From Candidatus Zhuqueibacterota bacterium (GTDB taxonomy: Bacteria; Zhuqueibacterota; Zhuqueibacteria; Residuimicrobiales; Oceaniaggregativiventaceae), in contig WJMF01000099.1 in the NCBI GenBank assembly GCA_014728085.1, positions 1 to 64,000 on the forward strand: a stretch of 64,000 bases of DNA. Direction: 5' to 3'. Of the stretch, positions 1-64,000 are shown piece after piece. How positions within the stretch are numbered: position 1 is the first letter of the stretch; every line of letters begins with the position of its first letter. The notes under the pieces were generated by a model, which saw only the letters and a program-made list of their open reading frames with translations, did no database searches and had not been told where the DNA came from. The position numbers and the translations under genes are program-made.

Positions 1-909
1 ATAACAGCGTCCCAGCAGGAACATGCTTTCTTCTGCAATTTCACTGTTGGGAGCGATTGCCAAAATAGCCGTTAACGGTTCCAAAGCATCTTTATAGCGC
101 TGTAGTTTGACCAGGCTCCAACCGGCGGCAATTAATGCCTGGGAATATTGTTCATGATTTGTGGAAACCTGTTTGAATTGTTCAAGCGCTTCGCCAAAAT
201 AACCCAGCTCATAATAGATATAGCCCAGTGTCAGATGTGTTTCATCAACCACTTTTCGACGGCTTTGGGTTGTGATATTCAGCGATGTGATTTTATGAAA
301 CGTATCCAGGGCTTGCCTGACCTGGCGCTGACGCATATAACACGTTGCAAGAGTGTATAAACCATAGTCATAATAAAGGCCGTTTTCACTCATCTGATTT
401 AACAACTCAACAGCGCTCTCATAATTATTCATTTTGCTATAACTCAATCCGGCATAATAGCGCGCTATGTCCAGAATTTCCGAAGAGGCATGCGCACGCC
501 GGATGACCTTGTAGAATTCTATGCATTTCAGATAATTGTTTATATCGTATTCAATCCTTTGCAGACCCAATAGAGCATTGGGCAGATGAGGGCTATTGAT
601 ATATTTCTTGACCAAATGTTTATATATTTTACTTGCCGCTTTTTTCAGATCGATCTCATAGAGGCAATCGCCCAAAATATAGATCACCTGATCGAGTTTT
701 GAATAACCGGAGTAAAAGTCCAGCAGGATCACCAGGTCGCGGGCACATTCCCAGTATTTTGCTTCGTTATAGAGGCTTTTTGCCTCATAGAACAACTGGT
801 CTGAAGTTTTTTCGAGACGGTGCTCGGATTCCCGGTCAAAACTCTGGGAAAAGCTGGAAATCCAAAAGAGACAGAGTATAAGTGTTGTTATGTTGATTGT
901 TTTTTTCAC
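1..909 (-). CDS. secreted TPR-repeat protein, C-terminus cut by window edge
   Basis: An open frame of 303 codons reads leftward off the window. It starts at a GTG (907-909). The N-terminus is basic, followed by a hydrophobic segment at about residues 5-17 and a likely signal peptidase site after SFSQ near residue 22, so export is expected. From about residue 35 the chain is a run of TPR-like helical pairs; the best one reads LGYIYYELGYFGEALEQF near residue 240. No enzymatic motif is visible. It lies 36 nt behind the outer-membrane-type gene and is probably co-transcribed with it, which suggests an envelope or gliding/secretion-type scaffold; that role is inference. The true length is unknown. 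Confidence 0.8.
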   Translation of the reverse strand, partial: MKKTINITTLILCLFWISSFSQSFDRESEHRLEKTSDQLFYEAKSLYNEAKYWECARDLVILLDFYSGYSKLDQVIYILGDCLYEIDLKKAASKIYKHLVKKYINSPHLPNALLGLQRIEYDINNYLKCIEFYKVIRRAHASSEILDIARYYAGLSYSKMNNYESAVELLNQMSENGLYYDYGLYTLATCYMRQRQVRQALDTFHKITSLNITTQSRRKVVDETHLTLGYIYYELGYFGEALEQFKQVSTNHEQYSQALIAAGWSLVKLQRYKDALEPLTAILAIAPNSEIAEESMFLLGRCY

Positions 910-945
910 AAGCCTTATTATCTATGGATCGTTCTAATTTTTATA

Positions 946-2013
946 CTATTGCGGTTCTTTTTGTTCCTTTTTTTCAAGATTTTTTCGCATCTCTTCCAGT
1001 TCTTTTGCCACCTGTTTGCGCTTTTTTCGAATCTCTTCCAGTTTGCGTTTTTCCTCTTCTTCCGTTTGTTTTTGAACTTTTTCTGCCGGTGTCAGGTATT
1101 TAAAAAGCGTTGTGCTGTAGGTTACACCCACGATTGCCTTCCATTCTGCATAGTCTTTTATCAGGGGGGTGTGTGTTTTCACTTTTTTGTCGGCTTTTTT
1201 ATGCAAGCCGACATCCACTGCAAGATCAACTATTAAATTCGCCGGTCCCATGAAGCGAAACCCCTGTGTGTATCTCAGCGAGTTGTACTCGAAGGCAATC
1301 GACGGATTGTTGAAAAAGACCTCACCGCTCAATTCAGAATATAGCAAGGAGGAGCGTATCGGGAATTTCAGGGCAATGCCACCGATAAATTGATCGATTT
1401 CAGCGTGAAAATATCTGTCATTCCAATTGTGATCCCGGTAACCGGCGTTAAAGGAAAATTTGAGGGGAAATGCTGCGGAAGAATTTTTAAAATCAAGATT
1501 AAAGAGCAGCAGCGTTCCCCAGCCGTTTTCACCGGAGTTATAGGGTTCAAACCGTATGTTGGCGGTCGGCGCGGTTGCAAAACTGGCAAACGCCAGTACA
1601 CCCAGCTGAAAAACGGATGCTGATCCGGAAATTTGATATTTCAACCCGACCTTTGTATCTCCCAGGGGGCCCCAAACATGATTTTGATCGTCCTGATAAG
1701 GAACGAATTGGGTAAAGAGTTCCAGGTTTTTAAATACGCCAAGCGTCAGTCCCAGGCTCAGCGTATGGTCTTCATATGAATTTTGTTTTTCTTCTTCCAG
1801 TGTGCCGGCGGCGTCCTCTGTGGTGATATAGCCCAGGTAAACAGGATTTATTAACAGATTGCCTGTAAATACGGTTTGCGCATCGTATATTCGCAGCAAT
1901 CCTTTGCCGCCGGTTATCCCAACCTGGCTCGAGACCGGAACCGCCGACAGAAAGCTGCTGATTATAATTATCCTGACGACCCAGGAGTGCGTTGAGATTG
2001 CTTTTCTATTCAA
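946..2013 (-). CDS. putative outer-membrane beta-barrel protein with charged C-terminal coiled coil
   Basis: A 355-residue protein with a signal peptide (hydrophobic residues about 13-27, cleavage near VSSQ). The body alternates hydrophobic and polar residues and is rich in aromatic and glycine residues, as in outer-membrane barrels. The last 45 or so residues switch to a Lys/Glu coiled coil that would lie in the periplasm. The start is TTG at 2011-2013, preceded by GAGG seven bases upstream. I do not recognise a named family. It sits between the vWA protein and a secreted TPR protein, so an envelope role is likely. The encoding of a soluble charged tail behind a barrel is unusual but seen in OmpA-like anchors; no OmpA peptidoglycan-binding motif is present. 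Confidence 0.7.
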   Translation of the reverse strand: MNRKAISTHSWVVRIIIISSFLSAVPVSSQVGITGGKGLLRIYDAQTVFTGNLLINPVYLGYITTEDAAGTLEEEKQNSYEDHTLSLGLTLGVFKNLELFTQFVPYQDDQNHVWGPLGDTKVGLKYQISGSASVFQLGVLAFASFATAPTANIRFEPYNSGENGWGTLLLFNLDFKNSSAAFPLKFSFNAGYRDHNWNDRYFHAEIDQFIGGIALKFPIRSSLLYSELSGEVFFNNPSIAFEYNSLRYTQGFRFMGPANLIVDLAVDVGLHKKADKKVKTHTPLIKDYAEWKAIVGVTYSTTLFKYLTPAEKVQKQTEEEEKRKLEEIRKKRKQVAKELEEMRKNLEKKEQKEPQ

Positions 2014-2056
2014 TTTAAATCCTCGTTTTTACATGAATGAATATCAATAAATTAAC

Positions 2057-2089
2057 TTTCAATTTAATTGAAACAGGATAAACATTCAA
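2057..2089 (-). promoter_or_regulatory. possible promoter with overlapping palindrome
   Basis: A perfect inverted repeat TTTCAATT-T-AATTGAAA occupies 2057-2073. On the minus strand a weak sigma70-like pair, TTGAAT (2084-2089) and TAAATT (2061-2066) with a 17-nt spacer, overlaps it. This would drive the outer-membrane-type gene at 2013, and a dimeric repressor bound to the palindrome would block the -10 element. The region is AT-rich, so chance is a real alternative. Confidence 0.3.
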
Positions 2090-2133
2090 TACATTTTTAC
2101 TATACGCAAATCAGGGAGTTTGCAGACAAAAAA

Positions 2134-4317
2134 TTAAACCATACCCGCTCTTTTGCGGATAAACCATTCCAAGGCAAGCAGGAATATGATGAGGAAGAGA
2201 ATGATGGGTTGATTCCAGAGACTCTGTTCTTTTTCGATAATATCATTTTTTACGTTGCCCTGAATCAGTAGAGATAGCTTGTTAAGGGAATCGGGTTCGA
2301 TATATTGTCCTCCGCTGTTCAGGGCCAGGCTTTTCAGGGTGGTGCGCGCCTGCCGGGTGACGGAGAGCTCTTTGCTGTATTCACCTACTGAAAATCTAAA
2401 CTCTGTGTTTCCCAATTCCCGGTTATGAAGAGATGCCCGGGCCCGGATCGTATAATCACCCGGGTATTGTGGAGAAATTTCAGCTCTGTATATACCCGTT
2501 TCCACTGCGGTGGGGATATATTCTTTTTTGTACAGAGGGTGCTCCAAACGCAACAGGATGTCGGCGGAATCAACGGGCTCGAGTTTTTGATCGAAGACCT
2601 GAACCTCTATAAAGGCTTTTTCGCCGAAACGGTAGCGGGTATTGGCTTTAATCTGTACAAGATTATCCGATTTTTTGGTTTCCAGCCATCTGATTGTGTT
2701 GTTGATCAAGTGGTGATAGATTTGGTTCTGCGGATCCATGCCTTTTACCATTAAATCCCATTGCCAAAGGCCATCCGCTAAAAACGCTGCGGATTTATTC
2801 GTCGTGCTTTTTCGGATCACAAATAAAGGATTTTTTGCCGTGTCTTGTTTTTGCAAAATATTCCGAACGCCATATAATAATACGGTGCTGTTCGGCCAGA
2901 GGGTTATGTTTTTCAGGTTCATATATACCGGTGGAAGTTGATCCCATATTAAGGATCCGGGGGCTGTTTGTTCATCAAATGCAGTAACCGGGTGTTGTTT
3001 TCCCTGTGCGGAGCGCAGGGGAAATACCTTTTCCGCCTGAGCAGGCGTGCTATTTGCAAGTACCGGAATAAAAGGTTCCAGTTCCCCCAGTTTTCGCATG
3101 TCGACAGACTGATCTGCGAAGAGCAGGATGGATTGCTGGTTTTGGTTTATGGATTTGATTAATTTCTGTAACAGGGCGTCAGATGTGTGGCGACCGGGAA
3201 AATCGACCAGGATAAAAATATCCACGTCCTGCAGCCGGGAGAGTATGTCGCTTTTGGGGGCGACATTAAGGAAAGCGTTTCGCTCTTTCTGAACCTCGGT
3301 GAAAATTTGATATCGTTGGTTTTGGCTCAGATGTCGCCGTAAAAAAGAAATTTCCGGCGTCACTCGGCCGGCCAATATGAGAATGGTGAGTTTTGCTTTT
3401 AATACATCTATGTAAACGGTTTGACGGTTGTTTTCGAGCATTTTCTCGTCGCTTTTGCGTCCTATATCCACGATGAGTTTATGCTGTCCCGGTGTTTGCG
3501 GTAAATAATCAAGCGTGATCGTTTTCTCTGAAGGTGACGGCGGTAGTTGTACGGTTTGCCGGGCATGTACGGAATCCTCCTTGATCAAACGGATGGTTGT
3601 CTGTGTTCGGGAAAAGCCGTTATTCTGTATCTTGATCTTAACCGGTGTCGTTTCTCCCGTATAGGCAAAGGCGCTGGTGGACAGGTCGTCTATTTTAAGG
3701 TCCGGTATTTCTTTATCAGAACCGATGCCGATGCTGTAAATGGGCACAGTGCTTTTTTCAGCGCTGCGAACGGGATTCCCCCCTCTGTTATAATTTCCAT
3801 CGCTAACAACCAGCATGGCGCTGAGGTTTTCGGATTGCATTTCTTCCCGCACATGCCTGATGGCCAGCGAAATATCCGTAACATCGCCAATAAACATCAA
3901 TGAATCTATTCCCGGGGCGGAAAAAGCTTTTGGGTGTGATGAGAATCGGTACCATTTAAAGCCATAGTCCGGAAACAATCCGGCGAGTTGGTGGAGAACG
4001 GATTTAACGATTTGCGGCCGGTTGCCGCGGGCGTCTTCCACATTCATACTTGCGGATACATCCGTCAGCACGGCCAGCCGGGGGGGGTGGGATTTTTTAT
4101 AGCGATGGCCGACTGTGGCCTGGAACAGAACCAACAGACAGAGAGTCAGGGCGAGGGAGCGAAGCGTGATGAGAAGAACTTTTTTTGATTTTGAAATGAC
4201 CGGGTTGGTTTTTCTATAGATATAGATCGTAAAGAGCACGGCCGACAGCAATGAGAGGATAACCCAGAGCGGATGTTGTGAAAAGAAGAGCCAGTATTGA
4301 TTCAGGAACAGTGTCAA
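2134..4317 (-). CDS. membrane-anchored von Willebrand factor A domain protein
   Basis: A 727-residue protein with two N-terminal membrane segments (about residues 13-30 and 47-66), a vWA domain starting near residue 78 with the MIDAS signature DVSAS, a long beta-rich periplasmic region, and a C-terminal membrane helix (about 702-718) ending in basic residues. The layout resembles BatA-like and CARDB-type vWA membrane proteins whose function is mostly unknown. The start is TTG at 4315-4317, overlapping the tsaD stop as TTGA, so the two are translationally coupled. The second half contains repeated carboxypeptidase-regulatory/Ig-like strands. No MoxR ATPase is nearby, unlike classical Bat operons. 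Confidence 0.75.
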   Translation of the reverse strand: MTLFLNQYWLFFSQHPLWVILSLLSAVLFTIYIYRKTNPVISKSKKVLLITLRSLALTLCLLVLFQATVGHRYKKSHPPRLAVLTDVSASMNVEDARGNRPQIVKSVLHQLAGLFPDYGFKWYRFSSHPKAFSAPGIDSLMFIGDVTDISLAIRHVREEMQSENLSAMLVVSDGNYNRGGNPVRSAEKSTVPIYSIGIGSDKEIPDLKIDDLSTSAFAYTGETTPVKIKIQNNGFSRTQTTIRLIKEDSVHARQTVQLPPSPSEKTITLDYLPQTPGQHKLIVDIGRKSDEKMLENNRQTVYIDVLKAKLTILILAGRVTPEISFLRRHLSQNQRYQIFTEVQKERNAFLNVAPKSDILSRLQDVDIFILVDFPGRHTSDALLQKLIKSINQNQQSILLFADQSVDMRKLGELEPFIPVLANSTPAQAEKVFPLRSAQGKQHPVTAFDEQTAPGSLIWDQLPPVYMNLKNITLWPNSTVLLYGVRNILQKQDTAKNPLFVIRKSTTNKSAAFLADGLWQWDLMVKGMDPQNQIYHHLINNTIRWLETKKSDNLVQIKANTRYRFGEKAFIEVQVFDQKLEPVDSADILLRLEHPLYKKEYIPTAVETGIYRAEISPQYPGDYTIRARASLHNRELGNTEFRFSVGEYSKELSVTRQARTTLKSLALNSGGQYIEPDSLNKLSLLIQGNVKNDIIEKEQSLWNQPIILFLIIFLLALEWFIRKRAGMV

Positions 4318-5342
4318 GATTTCCCGCCTTTTCGTTTCGGTTTGGTGTCGAGGCTCAGATTGGGAATAACATCAAGGTCAAAACCGGACTTTTCGCCGTT
4401 TTGCAGGCGAATCGTTCCTGCCTGCGCGATCATTGCCGCATTATCGGTGCACAGTTGCGGTGAAGGAATAAATAGTTCCAGATTGTTTTTCTCGCAGGCA
4501 TTCTGAAACCGGTTTCGCAGGGCCTGGTTACGAACAACTCCTCCGGCAAGTACGATTTGCCGGCAGTTGTGTATTTCTAAAGCCATCAATGTTTTATTGA
4601 GCAAAGCGTCGATAACCGCTCTTTGAAAACCGGCAGCAATGTCTGCGTTTTGCGCTTGCAACTCCCGGGGGGATAGCGATTGAACGTGATAGAGAACAGC
4701 TGTTTTCAAACCGCTGAAACTAAAATCAAGATTATTCTTTTTATCCAATCCAATCGGAAAATTTATTGCCCTGCTATCTCCGGCGGTTGCCGCTTTTTCG
4801 ATCGCCGGGCCACCCGGATAGCCTAGATTTAAAATTTTAGAAACCTTGTCAAAGGCCTCACCGGCAGCATCGTCAATGGTCTGGCCGACAATTTTATAGC
4901 ACAGTGGTTTTTCCACATGGACCAGCAGGGTATGGCCGCCCGAAACCACCAATGCCAAACAGGGATAATCGGGCTGGCGGCTTTCCGCGGTTGTCGCCAG
5001 AATATGTCCTTCCAGGTGGTTTATACCGATAAAGGGCAGATCCAGAGAGAACGCCAACGCTTTGCACATGCTCAATCCTACGAGAAGAGAGCCTGCCAGG
5101 CCGGGGCCATACGTCACAGCAAGACCCTGCAGATTGGAGAAATCAATATTCGCTTCCGACAGGGCGCTCTGAATGATCACGGGCAGCTGGCGCAAGTGTG
5201 CTCTGGAGGCGAATTCCGGCACCACGCCTCCGAAGCGTTGGTGGATTTCCTGAGTTGCCACCACGTTGGAAAGAATGTTGTCCTGTGCAACGACAGCAGC
5301 GCTGGTTTCGTCGCAAGATGTTTCAATTCCCAATACCATCAT
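4314..5342 (-). CDS. tsaD: tRNA N6-threonylcarbamoyladenosine transferase TsaD
   Basis: TsaD transfers threonylcarbamoyl from TC-AMP to A37 of ANN-decoding tRNAs. The protein opens with MVLGIETSCDETSAAVV, the family signature, and carries the metal-binding histidines in INHLEGH near residue 110 plus the VSGGHT and FSFSGLKTA motifs. From the ATG at 5340-5342 it is 342 residues, the normal length. A longer reading from a TTG at 5375 exists but adds residues with no family support. It follows the YbbR gene by about 140 nt and overlaps the vWA gene by four bases. Confidence 0.95.
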   Translation of the reverse strand: MMVLGIETSCDETSAAVVAQDNILSNVVATQEIHQRFGGVVPEFASRAHLRQLPVIIQSALSEANIDFSNLQGLAVTYGPGLAGSLLVGLSMCKALAFSLDLPFIGINHLEGHILATTAESRQPDYPCLALVVSGGHTLLVHVEKPLCYKIVGQTIDDAAGEAFDKVSKILNLGYPGGPAIEKAATAGDSRAINFPIGLDKKNNLDFSFSGLKTAVLYHVQSLSPRELQAQNADIAAGFQRAVIDALLNKTLMALEIHNCRQIVLAGGVVRNQALRNRFQNACEKNNLELFIPSPQLCTDNAAMIAQAGTIRLQNGEKSGFDLDVIPNLSLDTKPKRKGGKS

Positions 5343-5481
5343 GTTCAAATCGCTTTTATGGGTTCCGGATTTCAACAGACAATAATAATATTTACAAATA
5401 ATGTACGACTTTTAAACGCCTTGGCGTTATGCTTGAAAAGCGCATAGCAGATGGAGATATACGACGGTAGAATACGACATG

Positions 5482-6462
5482 CTAACGCCTTTCAGATTCA
5501 TTTCGTTCCAGGATAATTTTAAATTGCCTGGGTTCTATATCGCGAAACCGCACTTTGGGGATCGGTTTGATCTCCGGGGTAAAACTTTTTTCATTTTGAC
5601 GTTTTTGCCTGGCATAGTTTATTGTGGCCACAATGTCATCTTTGGTGATACCGGATACCACCTGGACTCCGCCTTCGACGACCAGGGACAGGGTTGAGGG
5701 AAAAATAATGGCATTGCTGCGAGGCGGCAGGTTTATGGCTTTGACGGGAATACCTTGCAAATGTTTCTCCATCAATTTCTGTATATCTGCGGAGACCTCT
5801 ACTTTGTTCACGAGCAATCGGCTTTTGGGAATATTGGGATCGATGAGATCGATGCGTTTTCGCAGGGGGAATTTTAAATTTTCCCAATTTGCTTTTTGCG
5901 TGCGGATAAAAGTACAACTGTCGAGAAAGGTTTCGGGTCCCCGAATGGTGACCTGTGCCGGCTGAATGGAGATATCTCCAACCAGAGTGTACCCGGCTTT
6001 TGGCTTGATGATGAATTCAGGTTTAACGGGTACGGTTTTTTCCACCACCTTTTTCATTTCCAGTCTGATCTGTTTGGGGGTGAGCAGATCGATGACGTTC
6101 AGGGATTTAGCCGTGCCGGTGAGGACAATGTCTTCCTGAGACAGGTTTACCGTTACGGTACCGCTTTTCCAGGTGATGTCATTGAGCCAGAGTTTCCCTT
6201 CCCGGAAGATGAGAAAGGCAAGCAGGTTAACGCCCTGTCCCCGTATTCTGACTTTGGCTTTTTGCGGAATTTCATTGGTGATGACAAAATTTTGTTCATT
6301 TTCAGGAATGGCGATGGGAATGGTGGTCACATGTTCGAAAATACCACCGGTTACGATCAGGAACCAAATGATAATAGCAAAGAGGGTGGAAGCGATTTTA
6401 GGTTTGTGACGGTTCCAAAAGTTTGATTCCTTGTTTTTATATAGAATTTTCAAATTTGCCAT
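5482..6462 (-). CDS. YbbR-domain protein (CdaR-like)
   Basis: A 326-residue protein with one N-terminal membrane helix (about residues 24-42) followed by three YbbR-like repeats, each a small all-beta unit (for example VPVKPEFIIKPKAGYTLVGD). In Firmicutes the homologue CdaR binds and tunes the diadenylate cyclase CdaA; in other phyla the role is unclear. No cyclase gene is in the window. It begins eight bases after the zinc-ribbon gene stop, so the two are probably one transcript running on to tsaD. The C-terminus carries a short positively charged tail. Confidence 0.85.
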   Translation of the reverse strand: MANLKILYKNKESNFWNRHKPKIASTLFAIIIWFLIVTGGIFEHVTTIPIAIPENEQNFVITNEIPQKAKVRIRGQGVNLLAFLIFREGKLWLNDITWKSGTVTVNLSQEDIVLTGTAKSLNVIDLLTPKQIRLEMKKVVEKTVPVKPEFIIKPKAGYTLVGDISIQPAQVTIRGPETFLDSCTFIRTQKANWENLKFPLRKRIDLIDPNIPKSRLLVNKVEVSADIQKLMEKHLQGIPVKAINLPPRSNAIIFPSTLSLVVEGGVQVVSGITKDDIVATINYARQKRQNEKSFTPEIKPIPKVRFRDIEPRQFKIILERNESERR

Positions 6463-6470
6463 GAATAAGC

Positions 6471-6662
6471 TTATTTTTTGGTATTGGAGATTTTCCGTCC
6501 CAAACTAATATCACCGTTATCAATGCGGAGATGGAACCCGCACGCGGGATTTGTACAGACCCAGGCTTTATAAAGAATTGAAGCGCCATCACGACCATAA
6601 TCGGACAATGGAAGCAGGACACCCTGATTACATTCCATACAGGAGGGGAATTTCGGTTCCAT
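6471..6662 (-). CDS. small zinc-ribbon protein of unknown function
   Basis: A 63-residue protein with two CxxC-type knuckles: CMEC near residue 8 and CTNPAC near residue 36. This is a four-cysteine zinc ribbon. An ATG start and the eight-base gap to the YbbR gene support a real gene. The region between the cysteine pairs (around SDYGRDGASILYKAWVC) resembles a strand-loop-strand ribbon. It might act as a nucleic-acid-binding or redox-sensing protein, but nothing specific can be stated. Confidence 0.65.
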   Translation of the reverse strand: MEPKFPSCMECNQGVLLPLSDYGRDGASILYKAWVCTNPACGFHLRIDNGDISLGRKISNTKK

Positions 6663-6772
6663 GCTGATTCCTTTATTTGTTTACCTGCGGTTCAATTTTT
6701 CGTAATGTATTATGAAAAATCGTTGAAATCAACGCTTTTTTATCCTGAATACGACAAAACTCCAAACATGAA

Positions 6773-6809
6773 AAAAAGCCAAAATTGGCAGATTCAATTT
6801 TGGCTTTTT
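6773..6809 (-). terminator. rho-independent terminator after rplI
   Basis: A perfect 15-bp stem AAAAAGCCAAAATTG / CAATTTTGGCTTTTT with a 7-nt loop lies 23 bases past the rplI stop. The flanking A and T runs let it work in either direction. It separates the ribosomal operon from the zinc-ribbon/YbbR/tsaD operon. Confidence 0.85.
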
Positions 6810-6832
6810 GATAGATCGCTTGATGGATTCGA

Positions 6833-7276
6833 TTATTCCCTGACCACCCATACTTTGACGGTCGCTTCAACATCCGTGTGTAATTTTACGGGAACATCAT
6901 AAACGCCCAGGGCTTTGATCGGATCTTCGATCAAGATTTTTCTTTTATCAATATCATATCCCTGATCGCGCAATTGATTGGCTATTTCCTGGGAGGTCAC
7001 GGATCCAAAAACTTTATTTTCCTCACCAACCTGAACCGCTGTGGTGATAGAAACCCTGGATAGCTTGTCGGCCAATTCCTGTGCTTCTTTTTTGCCCTTT
7101 TCCTGACGGACTTTTTCCATTTTTCGTTCTTCCTCGAAAGATTTCAGGTTGGCTTTTGTGGCCATGATCGCCTGTCCGGTTGGAACCAAATAATTTCGGG
7201 CAAAACCATCCTTTACTTCAACAATATCGCCGGCACTGCCCAGTTTGTCCACGTCTTGTTTTAATATGATTTTCAT
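6833..7276 (-). CDS. rplI: 50S ribosomal protein L9
   Basis: A 147-residue L9. The N-terminal domain begins MKIILKQDVDKLGSAGD and continues with the conserved KDGFARNYLVPTGQA; a long connecting helix rich in Lys/Glu follows, then the C-terminal domain. L9 binds 23S rRNA near the L1 stalk. It is the last gene of rpsF-ssb-rpsR-rplI, 15 nt after rpsR, and is followed by a strong terminator. Confidence 0.97.
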   Translation of the reverse strand: MKIILKQDVDKLGSAGDIVEVKDGFARNYLVPTGQAIMATKANLKSFEEERKMEKVRQEKGKKEAQELADKLSRVSITTAVQVGEENKVFGSVTSQEIANQLRDQGYDIDKRKILIEDPIKALGVYDVPVKLHTDVEATVKVWVVRE

Positions 7277-7291
7277 GGTTTTATCCTGTAA

Positions 7292-7513
7292 TTATTTTGT
7301 CATTTCCGATATATAGGGAATTAATGCCAGCTCCCGGGCAATTTTGATTGCTCGGGTCAATTGTCGTTGATGTTTGGCACAGCTTCCCGATGTACGCCGG
7401 GGAATGATTTTACCTTGTTCGGTGGTAAAGCGGTTTAACCGCTTTTCTGATTTGAAATCTATATATTCAATCCCCTCTTCGCAGAATCGGCAGATTCTTT
7501 TCTTCTTTAGCAT
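7292..7513 (-). CDS. rpsR: 30S ribosomal protein S18
   Basis: A 73-residue S18 with the family core [23 protein letters not shown]. The N-terminus has CRFCEEG and there is a later Cys in GSCAKH, so this is a C+ form that may bind zinc. It sits nine bases after ssb and fifteen before rplI. Confidence 0.97.
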
Positions 7514-7522
7514 GGTTGCTCC

Positions 7523-7999
7523 TTATATTTTAAAATTTTGATATCCAAAATCAAACGGTGTGGTGGGAACCTGAACAGTTTTTGTCTTTTCCTCATTTGG
7601 TTTTGTTGCTGTTTCCACCTTTTTTACCGGCAGGGCATCACTGCTTTGAGCGGCTTTGACATCTAATGCCTGGATTCGCCGTGCCCGGATTTCAACAATA
7701 CTCCGTCCGGTCAAGCCGTCCTCACCGCTTTGCGGTTGATTTTGCAGCTCTCCGTCGATGAGAACGGCGTGATCTTTTTGCAATTCTTGACAGAGATCAG
7801 CCAGTTTGTGCCATGCTGAAATATTTACATGACAAGCGTTCTCCCGTAAAATACCGGCATTATCGCGGTATTTGCGGTTGGTCTCCATTATAAACGTCGC
7901 AACGCTGCTACCGTTCGGCGTTTGGCGAAAAACCGGATCGCTGGTTAAGATGCCGGCGATTTGTATAGTGTTTACATCTGGAATTTTTAATTCAGCCAT
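7523..7999 (-). CDS. ssb: single-stranded DNA-binding (OB-fold) protein
   Basis: A 158-residue SSB from the ATG at 7997-7999 (MAELKIPDVN). The OB fold covers about residues 8-110, with the strand pattern IQIAGILTSDP, SSVATFIMETNRKYR and HVNISAWHKLADLC typical of SSB. A longer reading begins upstream inside rpsF but adds unrelated residues. The C-terminal 45 residues form the usual flexible linker, but the end reads FDFGYQNFKI instead of the acidic DDDIPF-like tip that binds replication partners. It occupies the place of priB/ssb between rpsF and rpsR. It could be a PriB-like paralogue, with the replicative SSB encoded elsewhere. Confidence 0.88.
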   Translation of the reverse strand: MAELKIPDVNTIQIAGILTSDPVFRQTPNGSSVATFIMETNRKYRDNAGILRENACHVNISAWHKLADLCQELQKDHAVLIDGELQNQPQSGEDGLTGRSIVEIRARRIQALDVKAAQSSDALPVKKVETATKPNEEKTKTVQVPTTPFDFGYQNFKI

Positions 8000-8034
8000 C
8001 GTACTTGTTTTTTTATTGGCTCGGCTTAACCGGA

Positions 8035-8550
8035 TCAAGACTCGGTTTCTTTATCGGGTTCAGCTTTGGCCGTTTCTTTTTCTTCTTCTTTAACGTCTTC
8101 TTTAACTTTTTCTTTTTCTTTTTCTTCTTTTACTTCTTCTTTTACTTCTTCTTTTACTTCTTTTACTTCTTTTTCTTCAGAACTTTTAGATGCGGGTGGT
8201 TGTGTTTTTTCGCTTTCTCTGGGGGTTTTCGGCAATGATTTCTTTTCGAGTGTTTTTTGCCCCAGCTTGGTCATTTTGAGTGTCAAATGTCGCAAAATGG
8301 ATTCGTTGAGGCGAAATTCACGGTCGAGTTGTTTGATCATCGTTGCCGGTCCGGTGAAACGGACCAAAACATAATAGCCGTATTGGCGCTTTTTAATTTC
8401 ATAAGCCAATCTTTTTTTGCCCCACTCTTCAACTGTTTCGATTTGACCGCCATTGGCCGAAATAAATCGTTCGTATTTGCTGACAATGCTCTGTATCTCT
8501 TCGGTTTTTAACAGTGAATCGATGATGAAAATCGTTTCGTATTTGTCCAA
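8035..8550 (-). CDS. rpsF: 30S ribosomal protein S6 with long charged tail
   Basis: Residues 1 to about 98 are a normal S6 (MDKYETIFIIDSLL; GKKRLAYEIKKRQYGYYVL), which binds S18 on the platform. S6 is usually 95-135 residues; here it is 171 because of a C-terminal tail of alternating Lys and Glu/Val. AAGGAGG lies just upstream of the ATG. It begins the rpsF-ssb-rpsR-rplI string and follows pth by about 55 nt. Confidence 0.96.
   Translation of the reverse strand: MDKYETIFIIDSLLKTEEIQSIVSKYERFISANGGQIETVEEWGKKRLAYEIKKRQYGYYVLVRFTGPATMIKQLDREFRLNESILRHLTLKMTKLGQKTLEKKSLPKTPRESEKTQPPASKSSEEKEVKEVKEEVKEEVKEEKEKEKVKEDVKEEEKETAKAEPDKETES
8083..8180. repeat. tandem low-complexity repeat in the rpsF tail
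   Basis: Near-perfect repeats of a 12-base unit (TTCTTCTTTTAC on the plus strand) with 6- and 9-base variants. They encode repeated EEVK/KEEV units in the S6 tail. The array could change length by slippage in frame. Confidence 0.8.
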
Positions 8551-8605
8551 GTTTAATCCTCCTTAAATGTATGGATTGTTAGAGTTCATTTGGCAAAGGC
8601 GGACG

Positions 8606-9184
8606 TTATTCATTTTTAGGTGTATTGAAAATATTCATTGATTTATTCAGACCATCGACGACAAATATATTGACGGCAGTTATCGCTTCTGCGATGGTTT
8701 CTTCCATGTTTTTTCTTTCCTGTCTGGAAAATGGCGACAGGACAAATTGAACAACATCCTTTACAGGATGATCCGGTTTGATACCGATGCGAACTCGTGT
8801 GAATTCGTTACTGCCCAGATGATTGATTATCGATGCAACGCCTTTATGACCTCCCGATCCTCCCTGACCGCGTATTCGCAAGCGGCCAAAGGGCAGATCA
8901 ATGTCATCATAAACAACCACCACGTTTTCGGGTGTAATGTTATAATAATCCCTGATGGATCTGACTGCCAAGCCGCTTTCATTCATATAGGTCATCGGTT
9001 TGACCAGGTAAGCGGTGTTACCGTTTATCTGAACGCCGGCAATATCTGCCAGTTTTTGCGATTTAAATCCGGTATTAGAGCTTTCGGCCATCTCATCGAT
9101 GACCATAAATCCAATATTATGCCGGGTTTTTCTATATTTACGGCCGGGATTACCAAGGCCGGCTATGAGAAACGGCGACGGCAC
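8606..9184 (-). CDS. pth: peptidyl-tRNA hydrolase
   Basis: A 192-residue Pth that releases peptides from prematurely dropped peptidyl-tRNA. The signature FLIAGLGNPGRKYRKTRHNIG with the catalytic His is at the N-terminus, with KPMTYMNESG and VYDDIDLPFGRLRIR later. It lies 25 bases after rplY, the usual rplY-pth arrangement. Confidence 0.97.
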   Translation of the reverse strand: MPSPFLIAGLGNPGRKYRKTRHNIGFMVIDEMAESSNTGFKSQKLADIAGVQINGNTAYLVKPMTYMNESGLAVRSIRDYYNITPENVVVVYDDIDLPFGRLRIRGQGGSGGHKGVASIINHLGSNEFTRVRIGIKPDHPVKDVVQFVLSPFSRQERKNMEETIAEAITAVNIFVVDGLNKSMNIFNTPKNE

Positions 9185-9209
9185 ATCAGTCCCTTGTTGT
9201 CAAATCCGA

Positions 9210-9854
9210 TTATTCTTCTTCCTGCTCAGTTCCCTGTTTGATCACTTCGGGCTCTTCCTGCTCTGCTTCCAACTCGCCTTCAAGGAGTTCTTCTTCTTCC
9301 TCCTCTTCCTCGAGTATCTTCGGCGGTGTTACTGTGGCAATGGTTTTATCAAGATCTCCGATGATCCTGACGTTTTCGAGTTCGAGCTCTGTCAGGCCGA
9401 TAGAATCGCCGATTTCCAGCTCGCTGACATCGACCTGGATAATGTCCGGTATATCGGTCGGTAAACACTCGATTTCGAGTTCACGGATAAAGTGATTGAG
9501 GATACCGCCTTCTTTAACACCGGCCGGTGTACCGGTAACATGTACCGGAACCGTAATATGAATTTTTTCAGTGAGCTTGATTCCCATCAAGTCCAGATGT
9601 ATTGGTGCCAGGGTGACGGGATTCACCTGAAGCTCGCGCATGATACATTTTTTCTTGTCCTTGCCATCAATAACGATATCAATCAGGGTAGCTTCCTGTT
9701 GAAGAACTGCGGTGAGGTTTTTTTTGTCAACTGAAAACGGTATTGACTGTTGGCCGTGGTAATAATAGACGCCGGGAACTTTACCGTCGCGTCTTACCGC
9801 TTTGGCGGATTGTTTGCCGATTTCTTTACGAGTTTGCAATAAAAGTTCTGCCAT
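9210..9854 (-). CDS. rplY: 50S ribosomal protein L25 / general stress protein Ctc
   Basis: A 214-residue L25 of the two-domain TL5/Ctc type from the ATG at 9852-9854 (MAELLLQTRKEIG). The 5S-rRNA-binding domain (about 1-95) has the RRDGKVPGVYYYHG motif, followed by the beta-rich TL5 domain to about residue 180. The last 33 residues are strongly acidic, with a run of seven Glu. An upstream extension in the same frame overlaps prs and is unlikely. It lies 16 bases after the prs stop. Confidence 0.95.
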   Translation of the reverse strand: MAELLLQTRKEIGKQSAKAVRRDGKVPGVYYYHGQQSIPFSVDKKNLTAVLQQEATLIDIVIDGKDKKKCIMRELQVNPVTLAPIHLDLMGIKLTEKIHITVPVHVTGTPAGVKEGGILNHFIRELEIECLPTDIPDIIQVDVSELEIGDSIGLTELELENVRIIGDLDKTIATVTPPKILEEEEEEEELLEGELEAEQEEPEVIKQGTEQEEE

Positions 9855-9870
9855 TCCTGTACTCCATGGA

Positions 9871-10836
9871 TTAAAGAATTGGACCTTTTTCGGGAAAAAG
9901 GTCGGATATCGATCGTTCTTCATGTATACGAATAATCGCCTCAGCGAGTAGATTGGCAACACTGAGAATATCTATTTTGTCGCACAATTTATTCTCGTCT
10001 GTTTTGACTGAATCCGTAAGAAACATTTTTTTGATTTTAGAATTTTTTATGTTTTCAATTGCATTACCGGAAAGAATCGCATGCGTACAGGCGACATAAA
10101 TATCTTTGGCTCCGTTTTTTTTCAGAACCTTTATGCCTCCCGCAAGCGTTCCTCCCGTATCAATGAGATCATCGACAACCAGAATGTTTTTGCCTTTGAC
10201 GTCGCCGATCAATCTCGTCACTTCACATACATTGTGTTTCAATCTGCGTTTGTCCAGCATGACCAGATCGGTGTCCAGACGGCGTGCATAGGATCTGCAC
10301 AGGTTCATTCCGCCGATATCGGGTGATGCGATAGAGAGATCGGGTATATTCAGCGAATTTATATGGTCAATAAAGACAGTGGCTGCATACAGGTGATCGA
10401 GCGGGATATCGAAAAATCCCTGAATTTGTGGTGCATGCAAATCCATAGTCAAGACCCGATGCGCACCAGCGGTGACGATAAGATTCGCTGCCAGCTTTGA
10501 CGTAACCGCAACACGCGGCTGATCCTTACGGTCCTGCCTGGCATAGGAAAAATAGGGAATAACAGCCGTAATCCGGTAAGCAGAAGCACGGCGGGCTGCG
10601 TCTATGAGAATCAGCAGTTCCAGCAAGTTTTCTGCCGGTGCATTGGTAGACTGAATAATGAAAACATCCTGACCGCGGATATTCTCTTCATATTTGGCCC
10701 AGATTTCTCCGTCGGAAAAATTTTTAATACTGACATTGCCCAGATCTTTATCGAGTATCCGGGATATCTTTGTGGCCAGCGGACGATTCGAACGTCCGGA
10801 AAAAATCTTCAAATCTCTGTTGACAGAAATCGGCAT
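9871..10836 (-). CDS. prs: ribose-phosphate pyrophosphokinase
   Basis: A 321-residue PRPP synthetase making phosphoribosyl pyrophosphate from ribose 5-phosphate and ATP. Motifs visible: SDGEIWAKYEENIRG, YFSYARQDRKDQPR (ATP flexible loop), DLHAPQIQGFFDIP, and the PRPP-binding VVDDLIDTGGT. The ATG at 10834-10836 is chosen; a TTG two codons earlier is possible. A terminator hairpin lies between tRNA-Gln and this gene, so prs needs its own promoter or read-through; I see no convincing promoter in the 45-base gap. Confidence 0.96.
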   Translation of the reverse strand: MPISVNRDLKIFSGRSNRPLATKISRILDKDLGNVSIKNFSDGEIWAKYEENIRGQDVFIIQSTNAPAENLLELLILIDAARRASAYRITAVIPYFSYARQDRKDQPRVAVTSKLAANLIVTAGAHRVLTMDLHAPQIQGFFDIPLDHLYAATVFIDHINSLNIPDLSIASPDIGGMNLCRSYARRLDTDLVMLDKRRLKHNVCEVTRLIGDVKGKNILVVDDLIDTGGTLAGGIKVLKKNGAKDIYVACTHAILSGNAIENIKNSKIKKMFLTDSVKTDENKLCDKIDILSVANLLAEAIIRIHEERSISDLFPEKGPIL

Positions 10837-10881
10837 ATGCAAATTTTTCTAAGGTTATCCCTTGGATGATTTGAATAAAAA

Positions 10882-10909
10882 ATGACGAAAACCATAAGAC
10901 TTTCGTCAT
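10882..10909 (-). terminator. terminator after tRNA-Gln
   Basis: Nine-bp stem ATGACGAAA / TTTCGTCAT with a 10-base loop, followed on the minus strand by a run of six T. It ends the BMC-ispE-tRNA-Gln transcript just before prs, possibly incompletely. Confidence 0.75.
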
Positions 10910-10920
10910 CTTAATTTTTG

Positions 10921-10992
10921 CTGGGGCGGGAGGATTCGAACCTCCGTATGCGGGTACCAAAAACCCGTGTCTTACCACTTGACGACGCCCCA
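10921..10992 (-). tRNA. trnQ: tRNA-Gln (anticodon TTG)
   Basis: 72 nt. The acceptor stem is TGGGGCG / CGCCCCA with discriminator G. The D arm has AAGTGGTAAG. The anticodon stem is CGGGT / ACCCG around loop TTTTGGT, giving anticodon TTG. The T arm is GGAGG-TTCGAAT-CCTCC. CCA is not encoded. It begins eight bases after the ispE stop, the widespread ispE-tRNA-Gln-prs arrangement. Confidence 0.97.
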
Positions 10993-11000
10993 GTATAATC

Positions 11001-11858
11001 TCATCCGGCGCCAGCTTTATAAACAGGTCTAAATATAAAGGTTGTAAAATCCTTGCAAAGATGCTCTCTGGCACTTTTAGCAACCATCGGATCAAAGAAC
11101 AAACCAAAGATACTCGATCCGCTACCGGACATTCGCGAATAGAATGCCCCCTCCTTGAGCAGTGCCCCGTGAATTGTTGACAGCACCGGAAAGCGTTTAT
11201 ACACTGCTGGTTCCAAATCGTTGCAAAATATTGTGGGCCAGAGTGCAGGATCGTTGATATCTTTATAGTCAATAAATTTAGTATTTTTTGTTGACTTTGT
11301 CAAGTCAAAAGTATTGTTTTCATATGCCCATGCTGTTGATACGCCGAAATTGGGATAAACCAGGACCCCCGTATAATCCGGACGACAAGAGAGCCGGGTG
11401 AGCTCTTCACCGCGGCCATAGGCAATAGCTGTTCCTCCCAGAAGGAAAAAGGGGACATCCGAGCCCAGTTGTAACGCCATATGCGAGAGGTCTTTTTGGC
11501 TCAAATTCAGGTTCCAGAGGTTATTGAGTTGCTTCAGGGTTGCGGCGGCGTTTGAGCTGCCGCCACCCAGGCCTGCCCCGATGGGTATTTTCTTGTCGAG
11601 ATGAATACGGCAGCCCGGCAGTTTGCGTTTTTTGCGGGACAGCAACACTGCTGCTTTATAGACGAGATTGTCTTCTTCAGATGGGAGGGTTTGGGCATCG
11701 CCGTTGACGGAAATCGATCCCGGCCTGACATCGAAATGCAGCTGATCGCAGAGATCAATTTCCTGAAAAATGGTTTCCAGATCGTGAAAGCCGTCCTTTC
11801 GTTTCCTCAGGAGGCGCAGATGTAAATTAATTTTTGCACAGGAAGGGACGGTAATCAT
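11001..11858 (-). CDS. ispE: 4-diphosphocytidyl-2-C-methyl-D-erythritol kinase
   Basis: A 285-residue GHMP kinase of the MEP isoprenoid pathway. The N-terminal [25 protein letters not shown] motif region (shortened: AKINLHL and [10 protein letters not shown]) and the ATP-binding [16 protein letters not shown] are clear, as is the C-terminal [12 protein letters not shown]. The ATG overlaps the BMC gene stop as ATGA, so translation is coupled. It supplies undecaprenyl-phosphate precursors that the polysaccharide locus also needs. Confidence 0.96.
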
Positions 11859-12127
11859 TTCTTTTTGCTGCTGAGCAAATCAAGGTCTGCCTGGGGGCGG
11901 GGAATCACGTGAACGGAAATCACTTCCCCGACCTTTTCAGCGGCAGCGGCGCCGGCGTCGACAGCTGCCTTGACAGCGCCTACCGTACCCTCAATTTTCA
12001 CGGAAACCAATCCACTGCCGGGATATTCCGTACCCAGCAATTTGACATCCGCTGACTTTACCATGGCGTCTGCTGCTTCAATCGCGGCTACTAATCCTCT
12101 GGTCTCAATCAGTCCAAGAGCTTGCAT
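11855..12127 (-). CDS. bacterial microcompartment shell protein, BMC-H type
   Basis: A 90-residue single-domain BMC protein of the PduA/EutM/CcmK class, which forms hexameric tiles of microcompartment shells. Recognisable elements are [20 protein letters not shown] at the N-terminus, then [20 protein letters not shown] and the strand [13 protein letters not shown] lies nine bases before the ATG and a near-consensus promoter lies upstream. No other shell protein, vertex protein or encapsulated enzyme is in the window. The gene is coupled to ispE. Confidence 0.95.
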
Positions 12128-12169
12128 GTTGTTCTGCCTCCAGTAAAAAGATATCTATAAATCATCCCC

Positions 12170-12198
12170 ATTTTATTGATTCTTTTCTCTAATGTCAA
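12170..12198 (-). promoter_or_regulatory. sigma70-type promoter for BMC-ispE
   Basis: On the minus strand, TTGACA (12193-12198) and TAAAAT (12170-12175) are separated by 17 nt. Transcription would start near 12163, giving a 5' leader of about 36 nt with GGAGG before the BMC start codon. This is one of the best promoter matches in the window. Confidence 0.75.
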
Positions 12199-12339
12199 TA
12201 TTTTTTTCAATGCAGTGGTGCGATTTTTTGTAAACGTTTTTGCTTTAACCCGGGGAACGATACAGTGTTCGGGTTGCCTCATAAAATGTGTCAGCGGATC
12301 TATCGGGATGATTCTACGTTGTCAAGAAAATAGAATTGC

Positions 12340-12368
12340 TTGCCTTTGAACGCTATTTTTGATATTTT
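12340..12368 (+). promoter_or_regulatory. possible promoter for the lpxH-mre operon
   Basis: TTGCCT (12340-12345) and TATTTT (12363-12368) with a 17-nt spacer would start transcription near 12375, just before AGAAGG and the lpxH ATG at 12392. The match is moderate. The remaining 12128-12339 holds the divergent BMC promoter and nothing else I can name. Confidence 0.4.
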
Positions 12369-12391
12369 TCAGTTTAAAAGAAGGCTCTGTC

Positions 12392-13171
12392 ATGTCTGTT
12401 CTCTATTTGGTTGGTGACGCCCATCTCGGTTGTGAGAGGGCGGAAAAGGAAAACAACAAGGTTCGGTCACTACTGGATTTTTTCAGCTATATACAACAGC
12501 CGGGAAATCGTCTGGTGATTATGGGGGACCTGTTTGATTTTTGGTTCGAGTACCGTTACGCGATTTCCAAACAGCACTTTGAGGTTCTGGCAGGATTAAG
12601 GGATCTGGTACAAAGCGGTGTGCAAATCGATTATTTGGCAGGGAACCATGACTTTTGGCTCGATTCGTTTATCGAGTATAACATCGGCGTCAATGTACAT
12701 GTTGACGGTCTGCAACTCCATTGGGCGGATTTTAATTTATACCTGAGACACGGCGATGGTTTGTTGCAGTCGGATCACTTTTATCGGATCCTGAAAAAAG
12801 TATTAAGGAACCGGTTTAATGTCTTTTTATACCGGCTATTGCATCCCGATGCCGGTATTCCACTGGCGCATTTTTTTTCCAGGCTCAGCCGCAATTCCTC
12901 TTCACAAATGAGGGCGTATTCTGATGCTGATTACCGCGCCTTTGCCCGCAACAAGCTAAAAGAAAATATTGATATGGTCGTTCTCGGTCATACACACTGG
13001 GCGGCTTGTAAAGCGTATCAGGACGGCTGGTATCTAAATCCGGGTGCATGGATGTTGACGCGAACGTTTATTCAAGTCGATAAAAGTGGGCCGCAGCTTT
13101 TTCAATGGAACCCCAAAGGTATTACCGGGTTTAACACATCTATTCCTCCCGGCAATGAAGGAAAAGAGTAA
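12392..13171 (+). CDS. lpxH: UDP-2,3-diacylglucosamine diphosphatase LpxH family
   Basis: A 259-residue calcineurin-like metallophosphoesterase that cleaves UDP-2,3-diacylglucosamine to lipid X in lipid A synthesis. Metal-ligand motifs are in order: GDAHLG, MGDLFDFWFEYR, GNHDFW, HGDG and LGHTHWA. AGAAGG lies eight bases before the chosen ATG (MSVLYLVGDAH). It heads the cell-shape operon, 11 nt ahead of mreC, where mreB is more usual. Family members with other roles exist, so specificity is inferred. Confidence 0.88.
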   Translation: MSVLYLVGDAHLGCERAEKENNKVRSLLDFFSYIQQPGNRLVIMGDLFDFWFEYRYAISKQHFEVLAGLRDLVQSGVQIDYLAGNHDFWLDSFIEYNIGVNVHVDGLQLHWADFNLYLRHGDGLLQSDHFYRILKKVLRNRFNVFLYRLLHPDAGIPLAHFFSRLSRNSSSQMRAYSDADYRAFARNKLKENIDMVVLGHTHWAACKAYQDGWYLNPGAWMLTRTFIQVDKSGPQLFQWNPKGITGFNTSIPPGNEGKE

Positions 13172-13182
13172 ACAATCGCTTT

Positions 13183-13974
13183 ATGTTTTTTAAACGGCAA
13201 AATTTAATAGATTATTCTGTTCTGTTTTTTTTCGTCCTCATTTCTTTGACGATGATATTCGGCCTGAACGACAGAACCAAAGTCTCCGGTTTATACGCCA
13301 TCGCTCTGGATATTCGCGGTACACTCAACCGACCGCTGTGGTACGGTCGTCAGCTGATAAGCATGAACAAAGAGGTACGTCAGTTACAACACGAAAATGC
13401 GCTGTTGAGGATCGAAAACAGCGAATATAAAGAAGCCTATTATGAAAACATCAGGCTTCGAAAGCTTTTATCCTTTGATCTGCGGAAAAAATTCAAGGGT
13501 ATTCCGGCAAAGGTTCTCGGCAAGAACGATATTGGCATCCACACGCTCGTCATCGGTGTCGGTAAAGATCACGGCGTCGAAGCAAATATGCCGGTTGTTT
13601 CTGCCGACGGTCTTGTCGGCAAAATCCTGCATTCGGGAAGGCATACGAGTTCAGTACATTTGATCTCCGACCGTAATTTTCGGGTGGCTGTGCGCGACCA
13701 GCAGAGCAGGGTGGAGGGTGTGTTCGAGTGGACAGTGGGCCGACAGGGGAAAATGAGTGCTGTACATCATTCTGTAGATATACAAACCGGTCACAACCTC
13801 GTTACATCGGGAATGAGCGCGCTTTTCCCGGCCGGCTTGAATGTCGGCAGAGTAGATAACGTCGATACAACCGCTTCGGCGCTGTTTCGCAAAGTAGAGG
13901 TCGAGCTTTATGTCGATTTTGATAGACTGGAAGAAGTGTTTGTGATTACAAGTCATACACCGGCTGAACAATGA
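13183..13974 (+). CDS. mreC: rod shape-determining protein MreC
   Basis: A 263-residue protein with one N-terminal membrane helix (about residues 12-29), a coiled coil (about 65-100) and two beta domains typical of MreC, with GVEANMPVVSADGLVGKI and SDRNFRVAVRDQ. MreC links periplasmic peptidoglycan synthases to the elongasome. Its stop overlaps mreD by four bases. Confidence 0.95.
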   Translation: MFFKRQNLIDYSVLFFFVLISLTMIFGLNDRTKVSGLYAIALDIRGTLNRPLWYGRQLISMNKEVRQLQHENALLRIENSEYKEAYYENIRLRKLLSFDLRKKFKGIPAKVLGKNDIGIHTLVIGVGKDHGVEANMPVVSADGLVGKILHSGRHTSSVHLISDRNFRVAVRDQQSRVEGVFEWTVGRQGKMSAVHHSVDIQTGHNLVTSGMSALFPAGLNVGRVDNVDTTASALFRKVEVELYVDFDRLEEVFVITSHTPAEQ

Positions 13975-14456
13975 TTTATTTTATTTATTTACTTTTAATA
14001 TTCGCCGCGCTGTTTTTTGAACTGACTCTGGCCGGATTGCTTGCTTTGAAAGGCATAAAGCCCGATGTCATGATCATTGTCATCGGCTTTATCGGTATCC
14101 GGGATGGCCGCCGCCTCGCAACCGCTTATGGATTCCTGGGGGGGATCGTATTCGACGTGTTCAGCGCCGGATTGCTGGGGGTGAATGCCCTGGCCAAAAC
14201 CATTGCGGCCTTTACCAGCAGATCTATTCCTGTTTTCCAGAATCATCCCGCGCTCTATGTCGTTGTTCAGATCGGATTTATTGATTTGATATATAATCTG
14301 GTTTTATTCCTGGTTTCCAGAGGAACTGTTTTAAGGGCTGAACCGTATCTTTTGGCCGGTTCTTTTGTTTATACACTCTTTTTTACATTTGTTGTTTTAT
14401 TATTGCTGCCATCGCATTATTTGAAACAGCTTTCAACCGAAAAAAGTTATTACTGA
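13971..14456 (+). CDS. mreD: rod shape-determining protein MreD
   Basis: A 161-residue membrane protein with five or six hydrophobic segments, the MreD pattern. The ATG overlaps the mreC stop (ATGA) and PBP2 follows one base after the stop. It is identified mainly by hydropathy, size and position between mreC and PBP2. Confidence 0.9.
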   Translation: MIYFIYLLLIFAALFFELTLAGLLALKGIKPDVMIIVIGFIGIRDGRRLATAYGFLGGIVFDVFSAGLLGVNALAKTIAAFTSRSIPVFQNHPALYVVVQIGFIDLIYNLVLFLVSRGTVLRAEPYLLAGSFVYTLFFTFVVLLLLPSHYLKQLSTEKSYY

Positions 14457-14457
14457 T

Positions 14458-16221
14458 TTGATCGATTATTCGTCGAAAAAAATTGCTTTTTATGCCGGGC
14501 TTTGTGTTCTTTTTCTGTTTTTAACAGCCAAGCTTTTTTATCTGCAGGTTTACAAAAGCAAACGCTATTTGTCCTATTCTGAAAAGAACAGGGTGCGCCG
14601 GTATGTTCTGCAACCGCATCGCGGCTTGATTTTTGACAGACAGGGGAAAATACTGGTTGACAATTATCCCGCCTATTCACTCTCCGTCATTCCTTTCGAG
14701 TGCACGCAAAGCGATTCCTGTTTGTCTGTTCTCGCCGGAATACTGCAAGGCAGCGAAGATTCGCTTAAAACACGAATGCAAAGCGCAGAAAATCCATTTG
14801 TACCCATTCGTTTGTACAGAGATCTCGATTATAACCGTTTGGTTCAAATTGAAGAACGCAAGCTGGAACTTCCGGGAGTGGTATATGATATTGAACCGCG
14901 CCGCGATTATCCCGGTATGATTCGGGCGCCTCACATTTTGGGTTACATCGGTGAAGCCACCCAAACCGAACTGGTTACCCGCAAGCAGGAAGGGTTGCGC
15001 CTGGGTGACCTGGTCGGCAAGACGGGCATTGAAAAGGTATACGATGAATTGCTTCGCGGTAAGGTGGGTTATGATTTTGTCGAGGTCGATGCCTTTGGTC
15101 GTGAGGTAAGGGATATCAAAGTAGCCGGTGAAAAACCGGCCCAGCGGGGAGCGGATATTTATTTAAGCATCGACCACCGCCTGCAGCGGCAAACGGAAGC
15201 GCTTTTTAAAAATACGACGGGTGGGGCCGCCCTCGTGGACGTCACAAACGGAGAAGTTCTTGTATTGTGCAGTAAACCGGATTATGATCCCAATTTGTTC
15301 TCCAAAATTGTAACCCATGAGGCCTGGCAAAAAATCATCAACAATGAAGAAAAGCCGCTGTATGACAGAATGATTAAGAGTATATATCCGCCGGGTTCAA
15401 CATTCAAACTCATCCTGGCTGCAGCCGCCCTCGAGACCAAAGCCATCACCCCCTCTTATTCGGTTTACTGTCCCGGATTTTATCGTCTGGGCAGGCGCTA
15501 TTTTGATTGCTGGAACCCGGAAGGTCACGGTACGATGGATATTTCAAGTGCCATACAGCATTCGTGTAACACTTATTTTTATGATATCAGCTTAAAGGTG
15601 GATGTGGATGTATGGGCGGATATGGCAAAAAAATTTGGATTTGGCAGAAAAACCGGAATCGATTTGGTCGGTGAAAATAGCGGTCTTGTTCCTGATCGCC
15701 ATTATATGAATAAAGTGTATGGCGAGAACAAATGGACAAAAGGCATGCTTTTAAATCTTGGCATTGGTCAGGGCGATCTGTTGACAACACCGATCCAGAT
15801 GGCTCAGCTCGCCATGATCCTGGCCAACAAAGGCACCTGGTATCAGTTGCATTTGTTGCATAAAGTTTTTAACTCGGGCAATGGCAGAACCGTTCATTCT
15901 CAACCTGTCGTGAAAACACTTTCCGGCGTTTCGGAAAGAACATTTGATATTATTCGGCGAGGCATGTATAAAGCGGTAAATGAAGAGGGGGGAACGGGGC
16001 TGGCGAGCAATTGTGCCTTTGTTCGTGTTGCCGGCAAGACCGGTACGGCACAGAATCCGCATGGCGATTCGCATGCATGGTTTATCGGTTTTGCACCTTA
16101 CGAGGCGCCGCAAATTGCAATTTGTGTTTTTGTCGAAAACGGAGGAAGCGGCGGCGCAATAGCTGCTCCTGTCGCCCGCAGAATGATAAAGCACTATTTT
16201 GAACTTTATTCGGACAACTGA
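14458..16221 (+). CDS. mrdA: penicillin-binding protein 2
   Basis: A 587-residue elongation-specific transpeptidase. It has an N-terminal membrane helix, the PBP dimerisation domain (RRYVLQPHRGLIFDRQG), and transpeptidase motifs STFK near residue 317, SCN near residue 371 and KTGT near residue 525. The start is TTG at 14458, one base past the mreD stop; there is no in-frame ATG before the membrane helix. Its stop shares a base with the rodA start. Confidence 0.95.
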   Translation: MIDYSSKKIAFYAGLCVLFLFLTAKLFYLQVYKSKRYLSYSEKNRVRRYVLQPHRGLIFDRQGKILVDNYPAYSLSVIPFECTQSDSCLSVLAGILQGSEDSLKTRMQSAENPFVPIRLYRDLDYNRLVQIEERKLELPGVVYDIEPRRDYPGMIRAPHILGYIGEATQTELVTRKQEGLRLGDLVGKTGIEKVYDELLRGKVGYDFVEVDAFGREVRDIKVAGEKPAQRGADIYLSIDHRLQRQTEALFKNTTGGAALVDVTNGEVLVLCSKPDYDPNLFSKIVTHEAWQKIINNEEKPLYDRMIKSIYPPGSTFKLILAAAALETKAITPSYSVYCPGFYRLGRRYFDCWNPEGHGTMDISSAIQHSCNTYFYDISLKVDVDVWADMAKKFGFGRKTGIDLVGENSGLVPDRHYMNKVYGENKWTKGMLLNLGIGQGDLLTTPIQMAQLAMILANKGTWYQLHLLHKVFNSGNGRTVHSQPVVKTLSGVSERTFDIIRRGMYKAVNEEGGTGLASNCAFVRVAGKTGTAQNPHGDSHAWFIGFAPYEAPQIAICVFVENGGSGGAIAAPVARRMIKHYFELYSDN

Positions 16222-17447
16222 TGGCTATAAAAAAGAAAAATAAAGGGCTGGACTGGGTAACGCTGGCCGCCGTCTTTATACTGATCGTGAGCAGTTTGGT
16301 TGCGGTTTACAGCACGAGCTATAGCAGCGAGGTCCCGTATATTCAGGATAATTTCAGCAAGCAAATATTATGGATTTTCTTCGGCCTTGCGATTCTTTTT
16401 GTTGTTGCTTATATGCCCAGAGAATGGCTTTATTCCACAGCCTGGTTTTGGTATATTTTTTTGATGGTTTTATTGATCCTTTTGTTTGCCGGTTTTGGTT
16501 CCGGTTCGACAAGCCGTTGGTTTCAGCTCGGTTCGATACGCTTTCAGCCTTCTGAATTTGTAAAGCCCGTCCTGATACTGGCTTTGTCTCATTATCTTAG
16601 TGATGATCAAAGACAATTGACAGCGCGAACGCTGGCGGTTGTGTTTGCCATTGTTTTTCTGCCCTTTGTATTGGTTATACGGCAACCCGATCTCGGCACC
16701 TCTTTAACCTTTTTGGTCATTGTCTTGCCCATGCTTTACTGGCGTGGATTGAGCCCGTTTATTATCTTTGTCATCTGTGCGCCTTTTCTGACGTTTATTG
16801 CGTCATTTAATTACTGGACGTTCTTTTTCTCTGTTTTGGTTATCACAATTATTTTGTATATTTCACAACGCGGCTGGTTGATCTACTGGTCTGTCTTTCT
16901 CGTCAATATACTCGTCGGCATAGCAGCCCCCCAGATCTGGAATCATCTGCACGATTATCAAAAGAAGCGGATTTTTACATTTTTGGGGCTGGTCTCTGAT
17001 CCGCGGGGAGCGGGATATCAGATTATTCAATCCAAAGTCGCGGTCGGTAGCGGCGGCTTTTTAGGCAAGGGATTTACCCAGGGAAGTCAAACCCAGCTGC
17101 GGTTTTTACCGGCTCAACATACGGATTTTATCTTTTCGGTTATTGCTGAAGAATGGGGTTTTGTCGGTGCAATGGTCGTTTTACTGGCGTTTTTTGTGTT
17201 GCTGATGAGGGCTGTTTTTATTGCCTCTGTTTCCAAGAGCATGTTCAGCAGTCTGGCCGTTATTGGAGTGACCTCTGTTCTTGCTTTTCAGATCGTTGTA
17301 AATATTGGAATGGCCGTGGGAATCATGCCGGTGACAGGACTTCCCCTGCCTTTTGTGAGTTATGGCGGATCATCCATGATATCGAGTTTTATCATGTTGG
17401 GAATATTATTAAATTCATATCGAACACGATTTAATCAGTGGAGGTAA
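16221..17447 (+). CDS. rodA: peptidoglycan glycosyltransferase RodA
   Basis: A 408-residue SEDS polymerase with about ten membrane helices. Family motifs include RQPDLGTSLTFL, the loop before DPRGAGYQIIQSKVAVGSGG, and PAQHTDFIFSVIAEEWGF. RodA polymerises lipid II together with PBP2, encoded immediately upstream. The ATG overlaps the PBP2 stop (TGATG). Confidence 0.97.
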   Translation: MAIKKKNKGLDWVTLAAVFILIVSSLVAVYSTSYSSEVPYIQDNFSKQILWIFFGLAILFVVAYMPREWLYSTAWFWYIFLMVLLILLFAGFGSGSTSRWFQLGSIRFQPSEFVKPVLILALSHYLSDDQRQLTARTLAVVFAIVFLPFVLVIRQPDLGTSLTFLVIVLPMLYWRGLSPFIIFVICAPFLTFIASFNYWTFFFSVLVITIILYISQRGWLIYWSVFLVNILVGIAAPQIWNHLHDYQKKRIFTFLGLVSDPRGAGYQIIQSKVAVGSGGFLGKGFTQGSQTQLRFLPAQHTDFIFSVIAEEWGFVGAMVVLLAFFVLLMRAVFIASVSKSMFSSLAVIGVTSVLAFQIVVNIGMAVGIMPVTGLPLPFVSYGGSSMISSFIMLGILLNSYRTRFNQWR

Positions 17448-17449
17448 AA

Positions 17450-18274
17450 TTGCATCCGGTATTATTCAAAATTGGTGCCTTTGAGCTCAGGGCGTATGGT
17501 TTTATGCTGGCGCTTTCTTTTCTGGCTGGAATCTGGCTGGCTACAAAGCGGGCCAAAAAGCGCGGTATTGATCCTAACAATATCATGGACGTATCCGTGG
17601 TCATTATCATTAGCTCTATCGTTGGTTCCCGGTTGCTATACGTTATTTTTCATCTGGATGAATTTCGGGGACGCTGGCTCGACACCATCAATCCGTTTCA
17701 GAGTGATGGTCAGATTGGCATTGCCGGTCTGACGTTATTGGGCGGAGTCGTGCTATCCTTTATCAGCTGTATGCTCTATTTGTATATTAAAAAATTGTCT
17801 TTTTTGAAATTTGCCGATATCATTGTTCCCAGTGTTGCCCTGGGCATCTTTTTAACCCGCATCGGCTGTTATTTGAATGGGTGTTGCTTTGGTCTTCCAT
17901 GCGAGGGGGCGGTTTGTGTAGAGTTTCCGCATCACAGCGCGGCCGGAAGCGTTTTTCCGAATCAAAGTTTGATACCGACTCAACTCTATTCCTCTCTTTA
18001 TGGATTGTTTATGCTTGTGGCATTGTTGTACCTGGAAAGGCATCAGCGTTTTACGGGATTTTTGTTTTACTGGTTTCTTGTCCTTTACGGAATATCCCGA
18101 TTTACCATTGATTTTTTTCGATTCTATGAATCCAGTATGGTCGTATTTAAAATCAGCGGTACGGCAATAAGTGTGAATCAAACGATCTCGCTTGTTTTTG
18201 TTCTTGCCGGCGTGGTTGCTCTGGTTTACAACCGCACCAGGCTAAACGGGTTTCAGTCCGCTAAAGAGACATAA
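17450..18274 (+). CDS. lgt: prolipoprotein diacylglyceryl transferase
   Basis: A 274-residue membrane enzyme that attaches diacylglycerol to lipobox cysteines. Typical elements are the N-terminal AYGFMLALSFLAG, the signature TRIGCYLNGCCFGLPC, and GISRFTIDFFR. This CCFG variant of the signature is found in a subgroup of Lgt proteins. GGAGG at the end of rodA lies five bases before a TTG, which I take as the start; a GTG four codons upstream is the alternative. It closes the envelope operon. Confidence 0.92.
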   Translation: MHPVLFKIGAFELRAYGFMLALSFLAGIWLATKRAKKRGIDPNNIMDVSVVIIISSIVGSRLLYVIFHLDEFRGRWLDTINPFQSDGQIGIAGLTLLGGVVLSFISCMLYLYIKKLSFLKFADIIVPSVALGIFLTRIGCYLNGCCFGLPCEGAVCVEFPHHSAAGSVFPNQSLIPTQLYSSLYGLFMLVALLYLERHQRFTGFLFYWFLVLYGISRFTIDFFRFYESSMVVFKISGTAISVNQTISLVFVLAGVVALVYNRTRLNGFQSAKET

Positions 18275-18321
18275 GTAGTTAATCTTACAGGCGTTTAGAG
18301 CATGGAATTTTTAAAAATTTC

Positions 18322-18350
18322 TTGACTTTTTGTAACAACATGGATATATT
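18322..18350 (+). promoter_or_regulatory. sigma70-type promoter for the CpoB-like lipoprotein
   Basis: TTGACT (18322-18327) and TATATT (18345-18350) with a 17-nt spacer. Transcription would begin near 18357, leaving a leader of about 90 nt to the ATG at 18448. This separates the lipoprotein from lgt. Confidence 0.65.
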
Positions 18351-18447
18351 GGCAGTATAAAACTCTGTCTCTGCATCTGTCGGGTCAGCAACCAGGAATC
18401 TAGCGTCCCCAAATAAATTTTATCTTTCCAATAAAGTGGAGTAAGAG

Positions 18448-19230
18448 ATGAAAAATTACAAATCTTTAAAGTTATGGATTGTATTCGCTGTTGCGCTTCT
18501 GGTTGCCTGCGCGGGTTCTCAAAAAAGCGTTGATGATGATTTTACCGCAGAGTCTGTGGAAGACTATACATCGGAGAGTGGTGAGGATAGCGCTGTCACG
18601 GATGAAAATGAGGTATTGCGGCTTTTGGGTTTGGATGAAGAACCCACTTCCGGCGAGTCTGAAGAACCGACTGCAGAGCCCACTAAAGAAGATTTGCAAA
18701 AACGAATTGTAGAACTCGAAGCAGATGTAAATGAAAAGAATGTACAGGTGGCGAATTTAAAGGCGGAATTGGCTGAAAAGGAAAAAAAGATTCAACAGAT
18801 CATCCCTGAACCGGGAGAGGCGCTTCCGGAATCGGAATCCGCGAGAACAGTCGCGACCAGTGGAACATTTAAAGAACGCTATGATCTGGCTCTTTCTTAT
18901 TATAATAACAAGCAGTACCGCCAGGCGTTAAGAATTTTTGATGAACTTCTTAGATCCGGTCAGGGGAACTCTTTATTGGATAATTGTCAATACTGGAAAG
19001 GCGAGTGCTATTACGGGGTGGGTAACCATAACCAGGCAATTATTGAATTCGAACGGGTATTTGAATACAAGAATTCAAACAAGCTCGATGACAGCCAGTT
19101 GAAACTGGGTTTATGCCACTTGAAGCTGGGTAATGTCGAAAAAGCGAGGAGTGAATTCAGAAAGCTTATCGAGAATTATCCGGATAGCGAATATGTGTCC
19201 AATGCCGAATACTACTTGACGCGTTTTTAA
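18448..19230 (+). CDS. lipoprotein with coiled coil and TPR domain, CpoB/YbgF-like
   Basis: A 260-residue protein with a lipobox (LLVACAGS, Cys near residue 21), an acidic low-complexity region, a coiled coil (about residues 80-115) and a C-terminal TPR domain (from about residue 140) of the tol-pal YbgF type. CpoB coordinates outer-membrane constriction with peptidoglycan synthesis. The residue after Cys is Ala, which fits outer-membrane sorting in proteobacterial terms. No tol or pal gene is near; instead it follows lgt, the enzyme that would lipidate it. Confidence 0.8.
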   Translation: MKNYKSLKLWIVFAVALLVACAGSQKSVDDDFTAESVEDYTSESGEDSAVTDENEVLRLLGLDEEPTSGESEEPTAEPTKEDLQKRIVELEADVNEKNVQVANLKAELAEKEKKIQQIIPEPGEALPESESARTVATSGTFKERYDLALSYYNNKQYRQALRIFDELLRSGQGNSLLDNCQYWKGECYYGVGNHNQAIIEFERVFEYKNSNKLDDSQLKLGLCHLKLGNVEKARSEFRKLIENYPDSEYVSNAEYYLTRF

Positions 19231-19247
19231 GTCGGGCCAGAGAAATC

Positions 19248-19279
19248 AAAAAGGGTGAAAGTTCTATCCCCCTTTTTTT
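19248..19279 (+). terminator. terminator after the lipoprotein gene
   Basis: AAAAAGGG pairs with CCCTTTTT around a loop of about 14 bases, followed by T residues. It lies 17 bases past the stop. Confidence 0.7.
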
Positions 19280-19350
19280 ATTGCTTTTCTACCCTTTTTT
19301 CATTAATTTATATAAATTAATCGCAGTTCATATTCGGGTTCTTTGTTTCT

Positions 19351-20826
19351 ATGAAAAACAAGTTACGTATTCTTTTCCTCTCTTCGGAAGTAGAGCCGTT
19401 TGCCAAAACCGGAGGGCTGGCAGATGTCGCCAGTGCACTCCCCCGTGCGCTTTATGAAGAGGGACACGATGTACGGGTTATGATGCCAAAGTACGGCGTA
19501 ATCAGCGATCGCAAGTATATTTTGCGCGACGTCATTCGTCTGAAAAAAATAGCCGTCAAAATGGGCAACAAAGAGTATATTACCTCGGCGAAATCAGCAT
19601 TTTTGCCGGATTCCAAAGTACAAATTTATTTTCTCAATTATAAATCGCTGTATGACAAAAAAGGGCTTTATCTCGATCCAAAGACGGGCAAGGATTTTGC
19701 AAACAACGCAGAGCGCTTTGCTCTGTTTTGCCGTGCCGTACTGGAGACGATTAAGATCCTTCACTGGGAACCGAACGTTATTCACTGCAATGACTGGCAA
19801 ACCGCTTTGGTCCCCTGGTTGTTAAAAAACGATTACGGGAAAGATTCTTTTTTCGCCAACACGGCAACGTTGCTTTCCATTCACAATATGGCCTATCAGG
19901 GAAATTTTCCGCCGACCGTCTTGCCAAAAATTGGACTTGCAAAGGAGCTTGGCGAGTCGGGAAGCGATATGGAATTCTATGGCAATATCAATTTTCTGAA
20001 ACTCGGTATTTTGCATGCTGATTCCATAAACACGGTGAGCCCAACCTATGCAGATGAGATTCAGTCGAACGAGGAGCTGGGCGCGGGGTTGAATGAATTT
20101 CTAAAAGCGAGGAAAAAAGACCTTCATGGTATATTGAACGGCGTAGATGAAACCATATGGAATCCTGAAAAGGATAGTTTTCTGCCCGCTTTTTATTCAT
20201 CCTCCGACCTGGAGGGTAAATCAGAATGTAAAAAAACTCTTTTGCAGGAAAGCAAACTGGAATACAAGGCCGATATTCCGGTAGCCGGCATGATCACACG
20301 CCTGGACTCTCAAAAGGGATTTGATTTGATTGAAGAGATCAAGGAAGCGCTTTTTAAGCTCGATATTCAATTCGTTGTTCTCGGTATAGGGGACCCCCGT
20401 TATCATAAAATGTTACAAGCCCTGCAAAAGAAATATCCGAATAAAGTTTCCATACATTTGCGGTTTGATGATCGTATGGCCCATCTCATCGAAGCCGGAA
20501 GTGATGTTTTTTTCATGCCTTCCCGCTTTGAGCCCTGTGGCTTGAATCAAATGTATAGTTTGAAATATGGAACGATTCCGGTTGTGCACCACGTCGGTGG
20601 TTTGGCAGACACTATTACCGACTATACAGAAAACAGAAATCAGGGGAACGGCTTTATTTTCACAGAATATACCGGCAAGGCCTTTTTACAAGCGATTCAG
20701 CGCGCTTTGGAAGAATTCTCGGACAAAAAAAACTGGCAGAAACTCGTAAAACGTGCGATGAAACAAAATTTTTCGTGGAAAGCCTCGGCAGACAAATATG
20801 TGAAATTGTACCAAAAAATGATCTAA
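19351..20826 (+). CDS. glgA: glycogen synthase (ADP-glucose type, GT5)
   Basis: A 491-residue GT5 enzyme. The N-terminal KTGGLADV loop binds the sugar nucleotide; HCNDWQTAL, SIHNMAYQG and NGVDETIWNP follow; the C-terminal acidic site is in PSRFEPCGLNQMYSLKYG. It elongates alpha-1,4-glucan from ADP-glucose (UDP-glucose in some lineages). It is a monocistronic gene between the lipoprotein terminator and the polysaccharide locus. No other glycogen genes are seen. Confidence 0.95.
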   Translation: MKNKLRILFLSSEVEPFAKTGGLADVASALPRALYEEGHDVRVMMPKYGVISDRKYILRDVIRLKKIAVKMGNKEYITSAKSAFLPDSKVQIYFLNYKSLYDKKGLYLDPKTGKDFANNAERFALFCRAVLETIKILHWEPNVIHCNDWQTALVPWLLKNDYGKDSFFANTATLLSIHNMAYQGNFPPTVLPKIGLAKELGESGSDMEFYGNINFLKLGILHADSINTVSPTYADEIQSNEELGAGLNEFLKARKKDLHGILNGVDETIWNPEKDSFLPAFYSSSDLEGKSECKKTLLQESKLEYKADIPVAGMITRLDSQKGFDLIEEIKEALFKLDIQFVVLGIGDPRYHKMLQALQKKYPNKVSIHLRFDDRMAHLIEAGSDVFFMPSRFEPCGLNQMYSLKYGTIPVVHHVGGLADTITDYTENRNQGNGFIFTEYTGKAFLQAIQRALEEFSDKKNWQKLVKRAMKQNFSWKASADKYVKLYQKMI

Positions 20827-20840
20827 ATCTTTTTGTTTTA

Positions 20841-20871
20841 CTGTGCAACATCTTGTTTCGTTATTGCACAG
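20841..20871 (+). promoter_or_regulatory. inverted repeat, candidate enhancer site
   Basis: Perfect 8-bp arms CTGTGCAA (20841-20848) and TTGCACAG (20864-20871) with a 15-base spacer. There is no T run on either side, so it is a poor terminator. Its centre is about 168 bases upstream of the predicted sigma54 start, the usual distance for an enhancer-binding protein. Confidence 0.5.
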
Positions 20872-20996
20872 GTGGCATGATTCTCCGGTCATCCGCTATA
20901 AGAGGGTTGAACCTTTTTTTGGCTTTAAATTCAACAAAAACAAAACTTTTATTTTTTTTATCCCCATTGCACCGTTCAAAAAGATCCCTCATCTTT

Positions 20997-21013
20997 TTGG
21001 CACTGACTTTGCT
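20997..21013 (+). promoter_or_regulatory. sigma54 (-24/-12) promoter of the polysaccharide operon
   Basis: The sequence TTGGCACTGACTTTGCT matches the consensus YTGGCACGRNNNTTGCW at every defined position except one (T for G at position 8). GG (20999-21000) and GC (21011-21012) have the required ten-base spacing. The start would be near 21024, giving a leader of about 95 nt to the STAS gene. The rest of 20827-21118 contains the inverted repeat and no credible gene. Confidence 0.7.
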
Positions 21014-21118
21014 TTATTCCATACCTATAGCCTGCCTCGGGCAATGCATCTTGGACCGGGCTTGAGACCAGGGTGATGTCTGAGTCATCTGAATGATTAT
21101 GATGGAATATTTTTTACT

Positions 21119-21850
21119 ATGGAAGGTATTGAGATTTCCTATAATAAAGTCGGTGCCATGCGTGATATCGTATTACTCGGTATTCGCGGCTATGTGGACA
21201 CCCAAACCTCACCGGAGCTGCAACAACGAATCTTTGATTTGATGAAGCAGGGGATGACGCAATTTGTCATCGATCTGAGAGCGGTCCAGTATGTCAGCAG
21301 TGCGGGCTGGGGTGTTTTTGTCAGCGAAATTCGCGGCTTGCGTGAAAAGGGCGGTGATTTGATCATTATTCATATGTTGCCCGAAGTAACCGAAGTTTTT
21401 GAAATGCTCGAGTTTAATAAAATTCTCACCTGTTCCGATTCTTTGGAGGAGGCCATTCATGATTTTGATCTCAGCAGAGGTCTGGATTTAACAGCAACTC
21501 TTTCGCCTCAGAGTGACTCGGATACGGTTCCCTCTTCAGATGTGGTAAACCGCGTTCTTGAAGAAAGAAGCCGGGAGCAGAAATCCAGACCTGTTGCTAA
21601 AGAGCCGCATCGTTCTCATCGATTATCCCCCCTGGCGGCCGGTATGTCGGATGCGGAATTGCCATTGAGCGAAAAGATAAAAAAACTGGTCGTAGAGAAT
21701 CCGAACAATGGCGCCTGGGCAATTAAACGCTCTTTACATTCACCGCGTTTCGGATATGTAAAAATCTCTTTATTCGCACTTTCCTCTCTTATGAAAAGAT
21801 TGGGGCTCGGCAGCAAAGCAAAACGATATCGGTACTATAGATCTCGTTAA
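21119..21850 (+). CDS. STAS-domain protein with C-terminal HTH-like domain
   Basis: 243 residues. Residues 1 to about 116 form a STAS domain of the anti-sigma-antagonist type, with the phosphorylation-site region YVSSAGWGVFVSEI (the Ser pair near residue 60). A polar linker (about 120-180) leads to a basic domain (183-243) with the spacing of integrase-type helix-turn-helix domains: LVVENPNNGAWAIKRSL followed by a second helix SLMKRLGLGS and an Arg/Tyr-rich end. It is the first gene of the operon, 12-24 nt ahead of the export gene, so it is probably its regulator. No partner anti-sigma kinase is present. Confidence 0.8.
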   Translation: MEGIEISYNKVGAMRDIVLLGIRGYVDTQTSPELQQRIFDLMKQGMTQFVIDLRAVQYVSSAGWGVFVSEIRGLREKGGDLIIIHMLPEVTEVFEMLEFNKILTCSDSLEEAIHDFDLSRGLDLTATLSPQSDSDTVPSSDVVNRVLEERSREQKSRPVAKEPHRSHRLSPLAAGMSDAELPLSEKIKKLVVENPNNGAWAIKRSLHSPRFGYVKISLFALSSLMKRLGLGSKAKRYRYYRSR

Positions 21851-21874
21851 CATCGAAAAAATATGGAGTTGCAG

Positions 21875-22591
21875 ATGAGAAGGTTTGTACAAGACATCGG
21901 TCGTATACTATTATTCCGGGCCCTGCTTTTCCTTTTCAGTGCAGGGCTTTTTAGCACCATCCAGGCACAAACCGTATTTAAAGCGGACACGACTCAACGC
22001 GAAACCCAACTTACCGCCGGGGATGCTTTACATCTTTATGTTTACGACGGCTTTTTCCCTGCCGGTGAGGATAAATTTATCGGAACTTTTCACGATCAGG
22101 AGTATATTATCGATGGTTTTGGCGATATAAATCTCTTTTCCATCGGCAGAGTACATGTGGTGGGGCTCACTGCAGACGAAATCGCGCGGGTTCTGGAAAC
22201 AAAGCTTAAACCTTTTGCAAAAGATCCGCATGTGGTGGTTGAGCCTTTGGTTAAACTCTATTTACGCGGTGGATTTAATGAATCGGGGTTACACAGATTT
22301 AATTTGCGCATATCTTTTTGGGAAATGCTGGAAGAGGTGGGCGGTCTGAATGGGATCACCCGAATTGAAGATATTTATATTATTCGCGATGACCGCATAC
22401 TATACAAGGACTTTTGGAATGCTTTTTACCGCGCCAGTTCACTGGCTGAACTTGGCATAGAGTCCGGTGATGAAATTATTGCACCGCGAGTCAACCGTTT
22501 GACCATGGATACGATTCTGCGTTACTTTCAATTCGGAATGTCAATCATAACCTTTTACATTACATTTCTAAATTATCGTAATACCCAGTAA
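21875..22591 (+). CDS. polysaccharide export protein (Wza-like, short)
   Basis: 238 residues with a signal peptide (cleavage near IQAQ), a Poly_export domain (LTAGDALHLYVYDG through KDPHVVVEP), one SLBB-like domain (LRGGFNESGLHRFN) and a C-terminal hydrophobic helix (about 205-230). Wza-type proteins form the outer-membrane export pore. There is no lipobox cysteine. The ATG at 21875 has GGAG six bases upstream; an ATG four codons earlier lacks one. It is followed directly by the Wzc-like kinase. Confidence 0.85.
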   Translation: MRRFVQDIGRILLFRALLFLFSAGLFSTIQAQTVFKADTTQRETQLTAGDALHLYVYDGFFPAGEDKFIGTFHDQEYIIDGFGDINLFSIGRVHVVGLTADEIARVLETKLKPFAKDPHVVVEPLVKLYLRGGFNESGLHRFNLRISFWEMLEEVGGLNGITRIEDIYIIRDDRILYKDFWNAFYRASSLAELGIESGDEIIAPRVNRLTMDTILRYFQFGMSIITFYITFLNYRNTQ

Positions 22592-22593
22592 TC

Positions 22594-24915
22594 ATGGAAG
22601 ATTATAATGTATTACATCCTGCTTTTGAGCAAGAAGAAGCGGTAAATTTTGATTATGGCAAGTATCTGCGCGGCTTGTGGAAGCGTAAATGGCTTTTGGC
22701 TTTTTTGACCCTGATGTTTGCTGCTTTTTTTTACTCACAAATCAGAAATCAGATTCCTATCTATCAGGCAGAGGTATTTCTTAAAACAAAGGAATTTGAC
22801 AACCAGAGCGGTCAGATTCTGAGTCGCAGCCGTCAGATCGAGATGGCAACGGAAAATTTCACCAAACGGGTGGTGGCGCGGCTGGGATTGGCGCTGGACA
22901 TAAAACAGAGCTCTCTCGGAAGCGAACGGGATAATATTTTTCAGGAATTTCATACCAATGAAAATCCCGTTCCCGGTGATTACAAAATCCAATCTACCGA
23001 AAGAGGCCATTATATCCTTGAACAAAAAGTAAACCAGGAATATATCATTCTGGACAGCACTCATGTTTGGGATGCAGTACAAAAACTGCGCACTGCCAAC
23101 GGCTTTTCCTTTCGGCTCCATCCTCATTTCGTTACCCGTGCCAATTATGTCGAGTTTGAAATAAAACCGTTTACAAGAGCGATGCACGGGATTCGAAATC
23201 TCGATGTCATTGTGAACCGAAAAACAGGTCGTACCATGCGGTTGATTAAAACCGGGCGCGATCCACAAAAATTGGCTGATGACCTGAATCGCATTGCCGA
23301 AGCCTATGTCACCGAAACCCTGAAACTGCTAAATCGCGATGAAATCGCCAGGTTGCGCGCTTTGCAGGTGCAGCTCGAAGCGGCTGAAGCCAATTTGCGG
23401 CAAACGGAAGTCGAGTTACGCACCTTTCATTACCGCTACCCCATCTCTATCGAGGCTGAAAAAAGCGCCCTGGCCACCAAACTTTTGGATATTGAAACCG
23501 AGCTGACCCGCTTGCCCAGAATACGGTCAAAGCTGGCCGACCTGCTCGATCGTCTCGAACGCGAAGAAGAGGTGGAAGACTCTTTTCAGTACCGCCGTTA
23601 TATTGTCAACCAGTTGGCGAATTTTCAGGCCATACGGGATGATCCCAACCTCGGCATCTATCGCGAACGCCTTCGCGATCTCCTCATTCAATATGATGAT
23701 ATGATCGAAAAATACTCTTCCGATTATCCCGCTGTGGTTGAGACCAAAACGGAAATCCACAAGACCCAGAATGAAATTATTACGTTTGCCACCACTTTTC
23801 TCAACACCCTGACCAAAAATGAAAGCGAATACAGGGCTCAAAAAAAGCAAATCGAAGCAAAACTGCAAAAATTCCCGGAAGAAGAATCACGCTTACAGGA
23901 ACTGCAAAACCGTAAAGCGATTAATCAACGGCTTTATAACGATTATCTGGCAGAAATCCAAAAACTTAAAGTCGCTGATGCAGCCGAAAGCGGAGATATT
24001 GAAATCCTCGATCCGGCGGTACCGCCTAAAAATCCGATAAATCCCAGTAAAAAGCAAAAAGTTCTGATGGGCGGAGCCCTGGGATTTTTTCTGGGGGCGA
24101 TTATATCTATCGCTCTTGATTATCTCGATAAACGATTTCGATCGATTCAAGAGGTCGAACGGGAACTCGATCTCAAGGTGATCGGGAATATTCCCAGGAT
24201 CAATTTCGAAAATATACAGGACTATCAGGATTTTGAAAAGGTTAAACAAATTGACCGGCAACTGGTGACCCATGATTATTCGCCGACGCCTATCGGCGAA
24301 GCTTATCGTGCTCTGAGAACTCAGTTGCTGTTTTCAAAAAAATCCGAGCGGATTCATAATCTCGTCATCAACAGTATCGGTCCCGAGGAGGGTAAATCCT
24401 TTACGGTATGTAACCTGGGTATTATTCTGGCACAGCAAAAATCAAATACGCTGATCGTGGATTCGGATCTGAGACGGGGTGTTCTGCACAATACCTTTAA
24501 AGTATCCAAACAACCGGGATTGACCAATTATCTTACCAACAATGCTATTCTGGCGGATATCGTTCAAAAAACAACGGTTCCGAATCTCTCTATTGTAAGC
24601 TGTGGCGCCATGATGCCGAATCCTTCGGAACTTTTGGGTTCCCTGCAGATGCGCCGGTTTATTGAGGAGACCAAACGCAAATTTGATTTTATTATCTTCG
24701 ACACCCCGCCACTGGAAGCAGCCACAGATGCCGCTGTACTGAGCACCCAGGTTGACGCTATTGCTATGGTGATTATGGCCGATATAACCAATAAAAAAAT
24801 GGCCAAAGAAAAGCTCGAAATGATGAATTCCATTCCAGCCAAGTTGGTTGGTGTTATTTATAACGGCTCTGATTCCACACTGATTAGAAATCAATACAGC
24901 TATTATCATTATTAA
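22594..24915 (+). CDS. Wzc-like polysaccharide co-polymerase and tyrosine autokinase
   Basis: 773 residues. A Wzz domain lies between membrane helices near residues 33-50 and 490-510, with a long coiled coil between. The C-terminal BY-kinase domain has Walker A (GPEEGKSF), Walker A' (LIVDSDLRRG) and Walker B (FIIFDTPP), and ends in a tyrosine cluster YSYYHY, the usual autophosphorylation target. It sets chain length and gates export together with the Wza-like protein. No Wzb-type phosphatase is found in the window. Confidence 0.93.
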   Translation: MEDYNVLHPAFEQEEAVNFDYGKYLRGLWKRKWLLAFLTLMFAAFFYSQIRNQIPIYQAEVFLKTKEFDNQSGQILSRSRQIEMATENFTKRVVARLGLALDIKQSSLGSERDNIFQEFHTNENPVPGDYKIQSTERGHYILEQKVNQEYIILDSTHVWDAVQKLRTANGFSFRLHPHFVTRANYVEFEIKPFTRAMHGIRNLDVIVNRKTGRTMRLIKTGRDPQKLADDLNRIAEAYVTETLKLLNRDEIARLRALQVQLEAAEANLRQTEVELRTFHYRYPISIEAEKSALATKLLDIETELTRLPRIRSKLADLLDRLEREEEVEDSFQYRRYIVNQLANFQAIRDDPNLGIYRERLRDLLIQYDDMIEKYSSDYPAVVETKTEIHKTQNEIITFATTFLNTLTKNESEYRAQKKQIEAKLQKFPEEESRLQELQNRKAINQRLYNDYLAEIQKLKVADAAESGDIEILDPAVPPKNPINPSKKQKVLMGGALGFFLGAIISIALDYLDKRFRSIQEVERELDLKVIGNIPRINFENIQDYQDFEKVKQIDRQLVTHDYSPTPIGEAYRALRTQLLFSKKSERIHNLVINSIGPEEGKSFTVCNLGIILAQQKSNTLIVDSDLRRGVLHNTFKVSKQPGLTNYLTNNAILADIVQKTTVPNLSIVSCGAMMPNPSELLGSLQMRRFIEETKRKFDFIIFDTPPLEAATDAAVLSTQVDAIAMVIMADITNKKMAKEKLEMMNSIPAKLVGVIYNGSDSTLIRNQYSYYHY

Positions 24916-24930
24916 ACTGCTGAGGACACA

Positions 24931-25878
24931 ATGAATGTACTGGTGACCGGTGGGGCTGGTTTTATCGGGTCTCATCTGATCGAGGCGCTGCTCAAGAAAG
25001 GATATCGTGTCGACTGCTTCGATAATTTTAATAACTATTACGATCCAACCATCAAACGGAGCAATATAGAATCGTTTTTGCATCACTCTGCTTTTATGTT
25101 GTATGAAGGGGATATTCTGGATTTTACCCTTTTGCAGGAACTATTTTCACAGCGATCATATCATATGATTGTACATCTGGCGGCCCGGGCCGGTGTACGG
25201 CCATCCATTCAACAACCATTTCTCTATCAAAAAGTCAACGTCGAAGGCACATTAAATCTTTTGGAATGCTGCCGTCGCTTTGACGTCGATAAATTTATCT
25301 GTGCCTCCTCTTCTTCTGTGTATGGCGCCAATAAAAAGGTCCCTTTTTCCGAAGATGATTTCGTTGATAATCCGATTTCTCCCTATGCGGCAACCAAAAA
25401 AGCAGCCGAGTTGTTGTGTTATACCTATACCCATCTCTATCAAATATCGACGACCAATTTACGCTTTTTTACCGTTTATGGTCCCCGACAGCGTCCGGAC
25501 ATGGCCATACACAAGTTTACCAAACTCATCGATGAAGGAAAACCCATCCCCGTATATGGGATGGGAAAAAGTAAACGCGACTATACCTATATCGACGATA
25601 TCATTCAGGGCATAGAAGCTTCCATGGCGCATTGCAATGGGTATCGACTCTATAATTTGGGCGAATCAAAAACCATAGATTTGTTATCTCTGATAAAATT
25701 GATTGAAAAGGCTCTGGGTAAAAATGCGATTCTGGATTATCAGCCACATCAGCCCGGCGATGTCCCCATTACCTATGCCGATATCAGTAAAGCCCAAAAA
25801 GAGATAAATTATAATCCGCAAACCCTCATTAAAGACGGTATTGAAAAGTTTGTAAATTGGTACAAAAGCAGACGATAA
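24931..25878 (+). CDS. UDP-glucuronate 4-epimerase-like SDR enzyme
   Basis: 315 residues of the extended SDR family. NAD-binding GGAGFIG, the catalytic Ser-Tyr-Lys in ASSSSVYG and YAATKKAAE, and the substrate region FTVYGPRQRPDMA match UDP-glucuronate 4-epimerases (CapI/LspL type), which make UDP-galacturonate. The exact sugar is inferred. It lies 15 bases after the kinase gene. Confidence 0.88.
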   Translation: MNVLVTGGAGFIGSHLIEALLKKGYRVDCFDNFNNYYDPTIKRSNIESFLHHSAFMLYEGDILDFTLLQELFSQRSYHMIVHLAARAGVRPSIQQPFLYQKVNVEGTLNLLECCRRFDVDKFICASSSSVYGANKKVPFSEDDFVDNPISPYAATKKAAELLCYTYTHLYQISTTNLRFFTVYGPRQRPDMAIHKFTKLIDEGKPIPVYGMGKSKRDYTYIDDIIQGIEASMAHCNGYRLYNLGESKTIDLLSLIKLIEKALGKNAILDYQPHQPGDVPITYADISKAQKEINYNPQTLIKDGIEKFVNWYKSRR

Positions 25879-25899
25879 TAGACGGTTACTCTATATATT

Positions 25900-27357
25900 A
25901 TGTTATCTGAACGAGAAAAATTTCTAGGCCATATTATGAAAGGCCTTGACTGGGCTACCGGTCTTGTTGCCTTTCCCTGTGCCTATTATATCGATGAAAT
26001 TATCCGTACGGTAGCCTCCCTCAATGTCAAGGCGTATGCGATTGGCCCGACAATCGGAGGATTCGTCTATTTTGCCTCTAATTACTGGCCCATGTTAATC
26101 GGGTTTCCCCTGATTTGGATCATGATGATGTCGGTAAACGGCATTTATATCGGTTATCGAACACTTTCTTTTCGCAAAATGGCCTGGCTGCTCTTTGTTT
26201 CCAGCGTTTGGGCTGCGATCGCATCGGGAAGTCTGGTCTTTTTAATGAAACTGGAACTCGCGAGTCGATTGTTTTTCTCGGTGTATACCATCACAGCCTT
26301 TTTACTGCTGCTGCTGCAAAAACGTATCGTTCTGATCCTGCTTGATCTTATTCATTCAAAGGGATATAATCAGGAAAATCTCCTTATTGTCGGAACCGGA
26401 GCGAGAGCGCGCGAGTTTATTCAGGCAGTGCGACTGCACTCCAACTGGGGGTTGCGAATTGCCGGTTTGATCGATGATGAGCACGGGATGTATGGTAAAA
26501 AAGTGGAAGGATACCCGGTAATCGGACGCATTCAGGATATCCGTTTTTTAGTGAACCACCTGGTCATCGACCGGGTTATCTTTGTGGTTCCGAGATTGTG
26601 GCTGGAAAGAATCGAAGAAGCGATACTGTCGTGCGAAGAGGTGGGAATCCCGACCGCCTTGTCGCTTGATTTGTATAACTTGCATATCGCTCATACGTAC
26701 CAGACCGATTTTAACGGTTTTCCGTTGCTGGAATTCGAAACCTTTCATGCCAAACCCTGGCAATTGTTTATCAAAAGATTTATTGATATCGTTATATCAC
26801 TGGTGGCCCTGATTCTTTTTGCGCCGCTTATGCTTTTGGTGGCTATTTTGATCAAATTGACTTCCAATGGGCCGGTTTTCTTTAAACAGACAAGAGTTGG
26901 TCTCAAGGGAAGAAAATTTACCTTGTATAAATTTCGTTCCATGGTTACCGGAGCAGAGCAGAGAAAAGATGAATTGCTGGAAAACAATGAAATGGATGGC
27001 CCGGTTTTCAAGATGAAAAGAGATCCCCGCATTACGCCGTTGGGACATTTCCTGCGCAGAACCAGTATTGACGAGTTGCCGCAATTCTTCAATACCTTCA
27101 ACGGAGATATGAGTATCGTAGGACCCCGCCCCCCTCTGCCTTCCGAGGTCGAAAACTATGAAATCTGGCAACGAAGACGTCTTAGCCTAAAACCCGGAAT
27201 CACCTGCATTTGGCAAGTCAGCGGAAGAAACAAAATCAGCTTCACTCAGTGGATGAAGATGGATATGGAATATATTGACAATTGGTCTTTAGGCTTGGAT
27301 TTTAAAATTCTTCTTCGTACCTTTCTCGTCGTTTTGTCCGGCTATGGGGCTGAATAA
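25900..27357 (+). CDS. polyprenyl-phosphate sugar-phosphotransferase (initiating enzyme)
   Basis: 485 residues of the WbaP/WcaJ type. Several membrane helices and a Rossmann-like CoA_binding_3 region (about 155-270) precede the catalytic bacterial sugar transferase domain (KRFIDIVISLVALILFAPL, KFRSMVTGAE, TSIDELPQFFN, GDMSIVGPRPP). It starts repeat-unit assembly by moving a sugar-1-phosphate to undecaprenyl phosphate. It is the committed step of the Wzx/Wzy pathway, which fits the downstream flippases and polymerase. Confidence 0.93.
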   Translation: MLSEREKFLGHIMKGLDWATGLVAFPCAYYIDEIIRTVASLNVKAYAIGPTIGGFVYFASNYWPMLIGFPLIWIMMMSVNGIYIGYRTLSFRKMAWLLFVSSVWAAIASGSLVFLMKLELASRLFFSVYTITAFLLLLLQKRIVLILLDLIHSKGYNQENLLIVGTGARAREFIQAVRLHSNWGLRIAGLIDDEHGMYGKKVEGYPVIGRIQDIRFLVNHLVIDRVIFVVPRLWLERIEEAILSCEEVGIPTALSLDLYNLHIAHTYQTDFNGFPLLEFETFHAKPWQLFIKRFIDIVISLVALILFAPLMLLVAILIKLTSNGPVFFKQTRVGLKGRKFTLYKFRSMVTGAEQRKDELLENNEMDGPVFKMKRDPRITPLGHFLRRTSIDELPQFFNTFNGDMSIVGPRPPLPSEVENYEIWQRRRLSLKPGITCIWQVSGRNKISFTQWMKMDMEYIDNWSLGLDFKILLRTFLVVLSGYGAE

Positions 27358-27424
27358 CCAGGCCACGAAACCAATAAGCCGATTAGTTTTTCCGATCACT
27401 GATTTTCAACGCAAAAGAAAGCGG

Positions 27425-28648
27425 ATGATGGATCAACAATTTTCAATTCCCGACGTGAATAAACGACTTTCAATTTTGATGGTGGCCCCACAACCTTTTT
27501 TCTCTCCGCGCGGCACGCCCTTTAGCGTTCTACACCGGATAAAGGCATTGTCTCTGCTCGGACATTCTGTCGACCTGCTGACCTACCATATCGGACAAAA
27601 TATTGATATCGAAAATTTAAAAATATATCGCATCGGCAAGATACCGTTTGTTAAAAAGATAAAAATCGGCCCGTCTAAAACAAAATTGTTGCTCGATTTT
27701 TATCTTTACCTCCTGACCCGCAAAATGCTGAAACAGAAGCAATATGATTTGCTGCACACGCATGAAGAGGCCTGTTTCTGGGGGGTGCCTCTGGCAAAGA
27801 AATACGGATTGCCGCACCTTTATGATATGCACTCCAGCCTGCCGCAACAGCTGAAAAATTTCAAATATACTCAGCTTGGATTTTTATTGCGCCTTTTCAA
27901 CAAGCTGGAACAACATACCATTCACAACTCCCGGGCCGTTATTACGATTTGTCCTGAACTGCAGCGATACGTGGAATCCGGATTTCCCGATAAAACCAGT
28001 GTTTTGATAGAGAATGTAGCAGATAACCGCCTGGTCTTCAAGAGCAGCAGGGATATTGCTGCGGAGTTGCGGCAGCGCTATAATATTCCCTTCCGGCACC
28101 TCGTTCTCTACTATGGCACCCTGGAACCCTACCAGGGGATAGACCTGCTGCTGCAAAGCCTCTCCGTGATGCAAAAAAAAGGCCGGGACGATGTGCATTT
28201 TCTCCTGGTGGGAGGGAGTCGCGAACAGGTTAATAACTACCGGCAAAAGGCAAAATCGTTAAACATCGATCACAAGATAACATTTACCGGTTTTATGGCA
28301 CCGGAATCGATACCTTCGGTTGTGGATATGGCTGATTTGCTGGTATCTCCGCGTTTGAGCGGAACCAATTCTCCTTTAAAAATTTATTCCTATCTGCGCT
28401 CTGAAAAACCAATCGTGGCCACCAACCACATTACCCACACCCAGATTTTTGATGAAACGGTAGCGGTGTTGAGCGACATCGAGCCAATCTCTTTTGCGCG
28501 GGCTATTGAATGGGTTTTGGATCACCCCGAAAAAGCGAATCAGTTGGCGCAGCGGGCGAAAACCCTCGCCCGGGAAAGGTATGGTTACGAAGACTATTTG
28601 CAAAAGTTGAATTGGATTGTTGAACAATCTGTCATGGGGAAGAACTGA
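27425..28648 (+). CDS. glycosyltransferase family 4
   Basis: About 407 residues of GT-B fold. The N-terminal domain begins LSILMVAPQPFFSPRGTP; the C-terminal donor domain carries LYYGTLEPYQGIDLL and the acidic region SPRLSGTNSPLKIYSYL, a variant of the EX7E pattern. The start is uncertain: an ATG at 27344 overlapping the previous gene would add 27 residues; the ATG pair at 27425 is closer to the conserved core. Neither has a strong ribosome site. It abuts asnB. Confidence 0.85.
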   Translation: MMDQQFSIPDVNKRLSILMVAPQPFFSPRGTPFSVLHRIKALSLLGHSVDLLTYHIGQNIDIENLKIYRIGKIPFVKKIKIGPSKTKLLLDFYLYLLTRKMLKQKQYDLLHTHEEACFWGVPLAKKYGLPHLYDMHSSLPQQLKNFKYTQLGFLLRLFNKLEQHTIHNSRAVITICPELQRYVESGFPDKTSVLIENVADNRLVFKSSRDIAAELRQRYNIPFRHLVLYYGTLEPYQGIDLLLQSLSVMQKKGRDDVHFLLVGGSREQVNNYRQKAKSLNIDHKITFTGFMAPESIPSVVDMADLLVSPRLSGTNSPLKIYSYLRSEKPIVATNHITHTQIFDETVAVLSDIEPISFARAIEWVLDHPEKANQLAQRAKTLARERYGYEDYLQKLNWIVEQSVMGKN

Positions 28649-30526
28649 ATGTGCGGCATTTGCGGAATAGTCAATAAAGAGCGCGGTAAACCGGTTGAAA
28701 AAGACCTTTTGCATCGAATGTGTGAGGTGATTCAGCACCGGGGACCGGATGACCGCGGTATATTTTCCAGGCAACAGGCCGGATTGGGAATGCAACGATT
28801 GGCTATCATCGATTTGTTGACAGGTGCCCAGCCCATTTACAATGAAGATAAAAGCTGCGTAATTGTTTTCAATGGTGAGATTTACAATCACCAACAGCTC
28901 GGCAGAGAATTACAGGCAAAAGGGCATCGGTTTAAAAGCCAAACCGATACCGAAGTGATCATCCATGCCTATGAGGAGTATGGACTCGACTGCGCCGCAA
29001 AGCTCAATGGAATGTTTGCCTTTGCCGTTTGGGATGAACCCAAACAGCGATTGTTGCTGGTCAGGGATCGCATCGGCATCAAGCCGTTGTATTATTCGTT
29101 GCAACCGGATGGTATTATTTTCGCTTCTGAAATAAAATCAATTCTGCAGAACCCCGGTGTTTCGCGTCAGATTGACAGAAAAGCACTTGATAATTTTCTT
29201 ACATTTGAGTACATTCCAAGTCATCGCACAATTTTTACGGAAATTCAAAAGCTGCCACCGGCTCATTATCTCGTTTACGAAAAGGGACATAGCCAAATCC
29301 GGTCCTATTGGTCATTTCAATACAGCGCCTCGAGTGATAACCGGGAGGATCTGGCGGAAGAGATGGTGGCGTTGTTGCAGGATGCTGTTAAAATTCGATT
29401 GATGAGTGATGTGCCGCTGGGCGCATTTTTGAGTGGCGGATTGGATTCGAGTACGATTGTTGCCCTGATGTGTCGGGCGAGTCAGTCCGTCAAGACATTT
29501 TCTATTGGCTTTGGTGATCCCACATATAATGAGTTGCCCTATGCACGCACGATTGCCAATCATTTTAATACCGAGCATTATGAAGAATTTATAACACCGG
29601 ATATTTTATCTCTTACCGAAAGACTGGTGCGGATTTTGGATGAACCGTTCGGAGATTTTTCGGTATTTCCGACTTTTCTTGTCTCTCAAATGGCAAGAAA
29701 ACACGTGACGGTGGTGCTTTCCGGTGACGGCGGCGATGAGCTATTAGCGGGTTATGATACTTATGTTGCCGCCAGGATGGCAGGTACCTATAACAAGCTG
29801 CCGCGATGGTTGCGAAAAAAAATGATCGAACCAGCGATTCGCCGGCTGCCGCCTACGGACAAGAAAAAAGGCCTGATCAACCGGTCACGACGATTCGTTG
29901 AGGGCTTGATGTTACCCGATCATTTACAACATGTCCGCTGGATGATCTTTTTACAGCAAGCAGAAAAGGATCAGCTCTATTCAAAGGCGTTCCGGGAATC
30001 GATCCGTAACGAAAACCCGTATGATTTTATTGAAGAAAAATTTACCAGATCAACATCCCGGATTCCGCTGGATCAACAAGAGTTTGTTGATACACACACG
30101 TATTTGGTGGATGATATTTTGGTTAAGGTGGACCGCATGAGCATGGCCAATTCGCTCGAAGCGCGCGTCCCATTCCTCGACCACCGCTTCGTTGAATTCG
30201 CAGCAACAATCCCGGCTCACTTACGGTTGGGTAAAACCAGCAAATACCTTTTAAAATATGCATTTCGCGATGTTTTACCTGCGTCGATTTTAAATCGGGG
30301 CAAAGAAGGATTCAGTACGCCTATAAAACATTGGATGAAAAGCGAATTGCGTCCGCTTATGCAGGATATGTTGTCGCCCTCGATGATACAAAAAACCGGC
30401 TTTTTTGATTACCAAACCGTAGAACAGTTGATGACGGAACATATCGAGGGTATAGAAAATCACAGTCATCGCCTTTGGGCTCTCATGATTTTTCAGATGT
30501 GGTATCGGGAATATGTCGAACAATGA
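28649..30526 (+). CDS. asnB: glutamine-dependent asparagine synthase
   Basis: 625 residues. The N-terminal glutamine amidotransferase has the catalytic Cys2 (MCGICGIVN) and IQHRGPDDRG; the synthetase domain has the PP-loop LSGGLDSSTIVAL and SGDGGDELLAGYDTY. AsnB paralogues in surface-sugar loci often amidate sugar acids instead of aspartate, which would fit the uronate made by the upstream epimerase; that substrate is inference. It begins directly after the previous stop and overlaps the GlpD-like gene by 14 bases. Confidence 0.92.
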   Translation: MCGICGIVNKERGKPVEKDLLHRMCEVIQHRGPDDRGIFSRQQAGLGMQRLAIIDLLTGAQPIYNEDKSCVIVFNGEIYNHQQLGRELQAKGHRFKSQTDTEVIIHAYEEYGLDCAAKLNGMFAFAVWDEPKQRLLLVRDRIGIKPLYYSLQPDGIIFASEIKSILQNPGVSRQIDRKALDNFLTFEYIPSHRTIFTEIQKLPPAHYLVYEKGHSQIRSYWSFQYSASSDNREDLAEEMVALLQDAVKIRLMSDVPLGAFLSGGLDSSTIVALMCRASQSVKTFSIGFGDPTYNELPYARTIANHFNTEHYEEFITPDILSLTERLVRILDEPFGDFSVFPTFLVSQMARKHVTVVLSGDGGDELLAGYDTYVAARMAGTYNKLPRWLRKKMIEPAIRRLPPTDKKKGLINRSRRFVEGLMLPDHLQHVRWMIFLQQAEKDQLYSKAFRESIRNENPYDFIEEKFTRSTSRIPLDQQEFVDTHTYLVDDILVKVDRMSMANSLEARVPFLDHRFVEFAATIPAHLRLGKTSKYLLKYAFRDVLPASILNRGKEGFSTPIKHWMKSELRPLMQDMLSPSMIQKTGFFDYQTVEQLMTEHIEGIENHSHRLWALMIFQMWYREYVEQ

Positions 30527-32216
30527 GAAACAAAATAAAATGATCAGAACTGTTGAAAATTTAGAAAACAAAAATTATGACCTTTTAATAATAGGCGGCG
30601 GCATTTATGGCGCCACGGCTGCCTGGGATGCATCTCTTCGGGGTCTTTCCGTCGCACTCGTTGAGAAAAATGATTATGCATCGGGCACCTCATTCAATAG
30701 TTTAAAAATCGTGCACGGCGGCTTGCGCTATCTGCAGCATTTTGATTTCAAGCGAATGCGCGAGTCTATTCAGGAACGGCGTATTTTGAGCAAAATCGCA
30801 CCGCATCTGGTTTTTCCGCTGCCGTGTGCCATGCCCACCAAAGGGCATCTGGCCAAAGGCCCGGAAGCCATGAGAATCGGGTTGTTGATGAACGACCTGA
30901 TCAGTTTTGACCGAAATCGGGATGTCGATAAGGAGAAACGCATACCCGCGGGCAGGATGTTGAGTCGCGAACAGCTTTTCGAGATCATTCCTTTTATCGA
31001 AAAAGACGGATACAATGGCGGCATTCTCTGGCACGACGCACAAATGTATAGTTCCGAGCGTCTTGTTCTCTCTTTTTTGCATTCAGCTGCAAGGCGGGGG
31101 GCAGACCTTGCCAACCATGTTGAAGTGCTGGACTTTATGATCGAAAAGGGCCGGGTCAAAGCTGTTCGCGCCGTAGACAAGTTGAGCGGTAAAACGCTGC
31201 AAATTAACGCCAAAATGACACTCAATTGTGCCGGCCCGGGATTGACACCCCTGCTGGAACAAACCGCGGGGGGAATCAAATCTCCAGCCTGGTCTACAGC
31301 CTTGAATCTGGTATTGAATCGCAGCCTGAGCAAAGAGTATGCCTTTGGTGTGTTTAGCACCAAAACCTTCAGGGATAAAGATGCGTTGATCAGCAGGGGC
31401 TCCCGTTTGCTGTTCGTTGTTCCCTGGCAGGGAATAACATTGATCGGAACCGATCATAAGCCTTATTATGGAGACCCCGGTGATTATCGCGTAACGCAAA
31501 AAGATATAGATGATTTTTTAGGCGACGTACAGAGCGCGATGCCAAAGGCGAACATCCGCAAGAGCGATATTGCGTTTTATTATGGCGGCTTGTTACCCAT
31601 GACCGGCGTAAACGAAGAAAGCGGCGATATTCAATTGTTGAAACATTTTCGACTGATTGATCATGAAAAAGCGGATCGTTTACCCGGTTTGATCTCGCTG
31701 CAAAGCGTAAAATATACCACGGCAAGAGGCGTGGCTGAGAAGGCGATTGATTTGGTGCAGACAAAACTGGGCGATTCCGTGACCTCCTCGAAAACAGCAG
31801 ATATTCCGGTTTGGGGGGGTGACATTGACGATTATCATCGCTTTGTCACGACGCAACTTGAAAATTATCAGGCGCGGTTTAATCGCTCACTCTTGTTACA
31901 CCTCATACGCAGCTATGGTTCGGAATTCGAGAATGTTCTTTCTTTGATCGACCCCGGTGCTTCTCCGGCAACGCCGGTTGCCGGGGATCAATCGATGCTT
32001 AAGGCACAAGTCTTGTATGCCGTTCGCAACGAAATGGCGAAAACAGTATCGGATGTGGTTCTGAGACGGACAGAGCTCGGCAGCAAAGGAGCTCCGGGTT
32101 CAAAGTCCTTGTCGCTATGCGCGGATGTAATGGCAGCGGAACTTGGATGGAGTGATACAAAAAGACAGCAAGAGGTCGAAGCGACGAAACGTATTTACGA
32201 TATAATCGAACAGTAA
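30513..32216 (+). CDS. glpD: FAD-dependent glycerol-3-phosphate dehydrogenase family
   Basis: 567 residues. The FAD-binding motif IIGGGIYGATAAWDA and the family-specific ASGTSFNSLKIVHGGLRYL are intact, and a C-terminal GlpD-type domain follows from about residue 430. GlpD oxidises glycerol 3-phosphate to dihydroxyacetone phosphate and feeds electrons to quinone. The location inside a polysaccharide operon, overlapping asnB, is odd; it might recycle glycerol phosphate or act on a different hydroxy-acid. No glpF or glpK is near. Confidence 0.88.
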   Translation: MSNNEKQNKMIRTVENLENKNYDLLIIGGGIYGATAAWDASLRGLSVALVEKNDYASGTSFNSLKIVHGGLRYLQHFDFKRMRESIQERRILSKIAPHLVFPLPCAMPTKGHLAKGPEAMRIGLLMNDLISFDRNRDVDKEKRIPAGRMLSREQLFEIIPFIEKDGYNGGILWHDAQMYSSERLVLSFLHSAARRGADLANHVEVLDFMIEKGRVKAVRAVDKLSGKTLQINAKMTLNCAGPGLTPLLEQTAGGIKSPAWSTALNLVLNRSLSKEYAFGVFSTKTFRDKDALISRGSRLLFVVPWQGITLIGTDHKPYYGDPGDYRVTQKDIDDFLGDVQSAMPKANIRKSDIAFYYGGLLPMTGVNEESGDIQLLKHFRLIDHEKADRLPGLISLQSVKYTTARGVAEKAIDLVQTKLGDSVTSSKTADIPVWGGDIDDYHRFVTTQLENYQARFNRSLLLHLIRSYGSEFENVLSLIDPGASPATPVAGDQSMLKAQVLYAVRNEMAKTVSDVVLRRTELGSKGAPGSKSLSLCADVMAAELGWSDTKRQQEVEATKRIYDIIEQ

Positions 32217-32248
32217 GTAAGGCATATTATATAAATCGGAGGAAATAA

Positions 32249-33070
32249 ATGACAGATTCCATTGGAAGCTACCTGTGGAAAGGAAGCGATAAAAGGACTT
32301 TAGAGGAAGTCCAGCGATATTGGACTGAAAATGTCAATACCACCCAATTCTGGACCGGTGATCCGTCGGAAATCGGCACGGCAGAATTTTTCGATCAGGT
32401 TAGCAAGTATATACGCAAAAACTATGCGCATCGGTACCGCCTCATCGAGTCGGAATCGGCAAAATATCCGGGTGGTCATCTTTTGGAAATCGGTTGTGGT
32501 GCAGGCTGGGAATCGGTCGCCTGGGCAAAAGCGGGTATGAAGGTTAATTCCATTGATCTTTCAGAAAATGCTTTGAAACTGGCCAAAAAGAATGTGGAAC
32601 ACAATCAGGTGGATGTTGATTTGCGCCATGCAAATGCGGAAGACCTGCCATTTGAGGATAATACTTTTGACATTGTGGTTTCTTTTGGTGTTTTACACCA
32701 GACACAAAGTACACAGCGGGCGATCAGTGAGGCTAAACGGGTCCTGAAACCGGGTGGTGAAATGATCGTTACCCTTTACTACAAGTATTCCTGGAAAATT
32801 ATTCTGACCAAACTCGGTCATGTAAATTTCGAGTTTAGTCATGAAGATTCGCCGATCACCCGGCTTTATACCAAAAAGCAATTAAAAGAGCTATTTTCCA
32901 ATTTTAATGAAACCAAGGTCTTTTTGGATTATATCGATGCCACCAGAACGCCGAGGAAGGGATTTTTGTCCTGGATATTTAATCATATCTTTGTGCCCGC
33001 GTATAACGTTCTTCCTGATTTTATTCGCAGGCAATTCGGACATGCGGCTGTTGTGATTGCGGTTAAATAG
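32249..33070 (+). CDS. SAM-dependent methyltransferase
   Basis: 273 residues, class I. The SAM-binding motif is LLEIGCGAGWESVAWA, with the acidic residue in SIDLSENALKLA and post-motif LKPGGEMIVTLY. GGAGG precedes the ATG. A basic C-terminal segment may contact membrane or a lipid-linked substrate. The target, sugar or lipid, is unknown. Confidence 0.88.
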   Translation: MTDSIGSYLWKGSDKRTLEEVQRYWTENVNTTQFWTGDPSEIGTAEFFDQVSKYIRKNYAHRYRLIESESAKYPGGHLLEIGCGAGWESVAWAKAGMKVNSIDLSENALKLAKKNVEHNQVDVDLRHANAEDLPFEDNTFDIVVSFGVLHQTQSTQRAISEAKRVLKPGGEMIVTLYYKYSWKIILTKLGHVNFEFSHEDSPITRLYTKKQLKELFSNFNETKVFLDYIDATRTPRKGFLSWIFNHIFVPAYNVLPDFIRRQFGHAAVVIAVK

Positions 33071-33233
33071 AACCGGTTATTCAAGCCCGGCCGGCAGGAA
33101 AACCACGGCGTATAGGGCCTGAATGGCGGGCCAATTTCGGCTTTGCATCTGTGTGAAGGTGTTTATTTTTAGTTTATTTCTGATATCTGGTTCCCTGAAG
33201 GAGCCTGCAAGCGTATAACAACGAAAAGGGTTC
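33071..33233. other. 163-bp intergenic gap within the locus
   Basis: No ORF with a ribosome site, no terminator and no GG-N10-GC sigma54 pattern of good quality. The end (AAGGG before the ATG) provides a ribosome site for the next gene. This may be a point where two gene blocks were joined. Confidence 0.4.
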
Positions 33234-34223
33234 ATGATGAAAGCTTTGGTCACTGGCGCCTCGGGCTTTACCGGTGGTTATCTCGTTGATAATTTGTTAA
33301 AAAATGGTTACTCGGTGCGCGCATTTGTACGCCCCAGCAGTCAAATTAAGCGCTTTCAGAATTTACCTGTCGAGCTGGTGTTTGGTGATTTGCTCGACGC
33401 CGACCAGGTCAACGCGGCTGTAAAAGGTGTTGACGTTGTCTACCATCTCGCTGCCCTCTATCGGCAAGCCGGTTTTCCGGATTCAGTTTATTACGATGTC
33501 AATGTAAACGGCACCGAAAACCTTCTCAAAGCCTCCTTAACTCATCATATTAAACGTTTTCTGCATTGCAGTACCGGCGGGGTACACGGACATGTTACCG
33601 ATCCTCCGGGTGATGAATTTTCTCCCTTTAATCCGGGCGATATTTATCAAAAAAGCAAGCTGGAGGGAGAACAACTGGCTCTGCATTACTTTACAGAATA
33701 CGGTTTACCGGTTACCATTGTTCGTCCCATCGGAATTTACGGTCCGGGCGATACCAGAATGCTGAAAATGTACAAAATGGTTCAAAAGGGAAGATTTATT
33801 CTTTTCGGTGGGGGCGATGTTCTTTACCATCTCACCTATGTTACCGATACGGTGGAAGGATTTCGCCTGGCTGCGGAAAACCCAAACAGCATCGGCGAGG
33901 CTTATATTCTCGGCGGAAAAGATTATACCACCCTGGCCGGATTTGCGGCCACGATTGCCGAGGTGCTCGATGTTCCCCCGCCACGGTTTAAACCGCCGGT
34001 ATGGCCTTTGTACGGCGCCGCATGGATTTGTGAAAAAGTATGTATTCCATTGCGAATACAGCCGCCTATATTCAGAAGACGGGTGGATATTTTTACAAAA
34101 GACCGGGCTTTTAGCATCAAAAAAGCCGAAGAAGAATTGGGTTTCGAACCCAGAGTGAGCATGAAAGAGGGAATTACCAAAACAGCACAGTGGTATAAAG
34201 AGAATGGTTTGTTAAATGAATGA
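33234..34223 (+). CDS. NAD(P)-dependent SDR epimerase/dehydratase (HpnA-like)
   Basis: 329 residues. It has the glycine motif TGASGFTGGYL, the catalytic YQKSK and an extended SDR C-terminal domain. It resembles dihydroflavonol-reductase-like and HpnA proteins. The glycine motif is suited to NADP binding (RPSS follows the second strand). Probably it modifies a nucleotide sugar of the repeat unit. It overlaps the pyruvyl transferase gene by eight bases. Confidence 0.82.
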   Translation: MMKALVTGASGFTGGYLVDNLLKNGYSVRAFVRPSSQIKRFQNLPVELVFGDLLDADQVNAAVKGVDVVYHLAALYRQAGFPDSVYYDVNVNGTENLLKASLTHHIKRFLHCSTGGVHGHVTDPPGDEFSPFNPGDIYQKSKLEGEQLALHYFTEYGLPVTIVRPIGIYGPGDTRMLKMYKMVQKGRFILFGGGDVLYHLTYVTDTVEGFRLAAENPNSIGEAYILGGKDYTTLAGFAATIAEVLDVPPPRFKPPVWPLYGAAWICEKVCIPLRIQPPIFRRRVDIFTKDRAFSIKKAEEELGFEPRVSMKEGITKTAQWYKENGLLNE

Positions 34224-35412
34224 ATCAAATGAAATTAAGAGAATTAATGTTCTTGGTAATTTTAGCGGCCGTAACGCCGGGGACGCTGCGATTTTAGGCG
34301 GACTATTGGAAGACGTTGCTGCCCTTTTTCCCGGGGCGGTATTTACGATTCCTACCATCAATACCGCTTTTGTCAAACGGGAATATTCCGGCTTTAAGGT
34401 CAAGCCGATATCCTTGCTGCCATGGAATCTGAGCTTGAAAATATTGGGATTGCCGGTAATAACCTCTTGTCTAAAAGCGGATTTAATCCTGGTCACGGAC
34501 GCAATTCTTTTTGATCGCAAATTGTACAATCCTCTGTTTAACTATCTGTGGACGCTTTCCTATGTTCTGCCTATGGCCAAAAAGCGTAATATTCCGGTCA
34601 TTCTCTATAATTGTAGCCTGGGACCGGTTAAGAGCAAAAACGGACAAAATTGTCTCCGGCGTGTTATTCAAAATTCCGATGTTGTTATTCTGCGCGACAA
34701 GGAATCCAGAGAGCTTTTGCAATCCTTGAAAATCGACCATCCTCAGATCCATCAGGGAGCGGATTGTGCTTTGAATGCCGAGCCCGTATCCGATCAGCGG
34801 TTTGAGGAGATTCGTCGAAAAGAAAATCTCGATTTCCTTGATCATTCCACGATAGGATTTAATGTCAACAGTTATATCGATGCTTTTGTGCGGGAGAGCG
34901 GAGAAAAATACGGTAGAGAAAGATTGATCGATGTTTTTGCTCAAACGGTTGATAAAATTATCGATGACCTTGATGTTAACGTTATTTTTGTCGAAACTCA
35001 ACATATGGACATGTCCATAGCAACACAAGTCGTGAACAAAATCAGAAATCAGGGCCGGATTCGCATGATTTCCAATATGCGATATTCTTATCGGGAAATA
35101 TGTTCTCTTTTAAAACGCCTCGACCTCTTTGTTGGCATGCGAACCCATTCGCTTATTCTCTCCTCCGGCATGGGTGTTGTTCCGGTCGGCATTGTGACCT
35201 ATCCCAAAAACCGGGGTTATATGCGTACCCTGAATCTCGAAACGAATCTGATCGAGTTCAAGGATTTAACGGTTGAAACCTTTGCCTCTAAAATTATTCA
35301 GATATATGGTCAACGTCGGGAAATCCGGCAGCAGATGTTACCCGCTGTAGCAGGCGAAAAGGCAAAAGCAAAGGCCAGCGCTCAGTATCTGAATCAGTTT
35401 AAAATCATATAA
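34216..35412 (+). CDS. polysaccharide pyruvyl transferase family protein
   Basis: 398 residues with the family pattern: NFSGRNAGDAAILGGLL at the N-terminus, RDKESRELL in the middle, and the late VGMRTHSLILSSGMGVVPVGI. Members (WcaK, AmsJ, CsaB) transfer pyruvate ketals to sugars or act as GT-B type transferases. A pyruvate ketal would make the polymer acidic. It is followed after 14 bases by the membrane/acyltransferase fusion. Confidence 0.87.
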   Translation: MNESNEIKRINVLGNFSGRNAGDAAILGGLLEDVAALFPGAVFTIPTINTAFVKREYSGFKVKPISLLPWNLSLKILGLPVITSCLKADLILVTDAILFDRKLYNPLFNYLWTLSYVLPMAKKRNIPVILYNCSLGPVKSKNGQNCLRRVIQNSDVVILRDKESRELLQSLKIDHPQIHQGADCALNAEPVSDQRFEEIRRKENLDFLDHSTIGFNVNSYIDAFVRESGEKYGRERLIDVFAQTVDKIIDDLDVNVIFVETQHMDMSIATQVVNKIRNQGRIRMISNMRYSYREICSLLKRLDLFVGMRTHSLILSSGMGVVPVGIVTYPKNRGYMRTLNLETNLIEFKDLTVETFASKIIQIYGQRREIRQQMLPAVAGEKAKAKASAQYLNQFKII

Positions 35413-35426
35413 AAAGCCGATCCTCA

Positions 35427-37187
35427 ATGGATGAGATGAAGCAAAAAAAACGTGGCCCGCTGTTTTATCTTCGTTGTTTAATCAGCATTGCCTTAATCGC
35501 GCTGGTCCTCCATCGCGTTGGAATTGAAGCTCTGTTCAATAATTTACTTCAGGCCAAATGGGAATTTGTCCTTCTGTCGATATCCTTCACCCCGCTGTTG
35601 ATTGCTGTCAGTGCCTGGAAATGGCAGATCATTTTGAAAGCACAGGATATTCATGTTTCTCTATTGCGTTTATTCTGGTTGTATGTGGTGGGTTATTTTT
35701 ATAATACGGTATTACCGACAAACGTCGGCGGCGATGTTGTCCGGGCTTATGCTCTGGGCAAACAGACCGGAAAGAATGCACAGTCGTTCAGTTCGGTTTT
35801 TATTGAACGATTTACCGGATTAACGGCATTGCTTCTTATGGCTCTGCTCGCTTTTGCCTTTGCAATTTATCGGTTGTGGGATGTGCGTCTAACCGTGCTC
35901 CTGGTGATCAGCGTTGCAGGCTATTTTGTTCTTCTACTATTCTTTTTTAACAAGAAACTGATCGATAAGATCAGCACGATAAAATTACCGTTATTGAATA
36001 AAATTATTCGAAAACTGAATGCCTTTCAAACGGCAACCATGGCATTTCGCTCTAAAAGACGGACCCTGATTTTCGCCATGGCCAATTCCTTATTGTTTTA
36101 TGTTTTGGCTGTTTTAAATGTATTTGTCAGCTCACTCGCCTTTAACGCGGATATTACTTTACTCGAGGCTCTGACAATTACTCCTATCGTGCTGGTGATT
36201 ACCATGATACCGATATCTATCGGCGGCATTGGGCTGGCTGAGGGCGCCTATGTTTTTACTTTTCAGCGATTCGGCATGACCGGTGCCATGGGATTATCGG
36301 TGGCTCTGCTGATGCGCGCAAAAGCCTTACTGGCCGGTATTTTTGGTGGAGTCTATTACGCATCCAGGGGAATGGACGAAAAGTTGAAAAGTGAAGAAAA
36401 GAGCCGACAGGTCGATGAGGGGGACGTCGAGGGTATAGTCAATTATTATAGCGGTTTTGAAGATGTCATGCGCAGAAAAAAATCACCGCTTCAAAAATAT
36501 CAGGACATTGTTATCGGCAATTACAAGTTCCGGCATTTGATCAAATATGAAGTGTTTGTTCTCTTTTTTGGTGTTCTGCCGGGCATTACGGGGCATTTTT
36601 TTCGCAAGGTTTTTTATCCGTCGCTTTTCGGCGGCGTCGGCAAGGGCACAATATTCGATCGTGCAATAACCATACGTCATGGTCATAAAATAAAAATTGG
36701 CCGGAGATGCGTGATTTCCGAATATTGTGGTCTGACTGCACAGGGGGATGATGCGAGCGGGATTAAACTCGGCAATGAGGTACTCCTCGGGCGGGGTACC
36801 GTGCTCAACACGCGCAATGGCACGATTGAGCTGGGTGATTTTTGTAATGTCGGCGCCAATTGCCGTTTGGGAACCACAACAAAAATAAGATTCGGAAAAC
36901 ATGTTTTGCTGGCTGCGAATTGCTACATCGGCGGCATAAAGCATCGTTTCGACCGTACCGACATTCCCATTATGCGCCAGGGATACGAAAGCAAAGGGGG
37001 GGTTATAATCGAGGACGACGTCTGGCTCGGAGCCGGCGTTATGGTCCTGGATGGAGTAACCATCGGCACCGGTTGTGTGGTCGCTGCCGGGTCTATCGTT
37101 ACCAGGGATCTTCCTGCCTACTCTATTGCCATGGGCTCGCCGGCAAAGGTGGCCTATTCGCGGCAAAATAATAATCCTGTCGTTTAG
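35427..37187 (+). CDS. fusion of flippase-like (LPG_synthase_TM) membrane domain and hexapeptide acyltransferase
   Basis: 586 residues. Residues 1 to about 312 form a UPF0104/LPG_synthase_TM domain with some eight helices and the family signatures NVGGDVVRAYALG and IPISIGGIGLAEGAYV. A charged linker follows. From about residue 404 to the end there is a left-handed beta-helix acyltransferase with repeated hexapeptides, the catalytic-type His in IGGIKHRF and the ending VVAAGSIVTRDLPAYSIAMGSPAKV. The second half matches O-acetyltransferases of polysaccharide loci. The fusion suggests a membrane-coupled O-acetylation step. Confidence 0.85.
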   Translation: MDEMKQKKRGPLFYLRCLISIALIALVLHRVGIEALFNNLLQAKWEFVLLSISFTPLLIAVSAWKWQIILKAQDIHVSLLRLFWLYVVGYFYNTVLPTNVGGDVVRAYALGKQTGKNAQSFSSVFIERFTGLTALLLMALLAFAFAIYRLWDVRLTVLLVISVAGYFVLLLFFFNKKLIDKISTIKLPLLNKIIRKLNAFQTATMAFRSKRRTLIFAMANSLLFYVLAVLNVFVSSLAFNADITLLEALTITPIVLVITMIPISIGGIGLAEGAYVFTFQRFGMTGAMGLSVALLMRAKALLAGIFGGVYYASRGMDEKLKSEEKSRQVDEGDVEGIVNYYSGFEDVMRRKKSPLQKYQDIVIGNYKFRHLIKYEVFVLFFGVLPGITGHFFRKVFYPSLFGGVGKGTIFDRAITIRHGHKIKIGRRCVISEYCGLTAQGDDASGIKLGNEVLLGRGTVLNTRNGTIELGDFCNVGANCRLGTTTKIRFGKHVLLAANCYIGGIKHRFDRTDIPIMRQGYESKGGVIIEDDVWLGAGVMVLDGVTIGTGCVVAAGSIVTRDLPAYSIAMGSPAKVAYSRQNNNPVV

Positions 37188-37196
37188 TATCCGTTG

Positions 37197-40100
37197 TCAG
37201 GAGGCAACGATAATCACCCCGCTCGGCCTGGCCGGCGGCGTCGTGTCTATCGCTTCAATAACGACGATGTACATGCTGCTGCTCGATGAGCCTTGATTCC
37301 CTCCCAGTTCTATGGTTCCGATTGGAAACTCTTTTTTGTATAACCGTAGAGCTTTACCCTCATCATTGGTTACCAAACTTGTTTGCGTATCGGTCCAGCC
37401 TTGCTGCAGCCAGGTGGGTAGCGGGTTGTCATCGTCATATGCCACATATACCCAAACATTTTTGTTGACATCAAAGCTGAGAAAGGGGTTTTGGGTGGAT
37501 TGTTTGTCCGCATTGGCTGTTCGAATAAACGGCTTTTCCTCCAGACCCCGGGGAATGGAAATTATCTCATAACTCCTGTCGATATAGTATTCCTTACCGA
37601 TTTGCAGCGTATCGAGCTGATAGCTGGTTTTGCTCAGATTGCTGATAATGAGCTCATGAATGTACTGATAGGTTACCACCGTGTTTGTTGCAATGGTATT
37701 GGGATTTTTCGCCTGATCCTTAACGTTGTTGACCGTGCATTCGTAGCTGATATCAGTCTGATGCAGTGCCGTAGACAAGATCACTTTGGAATAGCCATTG
37801 TAAACGGAGATGCTGTTGATATCTCTTTGAGGAGAAATAGCGTAATTGTTTATGTTTGTCGCTGACAGAGAATCAAGGGGCTCATTGAATTGAAGAACCA
37901 GACGGTCTGCACTCTCCATGTATGCCTGGGTGATGACCGGTGGTTCCGTGTCGGCTCTAGTGGTAAACACCGCCTCAGCGGAATCAATACTTGTATTTTG
38001 CCGATCATCTACAGCAAAAAGAGTATAGGTATAGGATTGGTCGGACTTTAACTGTTCATCCGTAAATTGCGTTTCGGTAATTTCGGCGAGCAGCTGGTTA
38101 TCCCGAAAGAGGAGATAGGACGCGGCGGTGTCACCATCCTCAGCCGGAAGCGGTGCTTCCCAGCTCATGCTGATTGAGGTCATGGTGTTGCCTGTCATAG
38201 ACAGGTTTCTTGGCGAGTTGGGCGGCAGAGAATCCGGGTTTGCGCCTTCACCGATGTGAAGAACCCAGTCGCCTGAAATGGGAGGAGAAAGATTTACCCA
38301 ACTACCGCCCTCTACATCAACCGGATCGGAATAGGTGCCATCACGGGGGTTGAGCCATTGCATCGGCAGAGAGCCGCTGACATCGGTTAAATTAATCGAC
38401 GTCGCACCGCCATGCTGGGCATAAATAACGTATTCTTCGCCCAATTTGGTAAAACAGTGACCGTTGGTTACCATGTCATCGCGCGGGGACATTTCCCACC
38501 ATTTGGTCCTCTCTATAAAATTAAAAAGAATTTGCAGTTCAAGCTGCTGTTGGTAATTTCCGAAAAGATCCCAACCGCCTTTATCCGGCGCATAGGTGGT
38601 GAAAAAGCCTGCTGTAAAAAATCCTCCGGCGGTGAAAATATCCCAGGCGCCGATTCGGACCCAATCGTCTTCCACTTTGCCTGCATAACCGTATTCACCG
38701 TTAACAACCGGTTTAGTAAACACCCTGTCTCCTAAAAGAGCGTTATGCCATGCCGGTTTGATTTGCTGCATGATGACGTCGAGCCAATTGCTGTGGCCGA
38801 ATTCTCTGGAGCTGGATTGACCGGTGGCATGTAAGGTCACGATATGGTCATAGGGGTCACTTGATTTCAGCGTTTGACCGTAAGAGATCCAGTCCGAAGA
38901 CGTTAATCCCAGTTGATAGGCTTCGTCATATTCACCCGAGAGGGACCAAATGACATTATACGCAGCATATCGGGCGACGAGGTATTCGAGATATCGTTCG
39001 AATTGATACGGCTGATATTTGGCAATTTCCTGTGCCCAGGTGAAAAAGGGAACAGGTATAACTCCTTTTGAGAGGGCATATTCGATTCTGCGGTCAATCC
39101 ATTGGTAATAATAGGGATTCAGAAGATCATAATTTTTGCTGCCATTGGTTAGGCCAAAAGCAAGCCCGCCTTCATTGCGCCAAAAGTTGTCTCCGCGTAT
39201 ATAACTCACAACCTGGAATTGTACGGCATTGAATCCATGCGCTGCTCTGAAATCGATATAATCCTTCCATCTGGTTTCATAGGGAATGGTCAGCAGCATG
39301 CCGCGCCAAGAGGTATCACCCTTCCAAAGCCAGGGGGTGCCATCTTCCCGCATAAGAGTGTATGGATGATCCGGGTTTTGCACAATAAATCCCTTGTGGT
39401 CCGATGCGGTGCAGAGAAACGATCCCGACGTTTCCAGAGCGGCTCGATTTGAGGTGATGGTATAGCTCCAATTGCCCTCTTCCACAGGTGCCATGCGCAC
39501 TTTCCAGCGGTTTCCTCCGTCCCAAAACCCATCGATTTCTATGGTCCGGGTCGGACCCTGAAACGTACCTCGAAGCCAGACATCGGTATACTTGTTTCCC
39601 GCGACGCTGGGATCAACAAGGGTGATTTCAAAGAGGTCATATTCTGCAACCTGCGCGGGAATCAATTCGGAACGGGTCTGGAATGAAAATTGAACCGCTG
39701 GATCGAGTCCATTCCCGGCATAGTCCTGGATCGTGCTGCTGAGGCTGACCTGATAGGTTGTATTGGTCTCGAAATGGGCATTCGGATAAAAATAGAGGCG
39801 GTATCCGCTCCAGGCAATTTGGCCGTCCACATGGGGTGAAATGGTCATTCCTGCGGACAGGGTAGACCTGTCGATCGGTTCGCTGAATTCCACGTATATA
39901 TCACCAACCGGATCTACTTCCGTCTCATTATGCACAGGGCTGTGGCTGATCACCCGGGGTGGCGTATTATCGATATATTCGACAAGGCGAAAATTGGAAT
40001 AGGTAATATTTTTCGGTGTGTGAAACCACGAAAAGGATGGATAGTAATCGGATGCCCGGCCGAGGTAGACGACCGGCGATTGCGGAAAATACTCTTTTCC

Positions 40101-40724
40101 GGTGGTGCTGTAATCAATTTCCACGATGAGGTCACCATTCAGAAACCACTGCATGCTGCCATTGCCCCAAATAATTTCATTATGATAGGTGGTATTGGGA
40201 TCCCATTGATGTGGTTCTCCGGATTCTACCTGCCATGCATTTGGATCTTCGACTGTTCCCAGGACGGTGGCTTCGACATTCAGGCGCAGTGCTGAATGAA
40301 GGCTCATCGGTCTGCTGCTCTCCGGGCGGGCAAACCATAATTGACAGAGATAGGGATTGTTTTTGGAGGATGTACCATTCTCTTCCCAGTCCGAGTCCCA
40401 CATACCGAAAATGGTGTGCCATATGTGATCCTGGGCATAATCCCAATCCGTTGTAGACGGGTCCAGTCCCTTGACATCAAACGTTATTTTGCCCGCAGCC
40501 ACGGGATGATCGAGCTGATAGGCGATTCGGTTCAGATAATATGTGGTTTTCCAGCCGCTGCTGGTAAATGTGCCTCCTCTTTGATCCCCGACTGTGGAAT
40601 AGTTGGTCAGCGGATCATCCACCAGTACAACACTTTCCTGTGCATGGACATTTTGTATGCTTATTAACAAAATCGACATGACGAACAGATATCTGCCGCC
40701 CAATCTTCCTAAACCCAGGCTCAT
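37197..40724 (-). CDS. large secreted glycoside-hydrolase-like protein (DUF4038/DUF5060)
   Basis: 1175 residues from the ATG with AGGAGG upstream (40724). Signal peptide ends near NVHAQ. Domains in order: concanavalin-like (about 30-251), SbsA/Big_5 Ig-like (252-353), DUF5060-like (354-441), TIM-barrel DUF4038 (442-745; SGEYDE and NGEYGY give candidate catalytic Glu), a small beta domain, FN3 (about 850-925), a second Ig-like, and a C-terminal beta domain. The DUF4038 family includes apiosidases and collagen-associated glycosidases. It is encoded antisense in the middle of the polysaccharide locus and ends nine bases from the fusion gene. Confidence 0.85.
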   Translation of the reverse strand: MSLGLGRLGGRYLFVMSILLISIQNVHAQESVVLVDDPLTNYSTVGDQRGGTFTSSGWKTTYYLNRIAYQLDHPVAAGKITFDVKGLDPSTTDWDYAQDHIWHTIFGMWDSDWEENGTSSKNNPYLCQLWFARPESSRPMSLHSALRLNVEATVLGTVEDPNAWQVESGEPHQWDPNTTYHNEIIWGNGSMQWFLNGDLIVEIDYSTTGKEYFPQSPVVYLGRASDYYPSFSWFHTPKNITYSNFRLVEYIDNTPPRVISHSPVHNETEVDPVGDIYVEFSEPIDRSTLSAGMTISPHVDGQIAWSGYRLYFYPNAHFETNTTYQVSLSSTIQDYAGNGLDPAVQFSFQTRSELIPAQVAEYDLFEITLVDPSVAGNKYTDVWLRGTFQGPTRTIEIDGFWDGGNRWKVRMAPVEEGNWSYTITSNRAALETSGSFLCTASDHKGFIVQNPDHPYTLMREDGTPWLWKGDTSWRGMLLTIPYETRWKDYIDFRAAHGFNAVQFQVVSYIRGDNFWRNEGGLAFGLTNGSKNYDLLNPYYYQWIDRRIEYALSKGVIPVPFFTWAQEIAKYQPYQFERYLEYLVARYAAYNVIWSLSGEYDEAYQLGLTSSDWISYGQTLKSSDPYDHIVTLHATGQSSSREFGHSNWLDVIMQQIKPAWHNALLGDRVFTKPVVNGEYGYAGKVEDDWVRIGAWDIFTAGGFFTAGFFTTYAPDKGGWDLFGNYQQQLELQILFNFIERTKWWEMSPRDDMVTNGHCFTKLGEEYVIYAQHGGATSINLTDVSGSLPMQWLNPRDGTYSDPVDVEGGSWVNLSPPISGDWVLHIGEGANPDSLPPNSPRNLSMTGNTMTSISMSWEAPLPAEDGDTAASYLLFRDNQLLAEITETQFTDEQLKSDQSYTYTLFAVDDRQNTSIDSAEAVFTTRADTEPPVITQAYMESADRLVLQFNEPLDSLSATNINNYAISPQRDINSISVYNGYSKVILSTALHQTDISYECTVNNVKDQAKNPNTIATNTVVTYQYIHELIISNLSKTSYQLDTLQIGKEYYIDRSYEIISIPRGLEEKPFIRTANADKQSTQNPFLSFDVNKNVWVYVAYDDDNPLPTWLQQGWTDTQTSLVTNDEGKALRLYKKEFPIGTIELGGNQGSSSSSMYIVVIEAIDTTPPARPSGVIIVAS

Positions 40725-40835
40725 ACGTTCCTCCTGTTTATCCCCGTTAATACTTCCGTCCTTGCAGAGTAGAATCAAAAACCAATCATCATGGTTTGAA
40801 TTGTTATTCATATTTTCTATATTTGTTTTATTCTT

Positions 40836-40852
40836 TGCAAAATAAGTGCCAT
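40836..40852 (-). promoter_or_regulatory. sigma54-type promoter of the secreted glycosidase gene
   Basis: On the minus strand, ATGGCACTTATTTTGCA has TGGCAC and TTGC with GG and GC ten bases apart. It differs from YTGGCACGRNNNTTGCW at three of fourteen defined positions. The start would be near 40825, about 100 nt before the ATG, the same distance as in the STAS promoter. Confidence 0.6.
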
Positions 40853-40939
40853 TGCTTTCGGCGGAACGATTTTTATGTCACCTTGCAGCAACGAAACGTA
40901 TCCCGCCGGAGAATAATTTTACAAACCTATTAAGAACAA

Positions 40940-40952
40940 GTGCTTACAGCAC
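40940..40952. promoter_or_regulatory. short palindrome upstream of the sigma54-type promoter
   Basis: GTGCT-TAC-AGCAC, five-base arms, about 120 bases upstream of the predicted minus-strand start. ACAGC (40946-40950) and GCTGT (40960-40964) form a second, looser inverted pair. Enhancer-like position, but short. Confidence 0.35.
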
Positions 40953-41181
40953 ATAAAAAGCTGTTGCTGAAGTTTTTATCTGGCTGTGTTTATTTTTTTA
41001 CAGGTGTAATACTTTTTTGCCCATAAAAGAGTGTCCTGTCCAGTCAACACTTTTTTCGTCTATAATGGCATGCATGTCCATTTTATATTTTTTTGATTAA
41101 CGGAGAGATAATCTTATATTCAGGCCAAAGCGGAAAGATTTTTTCGCCAAATCGTTACATTTGTAGCTAGGTACATAAATC

Positions 41182-41715
41182 ATGCCATCACCGATTGGAC
41201 ATATGTTATCCGGCCTGGCGATAGTGGCCGCACACAAGAAAGGAGTATTGCGGGGCGATAGAGAAACGCTACTTGTTTTGGTGTGCGTGGTTTTGCCGGA
41301 TATCGATTTTATTTTCGGTTTTATCGAGGGCAATCCCAATGCGTATCACCATCAGTTCACTCACAGCTTTTTTTTCGCTGTTGCGGCCGGCTTTTTACTT
41401 GGTGTTGTGTCGATGCGTTCCTGTCGACATTTTTTGCGGCCGGCACTGCTGTTCACGTTTGCTATTGCATTGCATATCGTGCTCGATCTGTTTGCCGTGG
41501 ACAAGTCTGCTCCTTACGGAGCGCAAATTTTTTGGCCCTTTAGCGATGACTATTTTATCGCACCGATTCAGATTTTTTCAGATGTTGTCCGTTCATCAGA
41601 CTCTGCAACGTTTATATTCAGTCTTTTCAATCGGCACAATCTCGGAACCATAATAATAGAAACGGTAATCATGCTTTTGGTTATTTTGTTCATAAAACGC
41701 CTGGAACGAAAATGA
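41182..41715 (+). CDS. DUF457 (YdjM-type) membrane protein, putative metal-dependent hydrolase
   Basis: 177 residues with four or five membrane helices and the conserved metal-ligand set: MPSPIGHMLSG, LPDIDFIFG, HHQFTHSFFF and HIVLDLFAVD. The family is annotated as membrane-bound metal-dependent hydrolase, with phospholipase activity proposed in part of it. It heads block C and overlaps the first GT2 gene as ATGA. Confidence 0.88.
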   Translation: MPSPIGHMLSGLAIVAAHKKGVLRGDRETLLVLVCVVLPDIDFIFGFIEGNPNAYHHQFTHSFFFAVAAGFLLGVVSMRSCRHFLRPALLFTFAIALHIVLDLFAVDKSAPYGAQIFWPFSDDYFIAPIQIFSDVVRSSDSATFIFSLFNRHNLGTIIIETVIMLLVILFIKRLERK

Positions 41716-42647
41716 ACAGGACAAAACTTTCTGCGCCATATTTATCCATTGTCGTACCGTTTTATAACGAGGAGGAAAACGTGCACCGGTTATGGCAACG
41801 TTTGCGGGATGTTGTAAAGGCCTACGGAAAGTCGTATCAGGTCATTTTTGTCGATGACGGCAGCAGCGACAAGACGCGGCAATTTGTGATTGATCTCGCA
41901 AATCAAGAGAAAGCCGTTTCTGCCATCTTGTTTCGCGCAAATTTCGGTCAATCGGCGGCAATGGCGGCGGGGTTTGCCCACACACGGGGTCAGGTTGTGA
42001 TTGCTATGGACGGAGATTTACAGAATGATCCTGCCGATATCCCTGTGCTGGTCGAAAAACTGGAACAGGGTTATGATGTTGTTGCCGGATGGAGAAAAAA
42101 TCGCAAGGATAAATTGCTCGTTCGAAAAATTCCCTCAAAAATCGCAAACAGAATCATATGTTCAACGACAGGTGTCTTTTTGCATGATACCGGCTGTTCA
42201 TTAAAGGCTTTTAGGGGTGAGATGCTTCGCAATATTTCACTTTATGGAGAGTTGCACCGGTTCATTCCGGCTTTGATGCGCATGGAGGGAGCCAATATCA
42301 CTGAACTGGCGGTACATCATCATGCCCGCAAATACGGCAAATCAAAATATAATCTGACCAGAACGTTTCGGGTTATTCTGGATTTGACAACCATTCGATT
42401 GTTGATGCGGCATTTAAAAAATCCTCTATCGTTCTTTGCTGCCTTCAGCTTTTTTTTCCTTTTTTCCGGATTGGTGGCGTTTTCCTACGGTTTTTACAAG
42501 GTCATGATACTCGATGTACCATTTGAACAGGTAAACATTTTGCTCACGATTACCGTTCTTCTGATTGCCAGCGGTCTTCAGTTCTTGTTTCTCGGTTTGA
42601 TCGGCAGAATGGTGGTGGAAAGCGGCTCCAGACGCTCTTTATATTGA
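41712..42647 (+). CDS. GT2 glycosyltransferase, DPM1/ArnC type
   Basis: 311 residues. The catalytic domain has IFVDDGSSDKT and the metal-binding AMDGDLQNDP, then a CSLKAFRGE stretch. Two C-terminal membrane helices (about 235-260 and 275-300) anchor it. Enzymes of this type put a sugar on polyprenyl phosphate, giving donors for membrane GT-C enzymes such as those at 48826, 54123 and 55780. Confidence 0.9.
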   Translation: MNRTKLSAPYLSIVVPFYNEEENVHRLWQRLRDVVKAYGKSYQVIFVDDGSSDKTRQFVIDLANQEKAVSAILFRANFGQSAAMAAGFAHTRGQVVIAMDGDLQNDPADIPVLVEKLEQGYDVVAGWRKNRKDKLLVRKIPSKIANRIICSTTGVFLHDTGCSLKAFRGEMLRNISLYGELHRFIPALMRMEGANITELAVHHHARKYGKSKYNLTRTFRVILDLTTIRLLMRHLKNPLSFFAAFSFFFLFSGLVAFSYGFYKVMILDVPFEQVNILLTITVLLIASGLQFLFLGLIGRMVVESGSRRSLY

Positions 42648-42668
42648 CATGTTTTTGTGACAGTTTGG

Positions 42669-42697
42669 TTGAAATTTAAGAAATGGTTTTGTAAATT
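42669..42697 (+). promoter_or_regulatory. weak internal promoter candidate
   Basis: TTGAAA and TAAATT with a 17-nt spacer lie in the 72-base AT-rich gap between two GT2 genes. This is the only sizeable gap in the first part of block C. Confidence 0.25.
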
Positions 42698-42719
42698 CTA
42701 AATTTTATGGACATAAAAA

Positions 42720-43712
42720 ATGGAAAATTTTCGGGATTCTATGTTTTTTGCAGATCAAATTTCTCAAAATTTCGATAAAAACAATCTGGATGTTTCGGTC
42801 CTGATTTCGCTTCAGAATCAAGCCGGAAAGCTGATCAAATTACACAGCATGTTGCAGAATATGCTGCGGGATTATGGCGAAACATTTGAAATCATCTATA
42901 TCGATGATGGGAGTCGCGATTCCACTTTTCAGGATTTGCATCAAATCTGTGAAAAAACCACAAACGTCAAGGCCATCAAGATGCGGACAACATTCGGCGA
43001 GGCCTCTGTTTTGGAAGCAGGGTTGCAGGTAGCACGCGGTAAAAAGATCGTATTTTTTACCAGTCGTGTTCATGTTAATCCTCTGGAATTGATAAAACTT
43101 TTGTACAAGCTCGATCAGGGATTCGATGTGGTCATGGGCAGGCGCCATCCCCGCAGGGATTCGCTTTTAAACCGGATGGTATCTAAAATTTTTAATGGAA
43201 TTACCAACAAATTTACGGGAATTCATCTTCATGATATCAACAGTGGTGTCATGGCGATGCGTAAGGTGGTTCTGGAAAGCGTACCCTTTTACGGCAGTCT
43301 GAATGCATTTATGCCGGTTTTGGCACGTCGGCAGGGCTTTAAGGTTACGGAAGAAAAAATAGAACAATTAAAGGGAGAATTCGCCCAATCTCTCTCTCCC
43401 AAGGATTATATCAGAAGGCTTTTGGATTTGGTGAGTGTTCTGTTTCTGAGAAATTATACTAAAAAGCCATTGCACTTTTTAGGATTCCTGGGCGCTGTGT
43501 TTGCCATTATTGGAGCCGCTATTAATCTTTACTTGTTTGTCTACCGGATTCTGGGAATCGGCGGTATCGCCGGCAAACCGATGTTATTGCTCGGTGCCAT
43601 GTTGTTTATTATCGGTATTCAGATGATTTCAATTGGATTGTTGGGAGAAATGATTATTTTTACCCATGCAAAGAATATCAAGGATTATAATATTGAGAGG
43701 ATAGTTGAATAG
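42720..43712 (+). CDS. GT2-like protein lacking the DXD motif
   Basis: 330 residues, clearly paralogous to the gene before it: IYIDDGSRDST, then LDQGFDVVMGRRHPRRDSLLNR, and two C-terminal membrane helices. Where the neighbour has AMDGDLQNDP this protein reads FTSRVHVNP, so both metal-ligand Asp are gone. The downstream HDINSGVMAMRK still matches. It may be an inactive partner, a regulatory subunit, or an enzyme with altered chemistry. Confidence 0.85.
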   Translation: MENFRDSMFFADQISQNFDKNNLDVSVLISLQNQAGKLIKLHSMLQNMLRDYGETFEIIYIDDGSRDSTFQDLHQICEKTTNVKAIKMRTTFGEASVLEAGLQVARGKKIVFFTSRVHVNPLELIKLLYKLDQGFDVVMGRRHPRRDSLLNRMVSKIFNGITNKFTGIHLHDINSGVMAMRKVVLESVPFYGSLNAFMPVLARRQGFKVTEEKIEQLKGEFAQSLSPKDYIRRLLDLVSVLFLRNYTKKPLHFLGFLGAVFAIIGAAINLYLFVYRILGIGGIAGKPMLLLGAMLFIIGIQMISIGLLGEMIIFTHAKNIKDYNIERIVE

Positions 43713-43714
43713 AC

Positions 43715-44659
43715 GTGAAACTCATTATTCAAATACCCTGTTTTAATGAAGCTGAGTCACTTCCCTTTACTCTGTCCGAACTACCCAAACAGATTGCCGG
43801 TATCGATACGATCGAAACCCTTGTCATCGATGACGGCAGTTCGGATCAGACCATGGCAGTAGCGCGTCAGCATGGTGTTCATCATATCGTGCAACTGACC
43901 AAAAACCAGGGATTGGCAAAAGCTTTTATGGTCGGCCTGGACGCCTGTTTGCGTTTAGAGGCGGATATTATCGTCAATACAGATGCCGACAATCAATACA
44001 ACGCCGGCTTTATCGAAAAACTCGTCGAGCCGATTCTAAAAAAAGAGGCTGATGTCGTCATCGGCGATCGCAATACTGCCGGTATCGAGCATTTTTCCTG
44101 GAGTAAAAAACGATTACAGGGTCTGGGAAGTTGGGTTGTGCGGCAAATCTCGGGTACAGCCGTAACCGATGCCACCAGCGGATTCCGCGCCTTTTCCCGC
44201 GATGCCGCTTTGCAAATGAATGTGCTTTCCAAATTCACCTATACGCTGGAAACCATCATTCAGGCCGGTAAAAAAAATCTTGCCATCGTCGATATACCGG
44301 TCCAAACCAACGAAAAACTGCGCGAGTCGCGTTTGTTTTCCAGCAACTGGCGCTATATCAAACAATCAATGGCAACGATGACGCGGATTTATACCCTCTA
44401 TGAACCCCTGAAAGCCTTTTCCTATATCGGCGGATTTTTATTTTTCTGCGGTGTCCTGGTTGGTTTGCGATTTCTTTACTTTTTTATCACAGAAGGGGGC
44501 GGAGGGCACATCCAATCCCTGATTTTGACCGCAATTTTGCTGATGCTGGGTTTCCAGATATTCGTTATGGGACTCATTGCCGATATTATCGGATTTAATC
44601 GACAATTGGTGGAAAATATACTATATCGTGTCCGCAAAATGGAATTGGATAAATCATGA
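43715..44659 (+). CDS. GT2 glycosyltransferase, DPM1/ArnC type
   Basis: 314 residues with a GTG start two bases past the previous stop. LVIDDGSSDQT and VNTDADNQY give an intact catalytic site; ATSGFRAFSRD and two C-terminal membrane helices follow. Likely makes a polyprenyl-phosphate sugar. The stop overlaps the next ATG (ATGA). Confidence 0.9.
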   Translation: MKLIIQIPCFNEAESLPFTLSELPKQIAGIDTIETLVIDDGSSDQTMAVARQHGVHHIVQLTKNQGLAKAFMVGLDACLRLEADIIVNTDADNQYNAGFIEKLVEPILKKEADVVIGDRNTAGIEHFSWSKKRLQGLGSWVVRQISGTAVTDATSGFRAFSRDAALQMNVLSKFTYTLETIIQAGKKNLAIVDIPVQTNEKLRESRLFSSNWRYIKQSMATMTRIYTLYEPLKAFSYIGGFLFFCGVLVGLRFLYFFITEGGGGHIQSLILTAILLMLGFQIFVMGLIADIIGFNRQLVENILYRVRKMELDKS

Positions 44660-45705
44660 AAGTGCTTTATGTTGCCGGACGCGAAAACACATATTCCAGA
44701 ACTCATAATGTTCTTAAAGCATTAACCGGACAGGGATTCGAGGTCATCGGCTGTTTCCCGCCTGATCGTTCTTTTCGTCATTATCCGAAACTTATTTTTA
44801 AGGCTATTTTCCATGCCCGTCGCTGTGATGTGATCATCGTGGGGTTTTACGGCCAGTTGATCCTTCCGTTTATGCGGCTCTACCTTTTCAAGCCGATCAT
44901 TTTCGACATGTATGTGGCCACTTATGATACGATGGTCCAGGACCGCGCTGTCGCCAAACCCGAATCCATTAAAGCGTGGCTATATAAAGCCAGCGACATT
45001 ATCGCCTGCCGGTTATCGACGATAATCATACTCGAGACACAGGATCATATCCGCGACTTTGCCCGAAAATTCAAAGTGCCGGAGAAAAAATTTGAACGTA
45101 TTTTCCTGGCAGTGGATAGCAATAAAATTTTTCCCGGGGCAGAGAATGAAAATGGTAATTTTTTGGTGCACTTTCATGGTGAATATGCCCCCTTTCATGG
45201 TGTTGAGTATATTATCCGGGCGGCACATTTTTTACGAAACGAAAATATTAATTTCCAGATTGTCGGACGAGGAATTACCTTTGAACGGGATTTTGCTCTG
45301 GCAAGGAAACTGGGCCTGCGAAACATCCGGTTTATCGACCCGGTTCCCTATGAAGAATTGAGAACATTGATGGCAAAAGCGGATATTTGTCTCGGTATAT
45401 TCGGCGGTAATGAACGCATGCTGCGGGTGACCACGAACAAAGTTGTCGAATCGATTGCTATGAAAAAACCCCTGATCACCGGTCGAAACGAACCGGTTCA
45501 GGAGCTTTTAAAACATGAGGAAAGCGTTTATCTCGTTGAACGGGCCAATGCCGAAGCTTTGGCTGATGCTATTCTGCACCTTAAGAACAACATCGGTTTG
45601 CGAGAACGGATTGCTGCAAATGGCTATAACGTCTTTCGCCAACATTGTACCATCGACCAATTGGGAGAATCTCTTAAACGGCTTATTCAAAACCGGGAGG
45701 ATTAA
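44656..45705 (+). CDS. glycosyltransferase family 4
   Basis: 349 residues, GT-B fold, N-terminal domain KVLYVAGRENTYSRTHNV. The donor-binding half has VHFHGEYAPFHGVEYI and the late LRVTTNKVVESIAMKKPLI. The canonical EX7E appears as a degenerate form. It probably adds one residue of the repeat unit in the cytoplasm. Confidence 0.85.
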   Translation: MKVLYVAGRENTYSRTHNVLKALTGQGFEVIGCFPPDRSFRHYPKLIFKAIFHARRCDVIIVGFYGQLILPFMRLYLFKPIIFDMYVATYDTMVQDRAVAKPESIKAWLYKASDIIACRLSTIIILETQDHIRDFARKFKVPEKKFERIFLAVDSNKIFPGAENENGNFLVHFHGEYAPFHGVEYIIRAAHFLRNENINFQIVGRGITFERDFALARKLGLRNIRFIDPVPYEELRTLMAKADICLGIFGGNERMLRVTTNKVVESIAMKKPLITGRNEPVQELLKHEESVYLVERANAEALADAILHLKNNIGLRERIAANGYNVFRQHCTIDQLGESLKRLIQNRED

Positions 45706-45706
45706 A

Positions 45707-46702
45707 TTGAACGACCGGACTGGTTTAAAAAACAGGGATATTTTGATCACAGGGGGACTCGGGTTTATCGGCAGTAACCTGGCTCATCAGCTGGTTCAGC
45801 AAGATGCGCGGGTGACGCTGTTCGATGCCAGACTTGAACCCTATGGATGGAATGATGCAAACATTCGGAAAATCAAAGATGATGTCAGAATCGTAACCGC
45901 AGATGTGCGCGACAGGGACATGGTAGAAAAGCATGTAAAAGGAAAAGATATTGTTTTCCATCTTGCCGCTCAGGTCGGACGCGAGATTTCCATGCAAAGT
46001 CCGGAACTCGATACTCAGATTAATTGTTTTGGAACCCTGAATATTTGCCATGCCTGTGCCAAACATGGCGCAAAAGTTGTTTATGCCGGCAGCCGGGGCC
46101 AAATCGGAGAACCGCAATATCTGCCGGTGGATGAAAAACATCCGACCCTGCCGACAGATGTCTATGGTATCAACAAACTCGCTGCAGAAAAATATTTGTT
46201 ATTATTCAGTCATATTTATAAATTTGGAGCGGTTTCTTTGCGACTAAATAATGTTTATGGACCGCGCTGTCAAATGCATCATGGTTTTTATGGCATTCTT
46301 AACTGGTTTATCGGCAACGCCATGCAGGAGAAACCGATTACCGTATATGGCGATGGACAACAAACCCGGGATTACGTCTACATCAATGATGTGGTGGATG
46401 CCTTTATCAGGGTCGCAGTGAATGAAAAGGCAAATCAACAGATTTTTTTCGTCGGTTCCGGGGTTGAAACCGTATTTCTCGATATGGTTAAAACAGTAAT
46501 CAATGCGGTGGGTAGAGGATCCTATGTTCATGTTCCTTTTCCCAGTGAACGAGAGTCGATAGATATCAAAAAATTTGTGGTTTCGTGTGAAAAACTGTTC
46601 AGATACACCGGTTGGCGCGCTCAAATCGACCTGAAAACCGGCGTGAATAAAACCGTTGAATTTTACAGACAGCGTTATTCCGACTATATAAAGAATGGAT
46701 GA
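45707..46702 (+). CDS. NAD-dependent SDR epimerase/dehydratase
   Basis: 331 residues from a TTG six bases behind GGGAGG; a longer reading from 45515 runs through the previous gene and is rejected. NAD site GGLGFIGSNLAH, catalytic YGINKLAAEKY with Ser in YAGSRGQIG, and VYGDGQQTRDYVYINDVV at the substrate end. It resembles UDP-glucose 4-epimerase and dTDP-glucose dehydratase relatives; exact sugar unknown. Confidence 0.88.
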   Translation: MNDRTGLKNRDILITGGLGFIGSNLAHQLVQQDARVTLFDARLEPYGWNDANIRKIKDDVRIVTADVRDRDMVEKHVKGKDIVFHLAAQVGREISMQSPELDTQINCFGTLNICHACAKHGAKVVYAGSRGQIGEPQYLPVDEKHPTLPTDVYGINKLAAEKYLLLFSHIYKFGAVSLRLNNVYGPRCQMHHGFYGILNWFIGNAMQEKPITVYGDGQQTRDYVYINDVVDAFIRVAVNEKANQQIFFVGSGVETVFLDMVKTVINAVGRGSYVHVPFPSERESIDIKKFVVSCEKLFRYTGWRAQIDLKTGVNKTVEFYRQRYSDYIKNG

Positions 46703-46711
46703 GTTGTTTTT

Positions 46712-48007
46712 ATGACCATAGGCAAGAAACGAATAGCTTTTATCATGAATGCTTTTCCGACCCTTTCGGAAACGTTTATAGTAAACGAAGTAATCGGTTT
46801 ACGAAAACGTGGGTTGGATATCCACATATGGTCTCTTTTTGTCCCCACCGAAGACAAGGAAAATCCGGAGCTGAAAGAAATAAGCAGAACAACAAAATAT
46901 CTAACCGACGCTTTTCGCATTGCTCCTGTGATCAGGGCTCATTCGTTTTTTTTGTTTACCTATCCGCGTCGTTACCTAAAAATCCTCTTGTTTTGTCTAA
47001 AACATCGGCAAACAACCGGTCGTTTTGTTTTCTGGCCGAAATTCAGGACCACCGAAGACCGGCAGGATCTGTTGTTGCATTTCATTCTCGCCTTGCCGGT
47101 TGCGCATCGGATGAGGGGGCAAAGCTATGACCTTTTGCATGCTCATTTTGCCGACGCCGCCGCCAGCTTGACCATGCTGGTTTCGCGTTTGCTGAATATA
47201 CCTTACAGTATGACCATGCATGCGTTTGATGTTTTTATTCCCCAGGTAAATTTTAAGGAAAAATTCCAAAACGCTGAATTTATCATTACCTGTACGAAAT
47301 ACAACAAGACCTATCTGCAGGAACATTATAACTCCCTGGATACGGATAAAATTCATGTCGTCTATCACGGTATTGATCTGGACAAGTTTTCACGAAAACG
47401 ACAAAGACGTCAGGAACCTCCTGTCATCCTGGCTGTTGGCCGTCTGATTCCCAAAAAAGGCCTGCCGGTACTGATTCAGGCGTGTAAATTATTAAAAGAG
47501 GCAGGCTATGAGTTTAAATGCCGAATCATCGGTGACGGTCCGCTGCGTCCGCGCCTGGAAATGATCATCAAGCTGGAAAAGCTCGTCGATTTTATAGAAC
47601 TTGCCGGCGCGGTTATGCCATCGCAAATTATCGATGAATACGCGCGAGCAACTCTGTTCGCACTGCCTTGTATGGTGGAGGAGAGTGGTAACCGCGATGG
47701 TATTCCCAATGTCATCGCTGAAGCCCTGGCTATGAATTTGCCCGTTATCTCAACAAATGTTTCCGCAATCCCGGAACTGATAGAGCACCAAAAAACGGGA
47801 TTTTTAATAGCTCCGGGTGATTATCAAGATCTTTTTGAAAACATGCGAATGCTCCTGGACGCTCCGTCGAAAAGACGAAGGATCGGCACACAGGGCCGGG
47901 CTAAAGTTGAGCAGGTCTTTGATGCCCGTGAAAAAATGGATCAACTTTTCAAACTGTATCAATCCAAAATCCAAGCGCTTTATGGTTTGAATGAAAACAG
48001 AAAATAA
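46712..48007 (+). CDS. glycosyltransferase family 4 (EpsD/AmsK-like)
   Basis: 431 residues of GT-B fold. N-terminus AFIMNAFPTLSETFIVNEV is typical of colanic-acid WcaL/AmsK-type transferases, as is HAHFADAAA. The donor domain has VGRLIPKKGLPVLIQA and EESGNRDGIPNVIAEALAM containing the EX7E glutamates. It overlaps the next gene by 17 bases. Confidence 0.92.
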   Translation: MTIGKKRIAFIMNAFPTLSETFIVNEVIGLRKRGLDIHIWSLFVPTEDKENPELKEISRTTKYLTDAFRIAPVIRAHSFFLFTYPRRYLKILLFCLKHRQTTGRFVFWPKFRTTEDRQDLLLHFILALPVAHRMRGQSYDLLHAHFADAAASLTMLVSRLLNIPYSMTMHAFDVFIPQVNFKEKFQNAEFIITCTKYNKTYLQEHYNSLDTDKIHVVYHGIDLDKFSRKRQRRQEPPVILAVGRLIPKKGLPVLIQACKLLKEAGYEFKCRIIGDGPLRPRLEMIIKLEKLVDFIELAGAVMPSQIIDEYARATLFALPCMVEESGNRDGIPNVIAEALAMNLPVISTNVSAIPELIEHQKTGFLIAPGDYQDLFENMRMLLDAPSKRRRIGTQGRAKVEQVFDAREKMDQLFKLYQSKIQALYGLNENRK

Positions 48008-48833
48008 ATATTTGATAATAAATGCCGATGACTTTGGCATGGCAAAATCTATTAATCAGGCGATCATAGAAGGGGTAGGTCGGGGTGTAATAACAAGTGT
48101 TTCGCTAATGGCGAACGGCCCTGAATTTGATTCTGTAGCTCCTTTTTGCCTGGGCAATGCTTCCGTGGGCCTGCATGCTGTCTTTACCTTCGGGAAGCCG
48201 GTTCTGCCCCGAAACAGCGTTGCATCACTGGTCGATGATGATGGGTGTTTTTATCACAAGTCCATTTTTCTTTTAAAATATTTAACCGGCCGGATCTCAC
48301 TGGCAGAGATGGAAAACGAATTGCTGGCCCAGCTCGGAAAAGCCCTTGATTCGGGTTTTAATATCGACCATCTGAACAGTCATCATCATTTGCATTGCCT
48401 GCCGGCGGTTTATCAAATGTTCACCCGGGTCGCCGGTGCTCAGAATATCAGGTTCATACGAACCATTACGTTACCTGTGTGGAATCGAAAAGCGTTCTGG
48501 ACCATGTTATTCTTTTCTTTTCTTCATAAAATCTTCAAAACCGGGTTTAAAGCCGGGAACGCCTTTTGGGGATTTGAATTTATGCGGGCAAAGAAAAAAA
48601 AACAGAGTCTGGAGTATATTTTGAATCATTTAAAACCCGGTATAAACGAACTTGTGTGTCATCCGGCAAAATCCGCAAAAGAGACTTTTGACAGTTATTA
48701 TAAAACAGGCAGATATAGTGAATATCGATTGTTGATGGATCATCTTACCGTAAAGAGGATTCTCGACAGTGGTATTCAATTGGTCAGCTACAGGCATCTG
48801 GTGAACGACAACAGGAAATCAGGTCGTGATTGA
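47991..48833 (+). CDS. YdjC/ChbG-family carbohydrate deacetylase
   Basis: 280 residues. Metal-site motifs INADDFGMAKSIN, VGLHAVF and LNSHHHLH are clear. The family removes acetyl groups from chitooligosaccharides and related sugars; a hopanoid-associated branch (HpnK) also exists. Here, among glycosyltransferases, it probably de-N-acetylates a repeat-unit amino sugar. The stop overlaps the next start by eight bases. Confidence 0.9.
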   Translation: MKTENKYLIINADDFGMAKSINQAIIEGVGRGVITSVSLMANGPEFDSVAPFCLGNASVGLHAVFTFGKPVLPRNSVASLVDDDGCFYHKSIFLLKYLTGRISLAEMENELLAQLGKALDSGFNIDHLNSHHHLHCLPAVYQMFTRVAGAQNIRFIRTITLPVWNRKAFWTMLFFSFLHKIFKTGFKAGNAFWGFEFMRAKKKKQSLEYILNHLKPGINELVCHPAKSAKETFDSYYKTGRYSEYRLLMDHLTVKRILDSGIQLVSYRHLVNDNRKSGRD

Positions 48834-50742
48834 ATCTCAAAAAAAGAAAATAAATCTGCGATACCTCCTTTTCGGGTTGATGGTTGTTGCGCTCCTGGCT
48901 CGGTTGATCTTGATCTATCTTCGCTGGATAAATCCGGATGAGGGAGCGCATTTAATGGCGGCCCGGCTTTTTATTTTGGGCTATATGCCGATTGTCGATT
49001 ATGGTGCGCGACAGCCGATCTATCTTTTTTCTCTTGTCGGGTTGCTAAAAGTATTCGGGAACAGTTATCTTTTTGCCCGTCTTTTACCCGTATTGGCTTC
49101 GGTGGCAACGGGATTTATATTGTATGTTTTGAGTAAAAGACTCTACGATCAAAAGATGGGTGTCATTGCAGCTGCTATATACTGGTTTGCTCCACTGCCC
49201 TTCATCTGGAGCGGTATTGTCAAAACAGAGCCGCTGGCCATCTTTTTTGTCTCTGTTGCGGTTTATCTGTTCAGCTATTCTTTTGGCGATCGGTTTTTGC
49301 GCTCAGGCGCCATGTTGCTTACCGGGATTTTTGCAGCTATGGCTTATTTTAGCCGCCAAACAACGCTTTATTTACCCTTTGCCATCTTGATCTTTCAGCT
49401 TTTACGGCGAGATATCAATAAAAGCGGTGCGCTTTGTCAGCTTTTTCTTTTCGTTTTGGGGTATGCCGGACTTTGTGTTTCTGTTGGTGCCTTTTTCCTG
49501 AAAAAATTACCCCTGGATAAAATGATTTTTACCCAGGTCAATCCGCTTAATTTGGTCTATAACCGGCTCGCCCATTTGTTTGGCTGGCTGCCGGATGAAT
49601 ACCGGGTTGTCGATACCGAGGGATTTCGAATATTAAATCAATCTATAGATTACACCATGGCGTCCTGGAAGGATGCGACTCTTTTTTCATTATTTCTTAT
49701 TGCCGCTGCCCTGTTTACGATTGCCGGATGGTGGAGACGCAGGAATCAATTCCAGATTCAACAGCACAAGGGTGTCCTTTTCTTTACCCTGTGGTTTTTT
49801 TCTGTTCTTTTGTTTTATGTTTTCCAGTCCGTCAACCGCGGTTTTTATACTCAGTACATGGTAGAGGCTTATCCGCCTTTGCTTCTTTTGGCGGCCCGAT
49901 ATATGAAGAACGGCTTTGCCGATTTTAAAAAACCGGCGTTTTACAGCGCTGCCGTTCTGACTTGCTGCTTTTTCGCCTTGTACATGGGGCAGCGTTTGTT
50001 TTGGAGATTTTATCCGGGACTGTTTTTATATTTTGTATTTTCTTTTATTGTTACCGCTCTGCTTTTTTACTGGCTGAGACAGGAAAAGAAAAAACGCCTT
50101 TATTTTCTCACTACAGCTATTGTGATACTGTTTACAACGGCTATATATTATTTAATGTATACCCTGAACATGGGCATTATTGCCATCGTTGCGGTAATTC
50201 TTTTTTGTACCTACATCGCTTTGCGCTATCTTTTGAAAAGACGCGTGCAAAAGCCGGGGTTGTTTGCCGCCAATTATGTGATTATCTCCGCATTTTTGGT
50301 TACTGCTTTGTATTGCGGTCACCTCATCGGACCGAGATATGAATCCGTCTGGTCACCCTATTCTGTCCGGCAGGCTGTGGAGTGTTTGCAATCCCGTGGG
50401 TCACCCTCTGATGATATACTGAGCGGGGGCATGATATGGACATTTGAATCAGGATTCGTTGCCTGGAAAAACGTAGCGCACCCTACTGAATTTTTAAAAA
50501 AGAATGATACCGATTTTCAGAATGATTTTAACAATGATCCACCTGTTTTTTTGATTTTTGATGGTTATACAGAACGTAAATTCAGTCGCTATATGGAATT
50601 CCTCCAACAACGGGCAATTGAACAGTATAACAAAGTTGCCATTGTTTCGGGTTCACGATATCCTGTGGAAATATATAAATTGAAAGAGAACCTGTTGCCC
50701 CTGCCGGCTGAGGGAACTGTACCTCCCGAGATGAGCTTATAA
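48826..50742 (+). CDS. GT39/ArnT-like membrane glycosyltransferase (GT-C)
   Basis: 638 residues, GTG start. About a dozen membrane helices. The acidic catalytic region of GT-C enzymes is in the first loop: WINPDEGAHLMAA. A soluble C-terminal domain follows the helices. GT-C enzymes use polyprenyl-phosphate sugars on the outer face of the inner membrane, so it may pair with the neighbouring GT2 enzymes. It ends sharing a base with the flippase start (TAATG). Confidence 0.87.
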   Translation: MIESQKKKINLRYLLFGLMVVALLARLILIYLRWINPDEGAHLMAARLFILGYMPIVDYGARQPIYLFSLVGLLKVFGNSYLFARLLPVLASVATGFILYVLSKRLYDQKMGVIAAAIYWFAPLPFIWSGIVKTEPLAIFFVSVAVYLFSYSFGDRFLRSGAMLLTGIFAAMAYFSRQTTLYLPFAILIFQLLRRDINKSGALCQLFLFVLGYAGLCVSVGAFFLKKLPLDKMIFTQVNPLNLVYNRLAHLFGWLPDEYRVVDTEGFRILNQSIDYTMASWKDATLFSLFLIAAALFTIAGWWRRRNQFQIQQHKGVLFFTLWFFSVLLFYVFQSVNRGFYTQYMVEAYPPLLLLAARYMKNGFADFKKPAFYSAAVLTCCFFALYMGQRLFWRFYPGLFLYFVFSFIVTALLFYWLRQEKKKRLYFLTTAIVILFTTAIYYLMYTLNMGIIAIVAVILFCTYIALRYLLKRRVQKPGLFAANYVIISAFLVTALYCGHLIGPRYESVWSPYSVRQAVECLQSRGSPSDDILSGGMIWTFESGFVAWKNVAHPTEFLKKNDTDFQNDFNNDPPVFLIFDGYTERKFSRYMEFLQQRAIEQYNKVAIVSGSRYPVEIYKLKENLLPLPAEGTVPPEMSL

Positions 50743-52247
50743 TGGTATCATTGAAACAAAAAACCGTTTCCGGCGTCCTTTGGACCGGGGTTGCCAAAAT
50801 GAGCATGCAGGGAATACTTTTTGGTGTTACCATTATCCTGGCGAGACTGTTATCCGCAGATGCTTTTGGAATTATCAGCATTGCTGCTATCGTCGGTATG
50901 GCTGTCACCATGGTAAATGATCGGGGCCTGGGAACCGCTATTGTTCAGCGGATAAGCCTGAAGGATTCTTATCTATCCTCTGTTTTCTGGGGAGGAATTG
51001 TTTTTGGTATATTGATTTTTTTTCTGTTTTACCTTGCTTCTTTTCCCATGGCATATTTTTTCAAGCGTGCTATTATTCAAAAAGTGGTAAGCGTGATGGC
51101 TTGCGGATTTGTTATAGGTGCGCTGGGAATCGTACAGAAATCGCTTCTGACCAAGGCAATGGACTTTAAAAAACTGGCCATCATCGAGATGATTGCCGTT
51201 CTGGTCAGTGCCATCGCCGCCGTTGTATTGGCCTTAATCGGAGCCGGTGTCTGGAGTCTGGTGGCCCTGATGCTTGGCCGTGATATTATGACGATACCGC
51301 TTTTGTGGATTTTTTGTCCCTGGAAGCCGGGATTACATTTTTCCTGGCGGGAATTTAAAGAGCTGTTCCGTTTTAGTGCCCAGGTGTTGGGAAATGACGT
51401 CGCCACTTATGTCATCAGCAATACGGATATTACCATCATTGGCCGTATTCTCGGCGTTACACTTCTTGGATATTATAGCTGGGCGATGTATATGATTAAA
51501 ATTCCCATTACCCGACTTTCGGGAATCGTTTCCAAGGTGGTTTTTCCGGCATTCTCATCTCTGCAAGCTGATCTTGTTAAATTCAAGAAGGGATTTCTAA
51601 AGGCGACCACAATGATATCCATTATTACTTTTCCTCTGTTGGCCGGCATTGGATTATTCTCAAAAGAGATCATCCTTTTATTCGTCGGTGAAAAATGGAT
51701 GCCGGCTCAGTTGCCCCTTGTTCTTCTGGTTCCTATGGGTATGCTCAAATCCGTTGGAACCATTAAAGGCTCCGTTTTAATGGCGTGCGGACGACCGGAT
51801 ATAGAGCTCAAATGGAATATATTCTATTTTGTTGTCCTTTTGGGAGCGGTTTTCCTGGGAACGCGTTTTGGCCTTACAGGCGTTGCTGCTGCTTTTACCA
51901 TACTCTATTTGCTAACCTTCCCGGTTATTCAGACGATAACAAACAGGCAGGTCAGGGTTTCCGGCCGAGAATATGTGGATGCATTGATACCCGCGGCGAC
52001 AGCTGTTTTGATCATGTCTGTTTTGGTCGCCGGTTTCAGAATTTTGTCCGCCTCTTTACACCTCTCTTCTTTATGGATTTTGATTTTGGGTGGTTTGCTG
52101 GCTATAGGCAGTTATTTTTTGGTTTTGATACTCTTTTTTTCACCTGTTTTGCAGGAATTTGTTAAAATCGTCAGAAAACCAAAGACGAAAATGGTAATGA
52201 ATCAGGAAAAATCGAACACACTGAAAAACGGTCCAGAGTCTATATGA
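50742..52247 (+). CDS. oligosaccharide flippase Wzx-like (MOP family)
   Basis: 501 residues with about fourteen membrane helices. The N-terminus SGVLWTGVAKMSMQGILFGV and LSADAFGIISIAAI are typical of the polysaccharide biosynthesis/lipopolysaccharide exporter (WzxC-like) branch. It would move the lipid-linked repeat across the inner membrane. It overlaps the following GT4 gene by four bases. Confidence 0.92.
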   Translation: MVSLKQKTVSGVLWTGVAKMSMQGILFGVTIILARLLSADAFGIISIAAIVGMAVTMVNDRGLGTAIVQRISLKDSYLSSVFWGGIVFGILIFFLFYLASFPMAYFFKRAIIQKVVSVMACGFVIGALGIVQKSLLTKAMDFKKLAIIEMIAVLVSAIAAVVLALIGAGVWSLVALMLGRDIMTIPLLWIFCPWKPGLHFSWREFKELFRFSAQVLGNDVATYVISNTDITIIGRILGVTLLGYYSWAMYMIKIPITRLSGIVSKVVFPAFSSLQADLVKFKKGFLKATTMISIITFPLLAGIGLFSKEIILLFVGEKWMPAQLPLVLLVPMGMLKSVGTIKGSVLMACGRPDIELKWNIFYFVVLLGAVFLGTRFGLTGVAAAFTILYLLTFPVIQTITNRQVRVSGREYVDALIPAATAVLIMSVLVAGFRILSASLHLSSLWILILGGLLAIGSYFLVLILFFSPVLQEFVKIVRKPKTKMVMNQEKSNTLKNGPESI

Positions 52248-53353
52248 AAATTGCAATCATGGGTATCCGCGGTATCCCGGCAAATTATGGTGGATTTGAA
52301 ACTTTTATCGAAGAGATGGCCCCGCGCCTTGTCAGGCACGGGCATGAGGTAACCGTGTATGGACGTTCCAATATCATTGAATATGACAACCCAATCTACA
52401 GAGATGTCCGTATCAAGTTGTTGCCGACGATCAGTCACAAATATCTGGATACGGTTGTGCATACGTTGATCTGTACCTTGTATAGTTTTTTTCAAAAATA
52501 TGATATCGTCTTTATTTGTAACAGCGCAAACGCTCTTTTTTGTTTTATTCCGAGATTAACCGGCAAACCCGTGATCCTGAATGTGGACGGGCTCGAATGG
52601 AAACGCCAGAAATGGAATTGGGCCGGTAAGGCGTTCTATAAAGTGTCGGAAGTTTTGGCAACATTTTTACCAACCGCCATTGTTTCCGATGCAAGAGAAG
52701 TGCAGCGTTATTATAAAAAAAAATTCAACAAGAGATCCTTTTATATACCTTATGGAGCACCGGAAGAAAAAATCGCCAGCCGCAATATTCTGGACTGCCA
52801 TGGATTAAAACCCGGTGATTATATACTGTATGTGAGTCGGCTGGAACCCGAGAACAACGCCCATCGCGTGATCAAGGCATTTGAAAAGGTCAACACGAAC
52901 AAAAAACTGGTTATGGTCGGTGATGCACCGTATAGCAAGGCGTACATAGCAGATCTGAAACGGACCAGAGACCCCAGAATTATTTTTACCGGTTATGTTT
53001 TCGGTCAGGGTTATAAAGAGTTTCAGAGCCATGCCTATTTTTACATTCAGGCCACCGAGGTCGGGGGCACCCATCCGGCATTGCTGGAGGGAATGGGATA
53101 TGGAAATTGTATTCTGGCAAATGATGTGCCTGAACATCGCGAAGTCCTGCAAGATGCCGGGATTTATTTTTCCAGGGTCAGCAATGATGATCTGAGAAAA
53201 AAGATACAAAAGCTGTGTGATGATCCTGGTCTCGTTAACCTTTTTGAGAATAAAGTCATTACACGGGTTCACCGGCGTTTTACCTGGGATCAGGTGACAA
53301 AAGATTATGAAAAATTGTTCATCAAGTTTGATAAAAACAGAGTACAGAAATGA
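52244..53353 (+). CDS. glycosyltransferase family 4 with DUF1972 N-terminus
   Basis: 369 residues. MGIRGIPANYGGFETFIEE is the DUF1972 signature shared with Cps2F/RfbF-like rhamnosyl or glucosyl transferases. The donor domain has YVSRLEPENNAHRVIKAF and the EX7E-like EVGGTHPALLEGMGYG. It overlaps the next GT2 gene by four bases. Confidence 0.92.
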   Translation: MKIAIMGIRGIPANYGGFETFIEEMAPRLVRHGHEVTVYGRSNIIEYDNPIYRDVRIKLLPTISHKYLDTVVHTLICTLYSFFQKYDIVFICNSANALFCFIPRLTGKPVILNVDGLEWKRQKWNWAGKAFYKVSEVLATFLPTAIVSDAREVQRYYKKKFNKRSFYIPYGAPEEKIASRNILDCHGLKPGDYILYVSRLEPENNAHRVIKAFEKVNTNKKLVMVGDAPYSKAYIADLKRTRDPRIIFTGYVFGQGYKEFQSHAYFYIQATEVGGTHPALLEGMGYGNCILANDVPEHREVLQDAGIYFSRVSNDDLRKKIQKLCDDPGLVNLFENKVITRVHRRFTWDQVTKDYEKLFIKFDKNRVQK

Positions 53354-54126
53354 AACAACAGAGCAAGCGAGTTGTTATTTTAATTCCATCATTTAATGAA
53401 GAAAAAAATCTTGCATCTGTTCTCGAGAGGATGGAAACGGTTGGCGATAGTATTGGCCGGTTTGGCTGGGAATCGGATGTATTGGTCATCAACGACGGGT
53501 CCGCTGATCAGACCGAAAAAGTCGCCCGCCATGCCGGGGTAAAGGTGCTGAGTTTGCCGGTCAATCTGGGATATGGCGCAGCATTGCAGGCTGGTTTTAA
53601 AGTGGCAAATAATTCAAACTATGCTGCTGCCATCAGCATCGATGCAGACGGACAACATCAACCCGAGGATATCGTTCAGTTGTTACAGGAATTCGATAAA
53701 AACGAAGCAGAGGTTGTCCTTGGCTCCAGATTTGTCGTCGATACAGGATATCAAACCAATATTTTTCGCAAGATCGGGATTACGCTTTTCAGTTTCGTGC
53801 TCTATATTCTCAGTGGCAAAAAAATCGCAGATGTTACCACCGGCTTTCAGGTCGTGAGCCGCAAGGTGGTTGCTCTTTTTGCTGACGAGTATCCACATGA
53901 CTATCCCGACACTCAGGTATTGTTGCTGTTATCCCTGATGGGATTCAAAATCCGGGAAATTCCGGTTACCGTAAAGCAGCGCCTGCACGGCACGTCCATG
54001 CACTCTTCTATTAAATCGCTTGTTTACCCCGTTCGTATTTTTTTGGCGATATTGGTTACGCTTTTGCGAACAGCTCAGATCAAACAATCTTTACACGAAA
54101 AACGGGAAGAACTGAATTTTTCATGA
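53350..54126 (+). CDS. GT2 glycosyltransferase, DPM1 type, without large membrane domain
   Basis: 258 residues. LIPSFNEEKNLASVL, VINDGSADQTEKVA, and SIDADGQHQPEDI form an intact catalytic site. Only one amphipathic or short hydrophobic segment lies at the end. It immediately precedes two GT-C genes, overlapping the first by four bases, and probably makes their lipid-linked donor. Confidence 0.9.
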   Translation: MKQQSKRVVILIPSFNEEKNLASVLERMETVGDSIGRFGWESDVLVINDGSADQTEKVARHAGVKVLSLPVNLGYGAALQAGFKVANNSNYAAAISIDADGQHQPEDIVQLLQEFDKNEAEVVLGSRFVVDTGYQTNIFRKIGITLFSFVLYILSGKKIADVTTGFQVVSRKVVALFADEYPHDYPDTQVLLLLSLMGFKIREIPVTVKQRLHGTSMHSSIKSLVYPVRIFLAILVTLLRTAQIKQSLHEKREELNFS

Positions 54127-55757
54127 AAAAACCAGATCTAAAACGGTTACAACCCCGAATCATTTTGATTGCCATTTTACTTGTTTCCGCAGCCTTGCGC
54201 CTTTATAATATTGATTTTGGCAAGCCACATACTTTTCATCCTGACGAAATGAAATTAATCGCCCAGGCCGGTCATTTACTCGACACTTTTTTTGTAGACA
54301 AGGACGCCTATTTTGTTTTTGGCGTTTATCCCGTTTTTTTTACGATTATTCTGGCTTTTGTTCTTGCTTTTTATATCCTTTTGGCTGTTGTCAGCGGACG
54401 CTTTGAATCGCTGCACTATGCTCAAATCGCTTATGAGAACAATCCCTTTACATTTTTTCTCGCGGGCCGTTTGTTTGTCGCTTTTCTCGGAGTCCTTTCT
54501 GTTTATATTCTTTACAAACTTTGCAAGCAGTCGTACAATCGACGCATGGCTCTTGTTGCCGCCGCCTTTTTGGGCATGAATTTTATTCATGTTCGCAATT
54601 CTCATTTTGCCACGGTGGATGTTCCGGCAACCCTGTTTGCCCTTCTGGCACTCTATTTCATGATACGCATTTACAACCGCGATGAACTCAAAGATTATCT
54701 CCTGGCCGCACTGTTTATGGCTTTTGCTGTCGCCGCTAAATTTAGTCTTTTGTTTATCGCTTTGCCTTTTTTCTATATCTGTGTGGTTCAATTTGCAAAG
54801 TCAAAAAAATCCGTGGTTGTTAAAAAAATAACCGCTGCGATAGTGACCGGCGTCATTTTCTTTTTTATTGCGTCGCCGATATTTTTGCTGGATTTTCACG
54901 AAACGATGGGAGGAATCGCAGGAACCACGGAATTTGAAAAAGTGGGGAAAATCGGCAGTGGCGGAGGATTTCTCTCCTACTGGACCGGCAAACAGGCCCC
55001 CGGTTTTGGAATGTTTTATCCCAATTCCATTCCCGATACCTTTGGGATTCCTCTGACTCTTCTTGTGGTCGCCGGGCTGGCTTATCAGATACATCGACAC
55101 CGGCACCGGGATCTGTTGTTTTTATTGTTCGTGTTCTCGACCTACTTTATGTTTGATCATTTCGCTTATAAAGCAATGCGACATATCTTGCCCATCATTC
55201 CGTTGCTGCTGCTTTCGGCTGCATTGACACTGGACTCGATTGTTGATATGTTGCGAATCAAAAGATTTTATCAAAACATAATTCTCTCAATTCTGGTGGT
55301 CGTGTTTGTCTTTCCCGGAGTGAGCTATTCACTCTATTATTTTTCGGTTTTAAACGAAAAAGGTCCCCGCAGCCGGGCTGCGGAATGGATTGAGCACAAT
55401 ATACCGGCCGGTAGCAGATTGGCCGTGGAATCCTTTGCACCCCCGGTTAAGCCCGACAGCAGCACCGGCCGATTTTATGAGTTTGTTTCGATTAGACTGA
55501 CGCAACGGCAGGGTGGATTGGCGCCGGTATTTATCGATACGGTTGAAACCTGCGATTATTATATATCGGATGGTTTCTCCAGATCATTTTTTAACTGGGA
55601 GGAAACCTCGGAAAGATATCCCGAGATTGTTAAAGATCGCAGGAGATTTTTTGATTATATTGAAAATGAATTCCGATTGATAAAGCATTTTAAAGCAACA
55701 GATGAGCATCTGCAGCCCGAGATAGCTATTTATAAAAACGTCGACGAGAATCCGTAA
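54123..55757 (+). CDS. GT39-family membrane glycosyltransferase (GT-C)
   Basis: 544 residues with about twelve membrane helices and a C-terminal soluble region. The catalytic-loop motif is FHPDEMKLIAQA near residue 40. The fold and the HPDE motif match dolichyl-mannosyltransferase-like enzymes. The donor is probably made by the GT2 just upstream. Confidence 0.87.
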   Translation: MKKPDLKRLQPRIILIAILLVSAALRLYNIDFGKPHTFHPDEMKLIAQAGHLLDTFFVDKDAYFVFGVYPVFFTIILAFVLAFYILLAVVSGRFESLHYAQIAYENNPFTFFLAGRLFVAFLGVLSVYILYKLCKQSYNRRMALVAAAFLGMNFIHVRNSHFATVDVPATLFALLALYFMIRIYNRDELKDYLLAALFMAFAVAAKFSLLFIALPFFYICVVQFAKSKKSVVVKKITAAIVTGVIFFFIASPIFLLDFHETMGGIAGTTEFEKVGKIGSGGGFLSYWTGKQAPGFGMFYPNSIPDTFGIPLTLLVVAGLAYQIHRHRHRDLLFLLFVFSTYFMFDHFAYKAMRHILPIIPLLLLSAALTLDSIVDMLRIKRFYQNIILSILVVVFVFPGVSYSLYYFSVLNEKGPRSRAAEWIEHNIPAGSRLAVESFAPPVKPDSSTGRFYEFVSIRLTQRQGGLAPVFIDTVETCDYYISDGFSRSFFNWEETSERYPEIVKDRRRFFDYIENEFRLIKHFKATDEHLQPEIAIYKNVDENP

Positions 55758-55779
55758 AACATTAATAATTGTGCAAACG

Positions 55780-57537
55780 ATGAAAAGAATCCTATACGCT
55801 TTTTTTAACCTTAATGAGCAAAAATTTTTAATGGCGTGTTTTTTTATCGCCTTTGCAATAAGACTATTTTATGTTGTAGAGCTTGAGGAGAGGTGGTATT
55901 TTGCCGACACGGCTCATTACGATCTGGCAGCGCAGCACCTCATAAAAGGCGAGGGATTCGGCCCAAGTTTGCACTTTTTTGACGACTATAGCTATTATTG
56001 CCTGGAACCGGTTTATCCACTCTATCTCGCTGCGTTATATCAGGTTTTTGGCCGTTCTTTTTTGGCGGTACGGATTTCGCAGGTTTTTCTTTCCATTTTG
56101 CAAATATACCTGTTGTTTCTTATTACGAGAAAATGGTTTTCTTCCCGAAGCGCCAGAATGGTGGCTCTGTTTTGTGCTGTTTATCCCTTTTTCATATTTA
56201 TTGCCGGTCTGCTCTATGTTACGCAACTTTTTACCCTGCTGCTGATATCAGCGGTTTGGGGGTTTGTCCAATTCCTGGACAAACGCACATTCAGATGGCT
56301 GGTTTTTGCTTTTGCCTTTCTTACGCTTGCCGCATTGGCCAGGCCGATTATTCTTCCCAGTATTCCTTTTTTCTTGCTCTTTGTTATGCTGGAAAAAAAC
56401 AGCAGCTGGCTTTTACGCCTGAAAAACATTGTCGTTGCTCTCGGCATCGTTGTTTTAGTATTGCTGCCGTGGAGTATACGAAATTATAAAGTATTTGGCA
56501 TCCTCGCCCCGGGACGTGCCTGTTTGGCTGAGGCTAAAATTCTGGACATGGCTTATGCCCGTATTGAGCGTCCTAAAATTCTCGACCAGCCTTTTTTTCA
56601 GCATGATTCATTTTCGCTTTTGCTTGAGGAAAATGACGGGAATATGCAATGGCTCTGTTTCCTCGATGGCGAGCCGTTGATTCGATTAAACAGCAAAGAA
56701 AAGAATATCTTCAACTCCGATTCGCTTTATTGCGGTCTGATGTTCAAAGGCGGAATCAAGAATAAGATCAATCGTTTTGTCGCCGGACAAAAATATTCCG
56801 ATTTTTTACCCGAAACCCAAATTCAATCGGACTCTTTTACGGGGGAAATCATTCACAGCGATTCGGTTGCTGTTCAAGAAGCTGCTCTGGTTTCTTATGG
56901 AAAAGCAGAAGATTGGCGTTATAAAGCTCTATTCAAACGCCCCGTACAGGCAAATTATTTCTATATTGATTATCCGGATTCGATAACACCACGGCAGGTA
57001 CGCAATATCGCGATATGGATCGGTTTGGAAAAACCCGCTCTGTCGGCAAACGGGTATATGATTTGGCTGCATCCCTGGCTCGAAGCGGATCTCTGGAGCG
57101 TGCACAATGGCAAACCTTTTCAATCCGTTCCTGTTGAAAAGGATTTTCTGCAGAGAGAGCCTGCCACCCTCTCAAAAATTTTCAAAGATTATCCGGTTGA
57201 GTTTTTAACCCGGCACTTTTGGCGGGAATTTCGTAACTTTTGGTCGCCCTATGTGACGCGCATTTCGACCCGTTCCGAAAGACCGAACAGAACATTACAG
57301 ATTTTTTCGTTTGTTTTCTTTTTGCCCGTACTGTTATTTTTTCCTGTCGGCATTTGGTTCAAGCGGAGGGAGTGGCGAAAACTCTTTTTATTGCTCATTC
57401 CTGTCATTTGTTCGAGTATCGGTTATTCCGTCTACTTTACCGAGATCCGTTACCGCATACCGGTGGAAGGGTTTGTGATTATTCTCGCCTTTTATGGCAT
57501 TGAAAACATCTTTTTTAAAAAGAGGAGAACGTTGTGA
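55780..57537 (+). CDS. GT39-family membrane glycosyltransferase (GT-C)
   Basis: About 585 residues with a membrane domain, a large inserted soluble domain near residues 240-470, and further helices at the end. The loop-1 motif is FADTAHYDLAAQHLIKGEG. A GTG three codons earlier (55771) is an alternative start; neither has a clear ribosome site. Third GT-C enzyme in the block; overlaps the DUF2304 gene by four bases. Confidence 0.85.
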   Translation: MKRILYAFFNLNEQKFLMACFFIAFAIRLFYVVELEERWYFADTAHYDLAAQHLIKGEGFGPSLHFFDDYSYYCLEPVYPLYLAALYQVFGRSFLAVRISQVFLSILQIYLLFLITRKWFSSRSARMVALFCAVYPFFIFIAGLLYVTQLFTLLLISAVWGFVQFLDKRTFRWLVFAFAFLTLAALARPIILPSIPFFLLFVMLEKNSSWLLRLKNIVVALGIVVLVLLPWSIRNYKVFGILAPGRACLAEAKILDMAYARIERPKILDQPFFQHDSFSLLLEENDGNMQWLCFLDGEPLIRLNSKEKNIFNSDSLYCGLMFKGGIKNKINRFVAGQKYSDFLPETQIQSDSFTGEIIHSDSVAVQEAALVSYGKAEDWRYKALFKRPVQANYFYIDYPDSITPRQVRNIAIWIGLEKPALSANGYMIWLHPWLEADLWSVHNGKPFQSVPVEKDFLQREPATLSKIFKDYPVEFLTRHFWREFRNFWSPYVTRISTRSERPNRTLQIFSFVFFLPVLLFFPVGIWFKRREWRKLFLLLIPVICSSIGYSVYFTEIRYRIPVEGFVIILAFYGIENIFFKKRRTL

Positions 57538-57938
57538 TACCGGAAATTGGTATATCCCTGAGGGGAAGAATAATATTAATCATTCTTGATATTGTTTTTA
57601 TTCTATTTATTTTTTCCCTGCTAAAAAAACGCAAAATAAGTGAAACTCTGGCCTTGTTATGGCTGGCCGTATCAGTGGGTATGGTTATGATAATATCCCA
57701 TCACGGCCTTTTGATGCAGTTTACCCACTGGCTGGGAGCACAGTATCCGGCATCGGCGCTGACCATGATTGGACTGCTCTTTATCACATCACTATTGTTG
57801 TATTTTACCATCAAAGTTTCGCAATTGAGTAATAAAGTCATGTCTCTTGTGCAGCAAATCGCCATACAGAACAGGGAGATGGAGGAAAGAGTGGAGGAGC
57901 TGGAAAAGACCATTAAAGCGTCGGCGAACCGGGAATAA
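57534..57938 (+). CDS. DUF2304 membrane protein
   Basis: 134 residues with three membrane helices and a C-terminal coiled coil, the DUF2304 pattern. These proteins usually sit beside DPM1-type GT2 genes and are thought to assist them. GTG start overlapping the previous stop. It ends block C. Confidence 0.88.
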   Translation: MIPEIGISLRGRIILIILDIVFILFIFSLLKKRKISETLALLWLAVSVGMVMIISHHGLLMQFTHWLGAQYPASALTMIGLLFITSLLLYFTIKVSQLSNKVMSLVQQIAIQNREMEERVEELEKTIKASANRE

Positions 57939-58223
57939 TTTAAATTTATTTGTTGTCCCGGGCAAGTCCGCATGCTTTGAGGAGATTCTCTAAAAGCGCT
58001 AACGACTGAGCGGAATAATGGCTGTAAAATTGAATTATATTTATTTAAGGCTTTTGGGAATCTGATTAAGCAACTCGCCCGCCGGCACCCCGCCCAGGCC
58101 CGCCTGAAAAATCGGCATGTAATTTGCTTCTTTTGGTTACTTGATCATCATTATGTACAAATACAATTTTTACCGGTATTTATAATCATTATATCTGTTT
58201 CAGCATAAGGCAATGTTTCAAAC
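57939..58223. other. 285-bp gap between blocks C and D
   Basis: The left half is AT-rich with no clear terminator. At 58076-58105 there is a short C-rich stretch unlike its surroundings. The sigma54-type promoter at 58112 and an AT-rich leader follow. No coding ORF is credible. Confidence 0.5.
58112..58128 (+). promoter_or_regulatory. sigma54-type promoter of the polymerase block
   Basis: TCGGCATGTAATTTGCT has GG (58114-58115) and GC (58126-58127) ten bases apart and an intact TTGCT, with three mismatches to YTGGCACGRNNNTTGCW. The start near 58139 gives an 85-nt leader, like the other two sites. Weaker than the STAS promoter. Confidence 0.5.
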
Positions 58224-59555
58224 GTGAATAAAATTTATCGATATCTGTTTATTGCTTTTGGGTTTTTGCTCTCGATTAATCAGGGTGTGACCATTATCCT
58301 GGGTACATTACAAACAGGTGTGCAACGCGGTGCGGATATTATTATGCCGGTTGATATCCCTGTATACCTCCTTTTGATTTTAAAGAACGATCGTAGCAGG
58401 CGCTCGAAATACGGCAACAAGGTATCAACCATAAAGGTCTTACTGTTTTTGTTCCTGGTCTGGTCGCTGAGTGGCGAATTTGTATCGGTGGAACCTCCCG
58501 AGTTTCGGTTCGGCTTTGTTCACCTCGCCAGAGCGATTATTATCGCTTACTGCGTCCTGACCCGATTGACCCAAAAATCAGAGCTGTTGGCCTTTGTCAA
58601 GGGCATGATGTATGGTTTACTATTCCAGGCGTTTGTCGGTGTTTGGCAATGGCAAATCGGACCGCTTTATATACCGTTTTTCGAAATGTATCCGACCTGG
58701 CGCTCTACCGGAACCATCGCCGTGGCGAACGCCTATGGCGTTTACCTGATCAGTCTTTTGCCGCTGGCCATCCGCCTGGCTCTTTTTACCAATATCAAAC
58801 CCAAGTTATTATGGTATACAATATCAGTGCTGGCTGCGGGGGCATTGTTTGCATCCTATACAAGAGGAGCCTGGCTGGCTTTTGTGGTGTCCATGGCGCT
58901 CTTTTTTGTATTGGATTTCAAGAATCAGAAACTCAATTCGAAACAACTTTCGCTCTTTATGTTTATGAGCGTTGTTGCCATGGTGTTTATTGGTGTCAAA
59001 TATGGTACGGAGATCAGCAGCCGTATGTCGGATACCAGCGAATCCCTGATGGGAGAGAAAAAGCACAGCCGTATGGGAATGGCCAGGGATGCCATGAAGG
59101 TAATCGACAAGAATAAAATTTTCGGTGTCGGATTGAACAATTATCACTTTCATGCTGATGAAGAAATGCAGGGTACACGAATTGTGCATAATGCTTACTT
59201 GTTGATTATGGCACAACAAGGCGTGCCCGGCTTTTTATTGTTTGCCCTGATACATTTTCTGGCTTTTCGTTCCGGGTTCAAAATCAAGCATACCCGTGAC
59301 AATCAATTGTATCACATCGGCATGGCGACGCTTTGCGGCCTTACAGCCGTGCTGATTTACCATAATGTCGCGCCGGATTACCGCACCATTCTGGTGCTGT
59401 GGCAACACTGGCGCCTGATGGCCATGGTGGTTGCCGTCTTGGTTGTTGAAGATATTACCCGTAAGACATTGATACAAAAACAGATCTATTTACAACAATT
59501 AAATCGTCGCAAAGGAAAAGATATACCCTCACTCATTCCAAATTCAACGACTTGA
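58224..59555 (+). CDS. O-antigen polymerase/ligase family protein (Wzy-like)
   Basis: 443 residues, GTG start, ten or more membrane helices and the large periplasmic loop of the Wzy_C domain (SSRMSDTSESLMGEKKHSRMG), followed by FGVGLNNYHFHADEEM, typical of this family. It would polymerise the repeat unit on the periplasmic side. It is the only polymerase candidate in the window. Confidence 0.9.
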   Translation: MNKIYRYLFIAFGFLLSINQGVTIILGTLQTGVQRGADIIMPVDIPVYLLLILKNDRSRRSKYGNKVSTIKVLLFLFLVWSLSGEFVSVEPPEFRFGFVHLARAIIIAYCVLTRLTQKSELLAFVKGMMYGLLFQAFVGVWQWQIGPLYIPFFEMYPTWRSTGTIAVANAYGVYLISLLPLAIRLALFTNIKPKLLWYTISVLAAGALFASYTRGAWLAFVVSMALFFVLDFKNQKLNSKQLSLFMFMSVVAMVFIGVKYGTEISSRMSDTSESLMGEKKHSRMGMARDAMKVIDKNKIFGVGLNNYHFHADEEMQGTRIVHNAYLLIMAQQGVPGFLLFALIHFLAFRSGFKIKHTRDNQLYHIGMATLCGLTAVLIYHNVAPDYRTILVLWQHWRLMAMVVAVLVVEDITRKTLIQKQIYLQQLNRRKGKDIPSLIPNSTT

Positions 59556-59574
59556 AAGGAGTGGTAAGACAGTC

Positions 59575-61038
59575 ATGGCCCAGATTCATAAAAATATCGG
59601 ATTTGCCGGAATCAGCCAGTTATTATATACTTTATTGGCTTTTATCCTTGTACCCTTTGCGGCGCGTTACCTGGGGAGAGAAGGATATGGTGTCTATGCT
59701 CTGGCAACCACACTCGGTTTTTTTGTTGCCCTGATAAGCGACCTGGGTATGTCTACTCTTTTAACCCGGGAAATTTCAAAACAAAAACGCATCACGGCAA
59801 AACTCTTTTCCTATTCACTGAGCATCAAAGCTTTGTTCTCGGTTGTCGCGCTACTCGTCCTGACCCTTTATCTGGCCATCGGGCGTCTGGATTATATCAG
59901 TATCCAGGTGATTTATCTTTTCGCGATTGCTTCAATTATTACATCTTTTTCACAAAGCGCTTTTTCTGTTTTTCGCGGCTTTGAGCAGATCCGTTTTGAG
60001 ACTCTGGCGGTTTTCATTGACAAGTTTTTATCGGTTGCTATCGGAATATCGTTTCTTTTGGCAGGGCTGGGTATCCGGCCCTTTATCTCCTCCTTCTTGA
60101 TCGCTGCCGTTATTAAGCTGTTGCTTTCATTTGCCATCCTGCGCAAGCATTTTATTCCGGTTCGAATACGGGTAAACGTCAAGCGATCCTTTGTGATGCT
60201 GAGTACATCGATTTCATTTGGATTGTCTATTTTCCTGGCCATGTGTTATAATTATCTGGACATACTCATGCTTTCCGTATTATCCAGCATGGTCCATGTC
60301 GGCTTGTACGCGGCAAGTTACAAGCTGCTGGCCTTAACCAGCATGATTCCAACGGTGTTATCTATTGCCTTTCTGCCACAGTTCTCGGTGGTACAAAGCA
60401 ACCGCACCAGACTCACAGAGCTGTTTCTAAAAGGATGTAAATATCTTGTTCTGTTTGCATTCCCGATGCTGCCTTTTGTCTGGCTGATGTCGATACCGAT
60501 TATTTACCTCGTCTTCGGAGCAACTTATCACGATTCTATCGCGTCTCTGAATATCCTGGTCGTTGCCGCCGTTGCGCAGATGTTCAATACTTTTTTTGTA
60601 CCCCTCTATGCATCGGTGAATCATCAGAGAAAGATCGTCCATTTTCAGGTGTTTGGTCTTGCCGCCAATGTACTGCTCAATGCTGCCCTGATTCCTGTTT
60701 TTTCCTATATTGGTGCGGCCATTGCTACTGTTTTTACCGAATGGTTGATATTGATTTTAATTATTCGATGGGCCTTGAAACGCTTTCTGCAATTCAAACC
60801 TTTAAAGGCTGATTTTTTCAAATACACTGGCAGGTGTTTGGTGTCGACCCTGGCGATGACGATTTCGATGATTATTACGCAAAGTATCTTTTTTGAAGCT
60901 ACTATAACGGTACCGGTTGCTGCTGTGGTATATGTGGCGTTTTTGCAGCTCACCGGTTGCTTGAATGTTTATCAGCTCGTTAAAAAAGTTGTGCGTTATA
61001 TTTTTTCAAAACCGGTTGGAGAACGGGTTGGCATCTAA
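59575..61038 (+). CDS. second oligosaccharide flippase (Wzx/RfbX type)
   Basis: 487 residues with fourteen predicted helices. N-terminus NIGFAGISQLLYTLLAFILVP and YLGREGYGVYALATT are of the RfbX/PST branch, different from the flippase at 50742. GGAG lies 13 bases upstream, unusually far. It overlaps the start of the next gene by 11 bases. Confidence 0.92.
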   Translation: MAQIHKNIGFAGISQLLYTLLAFILVPFAARYLGREGYGVYALATTLGFFVALISDLGMSTLLTREISKQKRITAKLFSYSLSIKALFSVVALLVLTLYLAIGRLDYISIQVIYLFAIASIITSFSQSAFSVFRGFEQIRFETLAVFIDKFLSVAIGISFLLAGLGIRPFISSFLIAAVIKLLLSFAILRKHFIPVRIRVNVKRSFVMLSTSISFGLSIFLAMCYNYLDILMLSVLSSMVHVGLYAASYKLLALTSMIPTVLSIAFLPQFSVVQSNRTRLTELFLKGCKYLVLFAFPMLPFVWLMSIPIIYLVFGATYHDSIASLNILVVAAVAQMFNTFFVPLYASVNHQRKIVHFQVFGLAANVLLNAALIPVFSYIGAAIATVFTEWLILILIIRWALKRFLQFKPLKADFFKYTGRCLVSTLAMTISMIITQSIFFEATITVPVAAVVYVAFLQLTGCLNVYQLVKKVVRYIFSKPVGERVGI

Positions 61039-61807
61039 GGTAGAGCACATCCAGTCTTTTTATCAAAAAGAAAAAGCTTTGGTAACGTCTCCCTTTATCC
61101 ATTTGGGGGGGGAGCTGGATGCAAAATTGCTGAGCGCTGTGTTTCGGCGTTTGAATATTTCACCAGGTGGCGGAACTGTGCTCGATATCGGTTGCGGATC
61201 CGGTGCGTTATCAACTTATTTTGGAGAAGAGACGCGTTATTTTGGAATCGACCTGGTATGTCAACCCGGGCTGAAACGTCGCGAGGGAAAAAACAAACAT
61301 TTTACGCTTGGCAATGCCGAATCTTTGCCGCTAAAAGAACAATCAATTGATCTGTTGATCTGTCTGGACAGCTTTGAGCACTATATTGAACCGTATAAAG
61401 CAGCTGCAGAGTTCTTCAGAGTGCTCAAGCCGGGAGGAACGCTGTTTCTTTCCATTCCCAACTATGCCAATATCGCAGGTTTGGTAAAAAAGGGGTGTGA
61501 ACGGTTTGGTTCCTATGCCCGGGATACCTGGGCGCCTTTTGATGGATGGAAACCGGAAGCACTGGAGCACTTTATAACACCGGCAAGGATCAAAAAAGTA
61601 TTCAGCAAGGCGGGGTTTACCTCCTTTGCAAAAGCCGGCTATAAAGAAGAGGTTATCGTTGGCCTCTTTCCCTGGATTTGGCATCCGGCATTCCCGGAGC
61701 GATTAAAAGTTGCCCTCTGGCATCTGAACAGGTTATTGGCCAGGCCGATGGTTGTTTTATGGCCGTCATCGAGCTTGCATTTGTTCTGGAAAATTTTCAA
61801 ATTGTAA
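61028..61807 (+). CDS. SAM-dependent methyltransferase
   Basis: 259 residues from a TTG six bases after GGAG; a longer reading upstream lies within the flippase. Motif I is VLDIGCGSGALSTYF, then LICLDSFEHYIEP and LKPGGTLFLSIPN. It ends with a basic amphipathic stretch. Probably methylates the polysaccharide or its lipid carrier intermediates. Confidence 0.88.
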   Translation: MASKVEHIQSFYQKEKALVTSPFIHLGGELDAKLLSAVFRRLNISPGGGTVLDIGCGSGALSTYFGEETRYFGIDLVCQPGLKRREGKNKHFTLGNAESLPLKEQSIDLLICLDSFEHYIEPYKAAAEFFRVLKPGGTLFLSIPNYANIAGLVKKGCERFGSYARDTWAPFDGWKPEALEHFITPARIKKVFSKAGFTSFAKAGYKEEVIVGLFPWIWHPAFPERLKVALWHLNRLLARPMVVLWPSSSLHLFWKIFKL

Positions 61808-61832
61808 ATTCTCACATTTTACAGGAAATGAC

Positions 61833-63911
61833 ATGTTAAACAAAGCTACATTCTGCATTCTTGTCGTTATGGTTATTTTGACATCAGTGGTTTCAGCGCA
61901 GGACCGTCTCAATCCACCCTATCCCCGCCTGGCAATGTTTGACATGACCCACTTTGGCGTCTGGCCGAATTATTCTCCGGGGACACGGATCGACATGCTG
62001 GAAAAGTATGATATGTTGATCCTTTACGCTTTTTCCGATGCCAACGACCAGTTGATGGCACAGGAAATGCGGCGCCGTAATCCGGATCAAATTTTGCTCG
62101 GCTCGGGGATAAACGGCATTTGGGTGAATGATCCACCGGCTTTTATGCTTTATCGCAGCTACCGGGGTACCCTGCTGGAAGATATCGAACCCGGACAGCC
62201 GAGCTTTCGTGTCGATACCGTTGAAGGTGCGGATCTCGGTGTATATAGCGATGATCGCGTCTATTTATGGATCGGCGATGAAATTGTCCGGGTAACCATT
62301 ATTGATGAAGCCGAAAATATTTTCCATGTGGTCAGCGATACCAGTTATCCCGGGGCTGTCAACGAGCAGCATTTTGCCGGCGATTCCGTTTTGAGCGCTA
62401 TCCGGGACCAGGGGCCCGGTTTATATTGTACCTTCAGCGAATACGGCCCAACCTTGAACGGCCAGCGTTCCTGGGAGTATATGGCGGAAAAAAATATTGA
62501 TCGTGAAATTCCCTATTACACCGGACTTTATGACGGTGTGTTTCATGATTTTTTTGCTTATAATCTCTATATCGGTCATTTCACCTTTGATCTCGATTAT
62601 AACGGTGTCAGTGATCCGGAGGAGCATTCAAATAACTGGATCGGCAATACCTGGGGTTATGGCCGCGATCTTTTTGTCGAAACTGAACTGGCCGAGATGC
62701 AGGAGGCATATCCGGGGGGAGCCCATTTGCTCAATCTAAACACCGGCAGCGCTCTGACGGATTATTACAATCTCTGCAGCGGTCATATGTTCGAAGGTTT
62801 TCAGCGTTTTTCGGAATGGAGTTATGTAAAATACGATGCGACAACCTGGATCAACAATCATTCGGGTCCGAACACCAATTTTATCTTTGATTATTTTCCG
62901 GAAAATAAATTTTATAACGGCAAAAACCGTTTCACCGAAGTCCGGTTCGGACTCGCGACGGCTATGATTTTTGAGTGCTATTACGCCCGTACGGCCGGCG
63001 ACACCTATTATCTGATGTTTTGGTACGATGAGTTTGAAACGGAGATGGGTTATCCGGTCGGCGATTATTATGAAATGAGCAATGGACTGGTTGCTCGAAA
63101 TTTTACCAATGGCTGCGTTGTCTGCAATCCCACCGGCTCGCCGCAGATTCTCAGCGCAAGTGATCTTCAGGGCGGGCCTTATTACCGTTTTCTCGGCGGT
63201 CAGCAACCCGATTTTAACAATGGTGAATTGTTCAACGGAACCCTGGAGCTCAGTGGCGCCGATTATGGTCCCCGCAACCTCAGAGGCGATGGTATCTTGT
63301 TGTTTAACGAACCTACGGTCTGTGTCAATGATATTATAATCGATAATTATTTCAATAACGGCACCTCTCCCGGCCAGGATTCTTCGGCATTCCAGCTGGT
63401 CGGCAGCTGGCGGGATTTAACCGCCAGCGGCTTTGAGGATTTTTCACAATGCAATCCTTTTTATTCCCAGCTTGCCAATGAGATGAGACACAGCAATTTC
63501 AATGGCGCCTATGGCTATAATGCCTGTTACGCCGGAGAGGGTGAAAAACAAGCCCTCTACCGTCCCTTTATCGGCGTACCGGGTTGGTACAAAGTCAGTG
63601 AATGGCATGGCTGGCACGGAAATACACCGGGAGCCGTCGATGAAGCCACCAATGTTCCCTTTCAGGTGGTGGTCTCCGGGGAGATAAAACTACGCGGTAT
63701 TATCAATCAACAACTGAATTATGGTCAATGGAACCGGTTGGGTTATGTTTACCTGCCACGGGGCACCGATGGCTATGTCAAGATCACGAACGCCGCCAAC
63801 GGAACCGTGATCGCCGATGCCATGAATTTTCATTATATGGGTCCGGATTATGTGCCGGATACCACACCGCCGGCTAGTCCTCAAAATATTCAGGTCTATA
63901 CTGTTGACTAG
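61833..63911 (+). CDS. secreted glycosyl-hydrolase-like protein, truncated at an FN3-type linker
   Basis: 692 residues from the ATG after AGGAA. Signal peptide cleaves near VVSAQ. The body (about 30-430) has the layout of the GHL/GH114-like TIM barrels, with GVFHDFFAY as the characteristic strand and a predicted acid in the following loop. A beta-sandwich (about 490-675) follows. The last residues, TTPPASPQNIQV, are a typical FN3-linker start, but a TAG follows four codons later. Probably acts on extracellular polysaccharide; not a recognised named enzyme. Confidence 0.75.
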   Translation: MLNKATFCILVVMVILTSVVSAQDRLNPPYPRLAMFDMTHFGVWPNYSPGTRIDMLEKYDMLILYAFSDANDQLMAQEMRRRNPDQILLGSGINGIWVNDPPAFMLYRSYRGTLLEDIEPGQPSFRVDTVEGADLGVYSDDRVYLWIGDEIVRVTIIDEAENIFHVVSDTSYPGAVNEQHFAGDSVLSAIRDQGPGLYCTFSEYGPTLNGQRSWEYMAEKNIDREIPYYTGLYDGVFHDFFAYNLYIGHFTFDLDYNGVSDPEEHSNNWIGNTWGYGRDLFVETELAEMQEAYPGGAHLLNLNTGSALTDYYNLCSGHMFEGFQRFSEWSYVKYDATTWINNHSGPNTNFIFDYFPENKFYNGKNRFTEVRFGLATAMIFECYYARTAGDTYYLMFWYDEFETEMGYPVGDYYEMSNGLVARNFTNGCVVCNPTGSPQILSASDLQGGPYYRFLGGQQPDFNNGELFNGTLELSGADYGPRNLRGDGILLFNEPTVCVNDIIIDNYFNNGTSPGQDSSAFQLVGSWRDLTASGFEDFSQCNPFYSQLANEMRHSNFNGAYGYNACYAGEGEKQALYRPFIGVPGWYKVSEWHGWHGNTPGAVDEATNVPFQVVVSGEIKLRGIINQQLNYGQWNRLGYVYLPRGTDGYVKITNAANGTVIADAMNFHYMGPDYVPDTTPPASPQNIQVYTVD

Positions 63912-63965
63912 CACTGGCGTGTAATTTGTAGATTTTCTAAAGCATCAAATTATAGGAGAGCTCTG

Positions 63966-64000
63966 TTGGCAAGATTTCAGCGATGGGCTGTTTATCATAA
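63966..64000 (+). CDS. start of a further gene, cut by the right edge
   Basis: TTG at 63966 with GGAG seven bases upstream, then eleven open codons (ARFQRWAVYH). Too short to identify. Confidence 0.35.
   Translation, partial: MARFQRWAVYH

Follow-up and report, generated by a model that had tools for sequence, protein, structure and literature searches.

In partner switching the last component is normally a sigma factor. The Bacillus sets RsbU–RsbW–RsbV and SpoIIE–SpoIIAB–SpoIIAA each comprise a STAS domain substrate with a phosphorylated serine, an RsbW-family kinase and a SpoIIE-family phosphatase. In the syp polysaccharide locus of V. fischeri the first gene encodes SypA, a lone STAS domain of 105 amino acids; SypE, encoded inside the locus, joins a kinase and a phosphatase in one protein, with a receiver domain separating the two and no HTH or TPR described, while the activator SypG works at sigma-54 promoters (PMC4517449, PMC10120452). 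A further variant is CapS, a STAS-wHTH repressor: the GHKL kinase CapK phosphorylates a conserved serine of its STAS domain and the CapS dimer dissociates, which places DNA binding by a STAS-HTH protein under the control of phosphorylation without a sigma factor (EMBO J 2026, PMC13373217). The genes of this system head the operon that they control, and deletion of the HTH of CapK had no effect (PMC13373217). A 2021 review on STAS-only proteins does not mention DNA binding (PMC8256260).

We analysed a window of 64,000 nucleotides (positions 1 to 64,000 of contig WJMF01000099.1, from a Candidatus Zhuqueibacterota bacterium), in which an earlier note had picked out a STAS protein with a transposase-like tail. 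Judged from its sequence, the locus most closely matches V. fischeri syp by layout: in both, a STAS gene comes first in a polysaccharide locus, a kinase and a PP2C phosphatase are combined in one protein, and a sigma-54 activator with upstream enhancers drives transcription (the promoter here being predicted from consensus and conservation alone). It differs in that SypA is tail-less, whereas the STAS protein described here has 243 amino acids and an HTH tail.

Results

A STAS protein heads a conserved polysaccharide operon

The ORF at 21119..21850 (plus strand) encodes the 243-residue protein, here called STAS-A (paralogue A). As the earlier note had claimed, it is a STAS protein and its gene is the first of an operon: it follows glgA after a gap of about 290 nt and precedes, on the same strand, genes for a Wza-like polysaccharide export protein (PF02563; 21863..22591), a Wzc-like chain-length/AAA protein (GNVR and AAA_31; 22594..24915), an NAD-dependent sugar epimerase/dehydratase (24931..25878) and a WcaJ-like initiating sugar transferase (Bac_transf; 25900..27357), all assigned from domains and synteny. 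The order glgA–STAS–Wza–Wzc–epimerase–sugar transferase is kept in those A loci, some fifty, that extend far enough, and the fusion, which the note had suggested looking for ahead of other polysaccharide loci, was found there phylum-wide.

The STAS domain (residues 14–112; 21158..21454, plus strand) is of the SpoIIAA/RsbV type, with a Pfam match to PF01740 (residues 16–112, E 1e-17) and a score above the cut-off for TIGR00377. The solved structures closest to it are anti-sigma factor antagonists, namely 4hyl, SpoIIAA and RsbV, as judged from a phmmer search of the PDB and from Foldseek, which matched 4hyl and 1tid. In the alignment with SpoIIAA (VSSAGWG against MDSSGLG), S61 of STAS-A (codon 21299..21301, plus strand) takes the place of the phosphorylated Ser58; 1tid carries an alanine instead of the phosphoserine, and S61 lies opposite that alanine. 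This serine was invariant among the homologues (69/69). Matches to UXS1_N in 23 members were taken as spurious, since in those members that were checked they overlap with the STAS domain.

The tail is a basic helical domain related to the HTH of IS3/IS481 transposases

STAS-A is more than a single-domain STAS protein, in that a folded C-terminal tail is also present, separated from the STAS domain by a variable and probably disordered linker (residues 119–178; 21473..21652, plus strand; AlphaFold2 pLDDT of about 50 at residues 121–170). Across 48 orthologues the median identity to STAS-A was 58% for the STAS domain and 48% for the tail, against 13% for the linker. The tail (residues 180–243; 21656..21847, plus strand) is predicted by AlphaFold2 to be a four-helix HTH, with helices at 183–193, 199–206, 218–227 and 233–242. 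Its pLDDT is 95–97 within the full-length model, contrary to the disordered C-terminus that the earlier note had named as evidence against its reading, and the tail modelled alone (pLDDT 92) agrees with the full-length model. The tail is also basic, as the note had stated, with a net charge of about +11 against about −9 for the STAS part; within group A the charge of the tail ranges from +5 to +15, and an R-x-R-x-x-R-S-R sequence at its end is invariant (49/49 sequences). The charge and the predicted fold suggest that the tail may bind DNA.

In a structural search of the tail alone, also proposed in the note, no Foldseek row was significant, all having E > 1, though the top rows are rich in DNA-binding HTHs (Sleeping Beauty and the Pax paired-domain RED, FtsK gamma, Mos1 and PadR). 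Sequence searches of the PDB with the tail, as a single sequence and as a profile, returned nothing meaningful. The assignment to the IS3/IS481 type came from profile comparisons. Against residues 183–236, HTH_21 (PF13276) gave a sub-threshold match (E 0.068 with the whole protein and 0.0063 with the tail alone; 17.2 bits, below the Pfam cut-off of 28.1). A profile of the tails compared with the HTH_21 region of IS3 transposases from the same phylum scored 27.6 (E 2.9e-5), above all of 50 column shuffles (14.1 at most).

Firmer evidence was provided by another protein, a 1213-residue membrane enzyme whose C-terminal module aligned with the STAS tails with a probability of 98.3% in hhalign (E 2.5e-14) and scored 33.0 in a profile comparison with the IS3/IS481-type HTH (shuffles 21.2 at most). 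Residues 683–793 of this enzyme match the NCBIfam IS481 transposase model (E 7.2e-8) and also IS3 (E 7.4e-5), and the IS481 match recurred in 5/5 tested relatives (E 1.6e-9 to 6e-4). Since the module matches both the STAS tails and IS481, the homology of the tail to the IS3/IS481 HTH is strengthened, and by these comparisons the tail is an HTH of that type, as the note had proposed. The matches further indicate that the enzyme has both halves of the DNA-binding region of the IS481/IS3 type and the STAS proteins its second half. The N-terminal DNA-binding region of these transposases is thus resembled by the tandem of HTH then HTH_21 in the enzyme and by the single, second HTH in the STAS tail; the difference is that here the integrase catalytic domain is absent and the HTH has become a fixed part of signalling proteins.

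Of 82 genomes of the phylum, 81 contained the tail, usually as three copies each, and so did 16 of a sample of 198 genomes around one Spirochaetota genome. The named records with a tail are mostly KSB1/Calditrichota. Two records titled Actinomycetota and Bacteroidetes (L113 and L067) contain loci of the KSB1 type, in which the genes stand in their usual order, and are probably mislabelled metagenome bins.

A fused kinase/phosphatase carries the same module

In the same genome the enzyme is encoded at 7504–11145 of locus L037 (G000:C66), on a contig other than that of STAS-A. Its N-terminus is an RsbW-like kinase (HATPase_c_2, E 1.8e-25; RsbW structure 6m36, E 1.4e-13) and it has a SpoIIE phosphatase domain (E 1.1e-51), together with sCache and HAMP (weak matches), the tandem IS481-type HTH and TPRs. 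The gene lies directly upstream of that for STAS-B, a second paralogue with the tail, followed by Obg and DprA; this order is repeated in the loci of relatives, the enzyme being directly upstream of STAS-B in those of KSB1/Calditrichota, and in the CSSED10-310 and Spirochaetota loci the enzyme again adjoins a STAS-tail protein. Because the kinase is on a separate contig, it is paired with STAS-A here by homology and co-occurrence. PADLOC gave no match among the three signalling proteins.

The presence of the same tail on the enzyme and on both putative STAS substrates could have another meaning, namely that it is a module for protein docking or oligomerisation, which brings the enzyme and its two substrates together and has lost DNA binding. 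The membrane sensor region of the enzyme (sCache and HAMP) would be an unusual setting for a DNA-binding domain, the net charge of the enzyme's module is mostly about +1 to +7, which is not strongly basic, and CapK behaves unchanged without its HTH (PMC13373217). This explanation sits poorly with the strongly basic STAS-A tails and their invariant arginine-rich end, and with the retention in the enzyme of both halves of the IS481-type region. We regard it as the main rival to DNA binding by the tails, and as unlikely.

A STAS protein, an RsbW-like kinase and a SpoIIE phosphatase also make up an Rsb set, and two generic sigma-70 family proteins are encoded in the same genome, so that STAS-A might act as a classical anti-anti-sigma factor, binding a kinase/anti-sigma protein to release a sigma factor, with the tail as an accessory. 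In the search of 40 genomes, however, no sigma factor of the SigB/F/G type scored above the curated cut-off, which weakens the case for a classical sigma partner. In addition, the loci examined encode kinase and phosphatase as one fused protein, and no gene for a sigma factor was noticed beside the enzyme in its own genome. We consider a release of sigma by STAS-A highly improbable. Compared with the Bacillus systems, the set described here has the same serine, kinase family and phosphatase family but combines both activities in one membrane protein, has an HTH tail on the STAS protein and has no SigB/F/G-type sigma factor that was found.

A predicted sigma-54 promoter and enhancer lie upstream of the STAS-A gene

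The earlier note had singled out 20827–21118, between glgA and the STAS-A gene, as DNA that the STAS protein might bind. This region contains a sigma-54 (−24/−12) promoter, TGGCACtgactTTGCT, at 20998..21013 (plus strand; 11/11 consensus positions, assigned by consensus and conservation) and, from a motif search, two enhancer-like dyads of the form TGT-N11-ACA at 20834..20850 and 20854..20870 (plus strand), the second 20 bp from the first. Tandem dyads ahead of a sigma-54 promoter are an arrangement that we take to be sigma-54 enhancer anatomy. An rpoN gene was found in the same genome, where the tandem dyad occurs once only. A comparison of the nearest relatives, in which sigma-54 box and enhancer were the only clearly conserved blocks of the gap, yielded no conserved operator. 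Upstream of the STAS gene, enhancer and sigma-54 box stand together in 41 loci, and they do so at only 2 other places in the 2.36 Mb of strand sequence that was scanned; 35 of the recognised loci had served to train the motif model, so the weight of this result lies in the rarity of matches elsewhere. Those two other places (near 15876 in L084 and near 14463 in L087) lie downstream of the STAS gene by several kb and may mark another operon in the same regulon. A further perfect sigma-54 consensus was seen in the window at 40836–40851 (minus strand), just upstream of the minus-strand ORF 37200–40811 for a 1203-residue apiosidase-like/Big_5/fn3 protein; no enhancer was found near it.

We considered the tandem dyads as an operator for the STAS protein and set this idea aside: they accompany sigma-54 promoters, and they are missing both from paralogue-B loci and from loci with a short glgA–STAS gap, which have neither the sigma-54 box nor the dyads and retain the tail. 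Because these short-gap loci keep the tail without the dyads, the dyads are probably read by an enhancer-binding protein and not by STAS-A; to judge from the motifs and their distribution, they are probably the site of a bEBP-like sigma-54 activator, and neither they nor the promoter are likely to be where STAS-A itself binds.

The layout, with a STAS protein as first gene, a sigma-54 promoter preceded by an enhancer, and a bifunctional kinase/phosphatase, matches that of syp (PMC4517449, PMC10120452). STAS-A might then act as SypA would, after transcription and through a protein target, with the sigma-54 enhancer-binding protein alone setting transcription and the tail binding the target or RNA. 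SypA is tail-less, however, and control purely at the protein level would give little reason to add a basic HTH and conserve it; we think this explanation quite improbable.

Discussion

We consider it moderately probable that STAS-A forms the output of a partner-switching system and carries its own DNA-binding domain. In such a mechanism the membrane enzyme from the paralogous locus would respond to an envelope signal by adding phosphate to S61 of STAS-A and STAS-B or by removing it; the phosphate would alter dimerisation or the choice of partner of the STAS protein and so the binding of DNA by the basic HTH tails. STAS-A would then tune polysaccharide genes directly, bypassing an anti-sigma/sigma pair, while its operon would be transcribed from the sigma-54 promoter with the upstream enhancer.

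By analogy, CapS makes such a mechanism possible and not unprecedented. CapS and STAS-A share the arrangement of a STAS domain followed by a C-terminal HTH, a conserved serine in the STAS domain and a place at the head of an operon, but the wHTH of CapS overlaid on MarR and has a wing, whereas the predicted tail of STAS-A has four helices and no strands or wing, the two being set apart here by description. The STAS-A system also has a long linker, and its kinase, which forms one protein with a SpoIIE phosphatase, differs in architecture from CapK and is encoded away from STAS-A. CapS adjoins an HTH-STAS-GHKL kinase and an immune operon, whereas STAS-A belongs to a polysaccharide operon and is conserved phylum-wide. 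What is new here is that a probable partner-switching module, found throughout the lineage, has STAS proteins with an HTH of their own, apparently derived from a transposase.

More tentatively, and with somewhat less than even confidence, we suggest that capture of the DNA-binding region of an IS481/IS3-type transposase founded this phylum-wide module, with both HTHs in the enzyme and the second in its STAS substrates. The STAS proteins would thereby have become direct, sigma-free DNA-binding regulators controlled by phosphorylation, one of them for exopolysaccharide.

With a STAS-HTH protein, the question of what SypA-like STAS proteins act on when they control polysaccharides becomes testable by standard DNA-binding assays. 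The module is fixed in almost all genomes of one phylum, where it heads the polysaccharide operon. If our reading is correct, a STAS protein with its own DNA-binding domain would cut the pathway to one step from kinase to promoter, and the DNA-binding domain of a transposase would have been domesticated into a core signalling system.
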